Translations under genes and position numbers: made by a program
Origin: Methanoregula sp. PtaB.Bin085
GTDB taxonomy: Archaea > Halobacteriota > Methanomicrobia > Methanomicrobiales > Methanospirillaceae
Direction of reading: 5' to 3'
Assembly (NCBI RefSeq): GCF_002067035.1
Contig: NZ_MVQB01000013.1
Location: 62,001 to 126,000, forward strand
Length of the DNA stretch: 64,000 bases
The notes under the pieces: generated by a model
The model's database searches: none
What the model was told of the DNA's origin: nothing
What the model saw: only the letters and a program-made list of their open reading frames with translations
In this document: piece after piece, positions 1 to 64,000 of the stretch
How the letters are laid out: each line of letters begins with the position of its first letter
How positions within the stretch are numbered: position 1 is the stretch's first letter

Positions 1-83
1 GTATTGGTTTTTCATAGGGCTCCCTGTATTATCCCAATCAGTTACTATCTGCCCTTCTGGTCGAGAGTCCGTCGGAATGTCTA

Positions 84-554
84 TCAGAGTACTGTATCCC
101 GAGGTACTTCAACATGGACAATTCCCGTCAGGACAAATTTGCACGGAACGTTTGTTATATTAAACGTTCTTCCCCGTTCAGAAATACGATTATGGATCTC
201 ATAGACAACGGTCCGGTTAACTTTCTGTGAGTCGTCTATCATCACGATGATCGAACCCTGCATATCCTTCCTGAACCCGATTACCGGTCCTTTCGGGTAA
301 TAATACGGGCTGATATCCGTATCGGATGCATTGATGAACCGCTCCATCAGATCCGGGTCGTTGAGAAAAACCGTTCTATCCGGGTTTTCCCTTTCCAGTC
401 CGAATGAATCAATGATCCGTTCTCCCGGAATAGTCGCCGACAGATTTGGTTTCATATCCGGGCCTTCATCTTGTTCCATCCCTGTAGGAAGAATTAATAC
501 AAGACCAAAAACAATCCCGAGGATTAGAATTCCGGTCATTACGTATCGGTTCAT
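84..554 (-). CDS. Secreted or membrane-anchored protein matching the protease pro-region
   Basis: This 156-residue protein has an N-terminal hydrophobic segment (about residues 5-23) that could be a signal peptide or anchor. Residues 84-144 align with residues 91-151 of the protease encoded just upstream on the same strand. Shared points are the YYYPxGPxIG start, the DMxGSIxVMI strand, the xISExGR helix end and a single conserved cysteine (C138 here, C145 there). It has no His/Asp/Ser triad and stops where the protease domain would begin. The start has a GGTGA-type ribosome site six bases upstream. It lies 32 bases behind the protease gene, so the two are probably co-transcribed. A free pro-region could act as inhibitor or folding helper; this is inference. 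It could instead be a remnant of a duplicated protease gene. Confidence 0.72.
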   Translation of the reverse strand: MNRYVMTGILILGIVFGLVLILPTGMEQDEGPDMKPNLSATIPGERIIDSFGLERENPDRTVFLNDPDLMERFINASDTDISPYYYPKGPVIGFRKDMQGSIIVMIDDSQKVNRTVVYEIHNRISERGRTFNITNVPCKFVLTGIVHVEVPRDTVL

Positions 555-586
555 CTGTTTTCACCGTTCTGGAAAAAATGGGGATT

Positions 587-1675
587 TTATCCGGTCAATG
601 GCGTTATCCAGTTAAGATCACGCCGGATTCCCTGCACTGGTGAGAAAATGGCATATCCAGTCCCGTTTGATCGTCCTACGTGGATCCCAACCAGTACTGT
701 CTCCCCAGTGGAATATTTCTCATACACAGGTGCTCCGCTGTCACCCGTTGCAGAAGAGTAGGTGGCGTACCATTGATTCTGAATGTATTTTCCGTAATGG
801 TCATTCCAGACATTGGCCTGGTACACCGTGCTACCCGTTGTCAATCCCGATTCCACTCCAGACATATACAGGGTAAGTCCTGACGGATTGTCATCCCAGT
901 AATTGAATGTCTTGTATGCAGAAGCGGATTCATACACTTTGGGATTACTCGTAACCCCACTCGTCAATTGTGTCCATGAAGAATCAGAATAGGTATTACC
1001 CAGAGTGGTTTTATAGCCGATAAAGGCGCCGCTGACGGTCGGATCCGGCTGATACACTGATGATCCTATCGATCCCATATGGCCTGTTGCGACGATGCCA
1101 CGGTTTCCGGAAGAATCCGTTGCAACAAATCCAAGCGTGGAATAATACCCAGCCATGTGAACCTTGGTTCCCCCGATTACCGGTCGTATCTGTTCGGTCC
1201 GGGTGGCTTGCGTTTCCATGAGTCCCATGGAGATAAACCTGCAGGGAATATTTTCGATGCCCTTCTGTCGTCCCTGTTCGGAAATTTTTTCGTAAATCTC
1301 CTTTAACACTGACTGATTCACGACCCAATCTTTGTTAATCATCACAACGATTGATCCTTTCATGTCAATGCCTTTACCAATCATTGGACCATTCGGATAG
1401 TAGTATTTTTGCAGTTCTTTGTCTGATTCGCTGTTTACGGCTCTCAGACTTGAATACCAAGGATCGGAATCAATTTTCCGCAAATCAGTATATGGTAATT
1501 TTTCTGACGGTACCCGGCCGAATGCAGCGAGAATGATTTCTTTCTGATATGCAGTTTCCGCGTTTTTTATCGCAGATTCCTTTGATAAATCATCACTCGC
1601 ACTCACTATCGGTACAAATATTATCGCTGCCAGCATTAGTGCCAGCAGGATAACGATTATCTTGTGTGGTTTCAT
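587..1675 (-). CDS. Secreted chymotrypsin-fold (S1-like) serine protease with pro-region
   Basis: The 362-residue product starts with a signal peptide (residues 5-26, cut probably near VSA). A pro-region of about 140 residues follows, then a trypsin-like domain of the bacterial alpha-lytic/streptogrisin type. The likely triad is H199 in ATGHMG, D231 in YSDSSW and S313 in GDSGAP. The usual GDSGGP is GDSGAP here. Such enzymes are made as zymogens and act outside the cell. A homologue of the pro-region is encoded just downstream (84-554). On the other side the divergent gene encodes a small secreted beta protein. The substrate cannot be read from the sequence. Confidence 0.82.
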   Translation of the reverse strand: MKPHKIIVILLALMLAAIIFVPIVSASDDLSKESAIKNAETAYQKEIILAAFGRVPSEKLPYTDLRKIDSDPWYSSLRAVNSESDKELQKYYYPNGPMIGKGIDMKGSIVVMINKDWVVNQSVLKEIYEKISEQGRQKGIENIPCRFISMGLMETQATRTEQIRPVIGGTKVHMAGYYSTLGFVATDSSGNRGIVATGHMGSIGSSVYQPDPTVSGAFIGYKTTLGNTYSDSSWTQLTSGVTSNPKVYESASAYKTFNYWDDNPSGLTLYMSGVESGLTTGSTVYQANVWNDHYGKYIQNQWYATYSSATGDSGAPVYEKYSTGETVLVGIHVGRSNGTGYAIFSPVQGIRRDLNWITPLTG

Positions 1676-1863
1676 CCCTTTTCGCTCCTTTTTTCGATAC
1701 GCTCCGCTCGCCGGTACAGAATCATTCCGCCTTTTCAGTGAGGCGGGTATCGCAAGCGGACCGGGGAGAGGAGTTATGTGAGTGTGAGGTTACCCTCCCC
1801 GGTTTCTGCGGTGCATTCGGGAGAATGCCCGCACTGGCTGGATTCACTGCGCGACAAATAAGA

Positions 1864-1917
1864 TTTCTATTACAATCATCTACCAGTCCATCGATCGGTA
1901 GATAGTTGTAATAGAAA
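1864..1917. promoter_or_regulatory. Long inverted repeat in the divergent protease/secreted-protein region
   Basis: Two 21-base arms (1864-1884 and 1897-1917) are inverted copies with 19 of 21 positions paired, separated by a 12-base loop. The left arm begins TTTCTATTACAA and the right arm ends TTGTAATAGAAA. It lies 40 bases before the start at 1957 and 189 bases before the protease start. It could be an operator for a dimeric regulator, such as the winged-helix protein at 2446, or a hairpin in the leader of the 1957 gene. Confidence 0.6.
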
Positions 1918-1956
1918 CCTTAAGTGCCTGGCTTTGAGACGCAATCCGTGATATCC

Positions 1957-2397
1957 ATGAAGGTATCCGGAATATCCCTCATTTTCCTGGTATGCGCGTT
2001 CGGGCTCATACCGGGTATTTCTGCATTGAGTCCTGAAATCGATAATGGTTATTCAGTCCGGCCGGCAAATGACCTGTTCCTACCATCAGTGATCATGCCC
2101 ATGAGTACCGGAACCATCGGGCAGGGCCAGACCGTGTACTACTCGAAATATGTGTCATCCGGTACTATGGCCATTTATCCGGACCTTAACTGGGGCGACA
2201 CATCCGATTCCCTGACCCTCACAATCTCGGCACCGGATGCGACGCTTGGTCCTTATAACGATGCATCTGACGGTGTGATCAACGGAAGGATCTATCTTTC
2301 CGTATCGAAACCGTCCGGCCTGACCCCGGGCAGCTGGAGTTTCAGGGTGTATGGAGAACACGTAACGGGGGTCCAGGGGTTTTCATTCAATGTCTGA
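1957..2397 (+). CDS. Small secreted beta-rich protein, PPC-like
   Basis: The ATG at 1957 is preferred over the in-frame GTG at 1924 because it gives a clean signal peptide (residues 3-24, cut near GISA). The mature protein of about 122 residues is rich in Ser, Thr, Gly and Tyr and looks like an all-beta sandwich. The pattern GQTVYYSKYV...LTLTISAPD...GSWSFRVYG resembles the pre-peptidase C-terminal (PPC) type of domain. That fits a protease neighbour, but the match is by eye only. A short motif, YSVRPA, near the mature N-terminus recurs as YTVRPA in the exposed loop of the membrane regulator encoded next. Function unknown. Confidence 0.7.
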   Translation: MKVSGISLIFLVCAFGLIPGISALSPEIDNGYSVRPANDLFLPSVIMPMSTGTIGQGQTVYYSKYVSSGTMAIYPDLNWGDTSDSLTLTISAPDATLGPYNDASDGVINGRIYLSVSKPSGLTPGSWSFRVYGEHVTGVQGFSFNV

Positions 2398-2445
2398 AAG
2401 TCTGGATCAAAAACCTCATATTATTTTGAATATTAATTGGTTTTA

Positions 2446-3243
2446 ATGAAAAGGAAGATCTGCAGCCTGGTCATCGTGCTTATTACCAGTCTTCTGGTCC
2501 TTTCTGTAGTACCTGCCGTGCACGGAGAAAGTTACACAGTCCGGCCTGCATATGGTCTCGTGCAGGAACCGCCGGAAGATACCAGCCAGGAAGTCTCCTT
2601 TTATGAACTGACACCCCGTGCCATGATCATCTTTGTCGCCCTATCATTCTCTCCAATCCTCGTGTATCCGGTCGAATTTTTCCTTATGATCAAAATATTC
2701 GTTTATCTCGGATACAGGAAAATCGATGAGATGGCGGTTTTGTATAACAGTAACCGCAGGCTTATTTTTGAAACTGTTGCACGAAATCCCGGCATCAATT
2801 TCAATACTCTGATGATATCGTACGGGATTAACCGGGGAGTACTGCAATATCATCTCCATATCCTTGAATTAAAAGGAAAGATCGTCAGGTTCCATACTGC
2901 AAAGTCCGAGGGGTATTTCGAGAACAGCGGGCGATGGGGCAACCTGGAAAAATGTATCTTTATCCATATGAGGAATTCAACTACCAAAAAAATCTTGGGG
3001 ATCCTCTCTGATTCCCGAGAGATCACCCGTAAGGAGATTGCAGAAATCCTCGGAGTTTCCGGGCCCTCAATAACTTGGCACACGAACCGTTTGTCGGAAG
3101 ACGGAATAATCACCATTACAAGGAACGGAAGAGACGCATCTTTCCGTTTGTCCCATGATGCAGCCCGGTCTATCCGGGGTCTGTCCCGGGCCCTCCAGAG
3201 CCCTGTTTTTTCAGGACAAGCACACGCCGACCAGGCTGTTTGA
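2446..3243 (+). CDS. Membrane-anchored tandem winged-helix transcription regulator
   Basis: The ATG at 2446 gives 265 residues; the TTG at 2437 is a weaker choice. A signal-like or first membrane helix (residues 4-26) is followed by about 30 exposed residues that include YTVRPA, then a second membrane helix (about 58-83). The rest is cytoplasmic and holds two winged-helix units. The first has NPGINFNTLMISYGINRGVLQYHLHIL, given here as residues about 115-141. The second has REITRKEIAEILGVSGPSITWHTNRL (about 190-215). This layout is common for archaeal one-component regulators that bind DNA from the membrane. It lies 48 bases after the secreted-protein gene and is probably in the same transcript. 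Confidence 0.8.
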   Translation: MKRKICSLVIVLITSLLVLSVVPAVHGESYTVRPAYGLVQEPPEDTSQEVSFYELTPRAMIIFVALSFSPILVYPVEFFLMIKIFVYLGYRKIDEMAVLYNSNRRLIFETVARNPGINFNTLMISYGINRGVLQYHLHILELKGKIVRFHTAKSEGYFENSGRWGNLEKCIFIHMRNSTTKKILGILSDSREITRKEIAEILGVSGPSITWHTNRLSEDGIITITRNGRDASFRLSHDAARSIRGLSRALQSPVFSGQAHADQAV

Positions 3244-3415
3244 GCGAAAAAAATTTTTCTGAACGAAATGAGCATCCCTTACGTATGTCTGGGAATTGCT
3301 ATCAGAATTTTCACTATCCGCGGGTCTCTTTCTTTCCCCCGTCACCCATAATCCGTTAAAATAAATATCACCGGCACTAAGCAGTTGTACTACAATCCAC
3401 CGGGTAACGGAGTCC

Positions 3416-4381
3416 ATGCCAGTCGCATCAGAACCTTCGGATCCAGCCACCGGCGCCAAGTCCGGAAGGGACTTTTACCTCGAAGGTCTTGCCCTCGGGC
3501 GTGAAGGAAAGCACGAGGAAGCTCTGGAACAGTTCGCCCGTGCGCTTAAAGAGGATCCGAAGCTTGCCATTGCATGGGTCGGCAGGGGGTTTGCCCTCGG
3601 GAAGCTCGGCAGGTTCGAGGAAGAGATCGAGTGCTGTAAAAAAGCCATCGAGATCGATCCGTTCTGTGTCGAAGCATGGAACAACATGGGATTTGCCTTC
3701 GGGATGCTCGACCGGTTCGAGGAGAAGGTCGAATGCTGCGAGCGGGCGCTCCAGATCGACCCGGAGAATGCCACTGCGTGGAACAACAAGGGAGTTGCCC
3801 TCGGCATGCTCGGCCGGTTCGAAGCCGAGGTGCGTTGTTGCGACCGGGCGCTCGAGCTCCGTCCGCGATACCTTTCCGCATGGGTCAACAAGGGGTATGC
3901 GTACGGGAAACTCAGGTGGTTTGAAGAGGAGATCATCTGCTATGACCGCGCCCTCAGGATCTACCCGTTCTATCTCTCTGCGCTGATCAAGAAGGGAGTT
4001 GCCCTCATCAACCTGAAACGGTACCGGGAAGCGCTCGAGGTCCTCGACAAGGCACTCTCCCTCGAGCCCGACAATGCAAAAGCCCTGTACCGGAAAGGCC
4101 TTGCGTACAGCATGCTCGGGAAGCATGAAGAAGCCGTGAGCTGCCTCGAGAACGCCCTCAAATCAGACCCGTCGATTGCCGATGCCTGGGTTGTCATGAG
4201 CAACTCGTGTTTCATGCTCGGAAAGCTCGAGGAATCGGCGCGTGCGTTCGACCAGGCGTATTATATCGATGTCAAGGATGTCCGGATTGGTGTTGTCAAA
4301 GGACTCTCTCTCCTGAAGAACGGCAAAGTTGATGATGCCATCAGGAGTTTCTCCGAGGTATTCGGTATCCTGTTGCGGTAA
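3416..4381 (+). CDS. TPR-repeat protein
   Basis: The 321-residue product consists almost entirely of tetratricopeptide repeats. From about residue 18 onward, units of 34 residues recur with the pattern W/A-x-N/K-K/M-G-x-A-x-G-x-L-x-R-x-E-E-x-x-x-C-x-x-x-A-L. About eight or nine units can be counted. There is no signal peptide or membrane helix, so it is cytoplasmic. TPR proteins are protein-binding scaffolds, and the partner is unknown. Several repeats carry Cys at the same place (the C in ECCKKA, ECCERA, RCCDRA). That is a family habit and does not form a metal site by itself. The gene stands alone between non-coding gaps of about 170 and 150 bases. Confidence 0.9.
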   Translation: MPVASEPSDPATGAKSGRDFYLEGLALGREGKHEEALEQFARALKEDPKLAIAWVGRGFALGKLGRFEEEIECCKKAIEIDPFCVEAWNNMGFAFGMLDRFEEKVECCERALQIDPENATAWNNKGVALGMLGRFEAEVRCCDRALELRPRYLSAWVNKGYAYGKLRWFEEEIICYDRALRIYPFYLSALIKKGVALINLKRYREALEVLDKALSLEPDNAKALYRKGLAYSMLGKHEEAVSCLENALKSDPSIADAWVVMSNSCFMLGKLEESARAFDQAYYIDVKDVRIGVVKGLSLLKNGKVDDAIRSFSEVFGILLR

Positions 4382-4530
4382 ATCTTCCGGTTCGTAAGTC
4401 AGGGAGTTGAAACCGGCAGTATTCAATTTGCATTCTGAAGCGTTCGGTTTTCCCGGCATAATACAAGAATCACCCGCACTTCTTCAACGGATCCCCGTGT
4501 TTTTTATGTCCTTCCCACGTACAGAGAATC

Positions 4531-5871
4531 ATGGATGTTGAGGAGTTTGCCCGGAAAGAGATTGCGTGTGGCAGGAGCGAGGCAGAGGTCGAGGAAGGCC
4601 TTGTCAGGATCATCCGCTCGTTCAAGACCGTCAGCCCCGCATATGCATCCGCGTTTGCCCGGGCGATCATCACGGAAGTAAAGAATACCCGGGGGTTGGC
4701 CGGCGACTTTTTCACCTTCGAACCGGCCGGCGTCAAAATGGGGGAATTCGGCGTTGGTTCGCGGGGGAAGGGCGATTTTTTTGCCCACCGCCAGATTGCC
4801 CGCATCATCGGCACAGGCCCGGCCGAGGTCGGGGTCGACCAGATGGATGACGGCGGGGCTGTCAGGGCCGGCGGGGAATTCATTGTCTGTACCGTGGACG
4901 GTATGCACTCGCGGCTCTCGGATTTCCCGTTCCTTGCCGGGTTCCATGTGACCCGCGCCACGCTCCGTGATGCCATGGTCATGGGCGCCCGGCCGGTCAT
5001 GCTCTTCTCCGATATCCACGTGGCAGATGACGGGGACGTTGCAAAGATCTTCGATTATACGGCCGGCATCACGACCGTGAGCGAAGCGATGAATGTCCCG
5101 CTCGTCTCGGGCTCGACGCTGCGCATCGGAGGCGACATGGTACTAGGCGGCCGGCTCACCGGCTGTGTCGGCTGTGTCGGGGTAACGGAGCACCTCACGG
5201 CCCGGAAGTCCACGCAGCCGGGAGACGTGTTCCTGATGACCGAGGGTGCCGGCGGCGGGACGATCGCGACGGCAGGGATCTACTCCGGATATCCGGATGT
5301 CGTGGAACACACCATCAACCTCAATTTCCTTACTACCTGCCAGACTCTGATGAAGAGCCCGGTCTTTCAAGAGATCCATGCCATGACTGATGTCACCAAC
5401 GGCGGGCTCCGCGGCGATATCTCCGAGATGGCCGAGACCGCCCAATGCCGTATCGTCATCGACGACACCAATGTTGCAGACCTTGTCGAACCCCATGTAC
5501 GGGCAATGCTCGAAGCCCTCCGCATCGATTACCTGGGTGTATCGCTCGATGCTCTCCTGGTCGTCGCCCCTCCGGAAGCAGCCAAGGAGATCTGCAGGGT
5601 CGTGCGGTCGGCTGGTGTGAGGATCGAGGAGATCGGCCGGGCCGAGGAAGGAAAGCCTGAGGCCGTGCTGGTATCGGGCGGGAAGGAGCAGGATTTCACT
5701 CCGCGGTTCCGCGAATCGGCATACACGCCGGTCAAGAAGGTTGTTGACACTGATGCCCGGAACTTTGACGAGATGAAAGAGCAGGTGATGAGGGCATCGG
5801 AAGCCGCAATCAGGAAGAAAGAGCGGGTGCTTGCACGGCTGAAGGGGAAAAACAGATCAGCGCGGACCTGA
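4531..5871 (+). CDS. AIR synthase-related protein (PurM/SelD/HypE superfamily)
   Basis: The 446-residue protein has an extra N-terminal helical part of about 65 residues and then the two-domain ATP-binding fold of the PurM/HypE/SelD/ThiL superfamily. Visible signatures are the glycine-rich GVGSRGKGDFFAHRQIA loop (about residues 75-91), acidic VDQMDDGG, DAMVMGARP, and MTDVTNGGLRGDISEM (about 285-300). Members phosphorylate or dehydrate small substrates in ATP-dependent reactions. Proteins of this size in methanogens are often labelled hydrogenase maturation factor-like, but no hydrogenase genes are nearby and the substrate is unknown. The gene is monocistronic and converges with the methyltransferase gene at 5889. 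Confidence 0.8.
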   Translation: MDVEEFARKEIACGRSEAEVEEGLVRIIRSFKTVSPAYASAFARAIITEVKNTRGLAGDFFTFEPAGVKMGEFGVGSRGKGDFFAHRQIARIIGTGPAEVGVDQMDDGGAVRAGGEFIVCTVDGMHSRLSDFPFLAGFHVTRATLRDAMVMGARPVMLFSDIHVADDGDVAKIFDYTAGITTVSEAMNVPLVSGSTLRIGGDMVLGGRLTGCVGCVGVTEHLTARKSTQPGDVFLMTEGAGGGTIATAGIYSGYPDVVEHTINLNFLTTCQTLMKSPVFQEIHAMTDVTNGGLRGDISEMAETAQCRIVIDDTNVADLVEPHVRAMLEALRIDYLGVSLDALLVVAPPEAAKEICRVVRSAGVRIEEIGRAEEGKPEAVLVSGGKEQDFTPRFRESAYTPVKKVVDTDARNFDEMKEQVMRASEAAIRKKERVLARLKGKNRSART

Positions 5872-5888
5872 AAAAACTGTGATCTGTT

Positions 5889-6620
5889 TTAATCCTCAGT
5901 TTTCTTTGCGCTGACGAAGATATTATACGCGAGCTGGGGGACTTTCTTCTCCACGAACGGCTCGACTTTCGTGGCAAGAGTGAAGATCGGATCGATCATG
6001 TCGATGTGCGCAAACGAACACCATTTCACGTTCACGTCAGAGAACCCGGCATTGTCAAACAGGCTGTACATCTCCTTCTCATTGTAGTAGTGTTCCCCGA
6101 AGTCTTTCATGACGACATGTTTGATTTTGATCTTCTCACCGATCTTGTAGAGCGACGGGATCCCGCGAGTGATCAGTTTTTTGCCAAGGGTCAGGAGCGC
6201 GACAGATCCTCCCGGCTCGAGAACGCGATGGACCTCTGCGAGCATGGCAACGGGATCCCTGACATAGCTGAAGACAAGGACGCTCGACACGGCGTTGAAT
6301 GACGAATCGGAGAACGGCAGCTTCTCGCCGGTTCCGACAAGAAACTCGCAGTCAGGGCAGCGGCGGCGGGCCTTTGCAACCATCCCTTCGCTGATATCAA
6401 GGCCGGTGCCGGTCCCGCCGTTTTTGATATACTTCTCGACAAACAGGCCCGTCCCGCACCCGATATCGAGCAGGTTGCCGCCTTCCGGCAGGGCTTTCAT
6501 GAGGTGGTTGCTCAGGTGGGTGTGGTACGTTTTCCCCCGGTGGTGATCGTAATGCGAATCGTAGGTGTCAGCGACGGTGTCATAGTGCTTGCGGATCTTG
6601 TCTGTTTTTGTACCGCTCAT
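5889..6620 (-). CDS. Class I SAM-dependent methyltransferase
   Basis: The 243-residue enzyme has the Rossmann-fold methyltransferase motif I, LLDIGCGTGLF (about residues 49-59), an acidic strand end after it (GTGLDIS), and motif VSSVLVFSYV followed by EVHRVLEPGGSVALLTLG. These fit the UbiE/Methyltransf_11 group. The acceptor substrate cannot be told. Its ATG overlaps the stop codon of the RFC-like gene upstream by four bases, so it is translated as the last gene of that operon. The late-gene position suggests convenience more than a link to replication. Confidence 0.88.
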   Translation of the reverse strand: MSGTKTDKIRKHYDTVADTYDSHYDHHRGKTYHTHLSNHLMKALPEGGNLLDIGCGTGLFVEKYIKNGGTGTGLDISEGMVAKARRRCPDCEFLVGTGEKLPFSDSSFNAVSSVLVFSYVRDPVAMLAEVHRVLEPGGSVALLTLGKKLITRGIPSLYKIGEKIKIKHVVMKDFGEHYYNEKEMYSLFDNAGFSDVNVKWCSFAHIDMIDPIFTLATKVEPFVEKKVPQLAYNIFVSAKKTED

Positions 6621-7612
6621 ATGAAGACCTCACGGGTGCCGGTGGCAAATGCCCCGGCCTGGATATATTCATTGTTGGCATGCAGCATCCGGTATTCTGC
6701 ATCGGCGAGGGCGACAGCCAGCGCCGGGTGGTTGTACTCGCGCCGGATGATGGTCCGGATCTCATACAGCACCTCGCTGCCGGAGAGGCCGTAATCGATC
6801 ATGAGGGATTCCATCCGGCGGATTGCTCCCAGAATGTCCCCTGCCCTGAGTGCCGCGAGGACTGCCGAGGCGATCGCCTGGTTCTCTGACGCAGTATGGG
6901 CAAGCAGGTCCTCGCAGCGGCCGGACTGCATCGCCGCCTGGAGGAGCAGAATCGCACGCCGCAGGTCGCCGCCGGCAGCCTGGACGATGAGATCGAGATC
7001 GTCGTCAGTGCAGGGCGGGGAACCGGCGGTCTCCTTTTCCCGGATAGCCGCCAGGTGGCGGGCGATGAGGTCGTTGTGCACCGGGGCAAAAAAGAGGGGG
7101 AGGCAGCGGGAGCTGATAGCGGGGATGATTGCGCTCTGGTTTGTTGTCGTGAAGATGAACCGGCAGGTGTTACTCGTCCGCTCCATGATACGGCGAAGCG
7201 CCTGCTGGGCGTCGCGGGTGAGCGCATGGGCATCTTCAAAGACCATCAGTTTGTATTCGGCGTCCAGCGGCCGGAGCGATGCATACCATTTGAGAATGTA
7301 CTTGAAGTTTGCGATAAGCGTCAGGTTCTTCTGGTACAGGTGAGAGTACCGGTCATCCTTTTCAAGGAAGGATTTTCCCTGGGAAAAGAGGTCTGATACC
7401 GGGAAAACGGATGTGTTCAGCTCCGCGTTCCCGCCATACAGTGCACGGGAGAGGCACAGGACTGCGGTGCTCTTACCCGTCCCGTGCGGGCCGGAGAGGA
7501 TGAGGTGGGGGAGTGTCTTTGAGGAAGCAAACGAGGACAGGTGCCGGACAACCGGTTCCTGGCCAAGGATCTCAGTAAAGGTGTTCGGGCGGTAGGTTTC
7601 AGTCCAGAGCAC
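6617..7612 (-). CDS. Replication factor C small-subunit paralogue with altered Walker B
   Basis: This 331-residue AAA+ protein follows the RFC small-subunit plan: TETYRPNTFTEILGQE at the start, Walker A GPHGTGKST (41-49), the SRC arginine-finger motif (168-170) and the clamp-loader C-terminal domain. It is clearly a paralogue of the standard subunit at 18882. The Walker B region reads VFEDAHAL (124-131) where the standard one reads FLDEADAL, so the conserved DEAD is replaced by EDAH. Some methanogen RFC complexes contain two different small subunits, and this may be the second. It overlaps the CoA gene upstream by 14 bases and the methyltransferase by four. Confidence 0.83.
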   Translation of the reverse strand: MLWTETYRPNTFTEILGQEPVVRHLSSFASSKTLPHLILSGPHGTGKSTAVLCLSRALYGGNAELNTSVFPVSDLFSQGKSFLEKDDRYSHLYQKNLTLIANFKYILKWYASLRPLDAEYKLMVFEDAHALTRDAQQALRRIMERTSNTCRFIFTTTNQSAIIPAISSRCLPLFFAPVHNDLIARHLAAIREKETAGSPPCTDDDLDLIVQAAGGDLRRAILLLQAAMQSGRCEDLLAHTASENQAIASAVLAALRAGDILGAIRRMESLMIDYGLSGSEVLYEIRTIIRREYNHPALAVALADAEYRMLHANNEYIQAGAFATGTREVFI

Positions 7613-8330
7613 GGGATAACCTCCCAGTCATCTCACGTATTGCTTCTGACAAAAGATAATGGTTGTCCAGCGACTGCAGGAGGCGTCCGCGTTCTTCTCC
7701 GGTAAGATCCCGGCAGGCACGGGTGATGTTCGGGAGCGCGCGGGTCAGCTCGTCAACAACGGTCACGGTTGCCGCGCGGGCAGTCCTCGACAAGGGGTTG
7801 AGATCAATCGCAAGAACGGTCTTTCCCATCTTCACCAGCGCCTCGCACCGGTCCCCGTCCTCGAGCGGTACGAGGACAACATCTGCCGAGAACATTCCTT
7901 CGCGCCGGCACCATGCCCGGTCATGCGAGAGGGGAAGCAGCCGCTCTGCCGGCCCCGAGAAGACATCGGCCCCGGCGTCACGGAGAAGGTTCTCGATACG
8001 GCGCACCCGCTCCTCGGTCCGGTGGAAGAGGTTTACTTCAACGATCGCGCCGCTCGCTTCCTGGAGATCGGCAATCCCGCGCGCAGCGAGCGCTGCCGCA
8101 TTCCCGTTCACCGAGATGACCGGGTGTCGTGCAGTCATCAGGAATGCCGCCGCAGTCCGTTCGGCAATGAGGGCGCTTGCCGTTGTCCTCTCGCCAAGGA
8201 AATAGTCGAACGCCTCTCCCCTGCCATGGGCGGTGAGGCCCTCCATCGAAACGATCCCGTTTTTCACGCTCTCTGCAAGGTGCTCGCGGGTCACGAGCGA
8301 GCGATACCGGGGATGGTCGGGCGGTATCAT
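7599..8330 (-). CDS. 4-phosphopantoate--beta-alanine ligase (phosphopantothenate synthetase)
   Basis: The enzyme joins 4-phosphopantoate and beta-alanine with ATP to give 4'-phosphopantothenate, the second step of the archaeal route to coenzyme A. The start at 8330 (MIPPDHPRYRSL) is chosen because homologues begin there and because it overlaps the stop of the pantoate kinase gene by ATGA. The longer frame reaching 8483 is only overlap with that gene. Family features are the conserved HPRYRSLVTRE start, GLTAHGRGEAFDY (about residues 34-46), ISVNGNAAAL (74-83) and VPLEDGDRCEAL (about 163-174). The length of 243 residues is normal. Confidence 0.93.
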   Translation of the reverse strand: MIPPDHPRYRSLVTREHLAESVKNGIVSMEGLTAHGRGEAFDYFLGERTTASALIAERTAAAFLMTARHPVISVNGNAAALAARGIADLQEASGAIVEVNLFHRTEERVRRIENLLRDAGADVFSGPAERLLPLSHDRAWCRREGMFSADVVLVPLEDGDRCEALVKMGKTVLAIDLNPLSRTARAATVTVVDELTRALPNITRACRDLTGEERGRLLQSLDNHYLLSEAIREMTGRLSRALD

Positions 8331-9193
8331 GGCCCTTCTCCCGTTATCCGTGCGCCCTCGTTCGCGACGCTGAATGTATACACCCGCCCGTGGGCGGCGA
8401 GGATTTCCCGTGCGTTCTTCCCGTACGCGAACACGCCGTTGCCCAGCATGGTCATGCTGGCAGGGATGCGGCTTTCTGTACATTCCCGGATCACAACACG
8501 GGCTTCCGGTGTCAGGAGCCCGCTCTGCTCCGCGAACCGGAGGGACAACCGGAAGAAATCCGCGGCATCATACGGGCGGGTCGGGGGAAATGCAGCGGCA
8601 ACGCGTTCCATCTGTTCCTGCGAGCCGAGGACGGACGGGGTGGAGATCGGGCCGAACGATACGGCACAGAGTGGTCCGGGGAGATCAAAGAACCGTGAGA
8701 TAGACCCGTCGATGCCCGGCCCGTCCCGGACCACCCGGCCTCCGGCCTGGCAGGCAGCGACATCGCCAAGGCCGGTCCGGTGGATTACTTCCGCTTCGTG
8801 GGCGAGCCGGGCGATATCATGGGGAGTCAGCCCGAGGTTGCATGCCCTGTTTGCTGCCGTGATCGTTGCCAGCAGCGCTGCCGCCGACAGGCCGAATCCC
8901 GCACCGATCGGGAGCGTGCATCCGGTTGTTACTTCAACCGTGACGCCGAGTTTCTCAAGGACATATTCGAGCGGCGGCGAGGAGGTGGAATACTTCACAC
9001 GGTTTCCGGATCCATCGGTCCGGTTCACGATGACTGATGTGGAATCCGCCTGCGTTACTGAAGCAGTGACTCCTTCGCTGATTACGATGCCGGCGCCGAT
9101 ACTTCCCGTAGCAGCGGGTGTCGCTCCGCCGATGCGCCTGAAATACCCGGAAATATGCCCGGGGCAGAATGCAGTAACCGTCCTCGAGTTCAT
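8327..9193 (-). CDS. Pantoate kinase (GHMP family)
   Basis: Pantoate kinase phosphorylates pantoate at C4 with ATP. In archaea this replaces the bacterial pantothenate kinase step and feeds phosphopantothenate synthetase, which is encoded immediately downstream with an ATGA overlap. The 288-residue protein begins TAFCPGHISGYFR and has the GHMP phosphate loop LPIGAGFGLSAAALLA (about residues 95-110). Near the C-terminus it has SMTMLGNGVFAYG, the third GHMP motif. The pairing of these two genes is strong support for the call. The nearest upstream gene is 432 bases away, so the promoter lies in the repeat-bearing gap. Confidence 0.93.
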   Translation of the reverse strand: MNSRTVTAFCPGHISGYFRRIGGATPAATGSIGAGIVISEGVTASVTQADSTSVIVNRTDGSGNRVKYSTSSPPLEYVLEKLGVTVEVTTGCTLPIGAGFGLSAAALLATITAANRACNLGLTPHDIARLAHEAEVIHRTGLGDVAACQAGGRVVRDGPGIDGSISRFFDLPGPLCAVSFGPISTPSVLGSQEQMERVAAAFPPTRPYDAADFFRLSLRFAEQSGLLTPEARVVIRECTESRIPASMTMLGNGVFAYGKNAREILAAHGRVYTFSVANEGARITGEGP

Positions 9194-9625
9194 GGGAAGC
9201 CGTGATATCTGTGTTGTTAGGTATTGCCTGCACTGGCATTAAGAAATTCGGCCCATGAAAATCACGCTCAAAGAAAAACGACGGGGCCTGATACCCCCAA
9301 ACCCCCTTTAGGATAGTTGCCGCCGCCCCCGCGGGAGCGCTCCCGCGGCTGCTTTCAATTACCTTTCCGGTAATCTGCTCTGGCCCCGTCGTGCCTCGGA
9401 GAGGCCATGAGGCGGGGAGCCTTCATAATAATTCAGATTTCATATGATTTTCATCATTCTGGTATGAACTTCTGTTCATGTTCGTTTCTCCAGAGTAAAA
9501 ATTCAGGACCGATCGGATGCCCGTGACAGCATTCCGCAGCGTCTCCCGCCAGTGAACATACCTGCCTGAAGTGGTAAAGGAAAGTTGAGTCCCGTCGACA
9601 GTTCTTCGCAGGGAACCTTCGGGCT
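9194..9625. other. Gene-free gap with a hairpin-rich repeat element
   Basis: No credible reading frame lies here. The part near 9200-9240 should hold the pantoate kinase promoter. The middle is the dispersed element at 9279-9391. The rest (9400-9620) is AT-richer and includes ATGAACTTCTGTTCATG (9464-9480), a near-palindrome. Nothing else was recognised. Confidence 0.6.
9279..9391. repeat. Dispersed intergenic element, copy A
   Basis: The element is closed by perfect 10-base inverted ends, CGACGGGGCC (9279-9288) and GGCCCCGTCG (9382-9391). Inside, a GGGGCC-TGAT-ACCCCC hairpin is followed by a C-run, GCCGCCGCC and a second hairpin, CCGCGGGAGCGCTCCCGCGG. It ends in CAATTAC, then CTGCTCTG. The same order of parts recurs at 15274-15360 and, reversed and longer, at 26956-27165. 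Confidence 0.7.
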
Positions 9626-10753
9626 CTACAGAACGCCGCCGTGCTCCCTGTCCTGCTGGAGATCGCGGAGGATGCGCCGGATGTGGCCGATATTGATGGT
9701 CCGTGTTGTCAGGATGCAGAGATGGTTCTCACGATACGGTGCGATGATGACATTTCCCTCCGGGATCTGGAGCGTCATGTGGACAAACGAACCCCAGTCC
9801 AGGTGCGGCGTGATCTTCCTGGTGGTCGCAAGCATCGTGCGCGCAATTTTCAGGAGAGGCTCGATCTCGACGTCCCCCATGAGAAGGATATTCCGATCTT
9901 CGTTGAATACTGAAATGGCAACGATTCCATTGAGTTTCTTGATCTGACCGATGATCCTGATATCCGGGTCCTCAAGGATGGCCGGCTGCGGAACGAAGAC
10001 CCGATCCTTTGCGGCGGTCACAGGTTTTACCGGGACCGCTGCTGCGGGTTTTACCGGAATAGCAGCGGCCGGCATGACGGGCACGGCAGCTTCCGGTTTT
10101 GCGGGTGCGGGAGATGCCGGCCTCACGATCATGGCAGGTTCCGGCTGGACCGGGGCAGCTGCTGCCGGCATTGCAGGTTTTGCCGATCCGGTCATAGCGG
10201 ATCGTTCCGGAGCGGAATACTCCGGCTGTGCAGGTGTGGCAGGTTCCGGCTGCGGGGGGGTATATGAGACCTGCTTGACCGGTGCCGCAGCCATAGGGGA
10301 CTCCCCTGGAGGCTCCGTACGCATTGGCCGCGACGCCGGTTGCACGAGCCGGTGGATTGCAGACGCATCCCCCACTCCAATGGTATCCTCCTCTTCAGCA
10401 CGGGCCGGTACTGTCACAACCTTCTCTGCTGCACTCCCTTCATCCGCCATCGACTCGTCTATGTTGCAGACCTTCAGGGCCTGGGCAAACTCTTCTGGGG
10501 TATATTTGCACAGGTTGAACTCGATGGTGGGGTGGGAATTGAAATAATCCAGGGCCCCGTGTCCATGGAGCTCGATCCGGCCGTGTTTGAAATAATAGAC
10601 AAGCGGCTTTCCTTTCTTGATCAGGATGAAGCCTTCACCGTCCTGGATGACCACACGGACCACGCCGATGAACCTGATGGTATGGGTAAAGATCCACTGC
10701 GGCGGCGCCTGCATCCAGCCAATGCTCTTTCCTTCGGGTAACTTGTCTATCAT
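9626..10753 (-). CDS. Two-domain protein: N-terminal PATAN-like domain, Pro/Ala linker, C-terminal roadblock/LC7 domain
   Basis: The 375-residue protein has a compact N-terminal domain (about 10-100; GFILIKKGKPLVYYFKHGRIELHG then ALDYF; quoted in part) that resembles PATAN/DUF4388-type or DUF2226-type domains by eye. A low-complexity linker (about 105-260) rich in Pro, Ala and Val holds repeats such as PAAAxPVKP. The C-terminal part (about 264-368) looks like a roadblock/LC7 fold: IGQIKKLNGIVAISVFNEDR, then ILLMGDVEIE and CILTTRTINIGHIRRIL. It overlaps the upstream roadblock gene by ATGA. Roadblock proteins commonly regulate small GTPases, so a signalling or polarity role is possible but not shown. 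Confidence 0.7.
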   Translation of the reverse strand: MIDKLPEGKSIGWMQAPPQWIFTHTIRFIGVVRVVIQDGEGFILIKKGKPLVYYFKHGRIELHGHGALDYFNSHPTIEFNLCKYTPEEFAQALKVCNIDESMADEGSAAEKVVTVPARAEEEDTIGVGDASAIHRLVQPASRPMRTEPPGESPMAAAPVKQVSYTPPQPEPATPAQPEYSAPERSAMTGSAKPAMPAAAAPVQPEPAMIVRPASPAPAKPEAAVPVMPAAAIPVKPAAAVPVKPVTAAKDRVFVPQPAILEDPDIRIIGQIKKLNGIVAISVFNEDRNILLMGDVEIEPLLKIARTMLATTRKITPHLDWGSFVHMTLQIPEGNVIIAPYRENHLCILTTRTINIGHIRRILRDLQQDREHGGVL

Positions 10754-11097
10754 AACAGGGAAATGATCGCGTCCTGGTTCTTCTTCATCTCGTACGTTAT
10801 CTGCCCGATATTTGCTGTATTCTTTGCGATGATCACAAGGTAAAACTCTTCCATTACCGGTCCGAGGATGAGGAACGATTCAGAGAACTCCACAAAGACC
10901 ATGGAGAGAGGTGCGTTCCCGAACTGGGTTGCGGTTTTCCGGGAATCCAGCATGATCGTCGCAATGGCATCCTGGAGATCCTGCCTGATCGTGATCCCGG
11001 ACTTCATGCTCTCTATGATCTCCCCGTTCTCCTGGACTACGAGGGCTGCCTGCACGTCATTCAGAATAAGGAATTTGTTCAGGATCTGTTTGAGCAT
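10750..11097 (-). CDS. Roadblock/LC7 domain protein (MglB-like)
   Basis: The 115-residue protein is a single roadblock/LC7 domain: an N-terminal helix LKQILNKFL, strand VQAALVVQENGEIIES, a middle helix, strand LSMVFVEFSESFLILGPV, and a final strand and helix FYLVIIAKNTANIGQITYEM. Such domains dimerise and serve as regulators of small GTPases in bacteria and of other signalling proteins in archaea. No GTPase gene is nearby, so the partner is unknown. It lies between a HAMP membrane protein upstream (110-base gap) and a roadblock-ended protein downstream (ATGA overlap). Confidence 0.8.
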   Translation of the reverse strand: MLKQILNKFLILNDVQAALVVQENGEIIESMKSGITIRQDLQDAIATIMLDSRKTATQFGNAPLSMVFVEFSESFLILGPVMEEFYLVIIAKNTANIGQITYEMKKNQDAIISLL

Positions 11098-11207
11098 GGG
11101 AGTTCCTCTTCTTTCCGGGTCCCTGCATTCATGGTGGTTCCATCGGTTCTGTGGCTCTCTTTTCCGGTATAATATACCGGATCGGCGTTTTTTATCCGCA
11201 GGAGCGG

Positions 11208-11636
11208 TTATTCATTGTCTTCTTTTGACAGGGTATCCAGGATCCGGTAGGTGTTGATCATGCGGTTGAACGCGGTCTGGAGCTCCCCGATCTCATCGTT
11301 GCTGAGCAGCTCGATCTCGGGATCCTTGAGCTCGCCGGTACTCATGCTGGTGGCGATCTTCGAGAGTTTTACGATCGGGTTCGTGATGCTGCTTGCAAGG
11401 AAGAAACTCCACATCACGACAACCGAGAGGGTGATGAGCGTGATGATGAAGATGCTGTTTGTCAGGCCGATATTGCTGATGATGCTGTTCTGGTCGCCCA
11501 TCATGACAATACCCAGCAGGATCATGGGTATGGTCGCGACAAAGAGCATGCTCACCATCAGCTTGTAAAAGATGGGAATCGGGATACTGAATCCCCCGGG
11601 CGCAGGTTTGGGATCCGATTTTTTCATGGCGGTCAT
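11208..11636 (-). CDS. Two-helix membrane protein ending in a HAMP domain
   Basis: The 142-residue protein has two hydrophobic helices (about 24-47 and 61-83) joined by a short outer loop of about 12 residues. A HAMP domain follows (about 82-135; SSITNPIVKLSKIATSMSTG and DEIGELQTAFNRM). There is no kinase, cyclase or MCP output domain after HAMP and no ligand-binding outer domain. It therefore looks like a signal relay that works through a partner, plausibly one of the two roadblock proteins encoded downstream. A TATA-like stretch (TTTTTATATGG, reverse strand near 11663) and a second one closer in precede the start. Confidence 0.78.
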   Translation of the reverse strand: MTAMKKSDPKPAPGGFSIPIPIFYKLMVSMLFVATIPMILLGIVMMGDQNSIISNIGLTNSIFIITLITLSVVVMWSFFLASSITNPIVKLSKIATSMSTGELKDPEIELLSNDEIGELQTAFNRMINTYRILDTLSKEDNE

Positions 11637-11769
11637 ACATCAGTATATACTTAAACTCCATATAAAAATATCCAAAAAACCAATCCGGAACCTGCCAATA
11701 CGAGTGCTATTATAAAAAAAAAGGGTGCCGGTGACTGCAATCGCGCAGAGCAGCCACATGCAGGGGTAT

Positions 11770-12918
11770 TTATATCAGATTCGGTAAATCCTTCCAGAAT
11801 TCGTGGGCGATCGCGTCCTTCGATCCCTTCAATGTCGTCTTTTTCCTTCCTGCAAGGAGGACATACTCACCGTCCCTGCTGCCCATGGTCGCGGGTGTGT
11901 TCGTCAGGACTGCTGTTACGCCCTTCCGGAGCATTGCCCGTGCCTGCACTTCCGTATCCGTTCCGATCTTGAACGCGACGGTCACCGGCGCAAAGTCGCG
12001 GATGACTTCATCCAGAAGTTTCGGCAGAGGAGAAAGTTCGAGGGAAGTCTTCTTCCCGCTGGGTATCTTTCCCGGATACTTTTTTGGTGCAAAATCGGAG
12101 ATGGCTGCAGCGCTGATGTAGATATCGGCTCCATCCTTTGAAAAACAACGACGAACTGCCTTGCGCATATCCGCAGCCGATTCCGCGAATATGTTTGTGA
12201 TGCACGGGAAGGTATCACGATGGACAACGGTAACTTCGGCGCCCAGCCGGAACGCCTCGAGAGCAAGTGCCCGCCCTATCAGGCCGGTTGACCGGGTTGT
12301 CAGTACCCGTACGTCATCCACGGGTTCGCGGCATGGACCGCTCGTGATGATCACCCGTTTCCCTTTCAGGGCCGTGCCAAGGATCATCCGCTCGCACCAG
12401 AGCACGATCGTTTCGTTGTCCGCGATCTTTGCCTTTCCCTCTTCGATCCGTGGGTCGACAACTCCGACACCCCATGCACGGAGGCATTCCAGGTTGCCGC
12501 GGACCGCGGGGTGGCGGTACATGCTGTGGTGCATTGCCGGGACGACCAGGACCGGCATTCCGCTCCCGAGCGCTGTTGTTGCAAAGGTCGTAACAGGGGT
12601 ATCGTCGATGCCGCAGGCAATCTTGCTGATGGTGTTTGCCGTGCAGGGGGCGATGAGGAGCAGGTCAGCGGATCCCCCGTCACCGCAGTACGTCACATGC
12701 TCAACCATACCGGAGATGCGGGTGATGGCAGGCCTCCCGCTGGCATAGGTCAGGGAATCCGGCGAGATTATGCCGGCTGCCGCTTCGCTCATCACAACCT
12801 GGACCGTTGCGCCGCACCGCCGCAGGGAGTGGATCAGCCTGACGATCTCGACCGCAGCGATGCTTCCCGTGACGCCGACAACGATTTGTTTCCCGGCAAG
12901 GGTCTGAACATCTGTCAT
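11770..12918 (-). CDS. coaBC: Bifunctional phosphopantothenoylcysteine decarboxylase/phosphopantothenate-cysteine ligase
   Basis: CoaBC adds cysteine to 4'-phosphopantothenate and decarboxylates the product to 4'-phosphopantetheine. The start at 12918 gives 382 residues and overlaps the stop of taw2 by ATGA; the frame extending to 12948 is overlap. The N-terminal flavin-binding CoaC half has VGVTGSIAA (about 15-23), the APCTANTISKIACGI region with the Asn of the active site and the VVPAMHHSMY loop. The CoaB half begins near KRVIITSGPCREPVDDVR and carries ISAAAISDFAP. With the two genes at 7599-9193 the window codes most of archaeal CoA synthesis from pantoate. Confidence 0.94.
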   Translation of the reverse strand: MTDVQTLAGKQIVVGVTGSIAAVEIVRLIHSLRRCGATVQVVMSEAAAGIISPDSLTYASGRPAITRISGMVEHVTYCGDGGSADLLLIAPCTANTISKIACGIDDTPVTTFATTALGSGMPVLVVPAMHHSMYRHPAVRGNLECLRAWGVGVVDPRIEEGKAKIADNETIVLWCERMILGTALKGKRVIITSGPCREPVDDVRVLTTRSTGLIGRALALEAFRLGAEVTVVHRDTFPCITNIFAESAADMRKAVRRCFSKDGADIYISAAAISDFAPKKYPGKIPSGKKTSLELSPLPKLLDEVIRDFAPVTVAFKIGTDTEVQARAMLRKGVTAVLTNTPATMGSRDGEYVLLAGRKKTTLKGSKDAIAHEFWKDLPNLI

Positions 12919-13793
12919 GCGAGATACACATCCTGGACCATATGCCATGCATGCGGCCGGTATTTCTTAACCTTATGTACATGGATGGTGGCAGAAAAAC
13001 CTGCGCCCTCCACGTATTGCCTGATCTTCTCATCCGCCGGCCCGATACTGTGGACATGAATGATGCTTCCCGGTGCTGCATGCTGCAGGGCATCCGGAAG
13101 CATGGACACGGCGTCGAAGTGTCCCATGACGATACGGTCGTAGATGCCGGACAGCAGAGTGCGGGAATCCCCAAGAGCAGGGATTATCCGGCCGGTAAGG
13201 TCGTTCGCACGGATGGATTTGTTCAGGTATTCAAAAGCAGCGGGATTGATCTCCATGGCATGGACAGATGCTCCTGCACCGGCAAGCGGGATGGAGAAGT
13301 ACCCGATACCGGCGAACATGTCTGCAACCCGTTCGGTACGGGAATTCTTCCGGACCATCCGGGCAATCCGGGCCTTCTCTTCCCGGTTACCCATCGAGAA
13401 CATCACTTTCTCCGGATCAAGGATGAACACGTATCCCCCTTCCCTGTGGCAGACCTCGCCGCCCTTCCCCCAGACCAGTCGTGTCTCGGGCGTCCGCGTG
13501 ATATCGTTCAGGGACCGTATCCACAGGACCCCCCGGGGATGACGGAAACCGGTGATTGCGCTGATATCGTCCGCGGTTGGTTCCCTGCCATGGAGAACGG
13601 CGATGTCGCCGACCATGTAATACCCCCGCCCGCGGTACCGGGCCCGTTCGGGGATCTCGCGGTCACAGGGTTCACCGTCGATGACGGGGACCCAGAGGAT
13701 ATCGCCCTCGCGGAACGGGTCCCGTGTACGGTCAACCCAGCCGGCATCATGGAGTCTGCCGGTATTTTCCGGTCGTACTGCCCGTACCCGCAT
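12915..13793 (-). CDS. taw2: tRNA(Phe) 4-demethylwyosine aminocarboxypropyltransferase (TYW2/Taw2 type)
   Basis: Taw2 moves the 3-amino-3-carboxypropyl group of S-adenosylmethionine to 4-demethylwyosine at G37 of tRNA-Phe. The 292-residue protein has the Trm5/Tyw2 class fold with SAM motif VADMFAGIGYFSIPLAG (about 165-181) and the following acidic strand HAMEINPAAFEYL. Trm5 methylases have an N-[LP]-P motif after motif IV; here the place reads IVMGHF, as in the MGY/MGH form of Tyw2, which favours Taw2. The C-terminal YRPHAWHMVQDVYLA also fits Tyw2. It sits three bases after nmd3 and overlaps coaBC. Trm5-type methylation remains the alternative. Confidence 0.8.
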   Translation of the reverse strand: MRVRAVRPENTGRLHDAGWVDRTRDPFREGDILWVPVIDGEPCDREIPERARYRGRGYYMVGDIAVLHGREPTADDISAITGFRHPRGVLWIRSLNDITRTPETRLVWGKGGEVCHREGGYVFILDPEKVMFSMGNREEKARIARMVRKNSRTERVADMFAGIGYFSIPLAGAGASVHAMEINPAAFEYLNKSIRANDLTGRIIPALGDSRTLLSGIYDRIVMGHFDAVSMLPDALQHAAPGSIIHVHSIGPADEKIRQYVEGAGFSATIHVHKVKKYRPHAWHMVQDVYLA

Positions 13794-13796
13794 ATC

Positions 13797-14843
13797 CTAC
13801 CTGACAAAGATTATCTGGTCATCGTCCCGCAGGATGCGGATGGAGTCTCCAGCTTTCATCGTGGTCCACTTCAATTGCGGGTATTCGCGGGTGCGGTTCG
13901 TTGCCGGGTCGAGTATCCCCATGTTCTTCCCGTCTGCAAAGACGATAAGCGCCGGTTCAGCATTCCGCGAGTTGCCGATAAGCTTAGCGATATCGTCCAT
14001 CCGGATCGAGCGGGCCGTGCCGTCCGTCAGATCGATAACCTGGAGATGGCGGGACTCAACAGACTGTACCTCGAAGTACCGTTTCCCGGCCCTGACAACG
14101 TCGTTCTTCTGGTAGCGGGGGAGCCGGACGGAATAGGTGATCCGGAAGAGCTGCCTGCCGTTCTTTTCGCCGACAAGTTTCGGGTGGGTGGTGTACCTCC
14201 CCCCGAGGCGTGCGACAATCCCCTGCGCGATCAGCAGGCCGATATGCTGGGACCCGATGACGATATCGAGACCGTCGTGGATCTCGTTCATGTCTGCAAT
14301 AAAGGAGAGGCGCTCACCCCCGGCCTGCAGCGTGTCCTCGATCTGCTGGGCAACGGATGCAGCGATATGTATCTCGTATGTGCTGGGGCTGCGGCCTTCT
14401 GCCCTGATCTGCACGACACCCTCGTGGTAGCTGCCGCTGATGCGGTTACACCGGTCGCACTGCTCCTTTTGCCAGCGGATCTCAACGGTGCAGGTTCCTT
14501 CGACGGGCTTGTTGTACAGGATTCCACGGATGATGAGTGAAGCCCGCGAACGGTTCGGTGAAATGTCCCGGACCGATACTTCGATGACGGGTTTTTTCAC
14601 GTCCTTGTGGAAATGCACCGCAGATCTCGCCACTTCGGGTGCGAGATCCTCCCGTTCCGCTGCCGAGTCCGTCCAGGTGTTCACAACCTTAATCGCACCG
14701 CAGCTGGGGCAGTTGGTACTCGCGACACGGCTGTCACAGGTGAACCACGGAGTGCTGCCGATCCTGCACTGGCTGCAGAGGCCTCCGCTCTCCGACAGTT
14801 TGCCGCATTTCGGGCAGAAACCGCCCCTGATATCCCTTTTCAT
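13797..14843 (-). CDS. NMD3-family protein
   Basis: The 348-residue protein is the archaeal counterpart of eukaryotic NMD3, the adaptor bound to the large ribosomal subunit during late assembly. Two pairs of zinc ligands open it: CPKCG...GLCSQC (about residues 10-26) and CDSR...NCPSCG (about 37-49). Middle and C-terminal OB- and SH3-like beta regions follow. Archaea have no nucleus, so the role is likely in subunit maturation or anti-association; this is inferred from the family. Its ATG overlaps the stop of the DUF424 gene by four bases, placing it second in a four-gene translation-linked operon. Confidence 0.9.
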   Translation of the reverse strand: MKRDIRGGFCPKCGKLSESGGLCSQCRIGSTPWFTCDSRVASTNCPSCGAIKVVNTWTDSAAEREDLAPEVARSAVHFHKDVKKPVIEVSVRDISPNRSRASLIIRGILYNKPVEGTCTVEIRWQKEQCDRCNRISGSYHEGVVQIRAEGRSPSTYEIHIAASVAQQIEDTLQAGGERLSFIADMNEIHDGLDIVIGSQHIGLLIAQGIVARLGGRYTTHPKLVGEKNGRQLFRITYSVRLPRYQKNDVVRAGKRYFEVQSVESRHLQVIDLTDGTARSIRMDDIAKLIGNSRNAEPALIVFADGKNMGILDPATNRTREYPQLKWTTMKAGDSIRILRDDDQIIFVR

Positions 14844-15133
14844 AACCGGTAGATCTGGGCGTGGGGGACTTTTCCGATCATCATGCAGCCGGATTTCGTG
14901 ATCAGGCCCATGCCGATTGCAACAGCAACCGAGCGTTCTCCGATGAGGTTGATATTGCCGGCTTTCTTCAATGCTTCCCTGACTTCGTCCTCCGTTGCAG
15001 GGGTAGTGCCATAAAAGGTGTCGGTGATGGTGAGCGATAGCATGTCATGGCGGATCGTTGTATTCAGCAGTTCACGGTCACAGACAGCAACTACGTCACC
15101 CATCTCCCGCGAGCGGTGGATCTTCATCAACAT
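14840..15133 (-). CDS. DUF424 family protein
   Basis: This 97-residue archaeal protein matches the DUF424 family: it starts MKIHRSREMGDVVAVCD and has a conserved C-terminal part, INLIGERSVAVAIGMGLI. Its function is not established. In many euryarchaea it neighbours translation genes such as nmd3, and the arrangement here agrees. The ATG at 15127 (two codons later) is an equally possible start; no clear ribosome site separates the two. It is the first gene of the operon that runs to coaBC. Confidence 0.88.
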   Translation of the reverse strand: MLMKIHRSREMGDVVAVCDRELLNTTIRHDMLSLTITDTFYGTTPATEDEVREALKKAGNINLIGERSVAVAIGMGLITKSGCMMIGKVPHAQIYRL

Positions 15134-15597
15134 TGTGTACGCATTGGCGGGTGTGGATAAAAAAGGTGAGTTTGCCGGAAAGAATTCCCAGATTGGTTGA
15201 AAAAAAATTGTTCGCCTAATTCAAGGAATTGAGGGATTTCATATTCAGAGATTCAAAGAGCATTATTATCAGTATTATGATGGGGGCTGATGCCCCCATA
15301 CCCCCGGTTGTGATAAACGGACGCCGCCCCCCCGCGGGGACCTCAATTACTGTACATAATCTTTGGAAGCAATCTGTATGTTCTTTTAGTGATGTTCCCG
15401 TTCTGCCATTATAGCGCTTTGGTTTCGATAATACATATTGTCTGTATACCTCAATGAAGGGCTGTAAAGGTAATGCAGAGAAATCGCAATGCGCCCCCGC
15501 CCCCTGCGGGGGCAGGGCTGGCGCAAGGGGGATTATATTTTTCACAGTTGGTGGGATTTTCGTTGTAATTTTCAGTTTTTATAGAAAAACTGTTCCC
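15134..15597. other. Gene-free gap with repeat copy B and GC-rich hairpins
   Basis: The 109-codon reverse frame across this gap has no family likeness and follows the repeats, so it is not called. The gap holds the dispersed element copy B (15274-15360). A second GC-rich hairpin, CGCCCCCTGCGGGGGC at about 15499-15514, lies just before the TatD-type gene's 3' end and could end transcription coming from the right. Confidence 0.6.
15274..15360. repeat. Dispersed intergenic element, copy B
   Basis: The ends are ATTATG (15274-15279) and CATAAT (15355-15360), which are inverted copies. Inside are the hairpin GGGGGC-TGAT-GCCCCC, then ATACCCCC, a spacer of 14 bases, GCCGCC, a C-run with CCGCGGGG, and CAATTAC. 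The order of parts is the same as in copy A at 9279, but the sequence between the conserved parts differs. Confidence 0.7.
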
Positions 15598-16428
15598 TTA
15601 CTTCAGCTCCACGGTCACCCCATACACCCTCTCAACGGTATCCTTGTGGATAAAGTAACAGTCTTCGATAGTCATGACTCCGGCAGCGACAAGCCGGCCC
15701 GTATACTTCGGAACCGATTTCGGGCCGGTGACCGCACCGGGCCGGGAGTTCTCGTCCATGTAATCGCTCTCCATGGTGAAACGCCGGCGTTCACGTACCA
15801 TCTGCGGGACGGCATCGTGTTTCGCGATAAGCGACGGGTGCAGGGGTGTGTCGGGGGATGCGTAATGCTTCACAACCCGCTCAACCGGCATCCGCGCTGC
15901 CGCAGCCATCGTTACGACATCGTCGCACGGGCCGCTCTCGGCATGGATCTGCAGGGCGCAGCCGCATTCAGCGGACAGCCGGAGCGCGTGGGAAAGGACA
16001 TCGTTCGATGCATCAAGCATTTCCGGGCTCACATCATAGTGGGGCCGGCCGCTCTTGAGCGCAACCGCTTTCCCTTCGCGTACATAGCTGGCAGCGCAGT
16101 CGAGCCCGGCCATCATCAAGCCTGCTGCCTCGTCAACAGGCATCCGTTCCGCCAGCCGGTTCATCTCCGCAGGGTGCACTCCCAGGACTGTAAAGACTGT
16201 CAGGCCGGTACTGCGGATCATCTCCGCAATACGGAGCGTCTCGTCAAAGACCTCCCCGTAATCTGTGCCGGCCGATACATCCACACCCAGCGTCCATGAC
16301 GGCAGGGATACAAGGAACAGGTGCGTCCCCCCTGCGCGGAGGAAATCCTTTGCAGCCTCCAGTCCCCGTCCGCCCCTTGGGTTGAAATGGATGTGGTCGT
16401 CAGTGACGGGATATTCCGGGGATTTCAT
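15598..16428 (-). CDS. TatD-like metal-dependent hydrolase (COG1099 type)
   Basis: The start at 16428 (MKSPEYPVTDDHIHFNP) gives 276 residues. The DDHIHFNPRG segment near the N-terminus is the first metal-binding motif of TatD-like TIM barrels. Later metal-ligand places include TVLGVHPAE, LQIHAESG and the acidic FTMESDYMDENSRPGA. It lacks the exact spacing of bacterial TatD and fits the archaeal COG1099 branch. The substrate is unknown. Its start lies 29 bases inside the end of the mptD gene, so it is the last gene of the rfcS-mcm-mptD operon. Confidence 0.82.
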   Translation of the reverse strand: MKSPEYPVTDDHIHFNPRGGRGLEAAKDFLRAGGTHLFLVSLPSWTLGVDVSAGTDYGEVFDETLRIAEMIRSTGLTVFTVLGVHPAEMNRLAERMPVDEAAGLMMAGLDCAASYVREGKAVALKSGRPHYDVSPEMLDASNDVLSHALRLSAECGCALQIHAESGPCDDVVTMAAAARMPVERVVKHYASPDTPLHPSLIAKHDAVPQMVRERRRFTMESDYMDENSRPGAVTGPKSVPKYTGRLVAAGVMTIEDCYFIHKDTVERVYGVTVELK

Positions 16429-16753
16429 TGCATTCCACAACCTGCATGAACGGGTATCCCTTGTCAGGGGCAAGGCGGGCCCGGCAATAGGAGAATCCCA
16501 CGCGGGTGACGATCTCGACATCGAACATCAGGCCGGAGAGCTCGCTGTACCCGAACCGGTTTTCCGCCATGAGGCTGCGGTCAAGCCTCACAGATATCTC
16601 TTCGACGAATGGCTGAAGGATTACGGCTTTCTCGATCGCAGCCTCAACGCTTGCGGCCGATTCCTTCGAAACGGGTGTGCCAACCCACTGGTGGTAGAGC
16701 GCGCCGAGTTTGATTCCCGCCTCGAAGACTGCCTGTTCACAATCGTTTTTCAT
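16400..16753 (-). CDS. mptD: Archaeal dihydroneopterin aldolase
   Basis: MptD cleaves 7,8-dihydroneopterin to 6-hydroxymethyl-7,8-dihydropterin plus glycolaldehyde, a step towards tetrahydromethanopterin, the C1 carrier of methanogenesis. The protein matches the small archaeal DUF372 family, with FEAGIKLGALYHQWVGTPVS (residues about 10-29 of the shorter form) as its hallmark. The ATG at 16753 is chosen since GAGG stands six bases before it. The in-frame ATG at 16765 overlaps the mcm stop by ATGA but has no ribosome site. The product has 117 residues, normal for the family. Confidence 0.9.
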   Translation of the reverse strand: MKNDCEQAVFEAGIKLGALYHQWVGTPVSKESAASVEAAIEKAVILQPFVEEISVRLDRSLMAENRFGYSELSGLMFDVEIVTRVGFSYCRARLAPDKGYPFMQVVECNEIPGISRH

Positions 16754-16761
16754 GGTATTCC

Positions 16762-18879
16762 TCATATGAGCTGGATGATACCGTTTTTGGGCTCCATAGC
16801 CTCTCCATGGCGAAGGAGCATATCGATCCCTTCCTTCACCTTCTCCCGCGGGAAGCCCTTGGCGCTGACGGCGTCGATCACCTGATCGATGGCGGCACGC
16901 CTGCCCTCGCCACCGATATCGCGGATGGCATCCTTGATGACCCGGACGATATCCCGCTTCTCCTTCGATATTCCCGTCACGACCTTGTCGATATCAAAGG
17001 TTCCCGTCCGCGCATCGTATGCGATCTGGCGCAGGCAGGCGTCCACAATGTGGATGACTCGCTCGGCATCGGTCTGCTCGATAGTGTCCGAAAGGCGGAT
17101 TCGGGCGCTTGCTTCCGCAAGCCGGACGAGCGCTTCCAGCTGGCGGGCGGTTACGGGCACTGGCTTGTTGGGTTCTGCAATACCCCTGAGTTTAAGGTAA
17201 TAGTTCACGAGCGCTTCCTTTGCTTCGGCAGAGAGCATCGGATAACAGGACCGTTTCGAGTACGCAACGTATTTCCGGAAGAGGGACGGGTCGATGTCCG
17301 GCATGACAGGCTTGAGCTGTTCGAGAATATACTCATCGGTAACGCCGGGGATGGGGGTTTTCTTGTGCTGGGCGATGAGTTCCCCCGTACTGTGCGCCTT
17401 GAGGATGTGCTCAGCAATGGCAAGGTCACGTTTCTGTTCCGGCTGGTCGGTCATGATAAAGATGAGGTCAAACCGGGAGAGGAGCGATGGCGGCATGTTG
17501 ATCTGGTCGGAGATGTCGCCGAACATGTCGAATCTCCCGTATTTGGGGTTTGCCGCACCGAGCAGGGCGCACCGGGATTTGAGGGTTGCCGTGATGCCGG
17601 CTTTTGCAACGCTGATGGACTGCTGCTCCATTGCCTCGTGCAGCGCGGAGCGGTCCCCCTTCTCCATTTTATCCATCTCATCGACTGCCGCAACACCCAT
17701 ATCTGCGAGCACCAGTGCCCCGGCCTCGAGGGTCCACCGGCCTTCGCCGAACTCGTCCTTGACCGCGGTTGCCGTCAGGCCGGCAGCGGTGGAGGACTGG
17801 CCGCTCGTATAGATCGCCCGTGGTGAGAGCTTGACGACATACCGCAGCAGCTGGCTTTTTGCAATGCCCGGGTCGCCAATAAGGAGCACGTGGATATCTC
17901 CGCGGAGCCGGCTCCCGTCCGGCATCTCCTTGGCTATCCCCCCGAAGAGCTGGAGGGCGATCGCCTGCTTCACGTCCTCGCTCCCGTAGATCGTGGGAGC
18001 AACAGAGTGGGTGATCATCCGGTAGATCATCGGGTCTTTGCTCAGCCTCCGGATCTCGTCCTCCGCTTTCTCGTCAATTTCGACCTCCTCAAACTCTTTC
18101 TCCGCGACCTCGATGGAGTTGCATTCGAGAAAGATGTCGAAGACCGTGCTCTTCTCCCCCTTGACAATCCTCTGCATCGACCGGAGGATCCCGTTGATGA
18201 TGATCCGGTCGCCCGGGGAGACCTTCCCGGAGAGGTCGTCGGTGACATCCACGTCGAGCGTCTGCGGCTGCTCGCCCCCGCGCAGGCCTTCCGGCGATTC
18301 CTGGATCCTGAGCTTCTGCGAATCGACGAACTTGGAGCGCTTGGGCATCAGCTCGAGCTTCTTGAAGGTGCAGCCGTCCGTTGCACACCCGTCGGGCTCG
18401 ATGAACTTCCCGTACTTCTGTTCCTTGTACGTGAAATGGCCCGCCGGGCACCGGAACGCTGCCATGACCACCCGCGGCCGGACCTCCGTCGTCTTCCGGA
18501 GGATCCCTTCGACCGACATGAACTTGTTGATATCCTCGGAGCGGATATCGCGGATCAGGGTCTTTTTGGGAAGGTTGACGAACCGGATATTGACGCCGCC
18601 CTTTGGCAGCTCCTTCCCGTCCTTGGTCCGGATGAGCTGGTCGCCGGTGATCGCTGCCTCGACATCTTCGAGTACCGACCCGGGATTGTCGAGCAGCTGG
18701 TCCGCAAGGGCGATGCCCGCTTTCCCGAACTTTTCGATCTCCCGGTAGTCGATGTACAGGGAACGCCGGTGAGGATACTCGCGGGAGATCTCCAGCAGTT
18801 CCTTCTTGTAGCGTGACTTGAGGAGCCGGCTCCAGTCTGCCGCCCGGTCCGTTTCCTTGAGACCCCGCTCCTGCGCCAT
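16762..18879 (-). CDS. mcm: Replicative helicase MCM
   Basis: MCM forms the hexameric 3'-5' helicase of archaeal replication forks. The 705-residue protein has the N-terminal domain with a zinc-binding part (CPAGHFTYKEQKYG then CATDGC), the OB fold, then the AAA+ core. Walker A is GDPGIAKSQLL, Walker B is DEMDKM, and SRFDLIFIM holds the arginine finger. A C-terminal winged helix ends the protein (GGEGRRAAIDQVIDAV). No intein or frame break is seen. The gene lies two bases after rfcS, so two replication genes are co-expressed. Confidence 0.97.
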   Translation of the reverse strand: MAQERGLKETDRAADWSRLLKSRYKKELLEISREYPHRRSLYIDYREIEKFGKAGIALADQLLDNPGSVLEDVEAAITGDQLIRTKDGKELPKGGVNIRFVNLPKKTLIRDIRSEDINKFMSVEGILRKTTEVRPRVVMAAFRCPAGHFTYKEQKYGKFIEPDGCATDGCTFKKLELMPKRSKFVDSQKLRIQESPEGLRGGEQPQTLDVDVTDDLSGKVSPGDRIIINGILRSMQRIVKGEKSTVFDIFLECNSIEVAEKEFEEVEIDEKAEDEIRRLSKDPMIYRMITHSVAPTIYGSEDVKQAIALQLFGGIAKEMPDGSRLRGDIHVLLIGDPGIAKSQLLRYVVKLSPRAIYTSGQSSTAAGLTATAVKDEFGEGRWTLEAGALVLADMGVAAVDEMDKMEKGDRSALHEAMEQQSISVAKAGITATLKSRCALLGAANPKYGRFDMFGDISDQINMPPSLLSRFDLIFIMTDQPEQKRDLAIAEHILKAHSTGELIAQHKKTPIPGVTDEYILEQLKPVMPDIDPSLFRKYVAYSKRSCYPMLSAEAKEALVNYYLKLRGIAEPNKPVPVTARQLEALVRLAEASARIRLSDTIEQTDAERVIHIVDACLRQIAYDARTGTFDIDKVVTGISKEKRDIVRVIKDAIRDIGGEGRRAAIDQVIDAVSAKGFPREKVKEGIDMLLRHGEAMEPKNGIIQLI

Positions 18880-18881
18880 GG

Positions 18882-19853
18882 TCAGCTCTCACGCTTTTCC
18901 GAGGACACGACAAATCGGGCGATCATGGCTTCGAGCTGGATATCGCTGTTGGCTCCTTCCGAAAGGCGGAAGTCGGCCTCGCCAAGATGATCGATGAGCC
19001 GGACCTTGAGCTTCCGGTCGATGTCCATGGAAAGGATCGTCCGGTAGCACTGGTTGATCAGCTCGTTGGGGGCAATGCCCCGCTCGTGCAGGAGATGGGC
19101 AAGCAGGGATTCGGCACCATCGAAATCGCCCCTGAGCGACCGGGAGAGGAGGTCATTGATCTCATCCGGCCGTGCAGTCGAGGTGATAGCGTAGATCATC
19201 TTCTCGTCAATCGTACTCCGGATGATCGCGGCTCCCTGCAGGGCATTGATTGCCTTGCGCATGTCTCCCTGTGCAATATAGACAATCGCGTCCATTGCCG
19301 CGTCTGAGACGGTCAGCTTCTCGTGGGCTGCGATCCGCCGGATCTCTTCCTTTACGGCATCGGCGCCCAGCGGCTTGAACCGGTAAATTGCGCACCTGCT
19401 CTGGATGGGATCGATGATCTTGGAGGAATAATTGCAGGAAAGGATGAACCGGCAGGTCTGGGCATAGCTCTCCATGGTCCTGCGGAGTGCAGCCTGCGCA
19501 TCGGTTGTCAGGGCATCCGCCTCGTCGAGGAAGAGGATCTTGAAACTGGCGGTGCCGAGTGGTTTTGTCCGCGAGAACTCCTTGATCTGGTTGCGGACAA
19601 CATCGATCCCCCGTTCATCCGAGGCGTTCATCTCACGGAAGTTCACCTGCCAGGAGTCTTTGAAAAATTCCTTTGCCAGCGTCACGGCAGCCGTCGTCTT
19701 CCCGACACCCGCACTGCCCGTGAACAGGAGGTGAGGGAGGCTGCCGCTTTTGACATAGGATGACAACCGCTCAACTATCTCGTCCTGCCCGACTATATCC
19801 TTCAGCACGGCAGGCCGGTATTTCTCGATCCAGATCGTGTGGCTATCATCCAT
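18882..19853 (-). CDS. rfcS: Replication factor C small subunit
   Basis: This is the standard clamp-loader small subunit that helps load the PCNA ring on DNA. It shows [17 protein letters not shown] at the start, Walker [10 protein letters not shown], Walker B FLDEADAL, and the SRC finger in IIDPIQSRC. The ATG at 19853 (MDDSHT) is preferred because GGAG stands eight bases before it. The GTG at 19862 is possible but unneeded. The product has 323 residues. It is the first gene of the rfcS-mcm-mptD-hydrolase operon, and it differs from the paralogue at 6617, which has an altered Walker B. Confidence 0.95.
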
Positions 19854-20014
19854 CGTCATCACTCCTGCATAAACGGAACCGCGGGTCTTACCAGCCGGGC
19901 ACGCCGGATGAAAAATTCCGTGCCGGCCGGACCTGCTGCAGTACTACTTTTGGGCCGTATGATCTTTTAATGAATGTCATAATCTTTATCATAAGTGTTT
20001 TGAAATTACTTTTC

Positions 20015-21055
20015 ATGCATGGAAAACTTTTTTTTATCCTGTTTGCTGTCATCGTGGTGGTCACAGCCCCGGTTGCCGGCAGCCTGACAAAGATAGCGGC
20101 CGGCGCTCCTGTGTATATCGGCGAGCAGAACCTGAATATTGCAGCCGGGCTCCAGGGATGCCGTGCTATCGAATGGTACGAGCCGGGGGCCGACCTGACG
20201 GGGCCAGCCCAGAAGAACGTTGTCATCATCAAAACCCTTGAAGATTCCAACATCGCCTTCAGGTACACGATCGATCCGGCAATCTATAACGGATACGAAG
20301 GGAACTGGTACTGTGCGGGCTGGCGGCCGCTCCGCCCGGTCTTCGAGGTACGGAAGCCGAATCTGACGGTGCGGTTCTGGGATCTTGACAGGGACGAGGA
20401 TGTCACCGGCAAAACAGTGCCCCAGACTGCCAATATCACCTTCCGGATCGATACCAATCTTGACAAGGCCCTCCAGTACAAGTATCGCCCCGAGATGACC
20501 CCTCTCGACTCGTTTTATACGCTGAGCCTGATGGATCCCTCAAACAAGGTTCTCACCACGATTTATACCGGCAGCACCGGGAAGGCTGGTGCCCATGGTA
20601 TCCTTATCGAAAAGAATCCCCTGATCACCACGACCCCGTATTTCTGGAAGGACGGAAGTTCATGGGACCGGACCTCCCGTGATGCACAGGGTGACGCCAT
20701 GTACCGTCCCGGATCGTACTCGGTTTTAATAAAACAGAATCTCAACAACATGGAGGCGATGTATTCCGGCCTGTATCCGGATGAGCGGGCCGGCCTTCTG
20801 GAATCAACGGCTTCGGTGACATTCACCCGGCCCGAATCTACTGCGGTCCCAACAACCGTGGCCATGGAAAAGACTCCCACAAAGACTGTCGTGGCAACCA
20901 CATCGGAAACACCCGCGTCCTCACCGGCATCATCAGAAACGACAGCAGAGGGAACAACGGCCCCGGTGAAGACAACCTATGCCCCGTTTCCTCCATGGAT
21001 TGTCGCTGCCGCGCTTGGACTGGCATGCGCCTGCGCTGCCCGCAACCGCCGGTAA
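20015..21055 (+). CDS. DUF3821-type surface protein with C-terminal membrane anchor
   Basis: The ATG at 20015 gives a clean signal peptide (residues 4-24, ending VAG) and 346 residues; the ATG at 19970 would add 15 hydrophobic residues. The mature N-terminus, IAAGAPVYIGEQNLNIAA, is typical of DUF3821 proteins found mainly in Methanomicrobiales. A Thr/Ser/Ala-rich stalk (about 275-325) leads to a C-terminal membrane helix and a short Arg-rich tail. This suits a cell-surface or S-layer-associated protein anchored by its C-terminus. A TATA-like TTTATCATAA (19986-19995) lies about 25 bases before the start, so a leaderless transcript is plausible. Confidence 0.82.
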   Translation: MHGKLFFILFAVIVVVTAPVAGSLTKIAAGAPVYIGEQNLNIAAGLQGCRAIEWYEPGADLTGPAQKNVVIIKTLEDSNIAFRYTIDPAIYNGYEGNWYCAGWRPLRPVFEVRKPNLTVRFWDLDRDEDVTGKTVPQTANITFRIDTNLDKALQYKYRPEMTPLDSFYTLSLMDPSNKVLTTIYTGSTGKAGAHGILIEKNPLITTTPYFWKDGSSWDRTSRDAQGDAMYRPGSYSVLIKQNLNNMEAMYSGLYPDERAGLLESTASVTFTRPESTAVPTTVAMEKTPTKTVVATTSETPASSPASSETTAEGTTAPVKTTYAPFPPWIVAAALGLACACAARNRR

Positions 21056-21412
21056 TTATCTTTTTTCCGCATGTTCCTGCTCTGGAGAATCCTTCCCGCA
21101 ACACACTCATTGGAATTTCGAGTGTGACCCTCTGTCCCGGTGGGGAAGGCAGCCTGATGGGAGCAAATCCCCTTGAACCTGTGAGAAGTCATCAGACCAC
21201 GAGCAGGAGAAGGGAGGCTTCAGCCGACCTTCAACTCCGGTTTCGATCAGTGCATTCGATCCCTCTATACGGCCATGCTCCACGGGGCGAGTGTCGACAG
21301 ACCCCGAGCACCTGTCGTCCCAATCCGAAAGTATCCCTTGCAGGTTTTCTCCAGGGTCGGTTTTCCCACCAATTTATAGCGGAACCCTCCCAACAATATT
21401 CGGAGATCCCCC
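21056..21412. other. Gene-free gap with a dispersed repeat
   Basis: Reading frames here run antisense to one another and have no family likeness. The gap contains copy 1 of the second repeat family (21275-21366). A TATA-like AATTTATAGC (21371-21380) lies about 40 bases before the start at 21413 and probably serves that gene. Confidence 0.6.
21275..21366 (+). repeat. Second dispersed repeat family, copy 1
   Basis: It begins ATGCTCCACGGGGCGAG, continues TGTCGACAGACCCCGAGC, and about 40 less conserved bases later ends with CAGGTTTTCTCCAG and CGGTTTTC. The second copy is in reverse at 26725-26823. The first 41 bases differ at only a few places between the two copies, and the right-hand motif is also kept. 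GGGG...CCCC in the first part can form a hairpin around GTCGAC. Confidence 0.68.
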
Positions 21413-21979
21413 ATGAGAAACCGGATAATCTTTGCCATGCTCCTTTGCATAGTGGTTCCTGGAGCATATGTGTCCGCAGAAAACGCGCAGGAATCCATGA
21501 GCGCTGCCGGGGCGCTGTACTCACAGAGCGTCGACCTTGCCAACGAGGGGAAATACCAGGAAGCGCTCGATGCTGCGGACAAGGCCCTTGCAAAGAATGA
21601 CGCATCGATGACCGGCCTCATCCAGTCAAACCGGGCCGGTATTCTCGTCATGCTCCAGCGGTACGACGAGGCTATTGCTGCTGCCGATGCTGCGATTGGC
21701 ATCGAGGGCAACCTGACCACGGTCCACTCCATAGCATGGTATAACAAGGGAAATGCCTTCCGCGCGCTCGGAAGAATCCCGGAGGCACAGGAAGCGTATG
21801 ACCATGCCTACGCACTTGACAGGACACTCGTCCCGCCCGATATGAGTCTTGATGTCACCATTCCGGCCACGGCTGCGACCCCCCTGCCCCGAACCCAGAA
21901 ATCGCCCCTTTCACCGCTTATTGCTGCCGGTGCATTTGGCCTCTTCTCATGTGCAGCCGCAGTGATACGGCAGAGATAA
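21413..21979 (+). CDS. Exported TPR-repeat protein with C-terminal membrane helix
   Basis: The 188-residue protein has a signal peptide (residues 4-22, cut near VSA) and three TPR-type units (about 30-135; ALYSQSVDLANEGKYQEALDAADKAL and so on, quoted in part as the first unit, about 29-54). A Pro/Thr-rich spacer and a C-terminal helix with an Arg tail (LIAAGAFGLFSCAAAVIRQR) follow. It is therefore an outer-face, membrane-anchored protein-binding module. The ATG has GGAG eleven bases upstream. The same anchor style is seen in the DUF3821 protein just upstream, but their roles are unknown. Confidence 0.82.
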   Translation: MRNRIIFAMLLCIVVPGAYVSAENAQESMSAAGALYSQSVDLANEGKYQEALDAADKALAKNDASMTGLIQSNRAGILVMLQRYDEAIAAADAAIGIEGNLTTVHSIAWYNKGNAFRALGRIPEAQEAYDHAYALDRTLVPPDMSLDVTIPATAATPLPRTQKSPLSPLIAAGAFGLFSCAAAVIRQR

Positions 21980-22129
21980 TTTTTTGGAATCTCCACCCAT
22001 GCATGGCGGAAAAACCGCATCTTTCCCTGTCTTGTCTTCCCGTTCGTGAACGTTTATCCCCGCGGGTTCTCATCCTGCCGGTGGTACTGACTATATCTTG
22101 AAGTGGAACCCGGCCAAAGATCTTGTACC

Positions 22130-22903
22130 ATGGAGGGAGCAATCCGTCTCTTTGCCGGTGAGTTCAGCAGCTCGACCCTGACAGTACCGGATGGGGATGA
22201 CCGGAATGCAGCGTGGGTGGTAACGCCTTCCGGCGGATTCTGCAGGCAGGTGTTCATAGCCGGGGCGCTCGTCGAGGTCCGCGAACAGGGCGGGTTCATT
22301 TCCTTCCGGATTGCAGACCCGACCGGGGGATTCGACTGTATCGCCGGGGGGAACAACACACCCCTTGCCGAATCCGTCCGTACGATCCCGCTCCCTTCGT
22401 TCGTCTCCGTTTCCGGCCGTGCCCAGCTGTACCGGCGGGATGGGAAACCCGTCGTGACCATACGCCCGGAGCATGTGCAGGTCATCGATCGGCGCACACG
22501 CGACCAGTGGGTAATAACGACCGCCCGTGCAACCCTCAGGAGGCTGGAGGCGATGCACGCGGCGCTGAAAGGTAACTGTCCGGATGATCGTATCCGGCAG
22601 GCAGTCACCCATTACACCCAGACACCGGAGAAACTGGACGGACTGGCAGGACTGGTTGAGGATGCGCTTGCGAGTGTCCGTCCTGTTGAGGAATCCGCTG
22701 CCGCGGCCACCGCTGATCCCCGGGATACAATCATGGAATACCTCAGGACGAAGAGCGGTCCCCGGGGCACGTCTGTCGAGGATATCCTCGGCATGGCCAG
22801 GGCGAACGGCATCCCGCAGGAAGCAGCACTTGCCGCTATCGAGTCCCTGATTGTTGACGATGAATGCTATCAGCCCCAGAAGGGTTTTGTCAAACCGTTA
22901 TGA
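22130..22903 (+). CDS. RPA-associated protein (COG3390)
   Basis: The product (257 residues from the ATG at 22130) fits the archaeal RPA-associated protein family: an N-terminal part with an OB fold (FISFRIADPTGGFDCIAGG, VSVSGRAQLY and TIRPEHVQVID, about 55-125) and a C-terminal helical or winged part. In Haloferax these proteins bind RPA, the single-strand DNA-binding protein, and the genes sit with rpa and a phosphoesterase gene. Here the phosphoesterase follows with an ATGA overlap, but no rpa gene precedes it. A direct DNA-binding role is possible too. Confidence 0.8.
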   Translation: MEGAIRLFAGEFSSSTLTVPDGDDRNAAWVVTPSGGFCRQVFIAGALVEVREQGGFISFRIADPTGGFDCIAGGNNTPLAESVRTIPLPSFVSVSGRAQLYRRDGKPVVTIRPEHVQVIDRRTRDQWVITTARATLRRLEAMHAALKGNCPDDRIRQAVTHYTQTPEKLDGLAGLVEDALASVRPVEESAAAATADPRDTIMEYLRTKSGPRGTSVEDILGMARANGIPQEAALAAIESLIVDDECYQPQKGFVKPL

Positions 22904-23655
22904 ACCTGGAATTCATCGGTGAGGGCCCGGCGCTTGTCGTCACAGGGGAGGAGCGGCACCTTGTTGTTGCCGATCTCCATTTCGGGATTGAAGCCGATCT
23001 CGCCGTGCACGGGCTCCATTTCCGGAGCAGGAGCAGGCCCCGGCTCGAACGGCTGCTGAAGATCATCGACCGGACCGACCCTGACAGCCTTGTCCTGCTG
23101 GGCGATATCAAGCACAGCATCCCCTCGCTCACGCGGCAGGAATATTACGAACTGCCCCGCATCCTTGGTACCCTGAGGGACAGGACATCCCTGCACATTT
23201 TCCCCGGCAATCATGATATCGGGATAGAACGATATTGCAGCGCGGTCGAGATCTGCCCGAAAGATGGTGCAATCATTGACGGCGTCGGGTATCTCCACGG
23301 GCATACGTATCCCTCGCCGTACCTCGGGGGGCACCTTATCATCGCCGGCCACCACCATCCCCTGCTCTCTCTCAACGACGAAGTCGGTTGTTCCCTCCAG
23401 TCGCCGGCGTACCTGCGTGCCGGTCTCAATACAGGGGAGCTCGGGCTTCTCGAACCCGATGAGCCGGATCTCCCGACGCGGGTTCTCTTCATGCCATCAT
23501 TCAACGAGATCGCCGGGTATGATATCCTGCAAATCGTGAGAAACCCCACATCTCCTCTCTCCCGCCATATCCGGCAGGACGATGCCGAGGTCATCCTTGC
23601 TGACGGGACATATATCGGCCCGCTGAAATCGGTGATGGACGATGAAAGCAGTTGA
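22900..23655 (+). CDS. RPA-associated metallophosphoesterase (COG1407)
   Basis: The 251-residue calcineurin-type phosphoesterase starts at the ATG overlapping the previous stop. Metal motifs are VVADLHFG (D-x-H, about residues 24-31), LLGDIKH (about 65-71), GNHD (about 102-105) and GHHHP (about 147-151). This branch (COG1407) is found next to Lhr helicases or RPA-associated genes in both archaea and bacteria. The substrate is unproven; a role in processing nucleic-acid ends is often proposed. It overlaps the lhr gene by 14 bases, which suggests fixed stoichiometry. Confidence 0.87.
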   Translation: MNLEFIGEGPALVVTGEERHLVVADLHFGIEADLAVHGLHFRSRSRPRLERLLKIIDRTDPDSLVLLGDIKHSIPSLTRQEYYELPRILGTLRDRTSLHIFPGNHDIGIERYCSAVEICPKDGAIIDGVGYLHGHTYPSPYLGGHLIIAGHHHPLLSLNDEVGCSLQSPAYLRAGLNTGELGLLEPDEPDLPTRVLFMPSFNEIAGYDILQIVRNPTSPLSRHIRQDDAEVILADGTYIGPLKSVMDDESS

Positions 23656-26338
23656 AGCGCTGGACCCGAGAGTGCAGGCCTGCATCAGGAAACGCGGTTT
23701 CACGGTCCTTTCCGATGCGCAGAAAGAGGCCATCCCGCATATCCTGAATGGAGATCATACCCTCCTGATCGCGCCCACGGGCACCGGCAAGACCGAGAGT
23801 GCGATGTTCCCGGTCTTCAACGCGCTCCTTTCCCTGCCGGCCGGGGGCGGTTTCAAAGCTCTCTACATCACCCCGCTGCGCTCGCTGAACCGTGACATCC
23901 TCTCCCGGATGCAGTGGTGGTGCAGCGAGCTCGGTCTTACTGTCGGGGTCCGCCATGGCGACACGCCCATGGCCGAGCGGCGCAAGCAGGCGCTCCATGC
24001 CCCGGACCTCCTCATCACGACACCGGAAACGGTGCAGGCGCTGTTCATGGGAAAACGGCTCCGGCAGCATCTTGCCGGTGTCCGGTTCGTGATCATTGAC
24101 GAGATCCACGAGCTTGCCGGCAGCAAGCGCGGTGCCCAGCTCGCGGTTGCTCTTGAACGCCTCCATGTTTACGCCGGGGAGTTCCAGCGGATCGGCCTCT
24201 CCGCGACGGTCGGCAACCCGGATGCCATCGCACGGTTCATGTGCGGGAACCGCCCGTTCTCCATTGTCCAGGTTCCGGTTGCCAAGAACCTCCAGATCGA
24301 AGTGAAATATGTTGGCGACGATTTCCGGCACCAGACTGAAGTTCTCTCCCGAATGCTGAAACGGGAGGGTTCGACACTGGTGTTTGTCAATACCCGCGTT
24401 ACTGCTGAAGCGCTGGGCCATGCCCTCTTCGCGGAGGGGGACGTGGAGGTGCACCACGGGTCGCTCTCAAAGGAGGTGCGCATCGATGCCGAGGAGCGGT
24501 TCAAGCGGGGTGATATCCATACCCTTATCTGCACGTCCTCGATGGAACTCGGCATCGATATCGGGCGTGTCGATCACGTGATCCAGTTCGGCTCCCCGCG
24601 CGAGGTGGCGCGCCTGGTCCAGCGCGTGGGGCGCGCCGGGCACCAGCTGAACACGGTCTCGCGGGGAACGATCCTTGCCACCGGGTTTGACGACCTCCTC
24701 GAGTCGCTGGTTATTGCGAACAAGGCAAAGGCCGGCGAGCTCGAGGATGTCGCGACCGAATACAATGCCGCGGATGTTCTTGCAAACCAGGTCGCGGCCA
24801 TCGCCGTGGAATACGGCGAGATCGAACGCGGGAAGATCCTCGGGATCCTCTCCCGTACATCCCTGTTTGGGGATGCGGGGCCGCTTCTCGAGAATGTCTG
24901 CCGGCAGATGGAGGAGCACCGGCTTATCCGCCTTGACGGCAGCAGGATCATCACGACCGCACGCGCACGGCGCTACCTTGCCGGGAACCTCTCGATGATT
25001 CATGACGAGCGGAAAGTACCCATCTATGACATGGTCTCCCGCAGGACCGTCGGGACGCTGGACGAATCGTTTGTCGTGGGATGGGTACATACCGGCGTGG
25101 TCTTCATCACCAAGGGCCAGCTCTGGCGCGTTCTCGAGATCGCGGACGGCAGGCTTACGGTCGAACCGGCACGCAAGGCGGTCGGCGAACTCCCTTCATG
25201 GGAGGGCGAGCAGATCCCGGTCCCGTTCCCGGTTGCACGGGAGGCCGGGCGTATCCGCCGCACACGGCGGTTTGCCGATTATACCAGCGATTCCGCGAAT
25301 ACTGCATATGCCGAATCGTTCCTGTCCGAGATGGACAAAAACCGGTCGCTCGTCCCGACCGACACACTCATCACGCTCGAGAATATCGATGACGGGGTTG
25401 TCTGCAATGTCTGTGCCGGCCACAAGGCCAACGAAGCCCTCGGACGGGTCCTCTCGGTCCTCATCTCCGCCCGGTACGGGACCACGGTCGGCCTCGAGCT
25501 TGACGCATACCGGTTCCTGCTCCGCCTTCCGTTCGATATCCGGGCAGCGGATGTCAGGGATCTCCTCCTCTCGCTCGATCCTGCACACATGCCCGGCATT
25601 ATCCGCCTTGCGCTCAAGCGGACCGCCCTCTTCAAGTGGAAACTCGTCCAGATCGCAAAGAAGTTCGGCGCGATCGATCCGGACGCCGACTACGAGAAGA
25701 TCAGCATCCAGCGCCTGCTCGAGTTCTTCGATAACACCATTGTGCAGCAGGAAGCCTACCGGGAACTCCTGACCGCGTACATGGATATCGGTACTGCCGC
25801 ATCCATCGTGCAGAAGATACGGGACGGTGAAATCCAGGTTTCTCTCGGCCCGCATTCCCTGATAGGCGCCGGCGGGCTGCTCTCGTCGCGGGACCAGATC
25901 CCGCCGCCGACCGCGGACCAGGCGGTTCTTTCAACCCTCAAACGCAGGCTCGACCAGGACGACGTTCTCCTGTGCTGCATGAACTGCCGGGACTGGAAGA
26001 GCCACACGGTTGTCTCCCGGGTTCCGGAGCACCCCCAGTGCCCGAAATGCGGGGCGCGCCTGATCGCGGCCCTCAAGCCGTACGAGGAAGAGTCCTGTGC
26101 TGTCGTGAAAAAACCCCGGAAGAATGCCGAGGAGCGGGCAGTGGAGCAGCGCCTTCTCCGGAATGCGAACATCGTCCTTTCGAGCGGGAAGAAGGCGGTC
26201 ATCGCGCTGTCTGCCCGGGGTGTCGGGCCGGAGAACGCATCGCGGATCCTCTCGACCCTGACGGAAGGGGACGCGTTCTACCGCGAGATCCTCAAAGCGG
26301 AGCGGACATTCATCCAGACCCACAGGTACTGGACGTGA
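23642..26338 (+). CDS. Large superfamily 2 helicase Lhr
   Basis: The 898-residue protein has helicase motif I APTGTGKTES (about 42-51), motif II DEIH, motif III LSATVGNP, motif V SSMELGIDIG and motif VI QRVGRAGH. The Lhr winged helix and core domain follow. Near the C-terminus it has two CxxC pairs (CMNC about 779-782 and CPKC about 801-804), a likely zinc site. Lhr unwinds DNA and RNA:DNA hybrids and is linked to repair. The ATG lies inside the phosphoesterase gene. The three genes from 22130 to 26338 form one operon, and about 1 kb without genes follows. Confidence 0.92.
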   Translation: MKAVEALDPRVQACIRKRGFTVLSDAQKEAIPHILNGDHTLLIAPTGTGKTESAMFPVFNALLSLPAGGGFKALYITPLRSLNRDILSRMQWWCSELGLTVGVRHGDTPMAERRKQALHAPDLLITTPETVQALFMGKRLRQHLAGVRFVIIDEIHELAGSKRGAQLAVALERLHVYAGEFQRIGLSATVGNPDAIARFMCGNRPFSIVQVPVAKNLQIEVKYVGDDFRHQTEVLSRMLKREGSTLVFVNTRVTAEALGHALFAEGDVEVHHGSLSKEVRIDAEERFKRGDIHTLICTSSMELGIDIGRVDHVIQFGSPREVARLVQRVGRAGHQLNTVSRGTILATGFDDLLESLVIANKAKAGELEDVATEYNAADVLANQVAAIAVEYGEIERGKILGILSRTSLFGDAGPLLENVCRQMEEHRLIRLDGSRIITTARARRYLAGNLSMIHDERKVPIYDMVSRRTVGTLDESFVVGWVHTGVVFITKGQLWRVLEIADGRLTVEPARKAVGELPSWEGEQIPVPFPVAREAGRIRRTRRFADYTSDSANTAYAESFLSEMDKNRSLVPTDTLITLENIDDGVVCNVCAGHKANEALGRVLSVLISARYGTTVGLELDAYRFLLRLPFDIRAADVRDLLLSLDPAHMPGIIRLALKRTALFKWKLVQIAKKFGAIDPDADYEKISIQRLLEFFDNTIVQQEAYRELLTAYMDIGTAASIVQKIRDGEIQVSLGPHSLIGAGGLLSSRDQIPPPTADQAVLSTLKRRLDQDDVLLCCMNCRDWKSHTVVSRVPEHPQCPKCGARLIAALKPYEEESCAVVKKPRKNAEERAVEQRLLRNANIVLSSGKKAVIALSARGVGPENASRILSTLTEGDAFYREILKAERTFIQTHRYWT

Positions 26339-26462
26339 ATTTCCGTGGTCATGCCCGGTTCCCTGTTTTTTCAACACGTGTTATCCTGAGGTATCCGTTT
26401 TTTCCCGCAGACCCTGCTGAAAAAATTTCGATCTCGGCAACTGGTTGTTAATAAGGCAGGCG

Positions 26463-26486
26463 ATTGTAGGATAATTATCCTACAAT
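26463..26486. promoter_or_regulatory. Perfect 24-base palindrome, candidate protein-binding site
   Basis: The arms ATTGTAGGATAA and TTATCCTACAAT (26463-26474 and 26475-26486) are exact inverted copies with no spacer. A further CCTACAATT half site is at 26499-26507, 24 bases from the matching arm. Lack of a loop makes a DNA-binding site more likely than an RNA hairpin. No gene start lies downstream on either strand within several hundred bases. Confidence 0.6.
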
Positions 26487-26724
26487 TCGGGTGTACAACC
26501 TACAATTTTTTCCCATTCTCCGTCATGGACCTTCCGGCCGATCGATCGGATCGCAATGAAATAATTTCAAACGCGACCTGAGGGTTGATTGAAAATTTTT
26601 TTCCGGAGACGGGTTGGTGATGGAAAAACGATCCCGATCAGGTTGAACACTCACTGGAACTGTTAGTTCATCCGGCCTCAGCCTCAGGACCGCTTAGCGG
26701 TATGGCGGGCCAGGAGCAGGTTCT

Positions 26725-26823
26725 GAAAATCGGGCTCTGTGGAAAACCTACTGAGATATCACTTAAAAATTATGATGGAGCCACGGGCGCTCGGGGTCTG
26801 TCGACCCTCGCCCCGTGGAGCAT
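26725..26823 (-). repeat. Second dispersed repeat family, copy 2
   Basis: Read on the reverse strand it gives ATGCTCCACGGGGCGAG, GGTCGACAGACCCCGAGC and, about 40 bases later, TAGGTTTTCCACAG and CGATTTTC. These match copy 1 at 21275-21366 in order and spacing. The inner 40 bases are AT-rich here and GC-richer in copy 1. Confidence 0.68.
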
Positions 26824-26955
26824 TACCTTTTCCGGTATCTAAAAAAATCAATCATGGGTGTCAAGGGGGCTTGCTCCCTTGGGTGGCCTCCCCCTCCGGG
26901 GGAGAGATGGGGTCACCTTCACAAATTCCACCAAGCGTTTTATTAAGGATTTCTA

Positions 26956-27165
26956 CAGAGCAGAAAAATGTAATTGAAGCCGTCGCGGGAGCGGGTCGAA
27001 AATTCTCTTTGAGAATTTTCACCAGCCAGTCCTTACCGGATGGTCATGGCTGGCTCCCCCGAGGGGACAGCTGAAGGCTGTGGAAAAGATTTTCCTGCGG
27101 AAAATCTTCGACTGCGGCGGCACCTGTCCTTGTGGGGGTATGGGGACATCAGCCCCCATCATTGT
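26956..27165 (-). repeat. Dispersed intergenic element, copy C (longest)
   Basis: On the reverse strand it starts with GATGGGGGCTGATGTCCCC, then ATACCCCC and GCCGCC, and ends GCTCCCGCGACGG, CTTCAATTAC and CTGCTCTG, as in copy A. Between these it carries about 110 extra bases with two perfect hairpins, each with 10-base arms and a 3-base loop (27086-27108 and 26998-27020), and a CCAGCCA/TGGCTGG pair between them. Confidence 0.7.
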
Positions 27166-27342
27166 ATCTTCCCATTTCACTTTCACGGGAAATGTTTGTT
27201 CAAAAAATGATTACCTCTGTCAGTGTCTGCCATTTTCTGGAGCATCATCGCCGGCGACATAGTTTCTCTGAAGCAGAATGACTCATTTTGGTTTGTCTGA
27301 ATGTGTTGGAACCGGAATAGTGAGGAAAGAAAATATGAAAAA

Positions 27343-27897
27343 TTACATGATGCTCTCGAGCTTCTGTTCGAGAAAATCGAGGCCTTTCTTGATATCTTCG
27401 AGGTTCTTGCCTCCCGTGAGGATGATCTTGCCGGACGAGAAAAGGAGCGCGACGATCTTGGGATCCTTGATCCTGTACACGAGGCCGGGGAACTGCTCGG
27501 GTTCGTACTCGATGTTCTCGAGGTTCAGCGTGATGACGACCTTGTTGAGGTTGATATACTTCCCGATATCATAGGAGCAGACGATGTTGGTTATCGCCAC
27601 TTTCGGCTCTTTGAACGTATCGACACCTGCCGACTTGAGCGACTTGATAATGATAGCAAGGCCGTCAGTCAGGGCTTTCTTGTCGCGGATACCGGTCAGC
27701 ACAACCTTTCCCGAGGAAAAAATGAGCGATGCAATCTTCGGGTTCTCGATCCGGTATACCGCACCCGGGAACCTCTTGGTATTGAGCTCGCAGCTCTTGA
27801 TCTTGCCGGACACTTCAGCGAGGTCAATAGAATCGGCAATCACTCCGGAAGCCACGATATTCTCAATCTTTAATGAAGCATACTTCTTGTCTGCCAT
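27343..27897 (-). CDS. tbp: TATA-box binding protein
   Basis: TBP binds the archaeal TATA box and recruits TFB and RNA polymerase. The 184-residue protein is the usual pseudo-symmetric saddle. Each half repeats the pattern xIENIVASG / ITNIVCSYDIG, FPGAVYRIENPKIASLIFSS / FPGLVYRIKDPKIVALLFSS (each 20 residues) and GKVVLTG / GKIILTG. The short acidic C-terminal tail usual in archaea is not marked here. It is monocistronic, with an AT-rich upstream region (27898-27960) containing two GTGCA-type motifs; whether they are operators is unknown. Confidence 0.97.
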   Translation of the reverse strand: MADKKYASLKIENIVASGVIADSIDLAEVSGKIKSCELNTKRFPGAVYRIENPKIASLIFSSGKVVLTGIRDKKALTDGLAIIIKSLKSAGVDTFKEPKVAITNIVCSYDIGKYINLNKVVITLNLENIEYEPEQFPGLVYRIKDPKIVALLFSSGKIILTGGKNLEDIKKGLDFLEQKLESIM

Positions 27898-28087
27898 CCA
27901 CTATACTATGCAGTGCACCCAATCATAATACTAATGCACAACCTTTATGATATCCGGGACATCCTGTGCTGACGACGATTTTTTGTCCCGGGTTTTTATG
28001 GCATGTCCTGCGCCAATCTCCTGTATCATGCGATTGTCTGTCGGCAGAGAGTATGCAGGAGACCGGTTCAGATCACCATATTGAAAA

Positions 28088-29785
28088 ATGAACAGGAGAT
28101 ACACTGTTCCTGATTTCATGAAAAAAAGCGGGCACGATACGGACAGTTACGCCAGGATGTGCGAAAAATTCTCCATCGATATTCCGGAATACTACAACTT
28201 CGGGTTTGACGTCATCGATGCATGGGCAAAAAAGGATCGCAACCGGCTTGCCATGATCTGGGTTGATCAGGGCGGGGCTGAGAAGAAATTCAGTTTCCTC
28301 GACCTCGCGAACCTGTCGAACAAGGCAGCCAATATCCTCCTGAAGTACAACATCAACAAGGGCGACCGCGTGCTGCTCATGCTTCCCCGGATACCCGAGT
28401 GGTGGATCTTTGCCATTGCGCTCATCAAGCTTGGCGCGGTTTTTGCGCCATGCCCGACCATGCTGACCGCCCGGGACATCCGGTACCGGATCAACCGGGG
28501 CAGGTTCAGGATGATCATCACCGATGTTGAGAATGCGCCCAAGGTTGAGGAGATCTGCAATGAATGTCCCACGCTCACGAGCCGGTTCCTTGCAGACGGT
28601 GAACTGAAGGGGTGGGCAAGTTTCCCGTACGAGCTCCTCTATCCGGCTCCGGTCTCTCACCGCTCGGTGAGCATCCCCGGCAGCCGCAGGACAAAGAGCA
28701 CCGACCCGATGCTCATCTACTTCACCTCCGGCACCACGGGAGAACCGAAGATGGTGCTCCACAACCACGGTTACCCCCTGGGACATACCGTTACCGCACG
28801 GCTCTGGCAGGACGTGAAGCACAACGATCTCCATTTCACGGTCTCCGATACTGGCTGGGCCAAGTGCGCGTGGGGAAAGATCTTCGGCCAGTGGATCGAG
28901 GGTGCGTGTATCTTTGTCTACCATTTTACCGGCAAATTCCAGGCAACAGAGGTCCTTCCCCTGCTGGAGAAATACCAGGTCACCACTTTCTGCTGTCCGC
29001 CGACCATTTACCGGATGCTGATCCTTGCGGATCTCGGGAAGTTCGACCTCTCCTCCCTGCGCCACTGCACGAGCGCCGGGGAACCGCTCAACCCCGAGGT
29101 CATCCGGGTCTGGAAAGAGGGGACCGGCCTCACGATCTGTGAAGGATACGGCCAGACCGAAACCGCCTGCTGCGTTGCCGCATTTCCCTCGGTCGAGCCG
29201 CGGCCGGGATCGATGGGCAAGCCCTCGCCCGGCTGGACGATAGAGATCCATGATGATGATGGCAAACCGGTCGGGAACGATGAGGAGGGCAGGCTTGCCA
29301 TCAGCTGCAACCCGCGTCCCCCGGGACTTTTTGTCGAATATCTCGACAACCCGGAGGAGAACAAGAAGTCCTTTGTCAACGGCTGGTATTATACGGGCGA
29401 CAAGGTCAGCAGGGACGACGACGGGTATTTCTGGTTTGTCGGGAGGAGCGATGACGTGATCAAGAGCTCCGGGTACCGCATCGGACCGTTCGAGGTTGAG
29501 AGCGCCCTGCTCGAGCATCCTGCGGTACAGGAGGCAGCGGTTGTGGGATCGCCCGACCGGATCCGGGGAATGATCGTCAAGGCATTCGTTGTTCTCAAGA
29601 AAGGTAACGAACCGTCGGAGTCCCTGATCCGGGACATCAAGAACTATGTCAAAAGGACAACAGCGCCGTACAAGTACCCGCGTGAGATCGAGTTCATCCC
29701 CGAGCTCCCCAAGACCATCTCAGGCAAGATCAAACGCAACGAGCTTCGCGCAAAAGAGCTGAGAAAATATACCGGCACGGAGTAA
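28088..29785 (+). CDS. Acyl-CoA synthetase (AMP-forming), medium-chain type
   Basis: The enzyme activates a carboxylic acid with ATP to an acyl-adenylate and then to acyl-CoA. The 565-residue protein has the ANL-family P-loop YFTSGTTGEPKM (about 211-222), the YGQTE motif with GEPLNPEVI before it, GDKVSRDDDGYFWFVGRSDD, SGYRIGPFEVES, and the C-terminal KTISGKIKR with the adenylation lysine. It resembles archaeal and bacterial medium- or branched-chain acyl-CoA synthetases more than acetyl-CoA synthetase. The acid cannot be told from sequence. It is followed 121 bases later by a close paralogue carrying an extra DNA-binding domain. Confidence 0.9.
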   Translation: MNRRYTVPDFMKKSGHDTDSYARMCEKFSIDIPEYYNFGFDVIDAWAKKDRNRLAMIWVDQGGAEKKFSFLDLANLSNKAANILLKYNINKGDRVLLMLPRIPEWWIFAIALIKLGAVFAPCPTMLTARDIRYRINRGRFRMIITDVENAPKVEEICNECPTLTSRFLADGELKGWASFPYELLYPAPVSHRSVSIPGSRRTKSTDPMLIYFTSGTTGEPKMVLHNHGYPLGHTVTARLWQDVKHNDLHFTVSDTGWAKCAWGKIFGQWIEGACIFVYHFTGKFQATEVLPLLEKYQVTTFCCPPTIYRMLILADLGKFDLSSLRHCTSAGEPLNPEVIRVWKEGTGLTICEGYGQTETACCVAAFPSVEPRPGSMGKPSPGWTIEIHDDDGKPVGNDEEGRLAISCNPRPPGLFVEYLDNPEENKKSFVNGWYYTGDKVSRDDDGYFWFVGRSDDVIKSSGYRIGPFEVESALLEHPAVQEAAVVGSPDRIRGMIVKAFVVLKKGNEPSESLIRDIKNYVKRTTAPYKYPREIEFIPELPKTISGKIKRNELRAKELRKYTGTE

Positions 29786-29853
29786 TGGCGGGTAATCCCG
29801 TCCAGCTTTTTTAATCTGATGCACGGCTACATCCGGTTTCGCCATCATTTTTC

Positions 29854-29892
29854 TGGTGCACAAACCGATCGCAACACGTATTAAATGCACCA
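29854..29892. promoter_or_regulatory. Promoter with TGGTGCA/TGCACCA arms next to the TATA box
   Basis: TGGTGCA (29854-29860) and its inverted copy TGCACCA (29886-29892) flank and touch the TATA-like TATTAAAT (29879-29886). A further TGGTGC is at 29908-29913, inside the first codons. The TATA position predicts transcription starting at or next to the ATG at 29907, so the mRNA is probably leaderless. Short repeated boxes of this kind are typical targets of ribbon-helix-helix proteins, and the gene controlled encodes one at its N-terminus. Confidence 0.6.
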
Positions 29893-29906
29893 CTAAATGG
29901 ATCTGT

Positions 29907-31769
29907 ATGGTGCGATTTTCTGTTACCATGGATGAAGGACTCACCGGCACGATCGATAAATCGTGTGCGAAAAAGAAGATGTCGAGGTCAGACTGGATCA
30001 CCGAGGCCTGCACCGCACATCTCACCAAAGGGAGCGGGGCCAGTTCGGTTGGGATGACAACCCTGCCATCGGCCGGCCCGTTCATGTCCCGTGACGATCA
30101 TAACATCCCGGATTATGACGAGATGTACAGGAATTTCCGCATCGATGTCCCGGAGTATTTCAACTTCGGTTTTGATATCATCGATGCATGGGCGAAAAAG
30201 GACCGGAACAAGCTGGCCATGATCTGGGTGAACCAGCAAGGCGCCGAGAAGAAGTTCACGTTCTGGGATCTCATGATCCTCTCCAACCAGATCGTGAACA
30301 TCATGATCAAGTACGGGATCAACAAGGACGACAAGGTCCTGATCATGCTGCCCCGGGTCCCGGAATGGTGGACCTTCACGCTTGCCCTGATCAAGCGCGG
30401 CGCAATCTACTGCCCGGCCCCGACCATGCTCACCCCCAAGGACCTGAAATACCGCATCAATGTTGCAAATATCAAGATGGTCATCACGATGCAGGAGCAG
30501 GCGGACAAGATTGACGAGATCGCAAAGGAATGCCCCTCGCTCACCTGCAGGCTGCTCATCGACGGGAAACGATCCGGCTGGATCAGTTACCCGGTCGAGC
30601 TCGAGTATCCTGCGCCGGTCTCATCGAAGATCGTGACGCTCCCGGGAACAAAGAAGACGAAGAGTACAGACCCGATGCTCATCTTCTTCACGTCCGGCAC
30701 GACCGGGGAACCGAAGATGGTGGTTCACGACCACAGTTACCCGCTTGGCCATATCGTGACCGGCCGGTTCTGGCACGACCTGCGCCCGGGCGACCTGCAT
30801 TTCACGATCTCGGATACCGGCTGGGCAAAGAGCGCGTGGGGGAAGTTCTACGGCCAGTGGATCGAGGGCAGTGCAATCTTCGTGTACGATATCCGGGGCC
30901 GGTTCAATGCAACCGAGATCCTCCCGCTCATCGAGAAGTACGGCATCACAACCTTCTGTGTCCCGCCGACGATGTACCGCATGCTGATCCTCGCGGATCT
31001 TGACAAGTTTGATTTCTCGGAACTGCGCCACTGCGTCAGTGCGGGCGAACCGCTCAATCCCGAAGTGATCAAGGCGTGGAAGGACGCCACCGGCCTCACC
31101 ATCTACGAGGGATACGGCCAGACCGAGACCGTCCTGTGTATCGGGACATTCCCGGGAATGAAACCGAAATACGGGTCCATGGGAAAACCTGCACCGGGCT
31201 GGCATATCGAGCTTCAGGATGACGACGGCAAGCCGGTCGGGTTGCACGAAGAAGGAAGGATAGCTATCAAAACCAAACCCCGGCCGGTGGGTCTTTTCAA
31301 GGAATACATGAACAACGAAGAGGAGAATAAGAAATCGTTTGTCGGTGACTGGTACTATACCGGTGACAAGGCGTACCGGGATGAAGACGGCTATCTCTGG
31401 TTCATAGGCCGCGACGACGATGTTATCAAGGCATCCGGGTACCGCATCGGACCCTTCGAGGTTGAGAGCGCCCTGCTTGAGCATCCTGCTGTCCAGGAGT
31501 CTGCTGTTGTTGGTTCACCGGACGATATTCGCGGCCTCATTGTCAAGGCATTCATTATCCTCAAGCCCGGTTTCAAGGCATCGGATGCCCTGACACGGGA
31601 GATCCAGGATCATGTCAAGAAGGTCACGGCGCCTTACAAGTATCCCCGTGCCATTGAGTATGTCGAATCGCTGCCAAAGACGATCTCGGGCAAGATCCGG
31701 AGAAAGGAACTCCGCGAGAACGAGATGAAAAAGGCAGGCGGGGAGAACGCGTCAGCAAAGAAAAAATAA
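29907..31769 (+). CDS. Ribbon-helix-helix domain fused to an acyl-CoA synthetase
   Basis: The ATG at 29907 gives 620 residues. Residues 1-43 form an RHH (CopG/Arc-like) DNA-binding unit: strand VRFSVTMDE, helix GLTGTIDKSCAKKKM, then SRSDWITEACTAHL. A short Gly/Ser/Thr linker leads to a complete AMP-forming acyl-CoA synthetase that parallels the one at 28088. It has FFTSGTTGEPKM (about 260-271), YGQTE, SGYRIGPFEVES and the C-terminal KTISGKIRR. The paralogue upstream lacks the RHH part. No stop or frame change separates the two parts, and the promoter lies before the RHH. An internal start near 30051 (MTTLPS) or 30084 (MSRDD) would yield the enzyme alone and cannot be excluded. Confidence 0.85.
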   Translation: MVRFSVTMDEGLTGTIDKSCAKKKMSRSDWITEACTAHLTKGSGASSVGMTTLPSAGPFMSRDDHNIPDYDEMYRNFRIDVPEYFNFGFDIIDAWAKKDRNKLAMIWVNQQGAEKKFTFWDLMILSNQIVNIMIKYGINKDDKVLIMLPRVPEWWTFTLALIKRGAIYCPAPTMLTPKDLKYRINVANIKMVITMQEQADKIDEIAKECPSLTCRLLIDGKRSGWISYPVELEYPAPVSSKIVTLPGTKKTKSTDPMLIFFTSGTTGEPKMVVHDHSYPLGHIVTGRFWHDLRPGDLHFTISDTGWAKSAWGKFYGQWIEGSAIFVYDIRGRFNATEILPLIEKYGITTFCVPPTMYRMLILADLDKFDFSELRHCVSAGEPLNPEVIKAWKDATGLTIYEGYGQTETVLCIGTFPGMKPKYGSMGKPAPGWHIELQDDDGKPVGLHEEGRIAIKTKPRPVGLFKEYMNNEEENKKSFVGDWYYTGDKAYRDEDGYLWFIGRDDDVIKASGYRIGPFEVESALLEHPAVQESAVVGSPDDIRGLIVKAFIILKPGFKASDALTREIQDHVKKVTAPYKYPRAIEYVESLPKTISGKIRRKELRENEMKKAGGENASAKKK

Positions 31770-31852
31770 ACCGGATCCTCAAAAACGACCGGGAATAGGA
31801 TATGGTCCTCCCCCCTTACCTTTATTAAATCCGACAGGTAATCTATAGTGGC

Positions 31853-31937
31853 GCGAGGGTAGCCAAGCCAGGTCAACGGCGATAGGTTCAGGGCCTATTC
31901 GTGCAGACGTTCATGGGTTCGAATCCCACCCCTCGCA
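31853..31937 (+). tRNA. tRNA-Leu (CAG)
   Basis: The 85-base sequence folds as a class II tRNA. The acceptor stem is GCGAGGG/CCCTCGC with discriminator A. The anticodon stem is ATAGG/CCTAT around loop TTCAGGG, so the anticodon is CAG. There is a long variable arm and a T-arm with GGTTCGAATCC. The 3' CCA is not encoded. A TATA box TTTATTAAAT (31821-31830) lies about 25-30 bases upstream and TTTTT follows at 31939-31943. No intron is seen. Confidence 0.95.
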
Positions 31938-32057
31938 TCTTTTTGTGTTTGCACACGGCTGGACCTCTTTTTTCCATCATGTTCAGGGAGTCGACATCCC
32001 ATCCTGACACCAAGATACTAGCCTCACGGATTTTTAACTCGGTTACCCGTAAGGGTA

Positions 32058-33803
32058 TCAGTCCACTTTCCGTATCAGAACCTTCTGTCCTTGCCTCACA
32101 ACGATCTGGAGCCGGATCCCTTTCATTTCAAAGAATTCCGGATAGGTCGCATTCACCATCTCGCCGGCAACGTACCGTGCATCCGGGTCCAGCAGCCATT
32201 CACTGAACGGTGTGGCGTTCGCGAGGAAACGCTGCGACACATAATTCTTATCCATATGGAGGAGCAGGCCGAACCAGTATCCCTTGAGTTCCCCGGTTGT
32301 GATCGACAGGTTCTGGTACGGGATGTTGTTGTTCCGGAGGTATGTCTCAGCCTTCTGGGCAAATATGGCATCCTCGGGGGTCACCACCGGTTTCTCCTGC
32401 ACAGGAAATGTCAATGCAGTATAAAGGGAAAAAATCCCGATGAGACCGATGATACCGTACAGTGCAATACTGCGGTGCTTTTCCCCGACACCCCGCCGGA
32501 CTGCATACAGAACCGGGAGGCTCGCGACAACGGGAAGCAGCAGGACGAGCAGGTACAGGGTTTTCTTCGCATAATATGCCGCGATAATCCCATACTGGCT
32601 GAGCAGGAAGAATCCCAGGCATTCAGCGATGACGATACCGCAATAAACGGATATTGCGTTTTTCGTGAAGCCCCTGATGCATTTCAGGGATAGTATCGTG
32701 CCGCAGACGATCAGCCCGATAAAAATGAGATTGAATCTCAACAGATCAGGCTCAAGAGCCACACCTTCGTACTGGAGAATGTGGGTCCCAATACTCATCC
32801 GCTCGAACGTGAACAGTACGAAAAAGACTGCAGTAAAAAGGGCTGCCGCAAGGTTGAACCGGTCAAAAACTTGTCGTATTTTTTCAGGATTGAGAATTGT
32901 AAAGAAGATCAGTGCACAGACCGGTATAACAATGAAAAGCGTGTAGGTGAATATGATCCCTGCGGTCGCTATAATGAATACATATAACCATAACCGTTCC
33001 CCCGCCTCGACATGCATAAGGGCAAGGAGGGTGAGGAGGACCAGGAGTTCTCCAAACATCATCGAATAATAAAAATCACCGCAGTACTGGCCGATGTAGT
33101 ATGACGGGACGGAAAAGACCATGAACGCGCTGACCATGGCAGCCGCATCTGCCATTGCTGAACGCGTTTCATACCAGTCAAGGAACTTCCTGGCAAGAAG
33201 GTACACCATGACCGCAAGGATTGCTGCTATGAATGCAGCAAGGACGCCGGTCATGGTCATGAGGGAGAGGCCGGTCATCTTTGCAGATACCGCGGTAAAC
33301 AACGAGGGCCCGAACGGGTACTGGACCATCTCGCCGAGACCTGATGTGAGAAGGGGCAGTTGTTCGTGGGTGGAAAGAAAATCGATAAGGATGTAATGGT
33401 TTGGATAATCCGCGCTCCAGCTTATCGGCAGGAGCGAAGGAGACTTATTGAGCGAGATCCCCAGCGAGAGCAGGAAGACGAGGATCGCCCACGCGGTTGT
33501 ACGGTAACCCCGCTGGATGATGATCTTTGAACGGGCAGCCCGGCCCAGAAGCGCCAGTTCCGCAATCAGCAGGATGGACAGAGAGAAAACCGAGAGTCTC
33601 AGGGATACTGCGTTGAGCAGGTATGCATTGACGCAGAACAGGGAATATGCAACACAGAACAGGACAATGGAAAATTCCATCAGGCTCGTGAAGATACCAG
33701 AATTCGATGCCCCGCCGCGGGAATCATCATCCGCCTCGTTTATCCTGCCGTAAACCTCCGCAGCTGGCGAAAGCGAGGGTCCCGCTCTCTTTCTCTTCCC
33801 CAT
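32058..33803 (-). CDS. Polytopic membrane protein, possibly GT-C-type glycosyltransferase
   Basis: The 581-residue protein has a short cytoplasmic start and about 11-13 membrane helices, then a soluble C-terminal part of about 120 residues. An outer loop after the second or third helix reads SWSADYPNHYILIDFL (about 133-148); acidic residues in the first large outer loop are a feature of GT-C glycosyltransferases. The resemblance is one of layout only, and no family motif is certain. The C-terminal part (VTPEDAIFAQKAETYLRNN...) has the look of the extracytoplasmic tail of such enzymes. The gene is monocistronic. Confidence 0.7.
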   Translation of the reverse strand: MGKRKRAGPSLSPAAEVYGRINEADDDSRGGASNSGIFTSLMEFSIVLFCVAYSLFCVNAYLLNAVSLRLSVFSLSILLIAELALLGRAARSKIIIQRGYRTTAWAILVFLLSLGISLNKSPSLLPISWSADYPNHYILIDFLSTHEQLPLLTSGLGEMVQYPFGPSLFTAVSAKMTGLSLMTMTGVLAAFIAAILAVMVYLLARKFLDWYETRSAMADAAAMVSAFMVFSVPSYYIGQYCGDFYYSMMFGELLVLLTLLALMHVEAGERLWLYVFIIATAGIIFTYTLFIVIPVCALIFFTILNPEKIRQVFDRFNLAAALFTAVFFVLFTFERMSIGTHILQYEGVALEPDLLRFNLIFIGLIVCGTILSLKCIRGFTKNAISVYCGIVIAECLGFFLLSQYGIIAAYYAKKTLYLLVLLLPVVASLPVLYAVRRGVGEKHRSIALYGIIGLIGIFSLYTALTFPVQEKPVVTPEDAIFAQKAETYLRNNNIPYQNLSITTGELKGYWFGLLLHMDKNYVSQRFLANATPFSEWLLDPDARYVAGEMVNATYPEFFEMKGIRLQIVVRQGQKVLIRKVD

Positions 33804-34046
33804 ATCTTTTACAACGAGTCCGGACGATATATCGTTTTTTGGTTTTCACTCCCGCATTTCATAAAAATGAAGATTCCGGAATATCGTCAGAAAATACCAG
33901 GGGTTCGAATGATAGGCTCCCGATCCCGGAGAAAACGGATTTCAAATAACTACCATCGTTGATAGTATTTTATAAAAAGAAAATACATGCGGGTTCTTCA
34001 TCGATCTGCGACAGGACATCAGTCCTGAAGCAGGAGAAGAACATCC

Positions 34047-34364
34047 TCAGACTTTCTTCGATGTGTCGCCTTTCATGATCAATTTTACAATGAGGAATAT
34101 CACCAGCGCGACAATGAGGAAATCGATAACCGCACCAACAAAGTCCCCTACCATGAATTTTACCGGACCTACCTCGAGGACGGCACTTTTCCAGTCTCCT
34201 CCGGGTGTAAGGACGGCAATGACCGGCATGATGATATCATTGACCATGGCGGTGACCATCTTCCCTGCTGCTGCACCGATAATAACTGCAATCGCAAGAC
34301 CGATTACCTGGTAGTTCTTGAGAAATGTCATGAACTCTTCGACGAATCCCTGTGGTGTTGCCAT
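34047..34364 (-). CDS. mscL: Large-conductance mechanosensitive channel MscL
   Basis: MscL opens under membrane tension and lets solutes out after hypo-osmotic shock. The ATG at 34364 (MATPQGFVEEF) gives 105 residues and has GGAGG nine bases upstream. The ATG at 34391 would add nine residues with a ribosome site too close. The first helix, VIGLAIAVIIGAAAGKMVTAMVNDIIMPVI (about 21-50), and the second helix VGAVIDFLIVALVIFLIVKL (about 75-94) match the family. Its neighbours give no further hint. Confidence 0.94.
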   Translation of the reverse strand: MATPQGFVEEFMTFLKNYQVIGLAIAVIIGAAAGKMVTAMVNDIIMPVIAVLTPGGDWKSAVLEVGPVKFMVGDFVGAVIDFLIVALVIFLIVKLIMKGDTSKKV

Positions 34365-34555
34365 ATACTCTTGCCTCCGGAGATTTTCCATGTCTCCTGA
34401 TTAGCAATTATATAAGTTGTTTATAAAAACATTGCTGTATTCCGGGCATACCTGGGAATACGTTTCTGTCGATCCGGTTCCTGATTTGGAACCGCGATAA
34501 TATCTTTCCTGCGTTCCTGCCTTTGTACTGGATGAGAACGAAAAACCAAAAATGA

Positions 34556-35416
34556 TTATACCAGGGGTTCGGGCTGCTGGTCGGCGAGGGCCGGGAGTTT
34601 CGTGGATTTGACGAGGACTGGTTCGGTCGAGAGGCGTATCTTCTCCATGATCAGGTTCTTGCCGGTCATGGTCAGCGCGAAGATCGGGATAGCCGTCCCG
34701 GCCTGGACCAGGGCATTTTTATTGACGGCCTTGCGGATCGTCCGGGATGCACAGGATGTCACAAGATCCGATGATGCAACGAGCATCTCTGCCTCTGCTT
34801 TTGAGAGCCCCGTGACATGGACACCGAAGATCAGGGTCTTCGGGTGCACCCTTCGGATCACCTCGGCAGTCTGCGGACGGGCAACGGTGACTGCGATCTT
34901 CCGGAATCCCCGTGTGAGGGCGAGCGCAACACCTGCCAGCTGGTCGATAGAGGCCCTGTCCCGGTCGAGCACGAATCCCCCGTTCTTCTCGATCCGGTCC
35001 ATGACAGCCGGGTACGGGGTTGTCGATACCAGCCCGGACATCCTGCCGCCAATGCCCTGCACCATTGCGGGTTTTGTCGCAACAACCGTTCCCGCACCGT
35101 CGCATACCAGCACGACTGCGTCCAGGAGTCCCTTCTGGAGGCCGAAACTGAGCAGTTCGGAGGCCCCGAATCCGACAAACTCGCGCGTGTCCATCACTTC
35201 CCGGCCGGGCGTGCACATGCCGAATGCCTTGATCCGGTGCTCGATATTGGCCTTGATCGATTCTTTCTGAATATCCGGGATCGGGAACGCAAACCGCCGG
35301 GCAAGCGGGCAGTCCCGTATCACCGGTTCACCTACTTCAACAACCTGGCCGTTCCTGATAACGACCCGGCATTTCCCAATCGCTTCAATAACGTGCTCAT
35401 CTTTTGTGAGTGTCAC
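34556..35416 (-). CDS. DUF2099 family protein, methanogenesis marker 8
   Basis: The 286-residue protein belongs to DUF2099, a family almost confined to methanogens and numbered methanogenesis marker 8. Conserved segments include CTPGREVMDTREFVGFGASE (about 67-86), VLVCDGAGTVVATKP (about 101-115), GRMSGLVSTTPYP and DLVTSCASRTIR. The C-rich CTPGR and SCAS sites could bind a metal or cofactor, which is speculation. It has no membrane segment. Function is unknown, though its distribution suggests a part in methanogenesis or its cofactors. It is divergent from the gene at 35526. Confidence 0.9.
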   Translation of the reverse strand: MTLTKDEHVIEAIGKCRVVIRNGQVVEVGEPVIRDCPLARRFAFPIPDIQKESIKANIEHRIKAFGMCTPGREVMDTREFVGFGASELLSFGLQKGLLDAVVLVCDGAGTVVATKPAMVQGIGGRMSGLVSTTPYPAVMDRIEKNGGFVLDRDRASIDQLAGVALALTRGFRKIAVTVARPQTAEVIRRVHPKTLIFGVHVTGLSKAEAEMLVASSDLVTSCASRTIRKAVNKNALVQAGTAIPIFALTMTGKNLIMEKIRLSTEPVLVKSTKLPALADQQPEPLV

Positions 35417-35525
35417 GGTCTCACCCTGTACCTGAATATCCGGGTTGCTGGTTCATAAGCATGATCGCCCCTCACCGGCAGGGCCCAACGGCAGGCATAT
35501 CTGGGTCCGGCAATCACCTTGTACC

Positions 35526-36266
35526 ATGGATTCGGCTGCGCGGTTCCCTGAGATTGATGCAACCCGCGGGATCGCCATCCTGATGATGATCGTTTTCCAT
35601 ACGGTCTTCGATCTCAGTTTCTTTGCTATCGCACCGGTCAATGTGGCAACCGGTTTCTGGCGCTGGTTTGCGATGGCAACCGCCTCGCTGTTCCTCCTCG
35701 TAGTCGGTATCTCCCTTGTTGTCAGCCATGCCCGTTTTTCCCGGACACATGACAGGAATGAAGTAACCGGAAAATTCCTGGTTCGCGGGGCCGGCATCTT
35801 TACCCTCGGCCTGCTCGTTACTCTTGCGACCTTGCTGTACCTGCGCGAGGGTTTCATCATATTCGGTATCCTGCACCTGATCGGTGTGTCGGTGATGCTC
35901 TCGGTACTGTTCTTCAGGTTCGGGAAATACAACATCGTTCTCGGGCTGCCTGTTCTTGCCTGCGGGTTCCTGATCCGGGCTGTCACCGGACCCGTCTGGC
36001 TCCTCCCGTTCGGGGTCATGCCGGCATCGTTCTCATCCGTTGATTATACACCGATCTTCCCGTGGTTTGGTATGGTGCTTATCGGCATGGGCATCGGGGA
36101 AATCCTGTACTCCGGTGGAATCCGCCGGTTCACACCTCCACAGATTCCGGACTTGGTGATTCGGCCTCCTGCATTCCTTGGCCGGTATTCCCTGATCATC
36201 TACCTCGTCCACCAGCCGGTTATCATCCTGCTCCTGGGTGCGGTGACCGGGACAAAGGTATTCTGA
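35526..36266 (+). CDS. DUF1624 membrane protein (acyltransferase-like)
   Basis: The ATG at 35526 gives 246 residues; the frame extending to 35445 has no coding character. The start RFPEIDATRGIAILMMIVFHTVFDL is marked by R-x-x-E-I-D-x-x-R-G-I-A-I and a His in the first helix, as in DUF1624/heparan-alpha-glucosaminide acetyltransferase-like proteins (about residues 5-29). About seven membrane helices follow, and near the end RYSLIIYLVHQPVIILLL is the last conserved block. Such proteins move acyl groups across or at the membrane, but the substrate here is unknown. Confidence 0.82.
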   Translation: MDSAARFPEIDATRGIAILMMIVFHTVFDLSFFAIAPVNVATGFWRWFAMATASLFLLVVGISLVVSHARFSRTHDRNEVTGKFLVRGAGIFTLGLLVTLATLLYLREGFIIFGILHLIGVSVMLSVLFFRFGKYNIVLGLPVLACGFLIRAVTGPVWLLPFGVMPASFSSVDYTPIFPWFGMVLIGMGIGEILYSGGIRRFTPPQIPDLVIRPPAFLGRYSLIIYLVHQPVIILLLGAVTGTKVF

Positions 36267-36288
36267 AACAGTGATCGTTGCCGGGCGA

Positions 36289-36423
36289 CATCCGGTTTTT
36301 CCTGAAAACGGATGAGAATCTGATGGCACATTCGGCATCATGGATTTTCCGGCTCCGGTTTTTCCCGAAAACAGGTTGTATTCTGTGGCCATCAGCGTTC
36401 CGGATTTTCCGGCACCGGTTTTG
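36289..36423. repeat. Degenerate 60-base tandem repeat
   Basis: Unit 1 (about 36289-36352) and unit 2 (36353-36412) share TCCGGTTTTTCCxGAAAAC at the front and GGATTTTCCGG at the end, and a third partial unit begins CACCGGTTTTGCC. The middles differ. The copies are not in a gene. Confidence 0.6.
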
Positions 36424-36517
36424 CCCCAGCCCGACCCCCCCTCAGCCTGTTTCTGCGTTCTATGACGTAAAAATAGAAGTTTTCCACGCGAAGGACAGGG
36501 GGGTCGGGCAGGGGCAA
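36421..36517. repeat. 20-base inverted repeat around a 57-base loop
   Basis: The left arm TTGCCCCAGCCCGACCCCCC (36421-36440) pairs with 36498-36517 with a single mismatch. A third copy of the arm, CCCTGCCCGACCCCCC, is near 36649-36664. It may form a structured RNA or a protein-binding array; neither is shown. Confidence 0.65.
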
Positions 36518-36856
36518 TCTGTTTTTCATTGCCCGGATGATCAGAAAAATTCCGGTCAGAGGCCCGGAATGGAATAGGTATCAGCCGTAATATCCCTGCA
36601 ATTCATCCACGTTTCGGATGTACGGCAGATCCGGAACCGGATATTTGTCCCTGCCCGACCCCCCCATAAGGATCTCTGCCCGTCCTGCACCCGGATGGAA
36701 CAGACAATCTTTCTATCCTGCCTCCGGGTGCAAGGATATCCGGTTCTGAAAAGGATTAGGTCGCCGCAACAGTGCCGATGCTGTTCCCTGACCGGGAAAA
36801 AAACCTATTTACCTCCGTATACTGATGTTAATTGTTCAGCCAGAACCGGAAATACC

Positions 36857-37792
36857 ATGTCCCTGCTCCACTCACTGACCATCCTTCTCCTTGTCATCGG
36901 ACTCGTCTGTTCTGCCGGGTGTTCGGAATTATCCGGTGCAGGGAACCGGATACCCGGTGAATCCGCGTCCGGACCAACAGGCCGGCAGACTATCGCACAG
37001 CCGGAGGACACTGCACGGATGATCCGGATGGAAACTGACCTCTATACAACCGGCGATATTGTAGAATTTGTCATCACCAATGAAAAATCCGGGGACCTCT
37101 CCTGCAGGCACGATCCGCCGATGTTCTCAGTCCGGTACCAGAAGGATACCGGCCAGTGGGTGACCCGGATGGGGGATGAGAACCCGCCACCCGGCAACAC
37201 CACGACTATCGGGCCCGGCAAATCCACCGAACCATACCGTTTCATCACAACCGGATGGGCCCCCGGGCGATACCGTATCGTCACCGACTGCGACGTGTCC
37301 CGGGATATTTTGATCCGTGCGGTCCCCGGAACAACACCCTCCGGATCTTCCTGCCCGCCCGGCACAAACACATCCCCGTTTATCCGGGTGGCAGCGGTCA
37401 GCGACCAGCGGGCAGGGGAACCATTTGCCATCACCGGGACAACGAACCTTCCCGCCGGTGAGGAACTCCGGTATTCCATCTTTGCCCTCCTCCCGCTGAC
37501 AGGCAACGTTACCTCGGCAAAACTTGTCTCGTCCACGACGACCGTTGCTTCAGGTACCTGCGGGGTTAATACCTGGTCCGTGAACGGCATCATCAATGTT
37601 CCCGGTGAATATTTCATCGGGATCTCCAACAGCGGCAACACGATCTCGGCAGTCAAGCGTTTCACCGTTCTTGAAAAAACAGCACCGGCCGAATCGGTAA
37701 CGCTTCCCGAACGGACCGGAGCACCCGGGATAATGACCGGTTGCTCCCCTGCGGATCCCCAACTCCGTCATCCCGTCGTAATGCCTGGATAA
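36857..37792 (+). CDS. Secreted lipoprotein-like protein
   Basis: The ATG at 36857 is chosen over 36695 because it starts a signal peptide with a lipobox-like end (SAGC, Cys 21): MSLLHSLTILLLVIGLVCSA is followed by GCSELSG. The mature protein of about 290 residues has two all-beta halves. The first resembles immunoglobulin-like folds (ETDLYTTGDIVEFVITNEKSG) and the second has EPFAITGTTNLPAGEELRY and NVPGEYFIGISNSG, as in other repeat-bearing surface proteins of Methanomicrobiales. The C-terminus has no anchor, so a lipid or membrane tether at the N-terminus is likely. Function unknown. Confidence 0.75.
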   Translation: MSLLHSLTILLLVIGLVCSAGCSELSGAGNRIPGESASGPTGRQTIAQPEDTARMIRMETDLYTTGDIVEFVITNEKSGDLSCRHDPPMFSVRYQKDTGQWVTRMGDENPPPGNTTTIGPGKSTEPYRFITTGWAPGRYRIVTDCDVSRDILIRAVPGTTPSGSSCPPGTNTSPFIRVAAVSDQRAGEPFAITGTTNLPAGEELRYSIFALLPLTGNVTSAKLVSSTTTVASGTCGVNTWSVNGIINVPGEYFIGISNSGNTISAVKRFTVLEKTAPAESVTLPERTGAPGIMTGCSPADPQLRHPVVMPG

Positions 37793-37866
37793 AAACATCC
37801 GATCTCAACAACGGCTCCGACAATAAAACGTATTATGGATTCTCTCAAACATAAGAGCGGAAACAC

Positions 37867-38412
37867 ATGAAGGAAGCACTCCTCGTCATCGATGTCCAGA
37901 ATGAATATTTTACCGGCAAACTTCCCGTTTCGTACCCTGACGGGAGCCTTGACAACATCCTCCGGGCAATGGACTGGGCACACGACGGACGCGTACCGGT
38001 GGTCGTGATCCAGCATACCAATGCGGCACCGGAAGCAGTCACGTTCCGCAAAGGGACGCACGGGTGGGAACTCCATGACGAGGTAAAGCGCCGGCACGCG
38101 GATCTCGTGTGCGAAAAAACCCTGCCGGGCAGTTTTACCGGCACCATCCTTGAGAGCTGGCTCAAGGAACGATCGATATCAACGGTCACCATCGCCGGCT
38201 ACATGACCCAGATGTGCTGCGACACCACGGCACGGCAGGCATTCCACCGGAACTATGCCGTGAACTTTCTCTCCGATGCAACCGGCACCCTGCTCATCTC
38301 CAACAAGGCCGGCACGATCGGTGCTGCCGATCTCCACCTGGCAACCCTTGTCACCCAGCAGCAGAGGTTTGCCCGCGTCCTGACCACGGCCGAGTGGATC
38401 ATGGAGTTCTGA
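37867..38412 (+). CDS. Isochorismatase-family cysteine hydrolase
   Basis: The 181-residue enzyme has the family triad: D9 in [11 protein letters not shown]84 in [10 protein letters not shown] and, most likely, C117 in [13 protein letters not shown]. Members hydrolyse amide or ester bonds in small molecules (nicotinamide, isochorismate, ureidoacrylate and others). The substrate here is not clear. The adjacent C118 is unusual but does not disturb the fit. It lies 74 bases after the lipoprotein gene and 87 before a transporter gene, all in the same direction, so co-transcription is possible. Confidence 0.88.
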
Positions 38413-38499
38413 ACGGCTGAAACGGATTATCGGGCCCGCATCACCATGAAAAAAACCTGAATGCGATATACGAATACCAGCGATCGAACCTGAATTGTC

Positions 38500-39429
38500 A
38501 TGCTCTGGGTCTTTCTTGCCATAATTGGCGCTATCGCGAATGCTGGGTATTTCATTATCATCAAGAACAACATCGCGACACGCAATCCCTGGATCCTGAA
38601 TGCGATTGGTCTTTTCCTGGCAGGTATCCTTCTCCTCTGCATAACGGCACTCAATGGATTCCCTGCAATCGGCCCGGATTATGCGGGTGCCGTCATCATC
38701 TCCGGCATCCTCAACATCATCGGCCTTTCCCTCATCTTCCGCGCAATGGAATCGTCCGACCTCTCCCTGTCCATGCCCATGCTCTCGTTCACGCCCGTCT
38801 TCCTGATCGGCACATCGTACCTGCTCCTGAACGAAGTTCCTTCGATGGCGGGGATCCTTGGCATCTGCATTATCGTGAGCGGTTCGTATGTTCTCAACAT
38901 CTCTGCAGAGCACGAATATATCCTTGATCCGGTACGTTCGATGGTGCAGAACCGGGGCAGCTGGTTCATGCTCATCGTCGCCCTCCTGTTCGCGGCATCG
39001 ATCAACTACGACAAGATCGCGATGCTCAATTCAGACCCGGTCTTCGGGATGGCATTCACCCTCCTTATCATCAGCGGTGCGTTCTCCCTGTCCTTGGTTA
39101 TCCCCCGGCAATGGGGGGGAGACCGCTCTTTTCTCCCTCCGGGATGGAACCCGGTTGCTCCTGTTACCCCCCCGGTTCCGGAAGCTCCCTTCCGCTCGTA
39201 TCTGGTCCCCGCGGTTCTTATCGGGATCGCGGCTGTTGCAGAATCCATCTCGATCAATATGGCCTATACGCTGCAGATCGCACCGTATGTCATTGCTCTC
39301 AAACGTCTCAGTATCATCTTCATGGTCCTGTACGGGACCATCATCTGCGCCGAACATGAGATCCGGACGCGTATCCTGGGTTCGGTGCTGATGGTCGGCG
39401 GGGCCGTGATCATCCTCATCTTCGCCTGA
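38500..39429 (+). CDS. EamA/DMT-family transporter
   Basis: The 309-residue protein has about ten membrane helices in two EamA repeats. The first runs about 1-130 with FLAIIGAIANAGYFIIIKNN and the EVPSMAGILGICIIVSGSYVL end. The second runs about 150-309 with AEHEIRTRILGSVLMVGGAVIIL. A cytoplasmic Pro-rich stretch (about 210-230) separates them. Such carriers export or import amino acids, nucleotide or sugar derivatives, and the substrate cannot be guessed. The gene is convergent with ade and ends 21 bases from it. Confidence 0.85.
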   Translation: MLWVFLAIIGAIANAGYFIIIKNNIATRNPWILNAIGLFLAGILLLCITALNGFPAIGPDYAGAVIISGILNIIGLSLIFRAMESSDLSLSMPMLSFTPVFLIGTSYLLLNEVPSMAGILGICIIVSGSYVLNISAEHEYILDPVRSMVQNRGSWFMLIVALLFAASINYDKIAMLNSDPVFGMAFTLLIISGAFSLSLVIPRQWGGDRSFLPPGWNPVAPVTPPVPEAPFRSYLVPAVLIGIAAVAESISINMAYTLQIAPYVIALKRLSIIFMVLYGTIICAEHEIRTRILGSVLMVGGAVIILIFA

Positions 39430-39450
39430 ACCGGGAAAAGCGGGAATCGT

Positions 39451-41118
39451 CTATCCGGTAAACAGCGGCACGTCCCTGAACGCCACGCCGTCAAACAACC
39501 CGCGGTCGGTGATGCGGAGCGTGGGGATGACCGTGAGGGCGAGGAACGAGAGGTACATGAACGGGTCAGGAATTCCGCCCATCAGGCCGGTTGTCCGGTT
39601 CAGGTCCGCGAGACGTGCAACCACCTGGGGATACGGAAGGGCCGACATCAGGCCGGCACAGTCGAGCGGGAGGATCGTCCGGGTATTTCCCCTGACCGCG
39701 ACCATTGCGCCCCGGGCTTTTATGACTTCGTCGATGGCCCAGAGGATCTCTGGATCGCTTGTCCCGACAGCCACGATATTATGGGTGTCGTGGGAGATAC
39801 TGGACGCGATCGCCCCGCCGGAAAAACCGAACCCGCGGACCAGCCCGACACCACAGGAGCCCGGCCGGTACCGGTTCACGACAACCACTTTCAGGAGGTC
39901 CCGCTTCAGATCCGGGACTGCCTGCCCATCGATGTCGTACTCGAGCGCTTCCGTGATGATCTGGCTGGGGACGAGGCCAATCACCCGGGCTGTTCCGGAC
40001 CCGGTGATCCGGATTTTGTCTGCGGACGGCGTTGAGCAGCCAAACGATTCCGGCGGAACCTCCGGTTCTGACGGTTTCGTTTCCATAACCTCCGTTCCGC
40101 GCAGGAAAACCTTCCTGACAGTGAACCTGTGAGGGTCGTCGATGACACAGAAGTCTGCGCGCCGCCCCGGCACGAGCGCCCCGCGATCGTAAAGGCCGAA
40201 GCGTTCGGCCGGGGAGAGCGTCGCCATCCGGATTGCGAGTTCGGGGGAGAGGCCGCATGCAATCGCCCGCCGGATACACCGGTCGATATGCCCGCTCTCA
40301 GCAAGCAGGTCGGCATGGCAGTCGTCGGTGGCAAAACAACACCGCGGGACCGTTGCCGGGCTGACGAGCGGTAGGAGCGCTGCAATGTTCCGCTCCGTGG
40401 ATCCTTCCCGGATAAAAATATACATGCCTTTTTCCAGTTTCTCCTTTGCCTCGGCAAGCGTCGTACATTCGTGATCGCTCTGGAGCCCGGCAAGGACATA
40501 GGCATTGAGATCCTTCCCGGCAAGGAGCGGGGCGTGGCCATCGCGGACGGGCGAGAGCTTCAGTTTTTCACCAATTGCGGGATCCCCGGCAAGGACGCCC
40601 GGCACGTTCATCATCTCCGCGAGCCCGAGGATTCCGTCCCGCCCGGCAAACGGCCGGAGATCGGCAGCTTCCAGCATGGCGCCCCCCACCTCCGTCGGGG
40701 TTGCAGGGACACACGACGGGAGCATGTACAGGATATCGGCCGCTGCACCGACCCGTTCCCTGAGCATGAATTCAATCCCTGCGGCCCCGGCAACATTTGC
40801 GATCTCGTGCGGGTCAGCCACGACTGTCGTGGTTCCGTGCCGGGCAACAAGCCGGGCATATTCGCGGGGTGTCAGGAGTGAACTCTCGATATGCACATGG
40901 GCATCGATCAGGCCCGGGACGATATACATCCCGCTGAAGTCATACTCCTTCTTCCCGGTATAGTCCCCGATTCCAAGGACAATACCGTTACTGATGGCAA
41001 GCGTGCCCGTCTCCCAGGTGCAGGTAAAAGGATTGAATATCCGAGCATTCCTGCAGACACTGTCAGCGGGCGCCATGCCTCGGGCTGCATCGAGAATGTC
41101 TTTTCTGAACGTCTCCAT
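39451..41118 (-). CDS. ade: Adenine deaminase
   Basis: The enzyme converts adenine to hypoxanthine and ammonia in purine salvage. The 555-residue protein has the amidohydrolase metal motif DAHVHIESS (about 73-81), then TTVVADPHEIANVAG, and later CFATDDCHADLL with further ligands. The C-terminal domain has HDTHNIVAVGTSD and GGxxxVxGN-type strands (MVAVRGNT). Length and order fit bacterial and archaeal Ade. It starts two bases after a small secreted-protein gene, so the two share an mRNA. Confidence 0.95.
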   Translation of the reverse strand: METFRKDILDAARGMAPADSVCRNARIFNPFTCTWETGTLAISNGIVLGIGDYTGKKEYDFSGMYIVPGLIDAHVHIESSLLTPREYARLVARHGTTTVVADPHEIANVAGAAGIEFMLRERVGAAADILYMLPSCVPATPTEVGGAMLEAADLRPFAGRDGILGLAEMMNVPGVLAGDPAIGEKLKLSPVRDGHAPLLAGKDLNAYVLAGLQSDHECTTLAEAKEKLEKGMYIFIREGSTERNIAALLPLVSPATVPRCCFATDDCHADLLAESGHIDRCIRRAIACGLSPELAIRMATLSPAERFGLYDRGALVPGRRADFCVIDDPHRFTVRKVFLRGTEVMETKPSEPEVPPESFGCSTPSADKIRITGSGTARVIGLVPSQIITEALEYDIDGQAVPDLKRDLLKVVVVNRYRPGSCGVGLVRGFGFSGGAIASSISHDTHNIVAVGTSDPEILWAIDEVIKARGAMVAVRGNTRTILPLDCAGLMSALPYPQVVARLADLNRTTGLMGGIPDPFMYLSFLALTVIPTLRITDRGLFDGVAFRDVPLFTG

Positions 41119-41120
41119 TG

Positions 41121-41483
41121 TCAGGTCACCACGATATCGCGGATTGTCGCTGCCTTCCGCTCTCCGTCCTGGATAAGGTAGAAGTACAGTTTGTACTGCC
41201 CGGGACCGAGCGGTGCGGGTATGAATACCCGGTTCACTCCAGCCTTCAGGTTCAGCGGGGCATAGTATGCCCCGGTCTCTTCCTGCTGGTTGTTGCTGAT
41301 CCGGTAGACGGTGACCTGAATATATCCTTCGGAAGGAGCCCCGTCATGCGTCACGGTCAGTGTCAGCCCGTTACCGGACCATGCGACATCGCCAAAGGTT
41401 GTTGAAACGCATGCAGCAGAACAGATGGCAAGGAACACCATGCCGGAGAATACCAGGAATCCGTGGCTGCCGGTGGTCATCAT
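41121..41483 (-). CDS. Small secreted beta-sandwich protein
   Basis: The 120-residue protein has a signal peptide (about residues 6-25); CSAAC near its end could be a lipobox. The mature part, of about 95 residues, reads as seven or so strands (LTLTVTHDG, GYIQVTVYRIS, GPGQYKLYFYLIQDG). Its stop codon lies two bases before ade. A role with adenine deaminase seems unlikely since they sit on opposite sides of the membrane. The family was not recognised. Confidence 0.72.
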   Translation of the reverse strand: MMTTGSHGFLVFSGMVFLAICSAACVSTTFGDVAWSGNGLTLTVTHDGAPSEGYIQVTVYRISNNQQEETGAYYAPLNLKAGVNRVFIPAPLGPGQYKLYFYLIQDGERKAATIRDIVVT

Positions 41484-41590
41484 TCAGATGTCAGACCACG
41501 GGACGATAAAACTATGGCATCACCGGCCAGTACCGGGTAAACGCTTGGAAAAAGGTTGATCCGTTTTTGGAACGGGAGATGGTTGTCCCG

Positions 41591-43267
41591 TCAGCACCGG
41601 AACTTCGCTACTTCGTGGGATACTTTCTCTGCGATCTGGTTGATATTGCCAACAACATGCGTGATCTGGTCGACTGCCGCGCTCGACTCCTCGGTGGCAG
41701 CGGCTGAATCCTGGGCTTCCTTTGAACTCTTTTCGACAAGGTTCAATACCTCGCTGACGCTTGCCGCCACCTCCTCGATGGATGCAGCCTGTTCTTCGGC
41801 CGCCGCCGCCACTTCGGTGACATGCTGGCTTATCTTGTCGATCGAATCTGCAATCAGGTTGAAACTGGAGATCGTCTCCTGGAGCGCCAGGCTGCCATCC
41901 CTGACCCCCTGGTTCGATGAACGGACGGCCTCGACGGCCAGGTTGGTCTTGGTCTGGAGCGTTTCGATCATGCCGGAGATCCGCTCGGCAGATGCGCGGG
42001 ACTCGACCGCAAGCGATTTTACTTCCGTTGCAACGACGGCAAACCCGCGTCCTGCTTCGCCGGCCCGTGCAGCTTCGATTGCAGCGTTGAGTGCAAGCAG
42101 GTTGGTCTGGTTTGCAAGGTCGGTGATGAGGTTGACGATCTCGCTGATCTTATCCATCTGGTCCTTGATCTCGCTAATGATCTGGTTGACTTCACCGGAG
42201 GACCGGGTGATACCCTGCATGCCCTGCTCTGTCTTCTTGGCGAGCTCCATTCCGTTCCTGCTGTATCCGGTCGTGTCCGTCACGATCTGTGCAACGGATT
42301 CGGATTTCAGCGCAACCTCCTGGATGGCCTTGGAGAGATCGTCCATTGCCTGCTGGACCTGCTGCATCCCCCGCGTCGTCTTGTCAGCATTCTGGCTGAC
42401 ACTCGAGGCATTGATCGCACACTGATTGGATCCTGCCGATACTTCCTGGATGCTCGCGTTTGCCTCCTCTGTATTGGCGGCGAGGTTTGTCACCTGCTGG
42501 TTGATCGATATCATCGAAGCGGAGATGTCGGTTCCGATCCGGTCCAGGGACTCACGGAATTTCTTGAAATCACCCCGGACCTTGACCTTTTCATCGAACC
42601 GTGCCGTGAAGTTGCCTTCAGCATACTCACCGGCTACCCGGATACCTTCGTTGAGAGGAATGACGACATTTTCAAAGGTCTTGTTGATACCTGCGATGAT
42701 CTCCCAGTATCCTCCCTTGAACCTGCTGGCATCGCCGCGGACGGAGAGCTTTCCCTCGACTGCCGCGATCGAGAGCTTGTTCGATTCGGCGATGAGGGCA
42801 CGCAGGGTGTCGGTCATGGTCTTGAGCGCCGGGACGATCTCATCCCGGGGGTCCCGTGCCTTGAGATCCCGGCTCAGGTCCCCGTCTGCGATCATCTTCA
42901 TAGTCCCGATGACATATTTCTGGAGGTCGTTTGAGAACTTGTCCATCTCTTCAGCCATCTGGCCGATCTCGTCCTTCCGGTTGAGGCCGATACGCTCGCC
43001 GAGATGGCCCATGTGGATCTCGTGGATGTTTGCAGAGACCTTCCTAATGGGAGCGCTTATGCTTTCGGTCATCACAACGCCCATCGCGGCGGATGCGATG
43101 ATACCCGCAATGCTCACGATCAGGATAGTCGTGTACCCCGATCCTGCAGCGCCTGCGGTACCCATACTGCTGAATCCCAGAATCGCAATAATGAGAAAAA
43201 TTACTGTTAAGAGGAGATAGGATCCAAGAATCTTTCTCCCCAGTGGCATGTTGTCGATACTTTCCAT
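41591..43267 (-). CDS. Methyl-accepting chemotaxis protein without outer sensor domain
   Basis: The 558-residue receptor has two membrane helices close together (about 12-33 and 43-65) with an outer loop of only about ten residues. A HAMP domain, a second HAMP-like module ([23 protein letters not shown] region, about 185-245) and a full MCP signalling hairpin (about 270-555) follow. The tip carries the conserved [20 protein letters not shown] and [19 protein letters not shown]. Because it has no outer ligand domain, it may sense the membrane or cytoplasmic state, or form mixed arrays. It sits behind a cheW gene and is transcribed with the receptors to its right. Confidence 0.9.
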
Positions 43268-43380
43268 TGGATCAAACCTGCTTGTTTTTTTTTTACCTGT
43301 GATTTTTCGTACCTGCTGAAATCAGGTACCATTGTTTTTCGGCGGATCAGGGATCGTATCCCATCACCTCCGCCGTTTTT

Positions 43381-43932
43381 TCACTTTTTCTTCTCCATGA
43401 TGCTCATCGCCTGGCGGATATCAATCCAGATGATAAGCTCGCTGACCTCGTTCTCTCTGTCCTTTGACCTTTTCTTGATGATACCGACGATAGCATCATC
43501 TTCTTCGGCCCCGGCCGTTGAAGTCTTGTCGACATCCTCCTCCTCAAAGGTCGAGACCGCGAGTACGTCGTCGACGAGGATCCCGGTCTTGACCCCGGTC
43601 AGCTTCTCATCAAGGACGATGAAACGGCCGTCTTCATCTTTCCGGGAGGCATCAATGGGTATATGGAGCCGGTCCTTGAGATCCACGATCGTGGTTATCT
43701 CGCCCCGGAGATCGATGATGCCCTTGATGCAGGACGCCGTGTTGGGCAGCTGGGTAATCGGCGTGTATTCTACAACTTCGCGGACATCGAACAGGTCGAT
43801 GGCGAAGTGCTCCCTGCCGAGGAGGAACTCCAGCACCTGGAATGTCTTTCCTGCCGTTTTTGCGCTGGTTGTTCCTGGTACCGGAGCCGCGGTGGCCGGG
43901 TTTTTCATGATCTGCTGACCTGCTGTTGTCAT
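43381..43932 (-). CDS. cheW: CheW coupling protein
   Basis: CheW links receptors to the kinase CheA. The 183-residue protein has an extra Ala/Pro/Thr-rich N-terminus of about 30 residues and then the CheW fold: EFLLGREHFAIDLFDVREVV, TQLPNTASCIKGIIDLRGEI and GILVDDVLAVSTFEEEDV. It lies between two MCP genes on the same strand. It is a close paralogue of the one at 46610. Confidence 0.92.
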   Translation of the reverse strand: MTTAGQQIMKNPATAAPVPGTTSAKTAGKTFQVLEFLLGREHFAIDLFDVREVVEYTPITQLPNTASCIKGIIDLRGEITTIVDLKDRLHIPIDASRKDEDGRFIVLDEKLTGVKTGILVDDVLAVSTFEEEDVDKTSTAGAEEDDAIVGIIKKRSKDRENEVSELIIWIDIRQAMSIMEKKK

Positions 43933-43956
43933 ACCTGAACCCTCTCCCTCTCCGGT

Positions 43957-46551
43957 TCACTTGAAACTGTTGATCTCTTTCTTCACGCTGTCGACGATGA
44001 CGGTCACATTGCCAATGACCTTGCTGATCTGCTCGATCGCGGCGGATGATTCTTCGCTTGCAGCCGCAGCATCTGTGGATTCCTTGGCAGTGTTCTGCAT
44101 CAGACCGTTGACCTCGTTCACGCTCGCGGTGATCTCTTCGACAGAGGCAGCCTGCTCCTGCGTTGCGGATGCAACATCCCCGACATTCCGCGATATCTGT
44201 TCGATGGAATCCGCGATCCGGGTAAAGCTCGCAATCGTGTTCTGGAGGGCAGCGCTCCCTTCCCTGACGCCTGCAGTCGATGCAGATACCGCATCAACGG
44301 CACTGTTGGTCTGGGCCTGGAGTTTCTCGATCATGTCCGCGATCCGCTCTGCGGATGCACGGGACTCGACCGCGAGTGATTTCACTTCAGATGCCACGAC
44401 AGCGAATCCGCGTCCTGCGTCACCCGCGCGGGCTGCTTCGATTGCCGCGTTGAGCGCCAGCAGGTTGGTCTGGTTGGCGAGGTCCGTGATCAGGCTGACG
44501 ATCTCGGAGATCTTGTCCATCTGGCCCTTTATCTCGAGGATGATCTGGTTCACGTCATTCGATGACTTCGTGATACCCTGCATACCGGTCTCGGTCTTCT
44601 TGGCAAGTTCCATGCCCTCACGGCTGTAGTCCGAGGTGTCGTGGACGATCTTTGCTGTCGACTCTGCCCTGGTCGCCACGTCCTGGATGGTGCGGGACAG
44701 GTCTTCCATTGCCTTCTGGACCTGCATCACCGATTCCAGGGATTTCTCGACATTAACGCTGACCGCGGTCGCGTTCTTCGCTACCTGCCCGGCACCGGCC
44801 GAGACCTCTTCGACGTTGGCGTTGGCCTGTTCCGTGCCGTTCTGGATCTTGCCCATCTCGCCGTTGATGAATGCAAGTGCGTCATCGATCCGCTTCTGTG
44901 CCTGCCGTGCGGCTTCACGGATGTCCGTGAGATCCGTGAAGAACTCCATGGCCCCGATCGCGTTGCCGCTCCCGTCCAGGATCGGTACGCCGGAATACGC
45001 GATATCGTGTTTCTTCCCGGTCCTGGGGGAAGCTACCGTCTCGGAGGATGTCATCCTGCCGGAGATCATGCACTGGCCGGAGGCACACTTCTGCGTGCGG
45101 CATTCCGGCGTTTTAAAGTGGTCGTAGCACCTGGATCCGAGCATCTCGGCCGGGCTTGAGCCGGCCATGGCTGCCGAGGCTTTGTTGGCATAGAGGATGG
45201 TGAAGTCCTTGCTGATGATGAATGCCGGGACTGGTATGGCATCGAGATGGCCGACGACCGCGTTGATGGTGCTGTTGAGTCCCTGGATCATCGTTGCATA
45301 TCCGCCCTCGAACTTCCCGGCATCTCCGCGTGCAGTCAGTTTACCCTGGACGGCTGCGGTGCTGATGGAGGTAATTTCGTCGCTGAAACGCTGGATGTTA
45401 TTTACAACCCCGGTGAATGCCTCCGAGACCTCGCCGATCTCGTCACCTCCGCTCACCATCCGCTCGTTCTTGTCGATCTCCATTGCCGCACCCGAGAAGT
45501 CCCCGGCCATCACCTTCCGTCCAAGTGTGACAAGGTCCCCCATCCTTCGGGCAATGGAATTGCCAAAGCGCAGGGCAATGAACGATCCGGCGCCGATGCT
45601 GAGCACAAGGATGATAATGATCATATTCCGCAGGTTGTCGACCGGCCCGCTGAAGTCCGACGGATCAACACGGGCTACGATCAGCCAGTCGAGAGGTGCG
45701 AAATACGTATAATACGCGACCGCGTTCTTTCCCTGCCAGATATAGGTGATGCGGTCGGTGTTTTCCTTGACTTTCTCCTTGTTGGCGATGATGGTCTTGA
45801 TGAAGTCCTCGTTCCCGAGATTCTGTCCCTGCGATGTGGGGTGGATGAGGAGGTCGCCCTTGCTGTTCATGACATAGAGGTACCCGCTCGCCCCCAGTTT
45901 TGCACCGAGAATTTCCTTTTTCAGCGGTCCGTAGACATTGTCTTCAGGAACACCAACAAAGAGGATACCGATGATCTCGTTGTTGGCGTTCCTTATCGGC
46001 TCGTAGGCTACGACGTATTTCTTTCCGACAACGTCAGCAGTGCCATAGTAGGTCTGCCCTTTGGTGATGACAACATCGTACACGGCGCTTGAAATCTCGG
46101 TTCCGATTGCACGCTTGCCGTCAGCACCAATGACATTTGTTGAAACGCGGATGGCTTTGCCATCGACTTTCTGGAATACCGTAGCCTTGCTGCCCATGTC
46201 ATTCTCGATAGAATCCACGACCTGGAAATTATCATTGACTATATGGCTGCCATACGCAATCTTGCCCCCGGTAATGGAGGGTGTGCCATATGCGGTAAAA
46301 CGGTTCCGCAGCAGGTTGAGATCGCCGTCAAGTTTGGTTTTTGACAGGTCGTAGGAGTTGGAGGTCATCGCCCTGACATCGTTCACCTGCGTGTTCAGGG
46401 TCATGTCGAGCTGGTCGTTGATTGCGTTGCTGGCCGTGAAGTATGCCACGGTCCCGATGATCAGGGTGGGGACAATGACAAGGATAAGGCAGATGATCAG
46501 GATCTTTGTCCCGATCTTCATGCGATTGAATCTGTCGGTTAATTCGCTCAT
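43957..46551 (-). CDS. Methyl-accepting chemotaxis protein with Cache, HAMP and Cys-rich PAS domains
   Basis: The 864-residue receptor has a first membrane helix (about 17-39), a Cache-type outer domain (about 40-310; [24 protein letters not shown], cited in part as about 195-215), a second helix (about 312-334), HAMP, then a PAS domain (about 435-550) and the MCP signalling hairpin. The PAS has four cysteines at 475, 484, 489 and 494 within [20 protein letters not shown], which could hold a metal or respond to redox. The outer Cache domain suggests sensing of small organic ligands. Confidence 0.92.
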
Positions 46552-46609
46552 TATTTTTCCTCGTTGTGGTTTTCCGAAATAGGGAGATTACCCCGCTGTG
46601 TCCAGGTTT

Positions 46610-47182
46610 TTACCCCTGTCCGATATCCGCCAGGAGATGGCGGATGTCGATCCAGATGATCAGCTCGTTCCTCTCCTGCTCTTTCTCCTTCAGTTTCTTC
46701 TTGATGATGCCGAGGATTGCTGCATCATCCTTTGCTCCGGAAGCCGAAGTGGAATCGATGTCTCCATGCTCGAACGTGGAAACGGCGAGCACATCATCAA
46801 CAAGGATGCCGGTCTTGGCTTTCGTGAGTTTCTCGTCAAGGACAATGATCCGGCTGTTCTCGATCGGCTGGCTGGATTTTTCAACGATGTTCAGGCGTTC
46901 CTTGAGATCTATGATGGTCGTGATCTCGCCCCTGAGGTCGATAATACCCTTCATATAGGACGGGGTATTGGGAAGCTGGGTGATGGAGGTATATTCCACC
47001 ACTTCCCGCACATCGAACAGATCGACTGCATAGTGCTCCTTTCCGAGGAGAAACTCGACAACCTGGAGTTTTCCGCCCGTTCGGCTTCCGGTTTTTCCGG
47101 GCACTGCCTGTTCCGCCGGTACGACCGGGGCAGGCCCGGCCGGAGTGGCTGAATCCCCTTTATCACCTGTACTTTTTGTCAT
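46610..47182 (-). CDS. cheW: CheW coupling protein
   Basis: The 190-residue protein has an N-terminal extension of about 35 residues and a complete CheW fold: VEFLLGKEHYAVDLFDVREV, TQLPNTPSYMKGIIDLRGEI, GILVDDVLAVSTFEHGDID. It is most like the copy at 43381. The two may have arisen together with their receptors, each MCP being paired with a cheW upstream or downstream. Its start lies 19 bases after the previous MCP gene on the same strand. Confidence 0.92.
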   Translation of the reverse strand: MTKSTGDKGDSATPAGPAPVVPAEQAVPGKTGSRTGGKLQVVEFLLGKEHYAVDLFDVREVVEYTSITQLPNTPSYMKGIIDLRGEITTIIDLKERLNIVEKSSQPIENSRIIVLDEKLTKAKTGILVDDVLAVSTFEHGDIDSTSASGAKDDAAILGIIKKKLKEKEQERNELIIWIDIRHLLADIGQG

Positions 47183-47200
47183 GGGTATACCCTCAGCGTC

Positions 47201-49312
47201 TCAGCATTTGAACCGCGAGACTTCCTTTGTCACCTTGTCGACGATAGTGTTGACGTTGGCCACGACCTTGGTGATCTGGTCGATGGCTGCGCTTGACTCC
47301 TCGCTTGCTGCGGCAGCATCGGTTGCCTCCCGCGTGGTGTTCTGCATGAGGCCGCCTACTTCATTGACACTGGCCGTGACCTCCTCAACCGATGCAGCCT
47401 GCTCTTCTGCGGCTGCAGCAACGTCACTCACGTTCTGGCTGATCTTGTCGATGGATGTTACGATGTTGTTGAAGCTCGTCAGTGTCTCATGGAGTGCGGC
47501 ACTCCCTTCCTTGACACCGGTATTTGCAGCCGAGACGGCGTCGACGGCACTCAGGGTCTGCTTCTGGAGGTTATCGATCATCTCCGATATCCGCTCGGCT
47601 GATGCTCGGGACTCGACCGCGAGCGACTTGACTTCAGTCGCGACAACCGCAAACCCGCGGCCGGCATCACCTGCACGGGCCGCTTCGATTGCCGCATTGA
47701 GCGCGAGCAGGTTTGTCTGGTTGGCAAGGTCAGTGATGAGATTGACGATCTCGCTGATCTTGTCCATCTGGGCCTTGATCTCGAGGATGATCTGGTTGAC
47801 ATCATTCGAGGACTTGGTGATGCCCTGCATGCCCTGCTCGGTCTTCCGGGCGAGTTCCATTCCCTCGCGGCTGTAGTTGGTCGTGTCCTGCACGATCTTT
47901 GCAACCAGCTCTGATTTGGTTGCAACGTCCTGGATGGTGCGGGAGAGGTCTTCCATGGCCTTCTGCACCTGTTCGACGCCCTGCGTCGCCTTCTCGGCAT
48001 TCACGGAAACGCCGCTTGCGTTCTTCGCCACCTGCGCTGAACCGGCCGAGACCTCTTCGACACTTGCATTCGCTTCTTCCGCGCTTGCCGCAAGGTCGCC
48101 GACCTGCTGGTTGATGATGGTGAGTGCTTTCGAGACCTGGATTCCAACGTTGTTGAGCGCTTCCTTGAACTTAACGAAGTCGCCCTGCACGTTCAGTTTC
48201 TCGTCAACCCGTGCGGTGAAGTTGCCCTGTGCATATTCGCCGGATACCCTCATGGCCTCGTTGACCGGGGCAACCACGCCATCGAGCGTCTGGTTGATCC
48301 CTACGATGACCTCCCGGTATCCTCCCTTGAACTTGTCAGCATTGCCACGTGTCGAGAGCTGGCCGGCAACTGCGGCCTTGGAGAGCATGCCGGCTTCGGA
48401 GACAAGCGCCCGGAGCGAGTTCGTTGTGGTCATGAGAGCGGGGGTAATCTCGTCCTGAATATCTTTTGCTTTTAATTCAGTTGAGAGGTCCCCGTCTGCA
48501 ATCTTTTTCATCGTGCCGATGACGTTGTTCTGGAGGTCGTCCGAGAACTGGTCCATAACTGCAGCCATCTCGCCTATCTCATCCTTGCGGGAGAGCTTCA
48601 GACGGTTGCCAAGATGCCCGTTACTCAGTTCCTTCAGGTTCTTTCCGACCTGTTCGATCGGTGCCGTGATGCTCCTTGCCATATAGAGAGCAACGCCGAT
48701 CCCGATCAGGATGCCGGCGATGGACAGGATTGCCATATAGAGCGCTGCTGCTGCTGCGGCATCGCCCGATGCCTTGTTCAGTGCAGCGGCATTATCCTGG
48801 TTGAGCTTGATGATCTCCTTGTAGGCAGCAACAGCATTCGTGCGGGAGGTGATTAATGGAGATCCTGCCGCGAGCTGTGCATCGACTGTCTTCATATCGT
48901 TGGCATCTGCGGCCTTGATTGTCTTGTCGTACTCCGTGATGAACGTGGCATAATTTGTCTCGAACGAATTCAGGGCCGCTTTGTCCTTGTCGGTGAGATC
49001 CAGGTTGCTGTAACTATCTATGTTAGCCCTGATGCTCGCTTTCAGACCGTCAATGGTCGTAGTGGCAGCAGATCGTGCGGCCGGTACGTAGATATACCGG
49101 TATATCTCTGCACGCATCTGCTGGAAATCTGCACTCACAAGACCCATTTTATCGATAGCGGCAAGGTTCGTCTCGTACATCACTTTGGAACGCGATGCCG
49201 CGTCCTGGGCGCTCATGTATCCGTACGCGGCGATCATAGCCATGATAAGCAGGACTATCACAAAACCGCCGATCAGTTTCTTCCCGATTTTCATGTCATC
49301 AATGAAACTCAT
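47201..49312 (-). CDS. Methyl-accepting chemotaxis protein with four-helix-bundle sensor
   Basis: The ATG at 49312 ([13 protein letters not shown]) is chosen because GAGG stands a few bases before it; the GTG at 49324 is upstream. The 703-residue receptor has two membrane helices (about 10-30 and 187-210) enclosing a 4HB_MCP-type outer domain of about 155 residues rich in Ala, Asp and Lys. HAMP modules and the MCP signalling hairpin follow, with the same tip sequence as the other two. It is the first gene of the leftward run and is divergent from the histidine kinase gene at 49551. Confidence 0.9.
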
Positions 49313-49481
49313 ACACACCCTCACATCTGTCTCTCGTACCGGGGCTCAGGGCACCGGCAATCCCCTGAACAGGTGTCACACACACCGCCCGTTCTTCCCG
49401 TTCTCTTCAGCGAGCACACCCCACATCCCATATTTCATCATCATATATGCTCATTAAAGAGTCAAGGGTAACATAGACTTA

Positions 49482-49513
49482 CGTTGGCCATCGTATATAA
49501 ATGTTCGGCCAAC
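49482..49513. promoter_or_regulatory. Inverted repeat around the TATA box in the divergent chemoreceptor/kinase promoter
   Basis: GTTGGCC (49482-49488) and GGCCAAC (49507-49513) are exact inverted copies 18 bases apart. Between them lies TATATAAAT (49493-49501), a good archaeal TATA box that also reads as TTTATATA on the other strand. The distance fits transcription starting near 49525, about 25 bases before the kinase start. ACTTACGT occurs just before the left arm (49477-49484) and again at 49560-49567. Confidence 0.65.
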
Positions 49514-49550
49514 ACTCATCAAAAGCAATGTTTATTAATGTTGAGCAATA

Positions 49551-51287
49551 ATGATGAATACTTACGTAGGAATGGATTCTCCACGAATACATTCCATCGA
49601 GTGTTCAGGACGTAGATTCATGGTGCGCGAAGAGGAAACCAAACGGATTATTGATCTGCTGGTAAAGAACCCGTCCGGTCTCACCATTGAACAGGTTTCA
49701 CGGCAGCTTTCCATCAACAGGACAACTGCGGCAAAATACCTGAACTTCCTGATCGCATCCGGGCAGATCAAGAAGCGGAATCTGGGGCCGGCCAAGATCT
49801 TCACGTTCGTGCCCCGGCTCCCCATGTCCAATTTTCTGAACCTCTGGCAGGATGGTATCGTCATACTCACATACGATCTTACCATCCAGCAGATCAATAA
49901 TGTCCTCATCTCTCTTTTGTCACTGAACCGTGACGAGATTATGGATAAACCGGTTGACAAGTCACCGTTTGGCAGGTATATTGACGAGGCCGCACTGGAT
50001 CTCCTCATGAAAGCCCGCGACGGGCAGGAGGAGTCGTATCTCACAAAGCTGGTGATAAACAACCGTGAAGAAAAGTTCCGGCTGAAGATGATCCCGCTGA
50101 CGCTCGAACAGGGCGGCAGGGGGGTTGGCCTGATCTTCGAACAGCTCCCTCACCTTCCCGAAAACGACACGGAAGCCCGGTTGCAGGAGCATGCCGGAGA
50201 TGCCGGCACGATGCCGGAGATGACCGATCTCGAGCGCAGGGCAGCCGAGCACCGGAAAGTGGAGAAGGCACTGGTCGAATCAGAAGCCAAATACCGGGCA
50301 CTGGTGGAGAATATCTCGGAAGTTATCTTCACACTGAATGACCGGGACCTGATAACGTACGTGAGCCCCTCAATCCGGAACCTTGCCGGGTATGCCCCAT
50401 CGGACCTTATGGGCAAACGGATCCAGGAGTTCATTTATGCAGAGGACGCGGTGCCATTCGAGACCGGGCTCGATCTGGCCCGCCGGGGTGTTGCAGGGCC
50501 CTTTGAGTTCAGGCTGATAACCCAGAATTCGTCCGTTATCTGGGTCCAGGTCTCCGGCAAGTCCCTTTCCGACAAGCCCGGCAGGGGCGGTTTCCATGGA
50601 GTCATTGCCGATATTCATGAACGGAAACGGGTCGAGGATGCCCTCAGGCATGCCACCCGTCAGATAATCCTCTTAAACAGCATCACCCGCCATGATATCC
50701 TGAACGGCCTGACAAAACTGCAGGGGTCCCTTGAAATTATCAGGAACGAGCCCCAGACTGACAAACTGATCCATTTCATAGACCTGCAGGAAAAGACCAT
50801 TGCGCAGATCCAGCACCAGATCAATTTCACGCGCTATTACCAGAATATCGGTGTCCGTCCTCCAAAGTGGAAGGACATCGGCGAAAGGTTCCTTGCGGCA
50901 GCAGCGACGCTCCCCCTGGGGAGCATTGCTATCACTGCCGACGTAAAAAATACCGAAGTCTTCAGCGACGATCTCATTGAACGGGTCTTTGCCAACCTGA
51001 TCGAGAACACGCTGGAGCACGGTGTCAGGGCAACGAGCATCCGGTTCTATTCCCAGATGCAGGGGAAGGACCTGGTGCTCGTGTATCAGGATGACGGGGT
51101 TGGGATCCCCCGGGAAGAGAAGGAACTGGTCTTCGAGCACACACGGCAGGGCCGTATCAGCTACGGCCTGTTCTTCTCCCGCGAGGTGCTTGCGATAACC
51201 GGTCTCTCGATACGGGAGACCGGCGAGCCTGGAAAAGGAGTGCGCTTTGAAATCCTGGTACCGGACGGGTTATTCCGGAAGATGTGA
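49551..51287 (+). CDS. Histidine kinase with N-terminal helix-turn-helix and PAS domains
   Basis: The 578-residue protein has, from about residue 24, a winged HTH (EETKRIIDLLVKNPSGLTIE, about 27-46, and QLSINRTTAAKYLNFL), a first PAS-like region (about 90-205), a second PAS with its PAC tail (about 245-365), a dimerisation helix with SITRHDILNGL holding the phospho-His, and a HATPase domain (VFANLIENTLEHG, DDGVGIP). The first ATG is at 49551, but those at 49554, 49572 and 49620 (MVREEE) are also possible. A DNA-binding domain in a kinase suggests direct control of transcription. It may serve the receptors divergent from it. Confidence 0.87.
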   Translation: MMNTYVGMDSPRIHSIECSGRRFMVREEETKRIIDLLVKNPSGLTIEQVSRQLSINRTTAAKYLNFLIASGQIKKRNLGPAKIFTFVPRLPMSNFLNLWQDGIVILTYDLTIQQINNVLISLLSLNRDEIMDKPVDKSPFGRYIDEAALDLLMKARDGQEESYLTKLVINNREEKFRLKMIPLTLEQGGRGVGLIFEQLPHLPENDTEARLQEHAGDAGTMPEMTDLERRAAEHRKVEKALVESEAKYRALVENISEVIFTLNDRDLITYVSPSIRNLAGYAPSDLMGKRIQEFIYAEDAVPFETGLDLARRGVAGPFEFRLITQNSSVIWVQVSGKSLSDKPGRGGFHGVIADIHERKRVEDALRHATRQIILLNSITRHDILNGLTKLQGSLEIIRNEPQTDKLIHFIDLQEKTIAQIQHQINFTRYYQNIGVRPPKWKDIGERFLAAAATLPLGSIAITADVKNTEVFSDDLIERVFANLIENTLEHGVRATSIRFYSQMQGKDLVLVYQDDGVGIPREEKELVFEHTRQGRISYGLFFSREVLAITGLSIRETGEPGKGVRFEILVPDGLFRKM

Positions 51288-51323
51288 GAACGTATCTGAA
51301 TATACTGAACACGGGGTGTCATT

Positions 51324-51833
51324 ATGGAGGCAGACAGCAGCTCAAATGCAAGCGGGTGCATGAAAGGGGATTCAGCAGAAGTACTGGAGTTTTCCATGGG
51401 GGCGGAGAATTACGCGCTGGACATCAATATCGTCCGCGAGATTGTCGAGATGATGCCTATCACGGTCATCCCCCGGGCACCGGTCCATATTACCGGTGTT
51501 ATCAATCTCCGCGGTGAGATCGTGAATATCGTCAACCTGAACACGTTTCTGAAAATCCCGGCCAGGCCGATAACAAAGGACCAGAAGATTATTGTCCTGA
51601 TGCCCGAAGCGGCCGGGGGAAACAATGTCGGCATGATTGTCGATAACGTGAGCAGCGTAACCGAGATCTCCGCATCACAGGTTGACTGCATGACTGACAG
51701 CATCGCGGGAAACGACACAAAATACATCAAGGGAATCATTACCCAGGACCAGGAGACGAAGGAGGGAGGGCGTAAAACTCTCGTTATCTGGCTGGACATC
51801 CATAAGATGTTTAAGGATATAGAGAGGAACTAG
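51324..51833 (+). CDS. cheW: CheW coupling protein
   Basis: The 169-residue protein starts with a short Ser/Asn-rich tail and then the CheW fold: EVLEFSMGAENYALDINIVREI, given as residues about 19-38 in part, then TVIPRAPVHITGVINLRGEI and GMIVDNVSSVTEISASQVD. It differs from the other two copies more than they do from each other. It lies between the histidine kinase and cheR genes on the plus strand, 36 bases after the first and 12 before the second. Confidence 0.93.
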   Translation: MEADSSSNASGCMKGDSAEVLEFSMGAENYALDINIVREIVEMMPITVIPRAPVHITGVINLRGEIVNIVNLNTFLKIPARPITKDQKIIVLMPEAAGGNNVGMIVDNVSSVTEISASQVDCMTDSIAGNDTKYIKGIITQDQETKEGGRKTLVIWLDIHKMFKDIERN

Positions 51834-51845
51834 GTATCATCAGGG

Positions 51846-52682
51846 ATGCCTTCCATGGATGATTCTGCCGACTTTGTCCTGTTAAAACGCCATGTTGAAC
51901 AGCTGCTGAAGATCCAGTGCTCGAATTACAAGGAAGATTATATCAAGCGGCGGTTCCTCTCCCGCATGCGTTCGACCAATACCACGAACTATTCGGATTA
52001 CCTGAAATACTTAAAAAGCCACCCTCAGGAAACAGAACCTCTGCGCAACGCCCTGACCATCAACGTCACGGAATTCTTCCGCGACAAGGAGGTCTGGGAC
52101 GAGGTGAAAAATGTCATCCTGCCCTCCCTGTTTGCGCAGAAGAAACGTATCTCCATCTGGTGTGCGGGATCATCTACCGGCGAGGAACCCTATACACTTG
52201 CCATCCTGCTCCATGATGCGCTCGTCAACCACAAGGACTGGTCAGGGATCATCACGGCAACAGACATCGATGAAGTCGTCCTTGCCAAGGCCAAAGCCGG
52301 TATATTCGAGGAGAAATCCATCCAGAAACTCCCGACCGTTCAGGTCCAGCGCCATTTCACAAAACGTCCTGACGGCCTGTATGAAGTCAAGCCGCACCTC
52401 AGGGAACTGCTCCGGTTCAGGCCCCATGATCTTATGAGCGGCGTTCCCCCGGTCCGGTACGTTGATCTCATTACCTGCCGGAACGTGACTATCTACTTTA
52501 CGGAAAAACAGAAGGATGACCTTACCCGCATGTTCCACTCAGCACTTGTTTCCGACGGGTATTATATCATGGGCAAGACAGAATACCTTGGCCGGCAGGT
52601 CGAAGACCTGTTCACTCCCAAGAATACGGCCCAGAAGATATTCATGAAGCGGGAGAAGCCCCTGCAGCCAAAAACACCTTAA
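51846..52682 (+). CDS. cheR: Chemotaxis protein methyltransferase CheR
   Basis: CheR methylates glutamates on MCPs using S-adenosylmethionine and so sets receptor sensitivity. The 278-residue protein has the N-terminal helical domain (about 10-80) with TINVTEFFRD, then the SAM motif IWCAGSSTGEEPYTLAI (about 99-115), the ITATDIDEVVLAKAKAGIFEE region and ITCRNVTIYF. The ATG at 51855 (MDDSAD) is a possible start. The gene converges with and overlaps by four bases the small membrane protein gene at 52679. No cheB was found. Confidence 0.96.
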   Translation: MPSMDDSADFVLLKRHVEQLLKIQCSNYKEDYIKRRFLSRMRSTNTTNYSDYLKYLKSHPQETEPLRNALTINVTEFFRDKEVWDEVKNVILPSLFAQKKRISIWCAGSSTGEEPYTLAILLHDALVNHKDWSGIITATDIDEVVLAKAKAGIFEEKSIQKLPTVQVQRHFTKRPDGLYEVKPHLRELLRFRPHDLMSGVPPVRYVDLITCRNVTIYFTEKQKDDLTRMFHSALVSDGYYIMGKTEYLGRQVEDLFTPKNTAQKIFMKREKPLQPKTP

Positions 52683-52954
52683 TGCTTTTCCCGATCATCC
52701 TGTTCTTGTGTATCACGTTCAAATCCTTCCGTCAGGCTCTTCTGGAGCGCATCCCGCGAGGCATGCTGCTGGACCTGCCGGTAGACGGTATAAAAATTAA
52801 GTCCGACGATGATGATAACAAGGAAAAGGCTGACCCAGAGCATGACACCCTGCGCAGACAAAAACGCTGCCCATAACAGGACGACGAAGGATATCAGGTA
52901 AAACACAATCCATGTCCTGAGGCCGGGCAATTCCATACACCGGTATTTGTCCAT
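52679..52954 (-). CDS. Small two-helix membrane protein
   Basis: The ATG at 52954 (MDKYRCMELPGL) gives 91 residues. The longer frame to 53269 overlaps the divergent gene and has no coding character. Two membrane helices (about 13-33 and 38-60; TWIVFYLISFVVLLWAAFL and GVMLWVSLFLVIIIVGLNF) are followed by a charged cytoplasmic tail rich in Gln, Asp, Glu, Arg and Lys. No family was recognised. It converges on cheR with a four-base overlap, so it is read separately from the chemotaxis genes. Confidence 0.68.
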   Translation of the reverse strand: MDKYRCMELPGLRTWIVFYLISFVVLLWAAFLSAQGVMLWVSLFLVIIIVGLNFYTVYRQVQQHASRDALQKSLTEGFERDTQEQDDREKH

Positions 52955-53083
52955 GTCATAATAAATCCCCGGTTGTATATCGCGTCCGGGAGGGGATTCA
53001 ACAAAAAACCGTTCATTCGTGCATCCCTGCCGTATTTCCGGCAGGATCCCGTGCTTTTTAATACGTAATGACCCAGTACTTTT

Positions 53084-53764
53084 GTGGAAAAAGGGGATAT
53101 TCTGACGGTTGCCGGCGGGCTTGTCCTCGTGCTTATCCTGGCACTGATAGTAAATCCCCAGACTATAACCGGTTTTACTTCTCCTGTTGCTGGCAGGACG
53201 TCTCTTCCAACGACAGAGCCGCTTCCACTGCCAACGATCCAGAAATCCATACCAACAACGACGGTGCAATCCCCAATAATTACAACAGTCTCGCCAAACA
53301 TGCCATCCCGACCTGTCAGGATTCTCTATACAAATAAGCCGTTTACGTACCCTGTCGTAAAGCTCCCCGACCGGCTTGATATATACGGGGAGTCGGACAT
53401 ACGACGTCCTGGTCAGGATACGGTTACATTTGCATACCTTGAGGAATCCCGCGGGGGGCTGAGCCAGGTTTTTACGGTTCCATACCCGGTGTGGACCATG
53501 GATATCCGGGTCATTGATAACGTTACCCCGAGTGTAGCAAATTTCCGGATGGCTTTATGTTATGCTGCAAACGGAACCGTAATCGATGGTGTGGAACTTA
53601 ATCATCCGGGAATGACATATAAAAAGATACAGACCTCAAATACTCCCCTGTACCTTATCATCAGCATGACGGATATCCAGGGGAGTCGGATCGATCTCCA
53701 GACATCCCGCGAGTACTTCGAACAATCCGAAGCACAAAAGAAAGAGATCCTGATACAACAATAA
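53084..53764 (+). CDS. Membrane-anchored exported protein
   Basis: The GTG at 53084 begins a 226-residue protein with an N-terminal membrane helix (about 9-25) that reads as an uncleaved anchor. A Pro/Thr/Ser-rich stalk (about 38-72) and an outer beta domain of about 145 residues (DTVTFAYLEESRGGLSQVF, PVWTMDIRVIDNVTPSVANF) follow. TTTTAATAC about 24 bases upstream may be its TATA box, so the mRNA would be leaderless or nearly so. The family was not recognised. Related designs occur in other surface proteins of Methanomicrobiales. Confidence 0.75.
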   Translation: MEKGDILTVAGGLVLVLILALIVNPQTITGFTSPVAGRTSLPTTEPLPLPTIQKSIPTTTVQSPIITTVSPNMPSRPVRILYTNKPFTYPVVKLPDRLDIYGESDIRRPGQDTVTFAYLEESRGGLSQVFTVPYPVWTMDIRVIDNVTPSVANFRMALCYAANGTVIDGVELNHPGMTYKKIQTSNTPLYLIISMTDIQGSRIDLQTSREYFEQSEAQKKEILIQQ

Positions 53765-53786
53765 CCGGATCTCCCTGCCTGGAGGA

Positions 53787-53975
53787 TCAGACTTTCTCTA
53801 CGGTAATCCGGATGCGATCGCCGGCTTTGAGGCAGTGCCCCTTGGGGATATCGATGTTAAACCAGAGTGCCCCCGGGTTGTCCTGCGTCGGGTCCTGCGA
53901 CATCAGGCAGTCTTTTTTATCATTGATATCTGCCACGAACTCTATCGCTGACTCGAACTCCAGAATTTTTTCCAT
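53787..53975 (-). CDS. Small protein of unknown function
   Basis: The ATG at 53975 (MEKILEFESAIEFVADINDK) gives 62 residues. It contains a Cys in DKKDCLMSQD and a C-terminal strand pattern, ALWFNIDIPKGHCLKAGDRI, that looks like a small beta barrel. The larger 111-codon frame overlaps the DUF7123 gene and is not needed. It begins 20 bases after the DUF7123 stop on the same strand, so the two are co-transcribed. Function unknown. Confidence 0.65.
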   Translation of the reverse strand: MEKILEFESAIEFVADINDKKDCLMSQDPTQDNPGALWFNIDIPKGHCLKAGDRIRITVEKV

Positions 53976-53994
53976 GATGAAAAAGAAGATGATA

Positions 53995-54246
53995 TCAGAT
54001 TGCCCGTGGAGTGACCATCCACGTTGTACTGTTCGAATAGCTCCACCGGATAATGGCAAGTTCCCTGCAGCTGTCGGCAAGGATAGCCATATTTGTCCCG
54101 ACCTCTTTGGGTGATAATCCAAGGTCCTTTGCGATGTATTTTGACTTGAAGTAGTGTTTTCCCTTGGTTATACCGGAGTTGAGGTACTGGACAATCTTGT
54201 GCTGGGTGTCGTTATAAGTCTCACGTAATCGTTTCGTTGCTGACAT
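53995..54246 (-). CDS. DUF7123-like small winged-helix protein
   Basis: The 83-residue protein matches the small HTH-type DUF7123 family described in haloarchaea: HYFKSKYIAKDLGLSPKEVG (about 31-50), then LAIIRWSYSNSTTWMVTPR. The recognition helix is likely the LSPKEVGTNM part. It probably binds DNA as a small transcription factor. A TATA box (54284-54293, read in reverse) is about 40 bases upstream, and a strong inverted repeat lies just behind it. It is followed by a 62-residue protein in the same operon. Confidence 0.72.
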   Translation of the reverse strand: MSATKRLRETYNDTQHKIVQYLNSGITKGKHYFKSKYIAKDLGLSPKEVGTNMAILADSCRELAIIRWSYSNSTTWMVTPRAI

Positions 54247-54310
54247 GGTGTGCCTCAGCGCTTAAAAACTCATATAGATCAACTGCTATATATACATAAC
54301 GGAAATTAGG

Positions 54311-54355
54311 GTCAAAATTACGGTCTTTTTTCTTTGTCTTGACCGTAATTTCGAC
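54311..54355. promoter_or_regulatory. Inverted repeat upstream of the DUF7123-type gene
   Basis: GTCAAAATTACGGTC (54311-54325) and GACCGTAATTTCGAC (54341-54355) are inverted copies with one mismatch and a T-rich 15-base spacer. It lies 18-20 bases upstream of a TATA box for the leftward gene at 54246. It is therefore placed as an upstream activator or operator site, perhaps bound by the product itself. Confidence 0.6.
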
Positions 54356-54438
54356 CAGAAAGCATATATCAGGGATTTCCCGCTCCCTATTTGCCGGCTT
54401 GTTTACCGGAATACCGGGGCTGGGTATCCGGGCAAAAA

Positions 54439-54467
54439 TTGAGGGTATTTTTCAAAAATACCCTCAA
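54439..54467 (-). terminator. Hairpin terminator after the DHH/S1 protein gene
   Basis: Just behind the stop codon (54468-54470), the arms TTGAGGGTATTTTT and AAAAATACCCTCAA pair without mismatch around one base. On the reverse strand the hairpin is followed by AATTTTTG. Stem plus T-run placed directly at the gene end fits a transcription terminator. Confidence 0.65.
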
Positions 54468-56321
54468 TCAGAGGGATCTCTGTATGTCAGCCTCGGCGAT
54501 TTTCTGGATCAGTGCTTCGAGAACCACATCGCGCATGCCTTCCACGAATTTTATGCTTCCGACAACAAGGTGCCCGCCGCCGCTGATTCCGCCGCCAGGG
54601 ATCTCGTTATGGAGTTCCCGGACCATCCGCGGAATGTTCATGAGAACGCCCCGCGACCTGAGGACCGCGAAATCCGGACCAAAACCGATCGTGACAACCG
54701 GTTTTCCGGCATTCTGCCTGCAGAGACGGTCGTGTACTTCACCGGAGGTTTTTCCCGGGGGAGGGAACGTGAATTTGTGCGCATGGATCTCGACATCGAT
54801 GAGGAACAGGTGGGCCTCGTTCTTCAGTACCCGTGGTACAACGTGGGGCATGCAGGCACTCATCTGGTCTTCGATCATGGTGTTTGCGCCGTCAACAAGG
54901 AGGCTGATGAGTTTTTTGTGACGTTCGGTATTGCCGTTAATGTTCAGGATATCCTTGACGATCTCCCGCCCGTCGTTGAACCGGAGCCAGAACTGTTCGT
55001 AATCAAGGGCAAGGGCAATATCCTTGCATGCCTCTTCCGTGTACTGGTCCCTGATGAGCTCGAGGAAAAGCTTGCGTTCAGGAGCTTCGCTCCGGTCTCC
55101 GACACCGGCAACGGCCGGAAGATGGCGGATGAGCGGTTCAACCTTCGGGTTGATGAGCCGTGCGACTTCCGTTCCCAGCATACCGGCTGTAATGCCGAAA
55201 TCTCCTCCAACATGATAGGGATTGACATGGGCCTGGAGATACTTGTCGATGGTGCCATCCGGGTGGTGGTGGTCGATGACCACGAACGGTATGTCGTACA
55301 CGCTGGCAATCTTATAAGCCGGTTCATCCTCTTCTGTCGATCCGTTGTCGGTGAGGAGCACGAGCGGCATCTTCTGTCCGTAGCGGACATGGTCCTTGGT
55401 TGAGAAATCCAGATCCCGGGTGATGTCCTCGATCTCGTAGAACGGTGCCTTTGAGGGGGCCCGCTTGAACAGGAAATAATCCGCATCGAAGTCCCCGCCA
55501 CTCTCACGGATCAACCCGACAACTGCCTGCTCAATGGCGACGGCAGAACAGATTCCGTCCGCATCCGCGTGGTGACGCAGGATTATTGGCTGGGAGGTGA
55601 ATACAGCCTTCCGTATGATCTTTGCGACCTTCCGCATCTCAGGCCGGAGCCTTTCAAGCACGTCGCTCTTCACCAGAAGGGGAATTTCCTTCGGTTCCGA
55701 TCGGATATCCAGTGCCTGCTCGATCCGATCCCGTACCGTTGCCGCAAGATCTTCGGAGAGGATCGTGAGCATGTCTGCTTCGATCTGGAGCTGGTTGTTC
55801 CGCATCATCACCTCGCCGATTATCTTGACGATGTCCCCCAGTTCGGCATCCGGGTATGCCCGCACCCCCGCTTCGACAAAAGCAGCAACGTTCTGGGTAC
55901 CTGTCTCATCGACAATGGTAAAGATTGTCGGACCACTGGTCTGTTTGATCTGGGCGATCTCCCCTTCAATGGCAACAGTCCTGCCGACTTTTCCGGAGAG
56001 GTCGGCGATCCTGACCGTGGTCGATTTCCGTTCAACGTTCTGGACCTGGTAGACCTGAATGGTTACTTCTTCGAGATCGATGTTGCCGTTGGGACGGATC
56101 TGGCGGACCCTGACAAGAATGGAATCCCTCTCCTTGTGGTCGCTTTTCATATTGCTCTTGTGCACAAGGCCCTTGATCCGGTCATTCATCTGGACGAACA
56201 TGCCGAAATTGGCAAAACCCTGGACCCTGCCCTGGTAGATACTGCCTTCAACAACATCGGCAAGGTCACATCCCGCTCCCAGCCGGTAGACAAGAACATC
56301 GTTTTCGTCGTTATTTTGCAT
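54468..56321 (-). CDS. DHH-family phosphoesterase with S1 and OB domains (RecJ-like)
   Basis: The ATG at 56321 (MQNNDEND) has GGAGTG six bases before it; the GTG at 56339 is upstream. The 617-residue protein has an S1 RNA-binding domain (about 20-85; DVVEGSIYQGRVQGFANFGM), an OB fold (about 100-190), then the DHH core with HHADADGICSA, LTDNGSTEEDE and VIDHHHPDG, and a DHHA1 end with GGGHLVVGS. Archaeal RecJ relatives are 5'-3' exonucleases on DNA or RNA, and some bind the replisome. The S1 domain favours RNA. It is the last gene of its strand block. Confidence 0.87.
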   Translation of the reverse strand: MQNNDENDVLVYRLGAGCDLADVVEGSIYQGRVQGFANFGMFVQMNDRIKGLVHKSNMKSDHKERDSILVRVRQIRPNGNIDLEEVTIQVYQVQNVERKSTTVRIADLSGKVGRTVAIEGEIAQIKQTSGPTIFTIVDETGTQNVAAFVEAGVRAYPDAELGDIVKIIGEVMMRNNQLQIEADMLTILSEDLAATVRDRIEQALDIRSEPKEIPLLVKSDVLERLRPEMRKVAKIIRKAVFTSQPIILRHHADADGICSAVAIEQAVVGLIRESGGDFDADYFLFKRAPSKAPFYEIEDITRDLDFSTKDHVRYGQKMPLVLLTDNGSTEEDEPAYKIASVYDIPFVVIDHHHPDGTIDKYLQAHVNPYHVGGDFGITAGMLGTEVARLINPKVEPLIRHLPAVAGVGDRSEAPERKLFLELIRDQYTEEACKDIALALDYEQFWLRFNDGREIVKDILNINGNTERHKKLISLLVDGANTMIEDQMSACMPHVVPRVLKNEAHLFLIDVEIHAHKFTFPPPGKTSGEVHDRLCRQNAGKPVVTIGFGPDFAVLRSRGVLMNIPRMVRELHNEIPGGGISGGGHLVVGSIKFVEGMRDVVLEALIQKIAEADIQRSL

Positions 56322-56480
56322 TGTCTTCACTCCACACACAAGCGTTCGTGCATATTGTTGCGATATGGTATTGGTATCGTCAACCCTACGCGGTATTGAT
56401 ACTGTGCTGTATGATCATGAATGGGCGTCCTCAGGTAAAATATGCTTGTTATAAATACACGCGGCATTCAGGCCGTTCGG

Positions 56481-57419
56481 TCAGTCCCTGTACGGGATCT
56501 CGACCATATCCCGGTCGTCCGGGGCCAGAACCGGGCCGGCAAATGCGGATTTCGCATCGCTGATGTGCGCCTGGGCATCAGGGTACCGTGAACTTGTGTG
56601 GATAAGGACGAGTGTCCTGGCATTCAGTACGGTTGCGGCTTCGCCAGCCTGTCGTGCAGTTGCATGATAAAATTCTGCTCCCCGTTCCGCTTCCGATTCG
56701 TCATAGGTGGCATCGTGGATAAGGAGATCTGCATCGCGGGCTATGTCCCTGATGCGATCATGGATCGCCCGGGTATCTCCGGTATAGACAATCTTGCGAC
56801 CCGGCCTGGCGGATCCCATTACCTGTTCCGGCCGGATCTCCCTCGCGGACTCTCCGGCTCCGAGTCGTATGGTCTCTCCCCGCTGGAGTCTGCCAAACAG
56901 CGGACCCGGCGGAACACCAAGGGCAATTGCCTCTTCGCGGTTGAAACGTCCCGGTCGGGGATCCTCTTCAAGGACATACCCAAGGGCGGGCATACCATGG
57001 CTGACGGCAAATGCTGTAACCGTGTACCCGTCAAATCGTACCCAAGAACCGGCTGCCAGTTCCACGGATTCCAGAGGGAACTTGAGGTTGAACCGTGCCA
57101 CGGTTTTCAGGATACCGGTAAATTCATGGATCCCGTCAGGGCCATAGATGGTCAGAGGCTCCGTCCTCCCGTTGAAGGACATGGTCTGAACAAGGCCGAA
57201 TATCCCAAGGAAATGGTCCGCATGCCAGTGCGTGACAAAGATCGCATTGACAGTGAATCCGCACCGGGAACGCATCATCTGCTGCTGCGCTCCCTCTCCG
57301 CAGTCAAAGAGTAACGTATCCGAACCGCGACGGATCATGATACAGGGCGGGTTGCGCTGAGGGGTTGGCAACGCTCCGGCAGTCCCGAGGAAATATACCT
57401 GAAGTGTCTCACCGCTCAA
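56481..57419 (-). CDS. rnz: Ribonuclease Z
   Basis: RNase Z cuts the 3' trailer from tRNA precursors, a needed step where, as here, CCA is not encoded. The 312-residue protein has the metallo-beta-lactamase motif VTHWHADHFLG (about 62-72), an upstream LLFDCGEGAQQQMM, and downstream YTGDTR, LIHDATYDE and LVLIHTSSRY. The loop with PRPGRFNREEA is the tRNA-binding region in relatives. It is preceded on the same strand by a TIM-barrel gene 48 bases away. Confidence 0.95.
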   Translation of the reverse strand: MSGETLQVYFLGTAGALPTPQRNPPCIMIRRGSDTLLFDCGEGAQQQMMRSRCGFTVNAIFVTHWHADHFLGIFGLVQTMSFNGRTEPLTIYGPDGIHEFTGILKTVARFNLKFPLESVELAAGSWVRFDGYTVTAFAVSHGMPALGYVLEEDPRPGRFNREEAIALGVPPGPLFGRLQRGETIRLGAGESAREIRPEQVMGSARPGRKIVYTGDTRAIHDRIRDIARDADLLIHDATYDESEAERGAEFYHATARQAGEAATVLNARTLVLIHTSSRYPDAQAHISDAKSAFAGPVLAPDDRDMVEIPYRD

Positions 57420-57467
57420 GGAAAATCCCCCCGTGATTTTCTGGCATTTGTTTACGATGCACGGTGC

Positions 57468-58241
57468 TCATAGGAAATACCTCCGGATCATGCTGCGACT
57501 GGCCTTTGCCTCATCCAGAGACCGGCCTTCGACAACAATGACTCCCGAATACTGTGCAGCGATCTGCCGTCCGGTCTTTTCCCAGTTGATGGTTCCGGCT
57601 CCAAGCTGCAGGTGTTCGTCGGACACCCCGTGATTATCGTGGATATGGATATGGTTTGCACGCCCAACAAACGGGAGGAACCGGTCGACAATCCCGAGCG
57701 TGTTGGCATGGCCGAAGTCGAACGTCATGCCGATGCCGTCGATTCCTTCCGTCATGCCGATCAGTTCCTCCGGCTGCCGGCAGAGGAACTCCTTGAGGCT
57801 GATCATGTTCTCGAGACAGGCAAGGACGGAGTGCTCCTTTGCAGTTTTCCCGATCTGGCGGAGGGCCTCCTTCTGGAGGTCCCAGACCTTCTGGGGCATC
57901 ATCTTGCCGATGGGGGAGATGTATCCCGGGTGGAAGGTGACCCGGTCGGTGATTCGCGAAGCGTGCTCGATGCAGGTGCTGATCTGCCGGATCGATTCCC
58001 TCCAAATCGGATCGTTGAGGGTCGCAAGGTTCAGGTCACCATACGGTGCATGAACGGTCACTCCGAGATTCGTGCTTGCGATGACCTCCTCGATCTTCGC
58101 AAAACAGGCAGGATTGTCGAGCCGGTAGTTGCCGTCACCGACTATCTCCCATCCTTCGTAGCCGGCGTCCTCGATCCCGTACACCCACGTGATATCGTCC
58201 CATACCTTCGACGACGACGAGAAATATGGTTTCAGGGTCAT
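57468..58241 (-). CDS. Sugar-phosphate isomerase/AP endonuclease family TIM-barrel protein
   Basis: The ATG at 58241 overlaps the UPF0200 stop by ATGA and gives 257 residues; the longer frame is overlap. The protein fits the AP endonuclease 2/xylose isomerase-like TIM barrel with metal ligands in VHAPYGDLN (about 64-72), TFHPGYISP, VLACLENM (Glu), GMTFDFGHANTLG, IHIHDNHG and VVVEGR at the end. It could be a sugar-phosphate isomerase or a DNA-repair nuclease, and the sequence does not decide between them. The tight linkage to UPF0200 and the activase gene is conserved by overlap. Confidence 0.82.
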   Translation of the reverse strand: MTLKPYFSSSSKVWDDITWVYGIEDAGYEGWEIVGDGNYRLDNPACFAKIEEVIASTNLGVTVHAPYGDLNLATLNDPIWRESIRQISTCIEHASRITDRVTFHPGYISPIGKMMPQKVWDLQKEALRQIGKTAKEHSVLACLENMISLKEFLCRQPEELIGMTEGIDGIGMTFDFGHANTLGIVDRFLPFVGRANHIHIHDNHGVSDEHLQLGAGTINWEKTGRQIAAQYSGVIVVEGRSLDEAKASRSMIRRYFL

Positions 58242-58786
58242 GGATCCCGTCCTATCTCTTCGAGCAGATCGCGGACGGCCCGCGTATATTCCCCGAGCGA
58301 TCCCTCGTTGGCGATATGCCGGTCTGCGCTGTTCAGTGCCTTCAGAAGGCCCCACTTCTGTTCCCGTTCGTCACGGTTCCTGAGGGCTTCAGCTGAAGTG
58401 AAATCGTCGGACCTTGCCCGGGCTGTTATCCGGGCCAGCCGGGTGTCGAACGATGAATCGATGCTGATCAGGATGAAGCCGGGGAAATGGCGCCGGAAGA
58501 GCGACACTTCCGCGTCTCCGCGGATACCATCGACAAGCACGAGCGGCGCGGACTGCTTCCGGATCTCGGGAATGCACAGTTTCGCAATCGCGTCCATACC
58601 CCCCTCTGCACGAAGACGGTTTGCTGTGTCACCGAAGTTCGTATCGTTCGGCTCGAGTCCCTGCCGCTGTACCTCTCTCCGGATCATGTCCCCCATGACG
58701 ATGACCGGGATACCCATTGCTGCAGCGATGTTCGAAAACTCGCCCTTGCCGCTTGCGGGAAGCCCGACCACGCCGATCACTTTCAT
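58238..58786 (-). CDS. UPF0200-family nucleotide kinase-like protein
   Basis: The 182-residue P-loop protein begins KVIGVVGLPASGKGEFSNIA, with Walker A GLPASGKG (about 8-15), then GIPVIVMGDMIRREV. It belongs to UPF0200, an archaeal family of kinase-like proteins related to adenylate/dephospho-CoA kinases. VDGIRGDAEV (about 95-104) takes the place of a Walker B. Its substrate is unknown. It starts by ATGA inside the end of the activase gene and overlaps the TIM-barrel gene, so the three are made together. Confidence 0.85.
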   Translation of the reverse strand: MKVIGVVGLPASGKGEFSNIAAAMGIPVIVMGDMIRREVQRQGLEPNDTNFGDTANRLRAEGGMDAIAKLCIPEIRKQSAPLVLVDGIRGDAEVSLFRRHFPGFILISIDSSFDTRLARITARARSDDFTSAEALRNRDEREQKWGLLKALNSADRHIANEGSLGEYTRAVRDLLEEIGRDP

Positions 58787-59574
58787 AACAGGAACCTCCG
58801 GTTGAACAGGATCTCGCCGGTCTGGCGGGTGCGTATCCTCACGTCCCGCTTCAGAGTCTCGGCTATCCTCTCGATCTCTTCAAGAGTCATGGGAGTGTAC
58901 TGCTGTATCAGGTTCTGTTTTCTGGAAATATATTCGGTCATGTTGACAACATCAGCTGTTACCATGGGGATTTTGTATTCCCCCTGCTGGAGTACCAGGG
59001 GAACATCGGGATTCTCATCCGAGATCTTCCTGATGTATTGTTCATTTTCCCGAAATACTGTAATAACAATCTCAAATTCGGCCAGCCGGCCTTCAGCGGA
59101 TGCCTTTTTACAAAGAGCAATGGACTTTTTTATGTTCCTCTCATATTTTCCTCGGAGAAGGGCACATTCCGGCTCCCAGACCCCGGGCTCTTCCCACCGG
59201 GTCTTGTAGTCAATGGCGATCTTATCGGCAAGCCGTTCGCGGATCAAATTGTCAAGCGTGTCGGAGAAGAGGCCACTGGTCTGAATCCCAACGAGGAGCC
59301 CAATGTTCTTGGCGTCCCGTGCCAGGGCAACGAGGGCGTTTTTTTGGGCTGCCGGTTCTCCCCCGGAGAACATGACCCCGCTGATGAAAGGTGCCGATGT
59401 GCGGATCATGTCCATTATCTCCCCGGTATCGCGAAAATCCTCCCCGGTCTGGATAGCCTCGTTCTGGCAGTAGGAGCACCTGAGCGGGCAGCCGCGGAGG
59501 AACACTGTACATACTGCCTTTCCGCGCCAGTCAACGGTCGATAGCGAAACGAATCCACCGAAATTTACCCTGAT
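58783..59574 (-). CDS. Anaerobic ribonucleotide reductase-activating radical SAM protein, unusual start
   Basis: Such proteins use S-adenosylmethionine and a 4Fe-4S cluster to make the glycyl radical of the anaerobic ribonucleotide reductase or a similar enzyme. The cluster motif CPLRCSYC (CxxxCxxC) and MFSGGEPAAQ are clear. The frame is normally opened at the GTG at 59505, right before FLRGCP. But the same frame continues upstream for 23 codons that read NFGGFVSLSTVDWRGKAVCT, the conserved start of this family. The only plausible initiator before it is ATC (59572-59574), preceded by GGTGG six bases upstream; an in-frame TAA stands further up. The reductase itself is not in the window. Confidence 0.78.
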   Translation of the reverse strand: MRVNFGGFVSLSTVDWRGKAVCTVFLRGCPLRCSYCQNEAIQTGEDFRDTGEIMDMIRTSAPFISGVMFSGGEPAAQKNALVALARDAKNIGLLVGIQTSGLFSDTLDNLIRERLADKIAIDYKTRWEEPGVWEPECALLRGKYERNIKKSIALCKKASAEGRLAEFEIVITVFRENEQYIRKISDENPDVPLVLQQGEYKIPMVTADVVNMTEYISRKQNLIQQYTPMTLEEIERIAETLKRDVRIRTRQTGEILFNRRFLL

Positions 59575-59705
59575 ACAGAACCACCGTGCCGGAATATTTT
59601 AGTACCGACATTATATGAGCGTATTGAACAGATGACCCTGATGCATGGGGTGTCGGGCACGGACCTGGAACACTGACCAAAAATGGGGGTATACAAGGAT
59701 AGGTA

Positions 59706-60983
59706 TCAGAATTTGAAGTGCCGGTTGACAATCTTGATGGCGCAGTAGTCCCCGCACATGGTGCATCCGTCAGTATCAGCTGGCATCCGCTCATCCCGGA
59801 TAGCCTGGGCGCGGGCAGGATTCATCGCAACCGCGAACTGGCGGGCCCAGTCAAGGTCACGGCGGGCATGTCCCATCTCAAGATCGAGACCGCGGGTTTT
59901 CTTCAGCTTGATCATGTCTCCGACATGTGCAGCGATCCGTGAACTCATGACGCCTTCATACACCTCTTCGGGTGTGGGGAGGGCAAGATGTTCTGCAGGA
60001 GTGACATAACAGATAAAGTCAGCGCCGAGCGATGAAGAGATGGCAGCCCCGATAGCGGCAACGCGATCATCGTATCCGGGCGCGATGTCGGTAACAATGG
60101 GGCCGAGCATGTAGAATGGTTTGTTGTTCGTGACCTTCTTCATGAGCTGGACATTGGTTGCAATCTCGTCGATCGGAACATGGCCGGGACCTTCAACAAT
60201 GACCTGCACGTTCTGCTTGTGTGCCTTGTCAGCAAGTTCCGCGTTTATGAGGAGTTCCTGGATGCCGGCCCGGTCGGTCGCATCATGGATTGCGCCTGCG
60301 CGCATTCCGTTGCCCATCGAGAGCGTGACCTCGTGCTCCTTCATGATCTCGAGAAGGTAGTCGAACTCGGAATAGAGCGGGTTTTCTTTTTCATTATGGA
60401 GCATCCATGCGGTCATGAAGGCACCGCCCCGCGAGACAAGTCCCGCGTGTCTCCCCTGGTTTTTCAGGCGCTTGACGGTCTCCCAGTTGATACCGGTGTG
60501 AATGGCCATGAAGTTCGTTCCCAGTTTTGCCTGTTCAGCTGTGATACGGAAGAGATCATCTTCCTTCATGTGGACAACAGCGCCATCTTTGACAGCAGCC
60601 TCGATGAAGGCCTGATACAGGGGAACACAGCCGACCGACAGCGTGGTATTGGCGATAACCTGTTTCCGGATTTCGATAAAATCTCCTCCTGTTGAGAGTT
60701 CCATCAGGGTATCGGCACCGGCGAGTTCTGCCTGCTTCGCCTTCTCGATCTCCTCCGGGATATTGACGATATCCGTCGATGTGCCGATGGACGCATTCAC
60801 CTTGGTCCGGAGTCCTTCACCAATCCCGCAGATCTTCACCTTCCGATAGGGGGAGATTGGGATGACGATGTGTCCACCGGCAACGCTGCGCCGGACAAAG
60901 TCTTCGGTTACTCCTTCCTGCGCCGCAACAGTCCGCATCTCTTCAGTTACGATGCCCCGCTTGGCATCAGCAAGTATACTCAT
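59706..60983 (-). CDS. thiC: Phosphomethylpyrimidine synthase ThiC
   Basis: ThiC rearranges 5-aminoimidazole ribotide to the HMP-phosphate part of thiamine by radical SAM chemistry. The 425-residue protein has PISPYRKVKICGIGEGLRTK, VNIPEEIEKAKQ, FMAIHTGIN, MGNGMRAGAIHDATD, EGPGHVPIDEI and a C-terminal cluster motif in GCTMCGDYCAI. The Cys spacing there reads C-x2-C-x3-C, where bacterial ThiC has C-x2-C-x4-C. The ATG at 60983 is the only fitting start. A thiamine riboswitch was looked for in the 190 bases upstream and not recognised. Confidence 0.95.
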   Translation of the reverse strand: MSILADAKRGIVTEEMRTVAAQEGVTEDFVRRSVAGGHIVIPISPYRKVKICGIGEGLRTKVNASIGTSTDIVNIPEEIEKAKQAELAGADTLMELSTGGDFIEIRKQVIANTTLSVGCVPLYQAFIEAAVKDGAVVHMKEDDLFRITAEQAKLGTNFMAIHTGINWETVKRLKNQGRHAGLVSRGGAFMTAWMLHNEKENPLYSEFDYLLEIMKEHEVTLSMGNGMRAGAIHDATDRAGIQELLINAELADKAHKQNVQVIVEGPGHVPIDEIATNVQLMKKVTNNKPFYMLGPIVTDIAPGYDDRVAAIGAAISSSLGADFICYVTPAEHLALPTPEEVYEGVMSSRIAAHVGDMIKLKKTRGLDLEMGHARRDLDWARQFAVAMNPARAQAIRDERMPADTDGCTMCGDYCAIKIVNRHFKF

Positions 60984-61172
60984 ACCATACCCGTTGCGGC
61001 AAAGACAAGATAAAGGCTTGTTTTTCCGATTCTGGAATAAATCCGGCTTGTCTTCTTCACAAGTAAAGTTGGTTTGGAATAAGGAAAAATAAATTGAATT
61101 GCGGGATTCTGCCGCTACTTGCCATTTTATAATTTCTCAGCCCAACCCTAACATACTTGGGAATGTGTAACA

Positions 61173-63569
61173 ATGACCGATGATGGCTTTCAGGAGGTTA
61201 CTGTCAAGGAAGCCTCGCATGATGACGCCGGGAAGGGCATCGCACGTTTGAGTATTGAGGTGATGAAGGATCTCGATCTGGTTTCGGGCGATATCGTAGA
61301 GATCAGCGGAAAACGGAAGACGGCAGCAATCATCTGGCCGGGGTTCGCCCAGGACACCGGTTACCGCATTCTCCGGATTGACGGTAACCTGCGGGGCAAT
61401 GCCGGGATTGCGATTGACGATAAGGTTCAGATCCGCAAGACAAAGGCATTCTATGCCAAAAAAATCACTCTTCAGCCTACCCAGCCGCTGCGCCTCGTGG
61501 GAGGCGACCAGTACCTCTCCCGCCTGCTCCGGGGCAGATCAGTGATCGAAGGTCAGATTATACGGATCGACGTCATCGGCAACTCGATCAACCTGGTCGT
61601 TACCCGGGTCGATCCGAAGGGAATCGTCATTGTTACTGACAACACAGAGATCGAACTCAGGGAGGAACCGTACAGCACAGAAGAGAAGAAACAGGAACCG
61701 ACGGGTGTCCATTACGAGGATATTGGAGGCCTCGGCCGGGAGCTCCAGCTGGTCCGTGAAGTGATCGAGTTGCCCCTTCGTCATCCCGAGATCTTTGAGA
61801 AACTGGGGATCCAGCCCCCCCGCGGTGTCCTGTTCGTGGGCCCCCCGGGAACCGGCAAGACCCTTATTGCCAAGGCGGTTGCCGACGAGGTTGATGCCCA
61901 TTTCATCTCGATCTCGGGGCCTGAGATTGTCAGTAAATATTACGGCGACAGCGAAAAGGCTCTTCGGGATAAATTTCACGAGGCTGACGAGAACGCCCCG
62001 TCGGTCATCTTTATCGATGAAATCGATTCCATTGCACCGAAGCGGGAGGACGTCCACGGGGAGGTTGAGCGCCGGGTGGTTGCGCAGCTCCTTGCACTCA
62101 TGGACGGGCTGACGAAACGCGGGCAGGTAATCGTCATTGCCGCGACGAACCTTCCCAACTCCCTGGATCCAGCCCTGCGGAGGGGTGGCAGGTTTGATCG
62201 GGAGATCGAGATCGGAATACCGGATAAGAAAGGCCGGCTCGAGATCTTCCAGATCCATACACGGGGTGTTCCCCTGGGCAACGATGTAGACCTCGATTAT
62301 TTTGCTGAAACGACCTTCGGTTTCGTTGGAGCAGATATCGCCCTCTTCGTCAAGGAAGCGGCTATGAACGCAATCCGTAAGATCATCCCGCTGATTGATA
62401 TTAACAAGGAGATCCCGGGCGAGGTGATCGACCAGCTGAAACTGACAAAGGCCGATTTTGATGCTGCACGCCGGGTTGTTCAGCCGAGCGCCCTTCGGGA
62501 TGTCCTCATCGAGATACCGGAAGTACCCTGGGAGGATATCGGGGGGCTCGACGAGGTCAAGGAGGTCCTGGTCCGGAACATCGAAGGCCGGTTGAAATAT
62601 TCCGGCATCTTCGAAACTCTCCGGTTCAGGCCCCCTAAGGGTATTCTGTTATTTGGCCCTCCGGGAACGGGAAAAACCCTTCTGGTTAAAGGTATTGCTG
62701 CCAAGCGTCAGATGAACTTCATCTCGATCAAAGGCCCGGAGCTGCTCTCCAAGGGAGTCGGGGATTCGGAGAAACATGTTCGGGAGGCATTCCGGAAGGC
62801 CCGGCAGTCCGCACCGTGTATCCTCTTCTTCGACGAGATCGACGCGCTCTTCCCGAAGCGGGGATCCTTTGAGGACTCCACCCATGTGACGGAGAGCGTG
62901 ATGAGCCAGTTCCTGACCGAACTGGATGGTGTGGAGGAACTCAAAGAGATCATCGTCATAGGCGCCACCAACCGGCCCGATCTGCTCGATCCTGCTCTTC
63001 TGCGGCCAGGAAGGCTTGAGCAGCATCTTTATATTCCCCCTCCCGATGAGGCAGCCCGACAATCCATTCTCGGTATTTACCTGAGGGATCTCGAAGCTTA
63101 CTTGGATCCGGAAATTCGAATCGAGGACCTTGCCCGGAGGACGCGATATTTTGTCGGTGCGGATCTCGAGGCGCTGGTCAGGGAGGTTAAAGCACAGCTC
63201 GTGGATGAACTCATCAGAATGGGCGGGGATGATTCGTCCCTCAGGGTGACCGGCCGCCACCTGGAGGCAGCCCTCGATTCCATGAAGGGATCGCTCGACA
63301 GTGCTGATTTTGAACGGCATGAGGAGATGTCCTGGAATCTGCTGTACAGCAGGGGGAAACGCGAGATCCTGCATCAGGCTTCCGGCCTTGTCAGGCAGGC
63401 AGAGATACTAAGAAGCACGGGTACCCTCCCTCCTGCCACAGAAACGCTTGCCAATTCCGTAAAGGAACAGCTGTACTCTGCGAAGAAATCATTCGAAGCC
63501 CTCCAGCGTGATTCGGCAGAACTGCGCCATCTGCTGTCCGCCGGACCACTCAAACTATCTTCCCGATAA
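61173..63569 (+). CDS. CDC48/VCP-type AAA ATPase
   Basis: This 798-residue protein unfolds or extracts proteins, often for the proteasome. The N-terminal double-psi barrel (about 5-90; GKGIARLSIEVMKDL) and second N-domain (about 100-165) precede two AAA modules. D1 has GPPGTGKT near 223 and IFIDEIDSIAPKR. D2 has GPPGTGKT near 493 and LFFDEIDALFPKR, with NRPDLLDPALLRPGR after it. The C-terminal tail is longer than usual and helical. A TATA box TTTTATAATT (61125-61134) lies about 45 bases upstream. Confidence 0.95.
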   Translation: MTDDGFQEVTVKEASHDDAGKGIARLSIEVMKDLDLVSGDIVEISGKRKTAAIIWPGFAQDTGYRILRIDGNLRGNAGIAIDDKVQIRKTKAFYAKKITLQPTQPLRLVGGDQYLSRLLRGRSVIEGQIIRIDVIGNSINLVVTRVDPKGIVIVTDNTEIELREEPYSTEEKKQEPTGVHYEDIGGLGRELQLVREVIELPLRHPEIFEKLGIQPPRGVLFVGPPGTGKTLIAKAVADEVDAHFISISGPEIVSKYYGDSEKALRDKFHEADENAPSVIFIDEIDSIAPKREDVHGEVERRVVAQLLALMDGLTKRGQVIVIAATNLPNSLDPALRRGGRFDREIEIGIPDKKGRLEIFQIHTRGVPLGNDVDLDYFAETTFGFVGADIALFVKEAAMNAIRKIIPLIDINKEIPGEVIDQLKLTKADFDAARRVVQPSALRDVLIEIPEVPWEDIGGLDEVKEVLVRNIEGRLKYSGIFETLRFRPPKGILLFGPPGTGKTLLVKGIAAKRQMNFISIKGPELLSKGVGDSEKHVREAFRKARQSAPCILFFDEIDALFPKRGSFEDSTHVTESVMSQFLTELDGVEELKEIIVIGATNRPDLLDPALLRPGRLEQHLYIPPPDEAARQSILGIYLRDLEAYLDPEIRIEDLARRTRYFVGADLEALVREVKAQLVDELIRMGGDDSSLRVTGRHLEAALDSMKGSLDSADFERHEEMSWNLLYSRGKREILHQASGLVRQAEILRSTGTLPPATETLANSVKEQLYSAKKSFEALQRDSAELRHLLSAGPLKLSSR

Positions 63570-63602
63570 TCCCCTTCCTCTCCAACCGCCCCGAACAAAT
63601 AA

Positions 63603-63610
63603 TTTATATA
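63603..63610 (+). promoter_or_regulatory. TATA box for clpB
   Basis: TTTATATA stands 96 bases before the clpB start. It would start transcription near 63635 and leave a leader of about 70 bases with GGAGGGGG (63692-63699) six bases before the ATG. The bases after the box (ACTTGACTATACTAACC) could carry a heat-shock operator; this is not shown. Confidence 0.5.
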
Positions 63611-63705
63611 CTTGACTATACTAACCTAAAGTAAATCATCGGGCCTGCCCGGGGAAGATACCGTTCCCGGGATAGATTCCGGCAGCGACCCGGAGGGGGA
63701 AACGC

Positions 63706-64000
63706 ATGAACTTCAATAACTTCACGATAAAATCCCAGGAAGCCGTCCAGAAAGCAACGGAGATTGCTGCGGCGCAGCAGAATCAGGCTGTCGAGACGTC
63801 CCATATCCTGAAGGGTATGCTGATGGTGGATGAGAACGTCATCCCGTATCTTCTCAAAAAGCTGCAGGTGAATCTCGATGTCTTTATGCCGGCGCTCGAT
63901 CGCCTGATCGGGGCGCTGCCCCGGGTCAGTGGCGGGGAGCAGTTCCTTTCACGGGAAGCTACCAAAGCCCTGCAGAAGGCAACGGCCCTCTCCCAGGAGT
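63706..64000 (+). CDS. clpB: ClpB disaggregase, N-terminal part (runs off the window)
   Basis: The ATG at 63706 follows a strong ribosome site (GGAGGGGG). The first 98 codons give MNFNNFTIKSQEAVQKATEI, then AAAQQNQAVETSHILKGML and LLKKLQVNLDVF, which match the Clp N domain of ClpB/Hsp100. ClpB rescues aggregated proteins with DnaK. In archaea it is patchily present and thought to be acquired from bacteria; the rest of the gene lies beyond the window, so its completeness is unknown. The neighbouring CDC48 gene makes this a two-gene unfoldase region on the same strand. Confidence 0.88.
   Translation, partial: MNFNNFTIKSQEAVQKATEIAAAQQNQAVETSHILKGMLMVDENVIPYLLKKLQVNLDVFMPALDRLIGALPRVSGGEQFLSREATKALQKATALSQE

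Follow-up and report, generated by a model that had tools for sequence, protein, structure and literature searches.

Subtilases and papain-type proteases have known propeptide inhibitors that are encoded as stand-alone proteins, and the stand-alone subtilisin propeptides are the closest functional analogues of the free pro-domain protein described here. SUB1-ProM of Plasmodium is a potent stand-alone propeptide inhibitor, encoded next to subtilisin genes, that acts in trans, and other stand-alone propeptide-like inhibitors of subtilisins (MEROPS I9 and mimics) include Toxoplasma MIC5, Pleurotus proteinase A inhibitor 1 and yeast peptidase B inhibitor (PMC6993865). The archaeal protein resembles these inhibitors, and the stand-alone propeptide-like concept of MEROPS I9/I29, in being a separate gene product similar to a protease propeptide. 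They target subtilases (S8), for which inhibition was shown, whereas its partner protease has the S1 chymotrypsin fold and its inhibition would be the analogous activity. It is also unlike them in being archaeal, in matching no Pfam family and in being predicted to be anchored to the membrane or surface. In the open-access literature we found no report of a stand-alone propeptide inhibitor for the chymotrypsin fold, from archaea or in surface-tethered form, and no report of the pair of protease and free pro-domain gene.

The pair lies at the start of the window, the whole 64,000-nucleotide stretch of Methanoregula DNA that was analysed. On the minus strand, the protease gene (1675 to 587; protein P0002, 362 residues) comes first and the gene of the free protein (554 to 84; P0001, 156 residues) follows 32 bp downstream; both open reading frames were confirmed at these coordinates. 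BLASTP aligned residues 72-152 of P0001 with residues 78-159 of P0002 (37/82 identical, 45%, E=1e-23). The aligned part, here called the PRO domain, lies ahead of the catalytic start VIGG, which bears out the initial annotation in placing the similarity in the pro-region. That annotation had counted about 60 shared residues with one conserved Cys. The alignment covers 82, and the Cys is indeed common to both proteins (NVPC/NIPC), but it does not define the PRO family, since most relatives outside the genus have Val or Ala there. The features of the locus are as follows.

587..1675, minus strand: secreted S1-family (alpha-lytic/streptogrisin-like) serine protease, 362 residues, with N-terminal PRO domain (open reading frame, catalytic profile, fold match)
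1598..1675, minus strand: signal peptide predicted for the protease, residues 1-26, MKPHK..VPIVSA (read directly from its basic beginning, its hydrophobic core and the small residues around the probable cleavage site)
1199..1444, minus strand: PRO domain of the protease, residues 78-159 (BLASTP against the free protein; family profile matches)
611..1180, minus strand: catalytic domain, residues 166-355, from VIGG (profile match)
1079..1081, minus strand: catalytic His199 codon, CAT (invariant in the protease alignment)
983..985, minus strand: catalytic Asp231 codon, GAT (invariant in the protease alignment)
737..739, minus strand: catalytic Ser313 codon, AGC, in the motif GDSGAP (invariant in the protease alignment)
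84..554, minus strand: stand-alone PRO-domain protein, 156 residues, predicted to be N-terminally membrane-tethered (open reading frame; relatives at 45-52%; purifying selection)
483..548, minus strand: predicted transmembrane anchor of P0001, residues 3-24, with no evident cleavage motif (hydrophobic stretch; model helix 3-21)
99..341, minus strand: PRO domain of P0001, residues 72-152 (BLASTP against the protease; gapless placement of the C-terminus)

Two divergent plus-strand genes were located upstream of the protease, one for a secreted beta-sandwich-like protein (1924-2397) and one for a winged-helix protein with an N-terminal secreted or transmembrane part (2437-3243). Relatives of one or both were observed near other PRO genes (L069, L070, L073, L092, L093, L102 and L105), and the winged-helix regulator has only three copies in the window genome.

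P0002 is like alpha-lytic protease and the streptogrisins in catalytic sequence and fold, and in having an N-terminal pro-domain that ends directly before VIGG. Its triad is intact, His199, Asp231 and Ser313 being invariant among 12 aligned proteases, and the GDSG motif is present. The catalytic profile matched 2oua best among PDB entries (E 6.5e-10), followed by alpha-lytic protease 3m7u (9.7e-10), and also matched streptogrisins; a Foldseek search with a protease model of moderate confidence found 3ure (1.0e-8, TMt 0.65). It differs from these enzymes in its separate PRO gene, in a mature part free of Cys, where the conserved disulfide cysteines of the alpha-lytic/streptogrisin type are absent (TGHM in place of GHC), and in a PRO domain with no match to PF02983 (Pro_Al_protease). 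PF02983 gave no sequence match for P0001, P0002 or the 28 PRO domains, and it found nothing in the window genome, a weak search since the control genomes also gave none. PDB pro-region chains did not match the PRO domain. Against the PF02983 fold, a small alpha/beta lobe with a three-stranded sheet, the PRO domains were modelled as strand-strand-helix-strand at low confidence (mean pLDDT 61 and 59 for the structure models), and a fold search with the low-confidence P0001 model returned no significant PDB match. With neither a PF02983 match nor a confident fold match, the homology to the alpha-lytic/streptogrisin pro-region that had been assumed earlier was not established. Proteases of family f9 (L165, L170, L181 and L184) belong to the same catalytic family and have another, two-lobed pro-region, weakly like PF02983 in 2/4 members (E 0.2); a profile-profile comparison of PRO with the C-terminal lobe of this pro-region found nothing in common beyond the IRP end, and two of these proteases (L165 and L170) have no free PRO. 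A plasmid search gave only one distant Rhodococcus S1 peptidase.

P0001 consists of a hydrophobic N-terminal helix with no obvious cleavage motif, an acidic linker and the PRO domain, and its C-terminus (residue 156) falls, gapless, at the pro/mature boundary of the protease (RP-VIGG). Its closest relatives are free proteins of sister species (G020, G018 and G037; 45-52% identity). Two of these genomes, G018 and G020 (each a single contig of 97% completeness), contain these near relatives and no protease of this type. The lineage can thus persist without the protease, and P0001 is no copy of the adjacent pro-region. The P0001 lineage is under purifying selection (dN/dS 0.26-0.32), as are free PRO proteins generally (0.19-0.42), and together with the intact relatives this rules out a decaying remnant. 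These results revise the initial annotation, which had described a free copy of the protease's own pro-region: by its similarities P0001 belongs to an old lineage separate from that pro-region, and a membrane tether is predicted for it in place of free secretion. The concerns raised at that stage, that the gene might be decaying or that its homologues might never adjoin a protease, were not borne out; homologues were found beside proteases far more often than expected by chance.

The pairing was surveyed by searching for the catalytic family in 393 Halobacteriota genomes, whose protease neighbourhoods were fetched and read by script. All 26 evaluable intact PRO-proteases in Methanosarcinaceae were followed, 35-700 bp further on and in the same orientation, by a free PRO gene, a count that leaves out L175, where a contig edge lies on the downstream side. 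Only 4-15 PRO matches were found in each of ten complete genomes, so a PRO neighbour would be expected by chance in well below 1% of cases. The same gene order, with a spacing of 80 bp, recurs on L115, a named contig from Methanosarcinales, and the genomes of family f8 are taken to be Methanosarcinaceae from the copy pattern and this related contig. Broken proteases also kept the downstream PRO partner (L144, L161, L173 and L188). Frameshifted or truncated proteases were observed in several otherwise good genomes (L080, L082, L103, L144, L173 and L188), and the protease seems to be lost often and PRO genes less often.

In Methanomicrobiales, 5/15 proteases were paired with a free PRO (the window, G030, G078, G129 and G215); the protease of G215, whose 5' end is cut by a contig edge, overlaps the free PRO gene. 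This count omits proteases whose PRO has been lost or has diverged (L081, L183, L185 and L186). The other 10 had a membrane-anchored ArsR-like winged-helix protein directly upstream, possibly a membrane regulator of the protease, and no free PRO. The regulator and the free PRO never occurred together around an intact Methanomicrobiales protease, whereas L080, where the protease is broken, has both. If relatedness is ignored, a division this clean has an exact probability of 1/3003. The small membrane-anchored ArsR-like protein lies directly upstream of unpaired PRO-proteases at L068, L073, L075, L079, L091, L094, L096, L098, L138 and L139. The pairing of protease and free PRO is thus a conserved module in two orders of methanogens. 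One genome, G510, carries two proteases without a PRO domain, in which a signal-like start is followed almost at once by RPAIGG. A separate transmembrane-anchored PRO gene precedes them, at distances of 14 and 89 bp, the start of the second protease being uncertain. Since its proteases carry no PRO domain, this PRO could act only in trans, and the split is the most direct hint in the sequences that PRO acts on the protease in that way.

Among the adjacent free PRO domains, 39/40 had a free PRO as the best match in another locus, closer than the PRO of their own neighbour, which indicated pairs of long standing and not newly made tandem copies. The exception was L080, and the recombined copy of G030 (L074), 74% identical to its neighbour, passed narrowly. 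On a tree of 128 domains, the fused or free label needed 13 changes, compared with 31.5 in shuffles, and several clades contained a fused subclade with its free partners; the tree is based on 102 columns and many of its forks are unresolved. The similarity ranking and the tree rule out that the pro-region next door was duplicated in tandem recently. Distances between catalytic domains followed those between the downstream free PROs (Mantel r=0.87, 0/5000 shuffles), even when the swapping of partners was confined to paralogues within one genome (2/5000). As linked genes correlate by inheritance alone, this correlation speaks for long-lasting pairing and not for contact.

The two partners also differ in their predicted location. 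A PGF-like motif ([P/S]G[F/L/Y]) was found near the C-terminus in 53/64 free PROs of Methanosarcinaceae and in 0/27 proteases, followed in most cases by a hydrophobic stretch and a basic tail; one member matched PF18204, the Pfam family of PGF-CTERM (archaeosortase) surface proteins, below the cut-off (E 0.062). P0001 has no such motif and has the N-terminal transmembrane helix instead, which probably does the same job in many Methanomicrobiales members. The PRO family is therefore predicted to be exposed at the cell surface and the protease to be released. Where members have a PGF-like anchor, their PRO domain leads into a linker, which means that a product-like tail such as that of P0001 is not general.

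A role in trans as inhibitor, helper or immunity factor, as proposed in the initial annotation, remains the best reading of the free PRO. We give about an even chance to one form of it, in which the free PRO would be a surface-tethered cognate inhibitor of the mature protease that protects the producer; its binding, inhibition and surface protection are what we infer from the genes. The first gene would supply a secreted alpha-lytic/streptogrisin-like protease with its own N-terminal PRO domain, from which the enzyme would presumably be freed by a cut near VIGG. The second would supply another PRO domain fixed to the cell membrane and facing outward, by the N-terminal helix in the window genome and by the PGF-like C-terminal anchor in Methanosarcinaceae. 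In trans, the tethered PRO would then bind the mature enzyme in the manner of a pro-region and block it at the surface of the producer, so that proteolysis would take place away from the cell and its own S-layer and envelope would be spared. The 26/26 pairing, the same order in Methanomicrobiales, the age of the pairs and their co-diversification support this reading, as do the PGF-like anchors, the split in G510, the gapless end of P0001 at the pro/mature boundary and its dN/dS of 0.26-0.32.

The alpha-lytic pro-region catalyses the folding of its protease in trans, and by analogy the tethered PRO might catalyse folding at the outer face of the membrane, supplementing or replacing the protease's own pro-region. 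The G510 protease, which has no PRO of its own and comes immediately after a PRO gene, would suit such a helper, and the conserved gene order suggests co-transcription. Nearly all paired proteases, however, have a PRO of their own, which would make a second foldase redundant, and neither the surface anchoring nor the orphan PROs would be explained; we regard this role as rather unlikely.

The distribution of the PRO domain bears on a further alternative. No Pfam or NCBIfam family matched it, and PRO represents an old, apparently undescribed family of membrane- or surface-tethered pro-domain proteins. A profile built from 28 members found PRO in 68/232 Methanomicrobia genomes and, in several copies, in many Methanosarcinaceae. 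Most PRO copies were free-standing, and the catalytic domain occurred in only 24 of the 232 Methanomicrobia genomes. A degenerate-pattern search of the genome contigs gave only 7 loci, and these figures therefore rest on the other searches of the genome set. Four complete Methanosarcinaceae genomes had 4-9 PRO matches and zero protease matches, and G341 is a fifth such case. Since free PROs are common in protease-free genomes, inhibiting a co-encoded protease cannot be their only role; defence against the proteases of neighbours or another recognition role would fit. Some members have two PRO domains or HEAT repeats, and free proteins in which HEAT repeats occur together with PRO and a C-terminal anchor of PG[F/L] type were observed at L153 6181-7527 and L128 8013-9200.

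The free PROs without a protease weaken the inhibitor reading, as do the 10 Methanomicrobiales proteases without an adjacent free PRO and the low confidence of the models. The wide occurrence of PRO could instead suggest a general extracellular recognition module, the anchored form holding the protease at the surface or reporting proteases or peptides. Its spread without proteases, its doubled and HEAT-fused forms and the division of intact Methanomicrobiales proteases into 10 with the regulator and no free PRO and 5 with the reverse are in line with such a tether or sensor, which by itself gives no reason for a domain of pro-region type or for co-diversification with the catalytic domain. We consider it doubtful, to a similar degree as a folding helper.

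Recombination was seen at individual loci. The free PRO of G030 (L074 6464-7033) has its own 5' part and a 3' part that is nearly identical to the upstream protease and includes a truncated mature start, and the locus of G033 (L072 5219-5779) looks collapsed by recombination between the protease and free PRO genes; the gene after the free copy in both, considered as a transposase, reads as a secreted beta-propeller-like protein. That the free gene is a truncated protease left over from tandem duplication, without function, holds for some loci: in G030 and G033 the recombined-looking copy continues into a shortened mature portion (RPVVGG..DFRGRNSANIFMRREA), and frameshifts affect several proteases (L080, L082 and L103). 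For the window pair this account is very improbable and strongly disfavoured, as P0001 clusters with free proteins from other species, carries an anchor of its own without any trace of a mature part, belongs to a lineage under purifying selection and represents an arrangement kept in 26/26 Methanosarcinaceae cases.

The surface inhibitor reading could be extended to polymorphic protease-immunity modules, in which the secreted proteases would be directed at the surface proteins of other archaea nearby and the tethered PROs would be the cognate immunity factors; we think this has a small chance of being correct. As in toxin-immunity pairs, a secreted, potentially self-harming enzyme is followed by a cell-bound cognate partner, the two co-diversify, and partner genes also occur alone. 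The difference is that here the enzyme itself contains a domain homologous to its partner, and that the pair is known from genes and not from killing or delivery. If true, protease-free genomes with PRO would carry orphan immunity against the proteases of others.

The age, conservation and co-diversification of the pairing suggest that a matching inhibitor is displayed on the surface, by which the cell would control or survive its own protease. The module is deeply conserved, also in large multi-copy Methanosarcinaceae genomes, and some members of that family have genetics. It therefore becomes directly testable how archaea that have only an S-layer withstand the protease they secrete.

Follow-up and report, generated by a model that had tools for sequence, protein, structure and literature searches.

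A conserved HAMP-roadblock gene cassette in Methanomicrobiales as a candidate membrane-anchored signalling module

MglA-family small GTPases are common in methanogens. In the MglA/MglB system, with RomY and MglC, roadblock proteins form heteromeric pairs and are linked to the pilus machinery; GAP or GEF activity is common among heteromeric roadblock complexes (PMC9481161). The conservon operons of actinobacteria (CvnA-D) combine a HAMP-bearing sensor, a roadblock protein and a GTPase (PMC13343842). Archaeal receptors of the Af1503 type have the HAMP domain as their sole cytosolic part, carry no effector and are associated with a small gene located downstream (PMC4834066), and roadblock proteins of arCOG02603 often lie within archaeal T4P loci (PMC4858521).

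Here we describe a gene cassette whose nearest operon analogue is the conservon and whose nearest membrane analogue is Af1503, although it is a member of neither. It shares with conservons a HAMP-bearing membrane protein and a roadblock protein encoded in one operon, but it is archaeal, has no kinase domain, CvnC or GTPase, and does not show the cvnA-cvnD gene order. Like the Af1503-type receptors, it pairs a C-terminal HAMP domain without effector with a downstream gene; in contrast to them, the HAMP protein has no extracellular sensor, and the partner is a PATAN-like/roadblock protein and not a STAC protein. The cassette recalls MglA/MglB in its roadblock proteins, in their putative heteromeric pairing and in a pilus-machinery link through paralogues, and differs in that the GTPase is encoded far from it and is missing from six cassette-bearing genomes, and in that a HAMP membrane protein belongs to the unit. 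Unlike the arCOG02603 roadblocks of T4P loci, it sits outside a pilus locus and carries a HAMP protein. A literature search, most subscription journals lying beyond its reach, found no description of a HAMP-roadblock cassette.

The cassette was found in a window of 64,000 nucleotides (G000:C13:62001-126000) from a 2.9-Mb genome, whose best named relatives, among the best 80 of 353 matches of a named scan, are Methanoregula and other Methanomicrobiales MAGs. Its genes run on the minus strand in the order HAMP, roadblock, 375-aa protein, so that the three open reading frames proposed in the first-pass annotation, with HAMP upstream of both others, are confirmed. The features are as follows.

11208..11636, minus strand: HAMP-only membrane protein, 142 aa (open reading frame; Pfam HAMP at 41.4 bits, above the cut-off of 25; 22 orthologues at 48-91% identity)
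11499..11579, minus strand: first transmembrane segment of the HAMP protein, about aa 20-46 (by hydropathy; column identity in alignment A3 averages 0.84)
11391..11456, minus strand: transmembrane segment 2 of the HAMP protein, about aa 61-82 (hydropathy)
11253..11402, minus strand: HAMP domain, aa 79-128 (Pfam PF00672)
11220..11255, minus strand: C-terminal tail of the HAMP protein, aa 128-139, proposed docking motif (mean column identity 0.93)
10750..11097, minus strand: lone roadblock/LC7 protein, 115 aa (Pfam Robl_LC7 at 29.6 bits, curated cut-off 23; profile matches to solved roadblocks and MglB)
9626..10753, minus strand: PATAN-like/linker/roadblock protein, 375 aa (open reading frame; 21 relatives in alignment A1)
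10445..10753, minus strand: N-terminal DUF2226/PATAN-like domain, aa 1-103 (model pLDDT 89.5; hhalign 95% to DUF2226, 76% to DUF4388)
9980..10444, minus strand: Ala/Pro-rich linker, aa 104-258 (23% A, 20% P; low pLDDT; variable among aligned relatives)
9638..9979, minus strand: C-terminal roadblock domain, aa 259-372 (fold match to 9jue_F; hhalign 95% to the lone roadblock)

The start of the 375-aa gene overlaps the stop of the lone roadblock gene by 4 nt (ATGA).

Hydropathy places two hydrophobic segments in the HAMP protein, on either side of a ~14-residue loop; the HAMP domain and about 14 further residues follow. The protein therefore has no output domain, since the chain stops there, as had been claimed; it is also sensorless, with only some 14 residues between the transmembrane segments and no extracellular sensor domain. 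Across 23 sequences its most conserved segment is the tail (aa 128-139), exceeding the HAMP domain (mean column identity 0.79) and the N-terminus (0.42). This tail, which is a mark of the HAMP-only family, is kept in relatives both with and without the lone roadblock; its persistence in loci of the latter kind points to the PATAN-like/roadblock protein as the likelier partner. Beyond Methanomicrobiales, the best 80 of 353 matches held only generic HAMP stretches, in which part of the protein aligned at 45% identity at most.

The lone 115-aa protein belongs to the Roadblock/LC7 superfamily by its Pfam match. In the 375-aa protein of the window Pfam finds no accepted domain, the C-terminal roadblock included; Robl_LC7 is nevertheless matched by 14 of its 26 relatives at E<=0.1. 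In the AlphaFold model a linker of poor prediction quality connects two well-modelled domains, and residues ~258-370 superpose on the roadblock 9jue_F (Z 13.4, rmsd 2.4, 108 residues aligned), with many Ragulator and MglB chains also matched. Comparison of the lone roadblock with this C-terminal domain (hhalign 94.9%, E 4.2e-8) indicates, together with the predicted fold, that it is a member of the same superfamily and that the two roadblocks are homologous, in agreement with the roadblock end first assigned to the protein.

The N-terminal domain was modelled alone (106 residues, pTM 0.81). It resembles the N-terminus of DUF2226 (hhalign 95.1%, E 3.3e-8, 96 columns), a family that Pfam itself matches in 2 of the 26 relatives at E>=0.02; as the homology is limited to that N-terminal part, the 375-aa protein does not qualify as a complete member of DUF2226. 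The resemblance to DUF4388 (PATAN) is weaker, at 75.6% over 40 columns, with 1 of 26 relatives matched (E 0.033), and a negative control of roadblock against DUF4388 gave 0.15%. Since DUF4388 was found in only 2 of 246 genomes of the phylum, both under the family cut-off, its alignment was built from eight loci in three genomes reached via unrelated loci. An alpha-helical insertion is reportedly named for PATAN in the title of Makarova 2006; it is absent from the 106-residue model, as a long insert is from some DUF4388 members (alignment A8). The label PATAN-like is thus fair by its resemblance to the DUF2226 N-terminus and, more weakly, to DUF4388, but the helical insertion is missing. A Foldseek search of the PDB returned no known fold at E<=0.001 (best 0.45), and a second structural aligner gave a best Z of 5.0, which does not by itself prove a new fold.

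To establish how widely the genes are kept together, we searched 232 Methanomicrobiales genomes with a HAMP-only profile. At E<=1e-20 it matched 74, of which 69 were retained; five (G218, G219, G220, G227 and G228) were dropped because the match was confined to positions ~50-141 within frames that measure 314-370 aa, and on the same ground second rows were removed in G048 and G008. Gene order in relatives had been set beforehand as the test that could refute the proposed unit, and the PATAN-like/roadblock gene lies directly downstream on the same strand in 67 of the 69 genomes, with positions taken from match tables or opened loci. Of the two misses, one is a contig break in G002, where the HAMP gene ends one contig and the remaining genes lie at the end of a different one; in the other, G167, a truncated HAMP-only gene stands alone (L165:1662-2021, on G167:C33). 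Among the best 80 of 353 matches of the named scan, 18 were orthologues, with 54-85% identity in the best segment; all were from Methanomicrobiales or from records named only Euryarchaeota archaeon, and all 18 had the PATAN-like/roadblock gene downstream, with the lone roadblock present in 10 and absent in 8.

The lone roadblock was found in 46 of the 67 linked loci (G196, G206 and G209 judged by gap size only) and is absent from the other 21, where the gap is below 100 bp; these all belong to one family, which includes named Methanoculleus. A strict triad is rejected by these dyads, and the core is the HAMP protein with the PATAN-like/roadblock protein. What the first-pass annotation called a signalling triad of methanogens accordingly stands as a conserved gene unit of Methanomicrobiales, but with a lone roadblock that is not always present.

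The flanks of the cassette vary between genera. Within the genus, coaBC is present in 38 of 39 genomes, and 30 of the 38 matching loci were opened. The order coaBC-HAMP-roadblock-PATAN/roadblock was read in 9 of these, whereas 17 ran coaBC-pantoate kinase with none of the three cassette genes; 4 were unreadable, and partial cassettes numbered 0 among the 26 readable loci. In Methanoregula, therefore, the interval from coaBC to the pantoate kinase gene holds either the whole cassette or none of it. Taken together, co-occurrence in 67 of 69 genomes, in different neighbourhoods and with gain or loss as a block, argues that the genes form a unit, and the all-or-none presence and differing flanks argue that their linkage is not hitch-hiking on the CoA genes.

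Further signs of partnership come from the N-terminal domain. W20 and H24 are found in 25 of 25 HAMP-linked sequences and in 0 of 7 unlinked paralogues, and M14 and R27 in 24 of 25 and 1 of 7, respectively. We propose these residues as a putative docking face for the HAMP protein, although clade ancestry alone could be explanation enough for the W20/H24 pattern.

The absence of a GTPase gene, pointed out from the start, holds for the surroundings of the cassette but not for the genome: a search for MglA-like GTPases found a small one of ~174 aa beside EF-2 on another contig (L055:7634-8158, on G000:C62). It adjoins no roadblock gene, and none lies within four genes of it. The G3 motif is GTPGQ in 9 of 9 aligned relatives, with the aspartate missing, as in MglA (PMC4316618). 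Small, devoid of the G3 aspartate and from a methanogenic euryarchaeon, the protein has these traits in common with Group 4 MglA, which is almost exclusive to methanogenic Euryarchaeota; in the same 2014 survey, no conserved neighbours turned up for the methanogen MglA group (PMC4316618).

This GTPase is present in 127 of the 232 genomes (130 minus three elongation-factor-type rows, G061, G121 and G125; fragments in G049 and G062 and the interrupted gene of G067 were counted as present), and PATAN-like/roadblock proteins in 150. Both occur in 121 genomes, the roadblock protein only in 29, the GTPase only in 6 and neither in 76. Within the genus the corresponding numbers are 22, 6, 2 and 9 (Fisher p 0.0009, without correction for phylogeny), and on a single-gene coaBC tree of 30 genus genomes those lacking both GTPase and roadblock cluster in a few clades. 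Two genomes that have no roadblock match, G062 and G065, still carry GTPase fragments. The GTPase is missing from 6 of the 69 HAMP-bearing genomes (G002, G003, G004, G007, G008 and G038), three of which are 96-98% complete, and a Roc/Ras-type search of nine genomes including those six yielded, in the six, only long GTPase-type frames and no small single-domain GTPase. An obligate GTPase partner is rejected by these six genomes, and the link between GTPase and cassette is indirect, because the GTPase tracks PATAN/roadblock proteins generally, mostly the pilus-linked pair described below. As a separate observation, in G067 the lone roadblock has an internal stop and the PATAN-like/roadblock gene is interrupted (L017, on G067:C19), and the GTPase is interrupted as well (G067:C4:14281-14773), possibly through joint decay or assembly errors.

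The same genome encodes a second roadblock and PATAN-like/roadblock pair (L036:6417-12627, on G000:C24). It is followed by a gene for a T2SSE-type (PilB3-like) ATPase and two T2SSF/TadC-like genes; oriented divergently to it are another PATAN-like gene, a gene for a small protein and one for an archaeal MinD. The pilus-linked arrangement, a paralogous pair beside a T2SSE-type ATPase, recalls the arCOG02603 roadblocks of T4P loci (PMC4858521) and was seen again in all 9 of the other pair loci examined, as far as the loci reach (L028, L030, L033-L035, L046-L049). In another family, a third pair follows NiFe-hydrogenase genes in two opened loci (L171:508-4478 and L166:694-4604), where it is preceded by a 187-206 aa protein and the NiFe-hydrogenase small and large subunit genes and lies a few kb from the HAMP cassette, divergent to it. 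Elsewhere in the window's genome (L038:5235-6987, on G000:C19), a roadblock gene runs into the start of the gene for a REC-MetOD2 response regulator, and another REC-MetOD2 gene comes next; these apparently form another roadblock signalling operon.

Our favoured reading, to which we give a probability of roughly 0.4, is that the cassette encodes a membrane-anchored roadblock platform, docked via the HAMP tail, that regulates an NTPase, most likely the MglA-like GTPase. The HAMP protein would form a homodimer in the membrane, and its invariant post-HAMP tail would dock the 375-aa protein by the PATAN-like N-domain. The C-terminal roadblock of that protein could pair with the lone roadblock, or self-associate in loci that lack the lone one, so that a heteromeric platform of roadblocks is assembled at the membrane. 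Altered packing of the HAMP domains would then change or position the platform and so regulate the NTPase, for which the orphan GTPase encoded elsewhere in the genome is the most likely candidate; the output would probably be a surface machine, for instance the type IV pilus, next to whose genes a paralogous pair is encoded. This model is supported by the linkage in 67 of 69 genomes with changing flanks, the all-or-none loci (9 with, 17 without), the 4-nt overlap, the tail conservation, the W20/H24 pattern, the roadblock homology, the pilus-linked paralogues and the GTPase co-occurrence. Against it count the six GTPase-less cassette genomes, the indirect GTPase link and the position of the cassette, beside which no pilus genes were seen in the opened loci.

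These same observations bear on other readings. The same membrane platform might serve a client other than a small GTPase, regulating or positioning a different NTPase, for example an assembly ATPase of the type IV pilus or one like MinD, contacted directly via the PATAN-like domain. PATAN domains bind PilB in cyanobacteria (PMC10519157), the paralogous pair adjoins genes for a PilB/T2SSE-type ATPase and two T2SSF/TadC-like proteins, with a MinD gene in divergent orientation, and some cassette-bearing genomes have no GTPase; since no gene of this kind adjoins the cassette itself in the opened loci and the family co-occurs strongly with the GTPase, we regard this client as somewhat unlikely. 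HAMP domains are interchangeable relays, so the HAMP-only protein might instead mix with HAMP chemoreceptors or kinases, with the roadblock proteins as adaptors in those pathways, and the apparent operon of another roadblock gene with two REC-MetOD2 regulators would fit such a role. It is an improbable one, as no receptor, kinase or che genes were seen beside the cassette in the window and opened loci, and the conserved tail marks a HAMP-only family.

Regulation of coenzyme A biosynthesis, suggested by the place of the cassette between coaBC and the pantoate kinase gene, has in its favour that the coaBC position is shared by the window, 8 other genus loci, L020/L044 and L083. As the main reading it is rejected: the 17 genus relatives with adjacent coaBC and pantoate kinase genes lack the cassette, other genera place it elsewhere, and G058 keeps the CoA genes together with the cassette on another contig, which leaves this role highly improbable.

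A wider form of the platform model can be envisaged, in which a sensorless HAMP hairpin, as a kinase-free transmembrane switch, passes on its conformational state directly, by way of a PATAN-like adaptor, to a roadblock platform and thereby controls the orphan methanogen MglA-type GTPases, and in which the platform family is exchangeable across membrane (HAMP), pilus and hydrogenase contexts. We consider this extension speculative and, as a whole, unlikely.

Judged from gene order and sequence, the cassette is a real, conserved module of Methanomicrobiales and a putative variant of roadblock-based signalling. As a conserved, membrane-anchored roadblock cassette, it provides concrete candidate partners for the small GTPases of methanogens. 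If the platform model is true, it would represent an unusual HAMP output, a roadblock platform rather than a kinase, cyclase or chemoreceptor. Membrane roadblock platforms are central to Rag and Rab signalling in eukaryotes, and archaeal platforms of this kind would bear on the origin of the eukaryotic versions.
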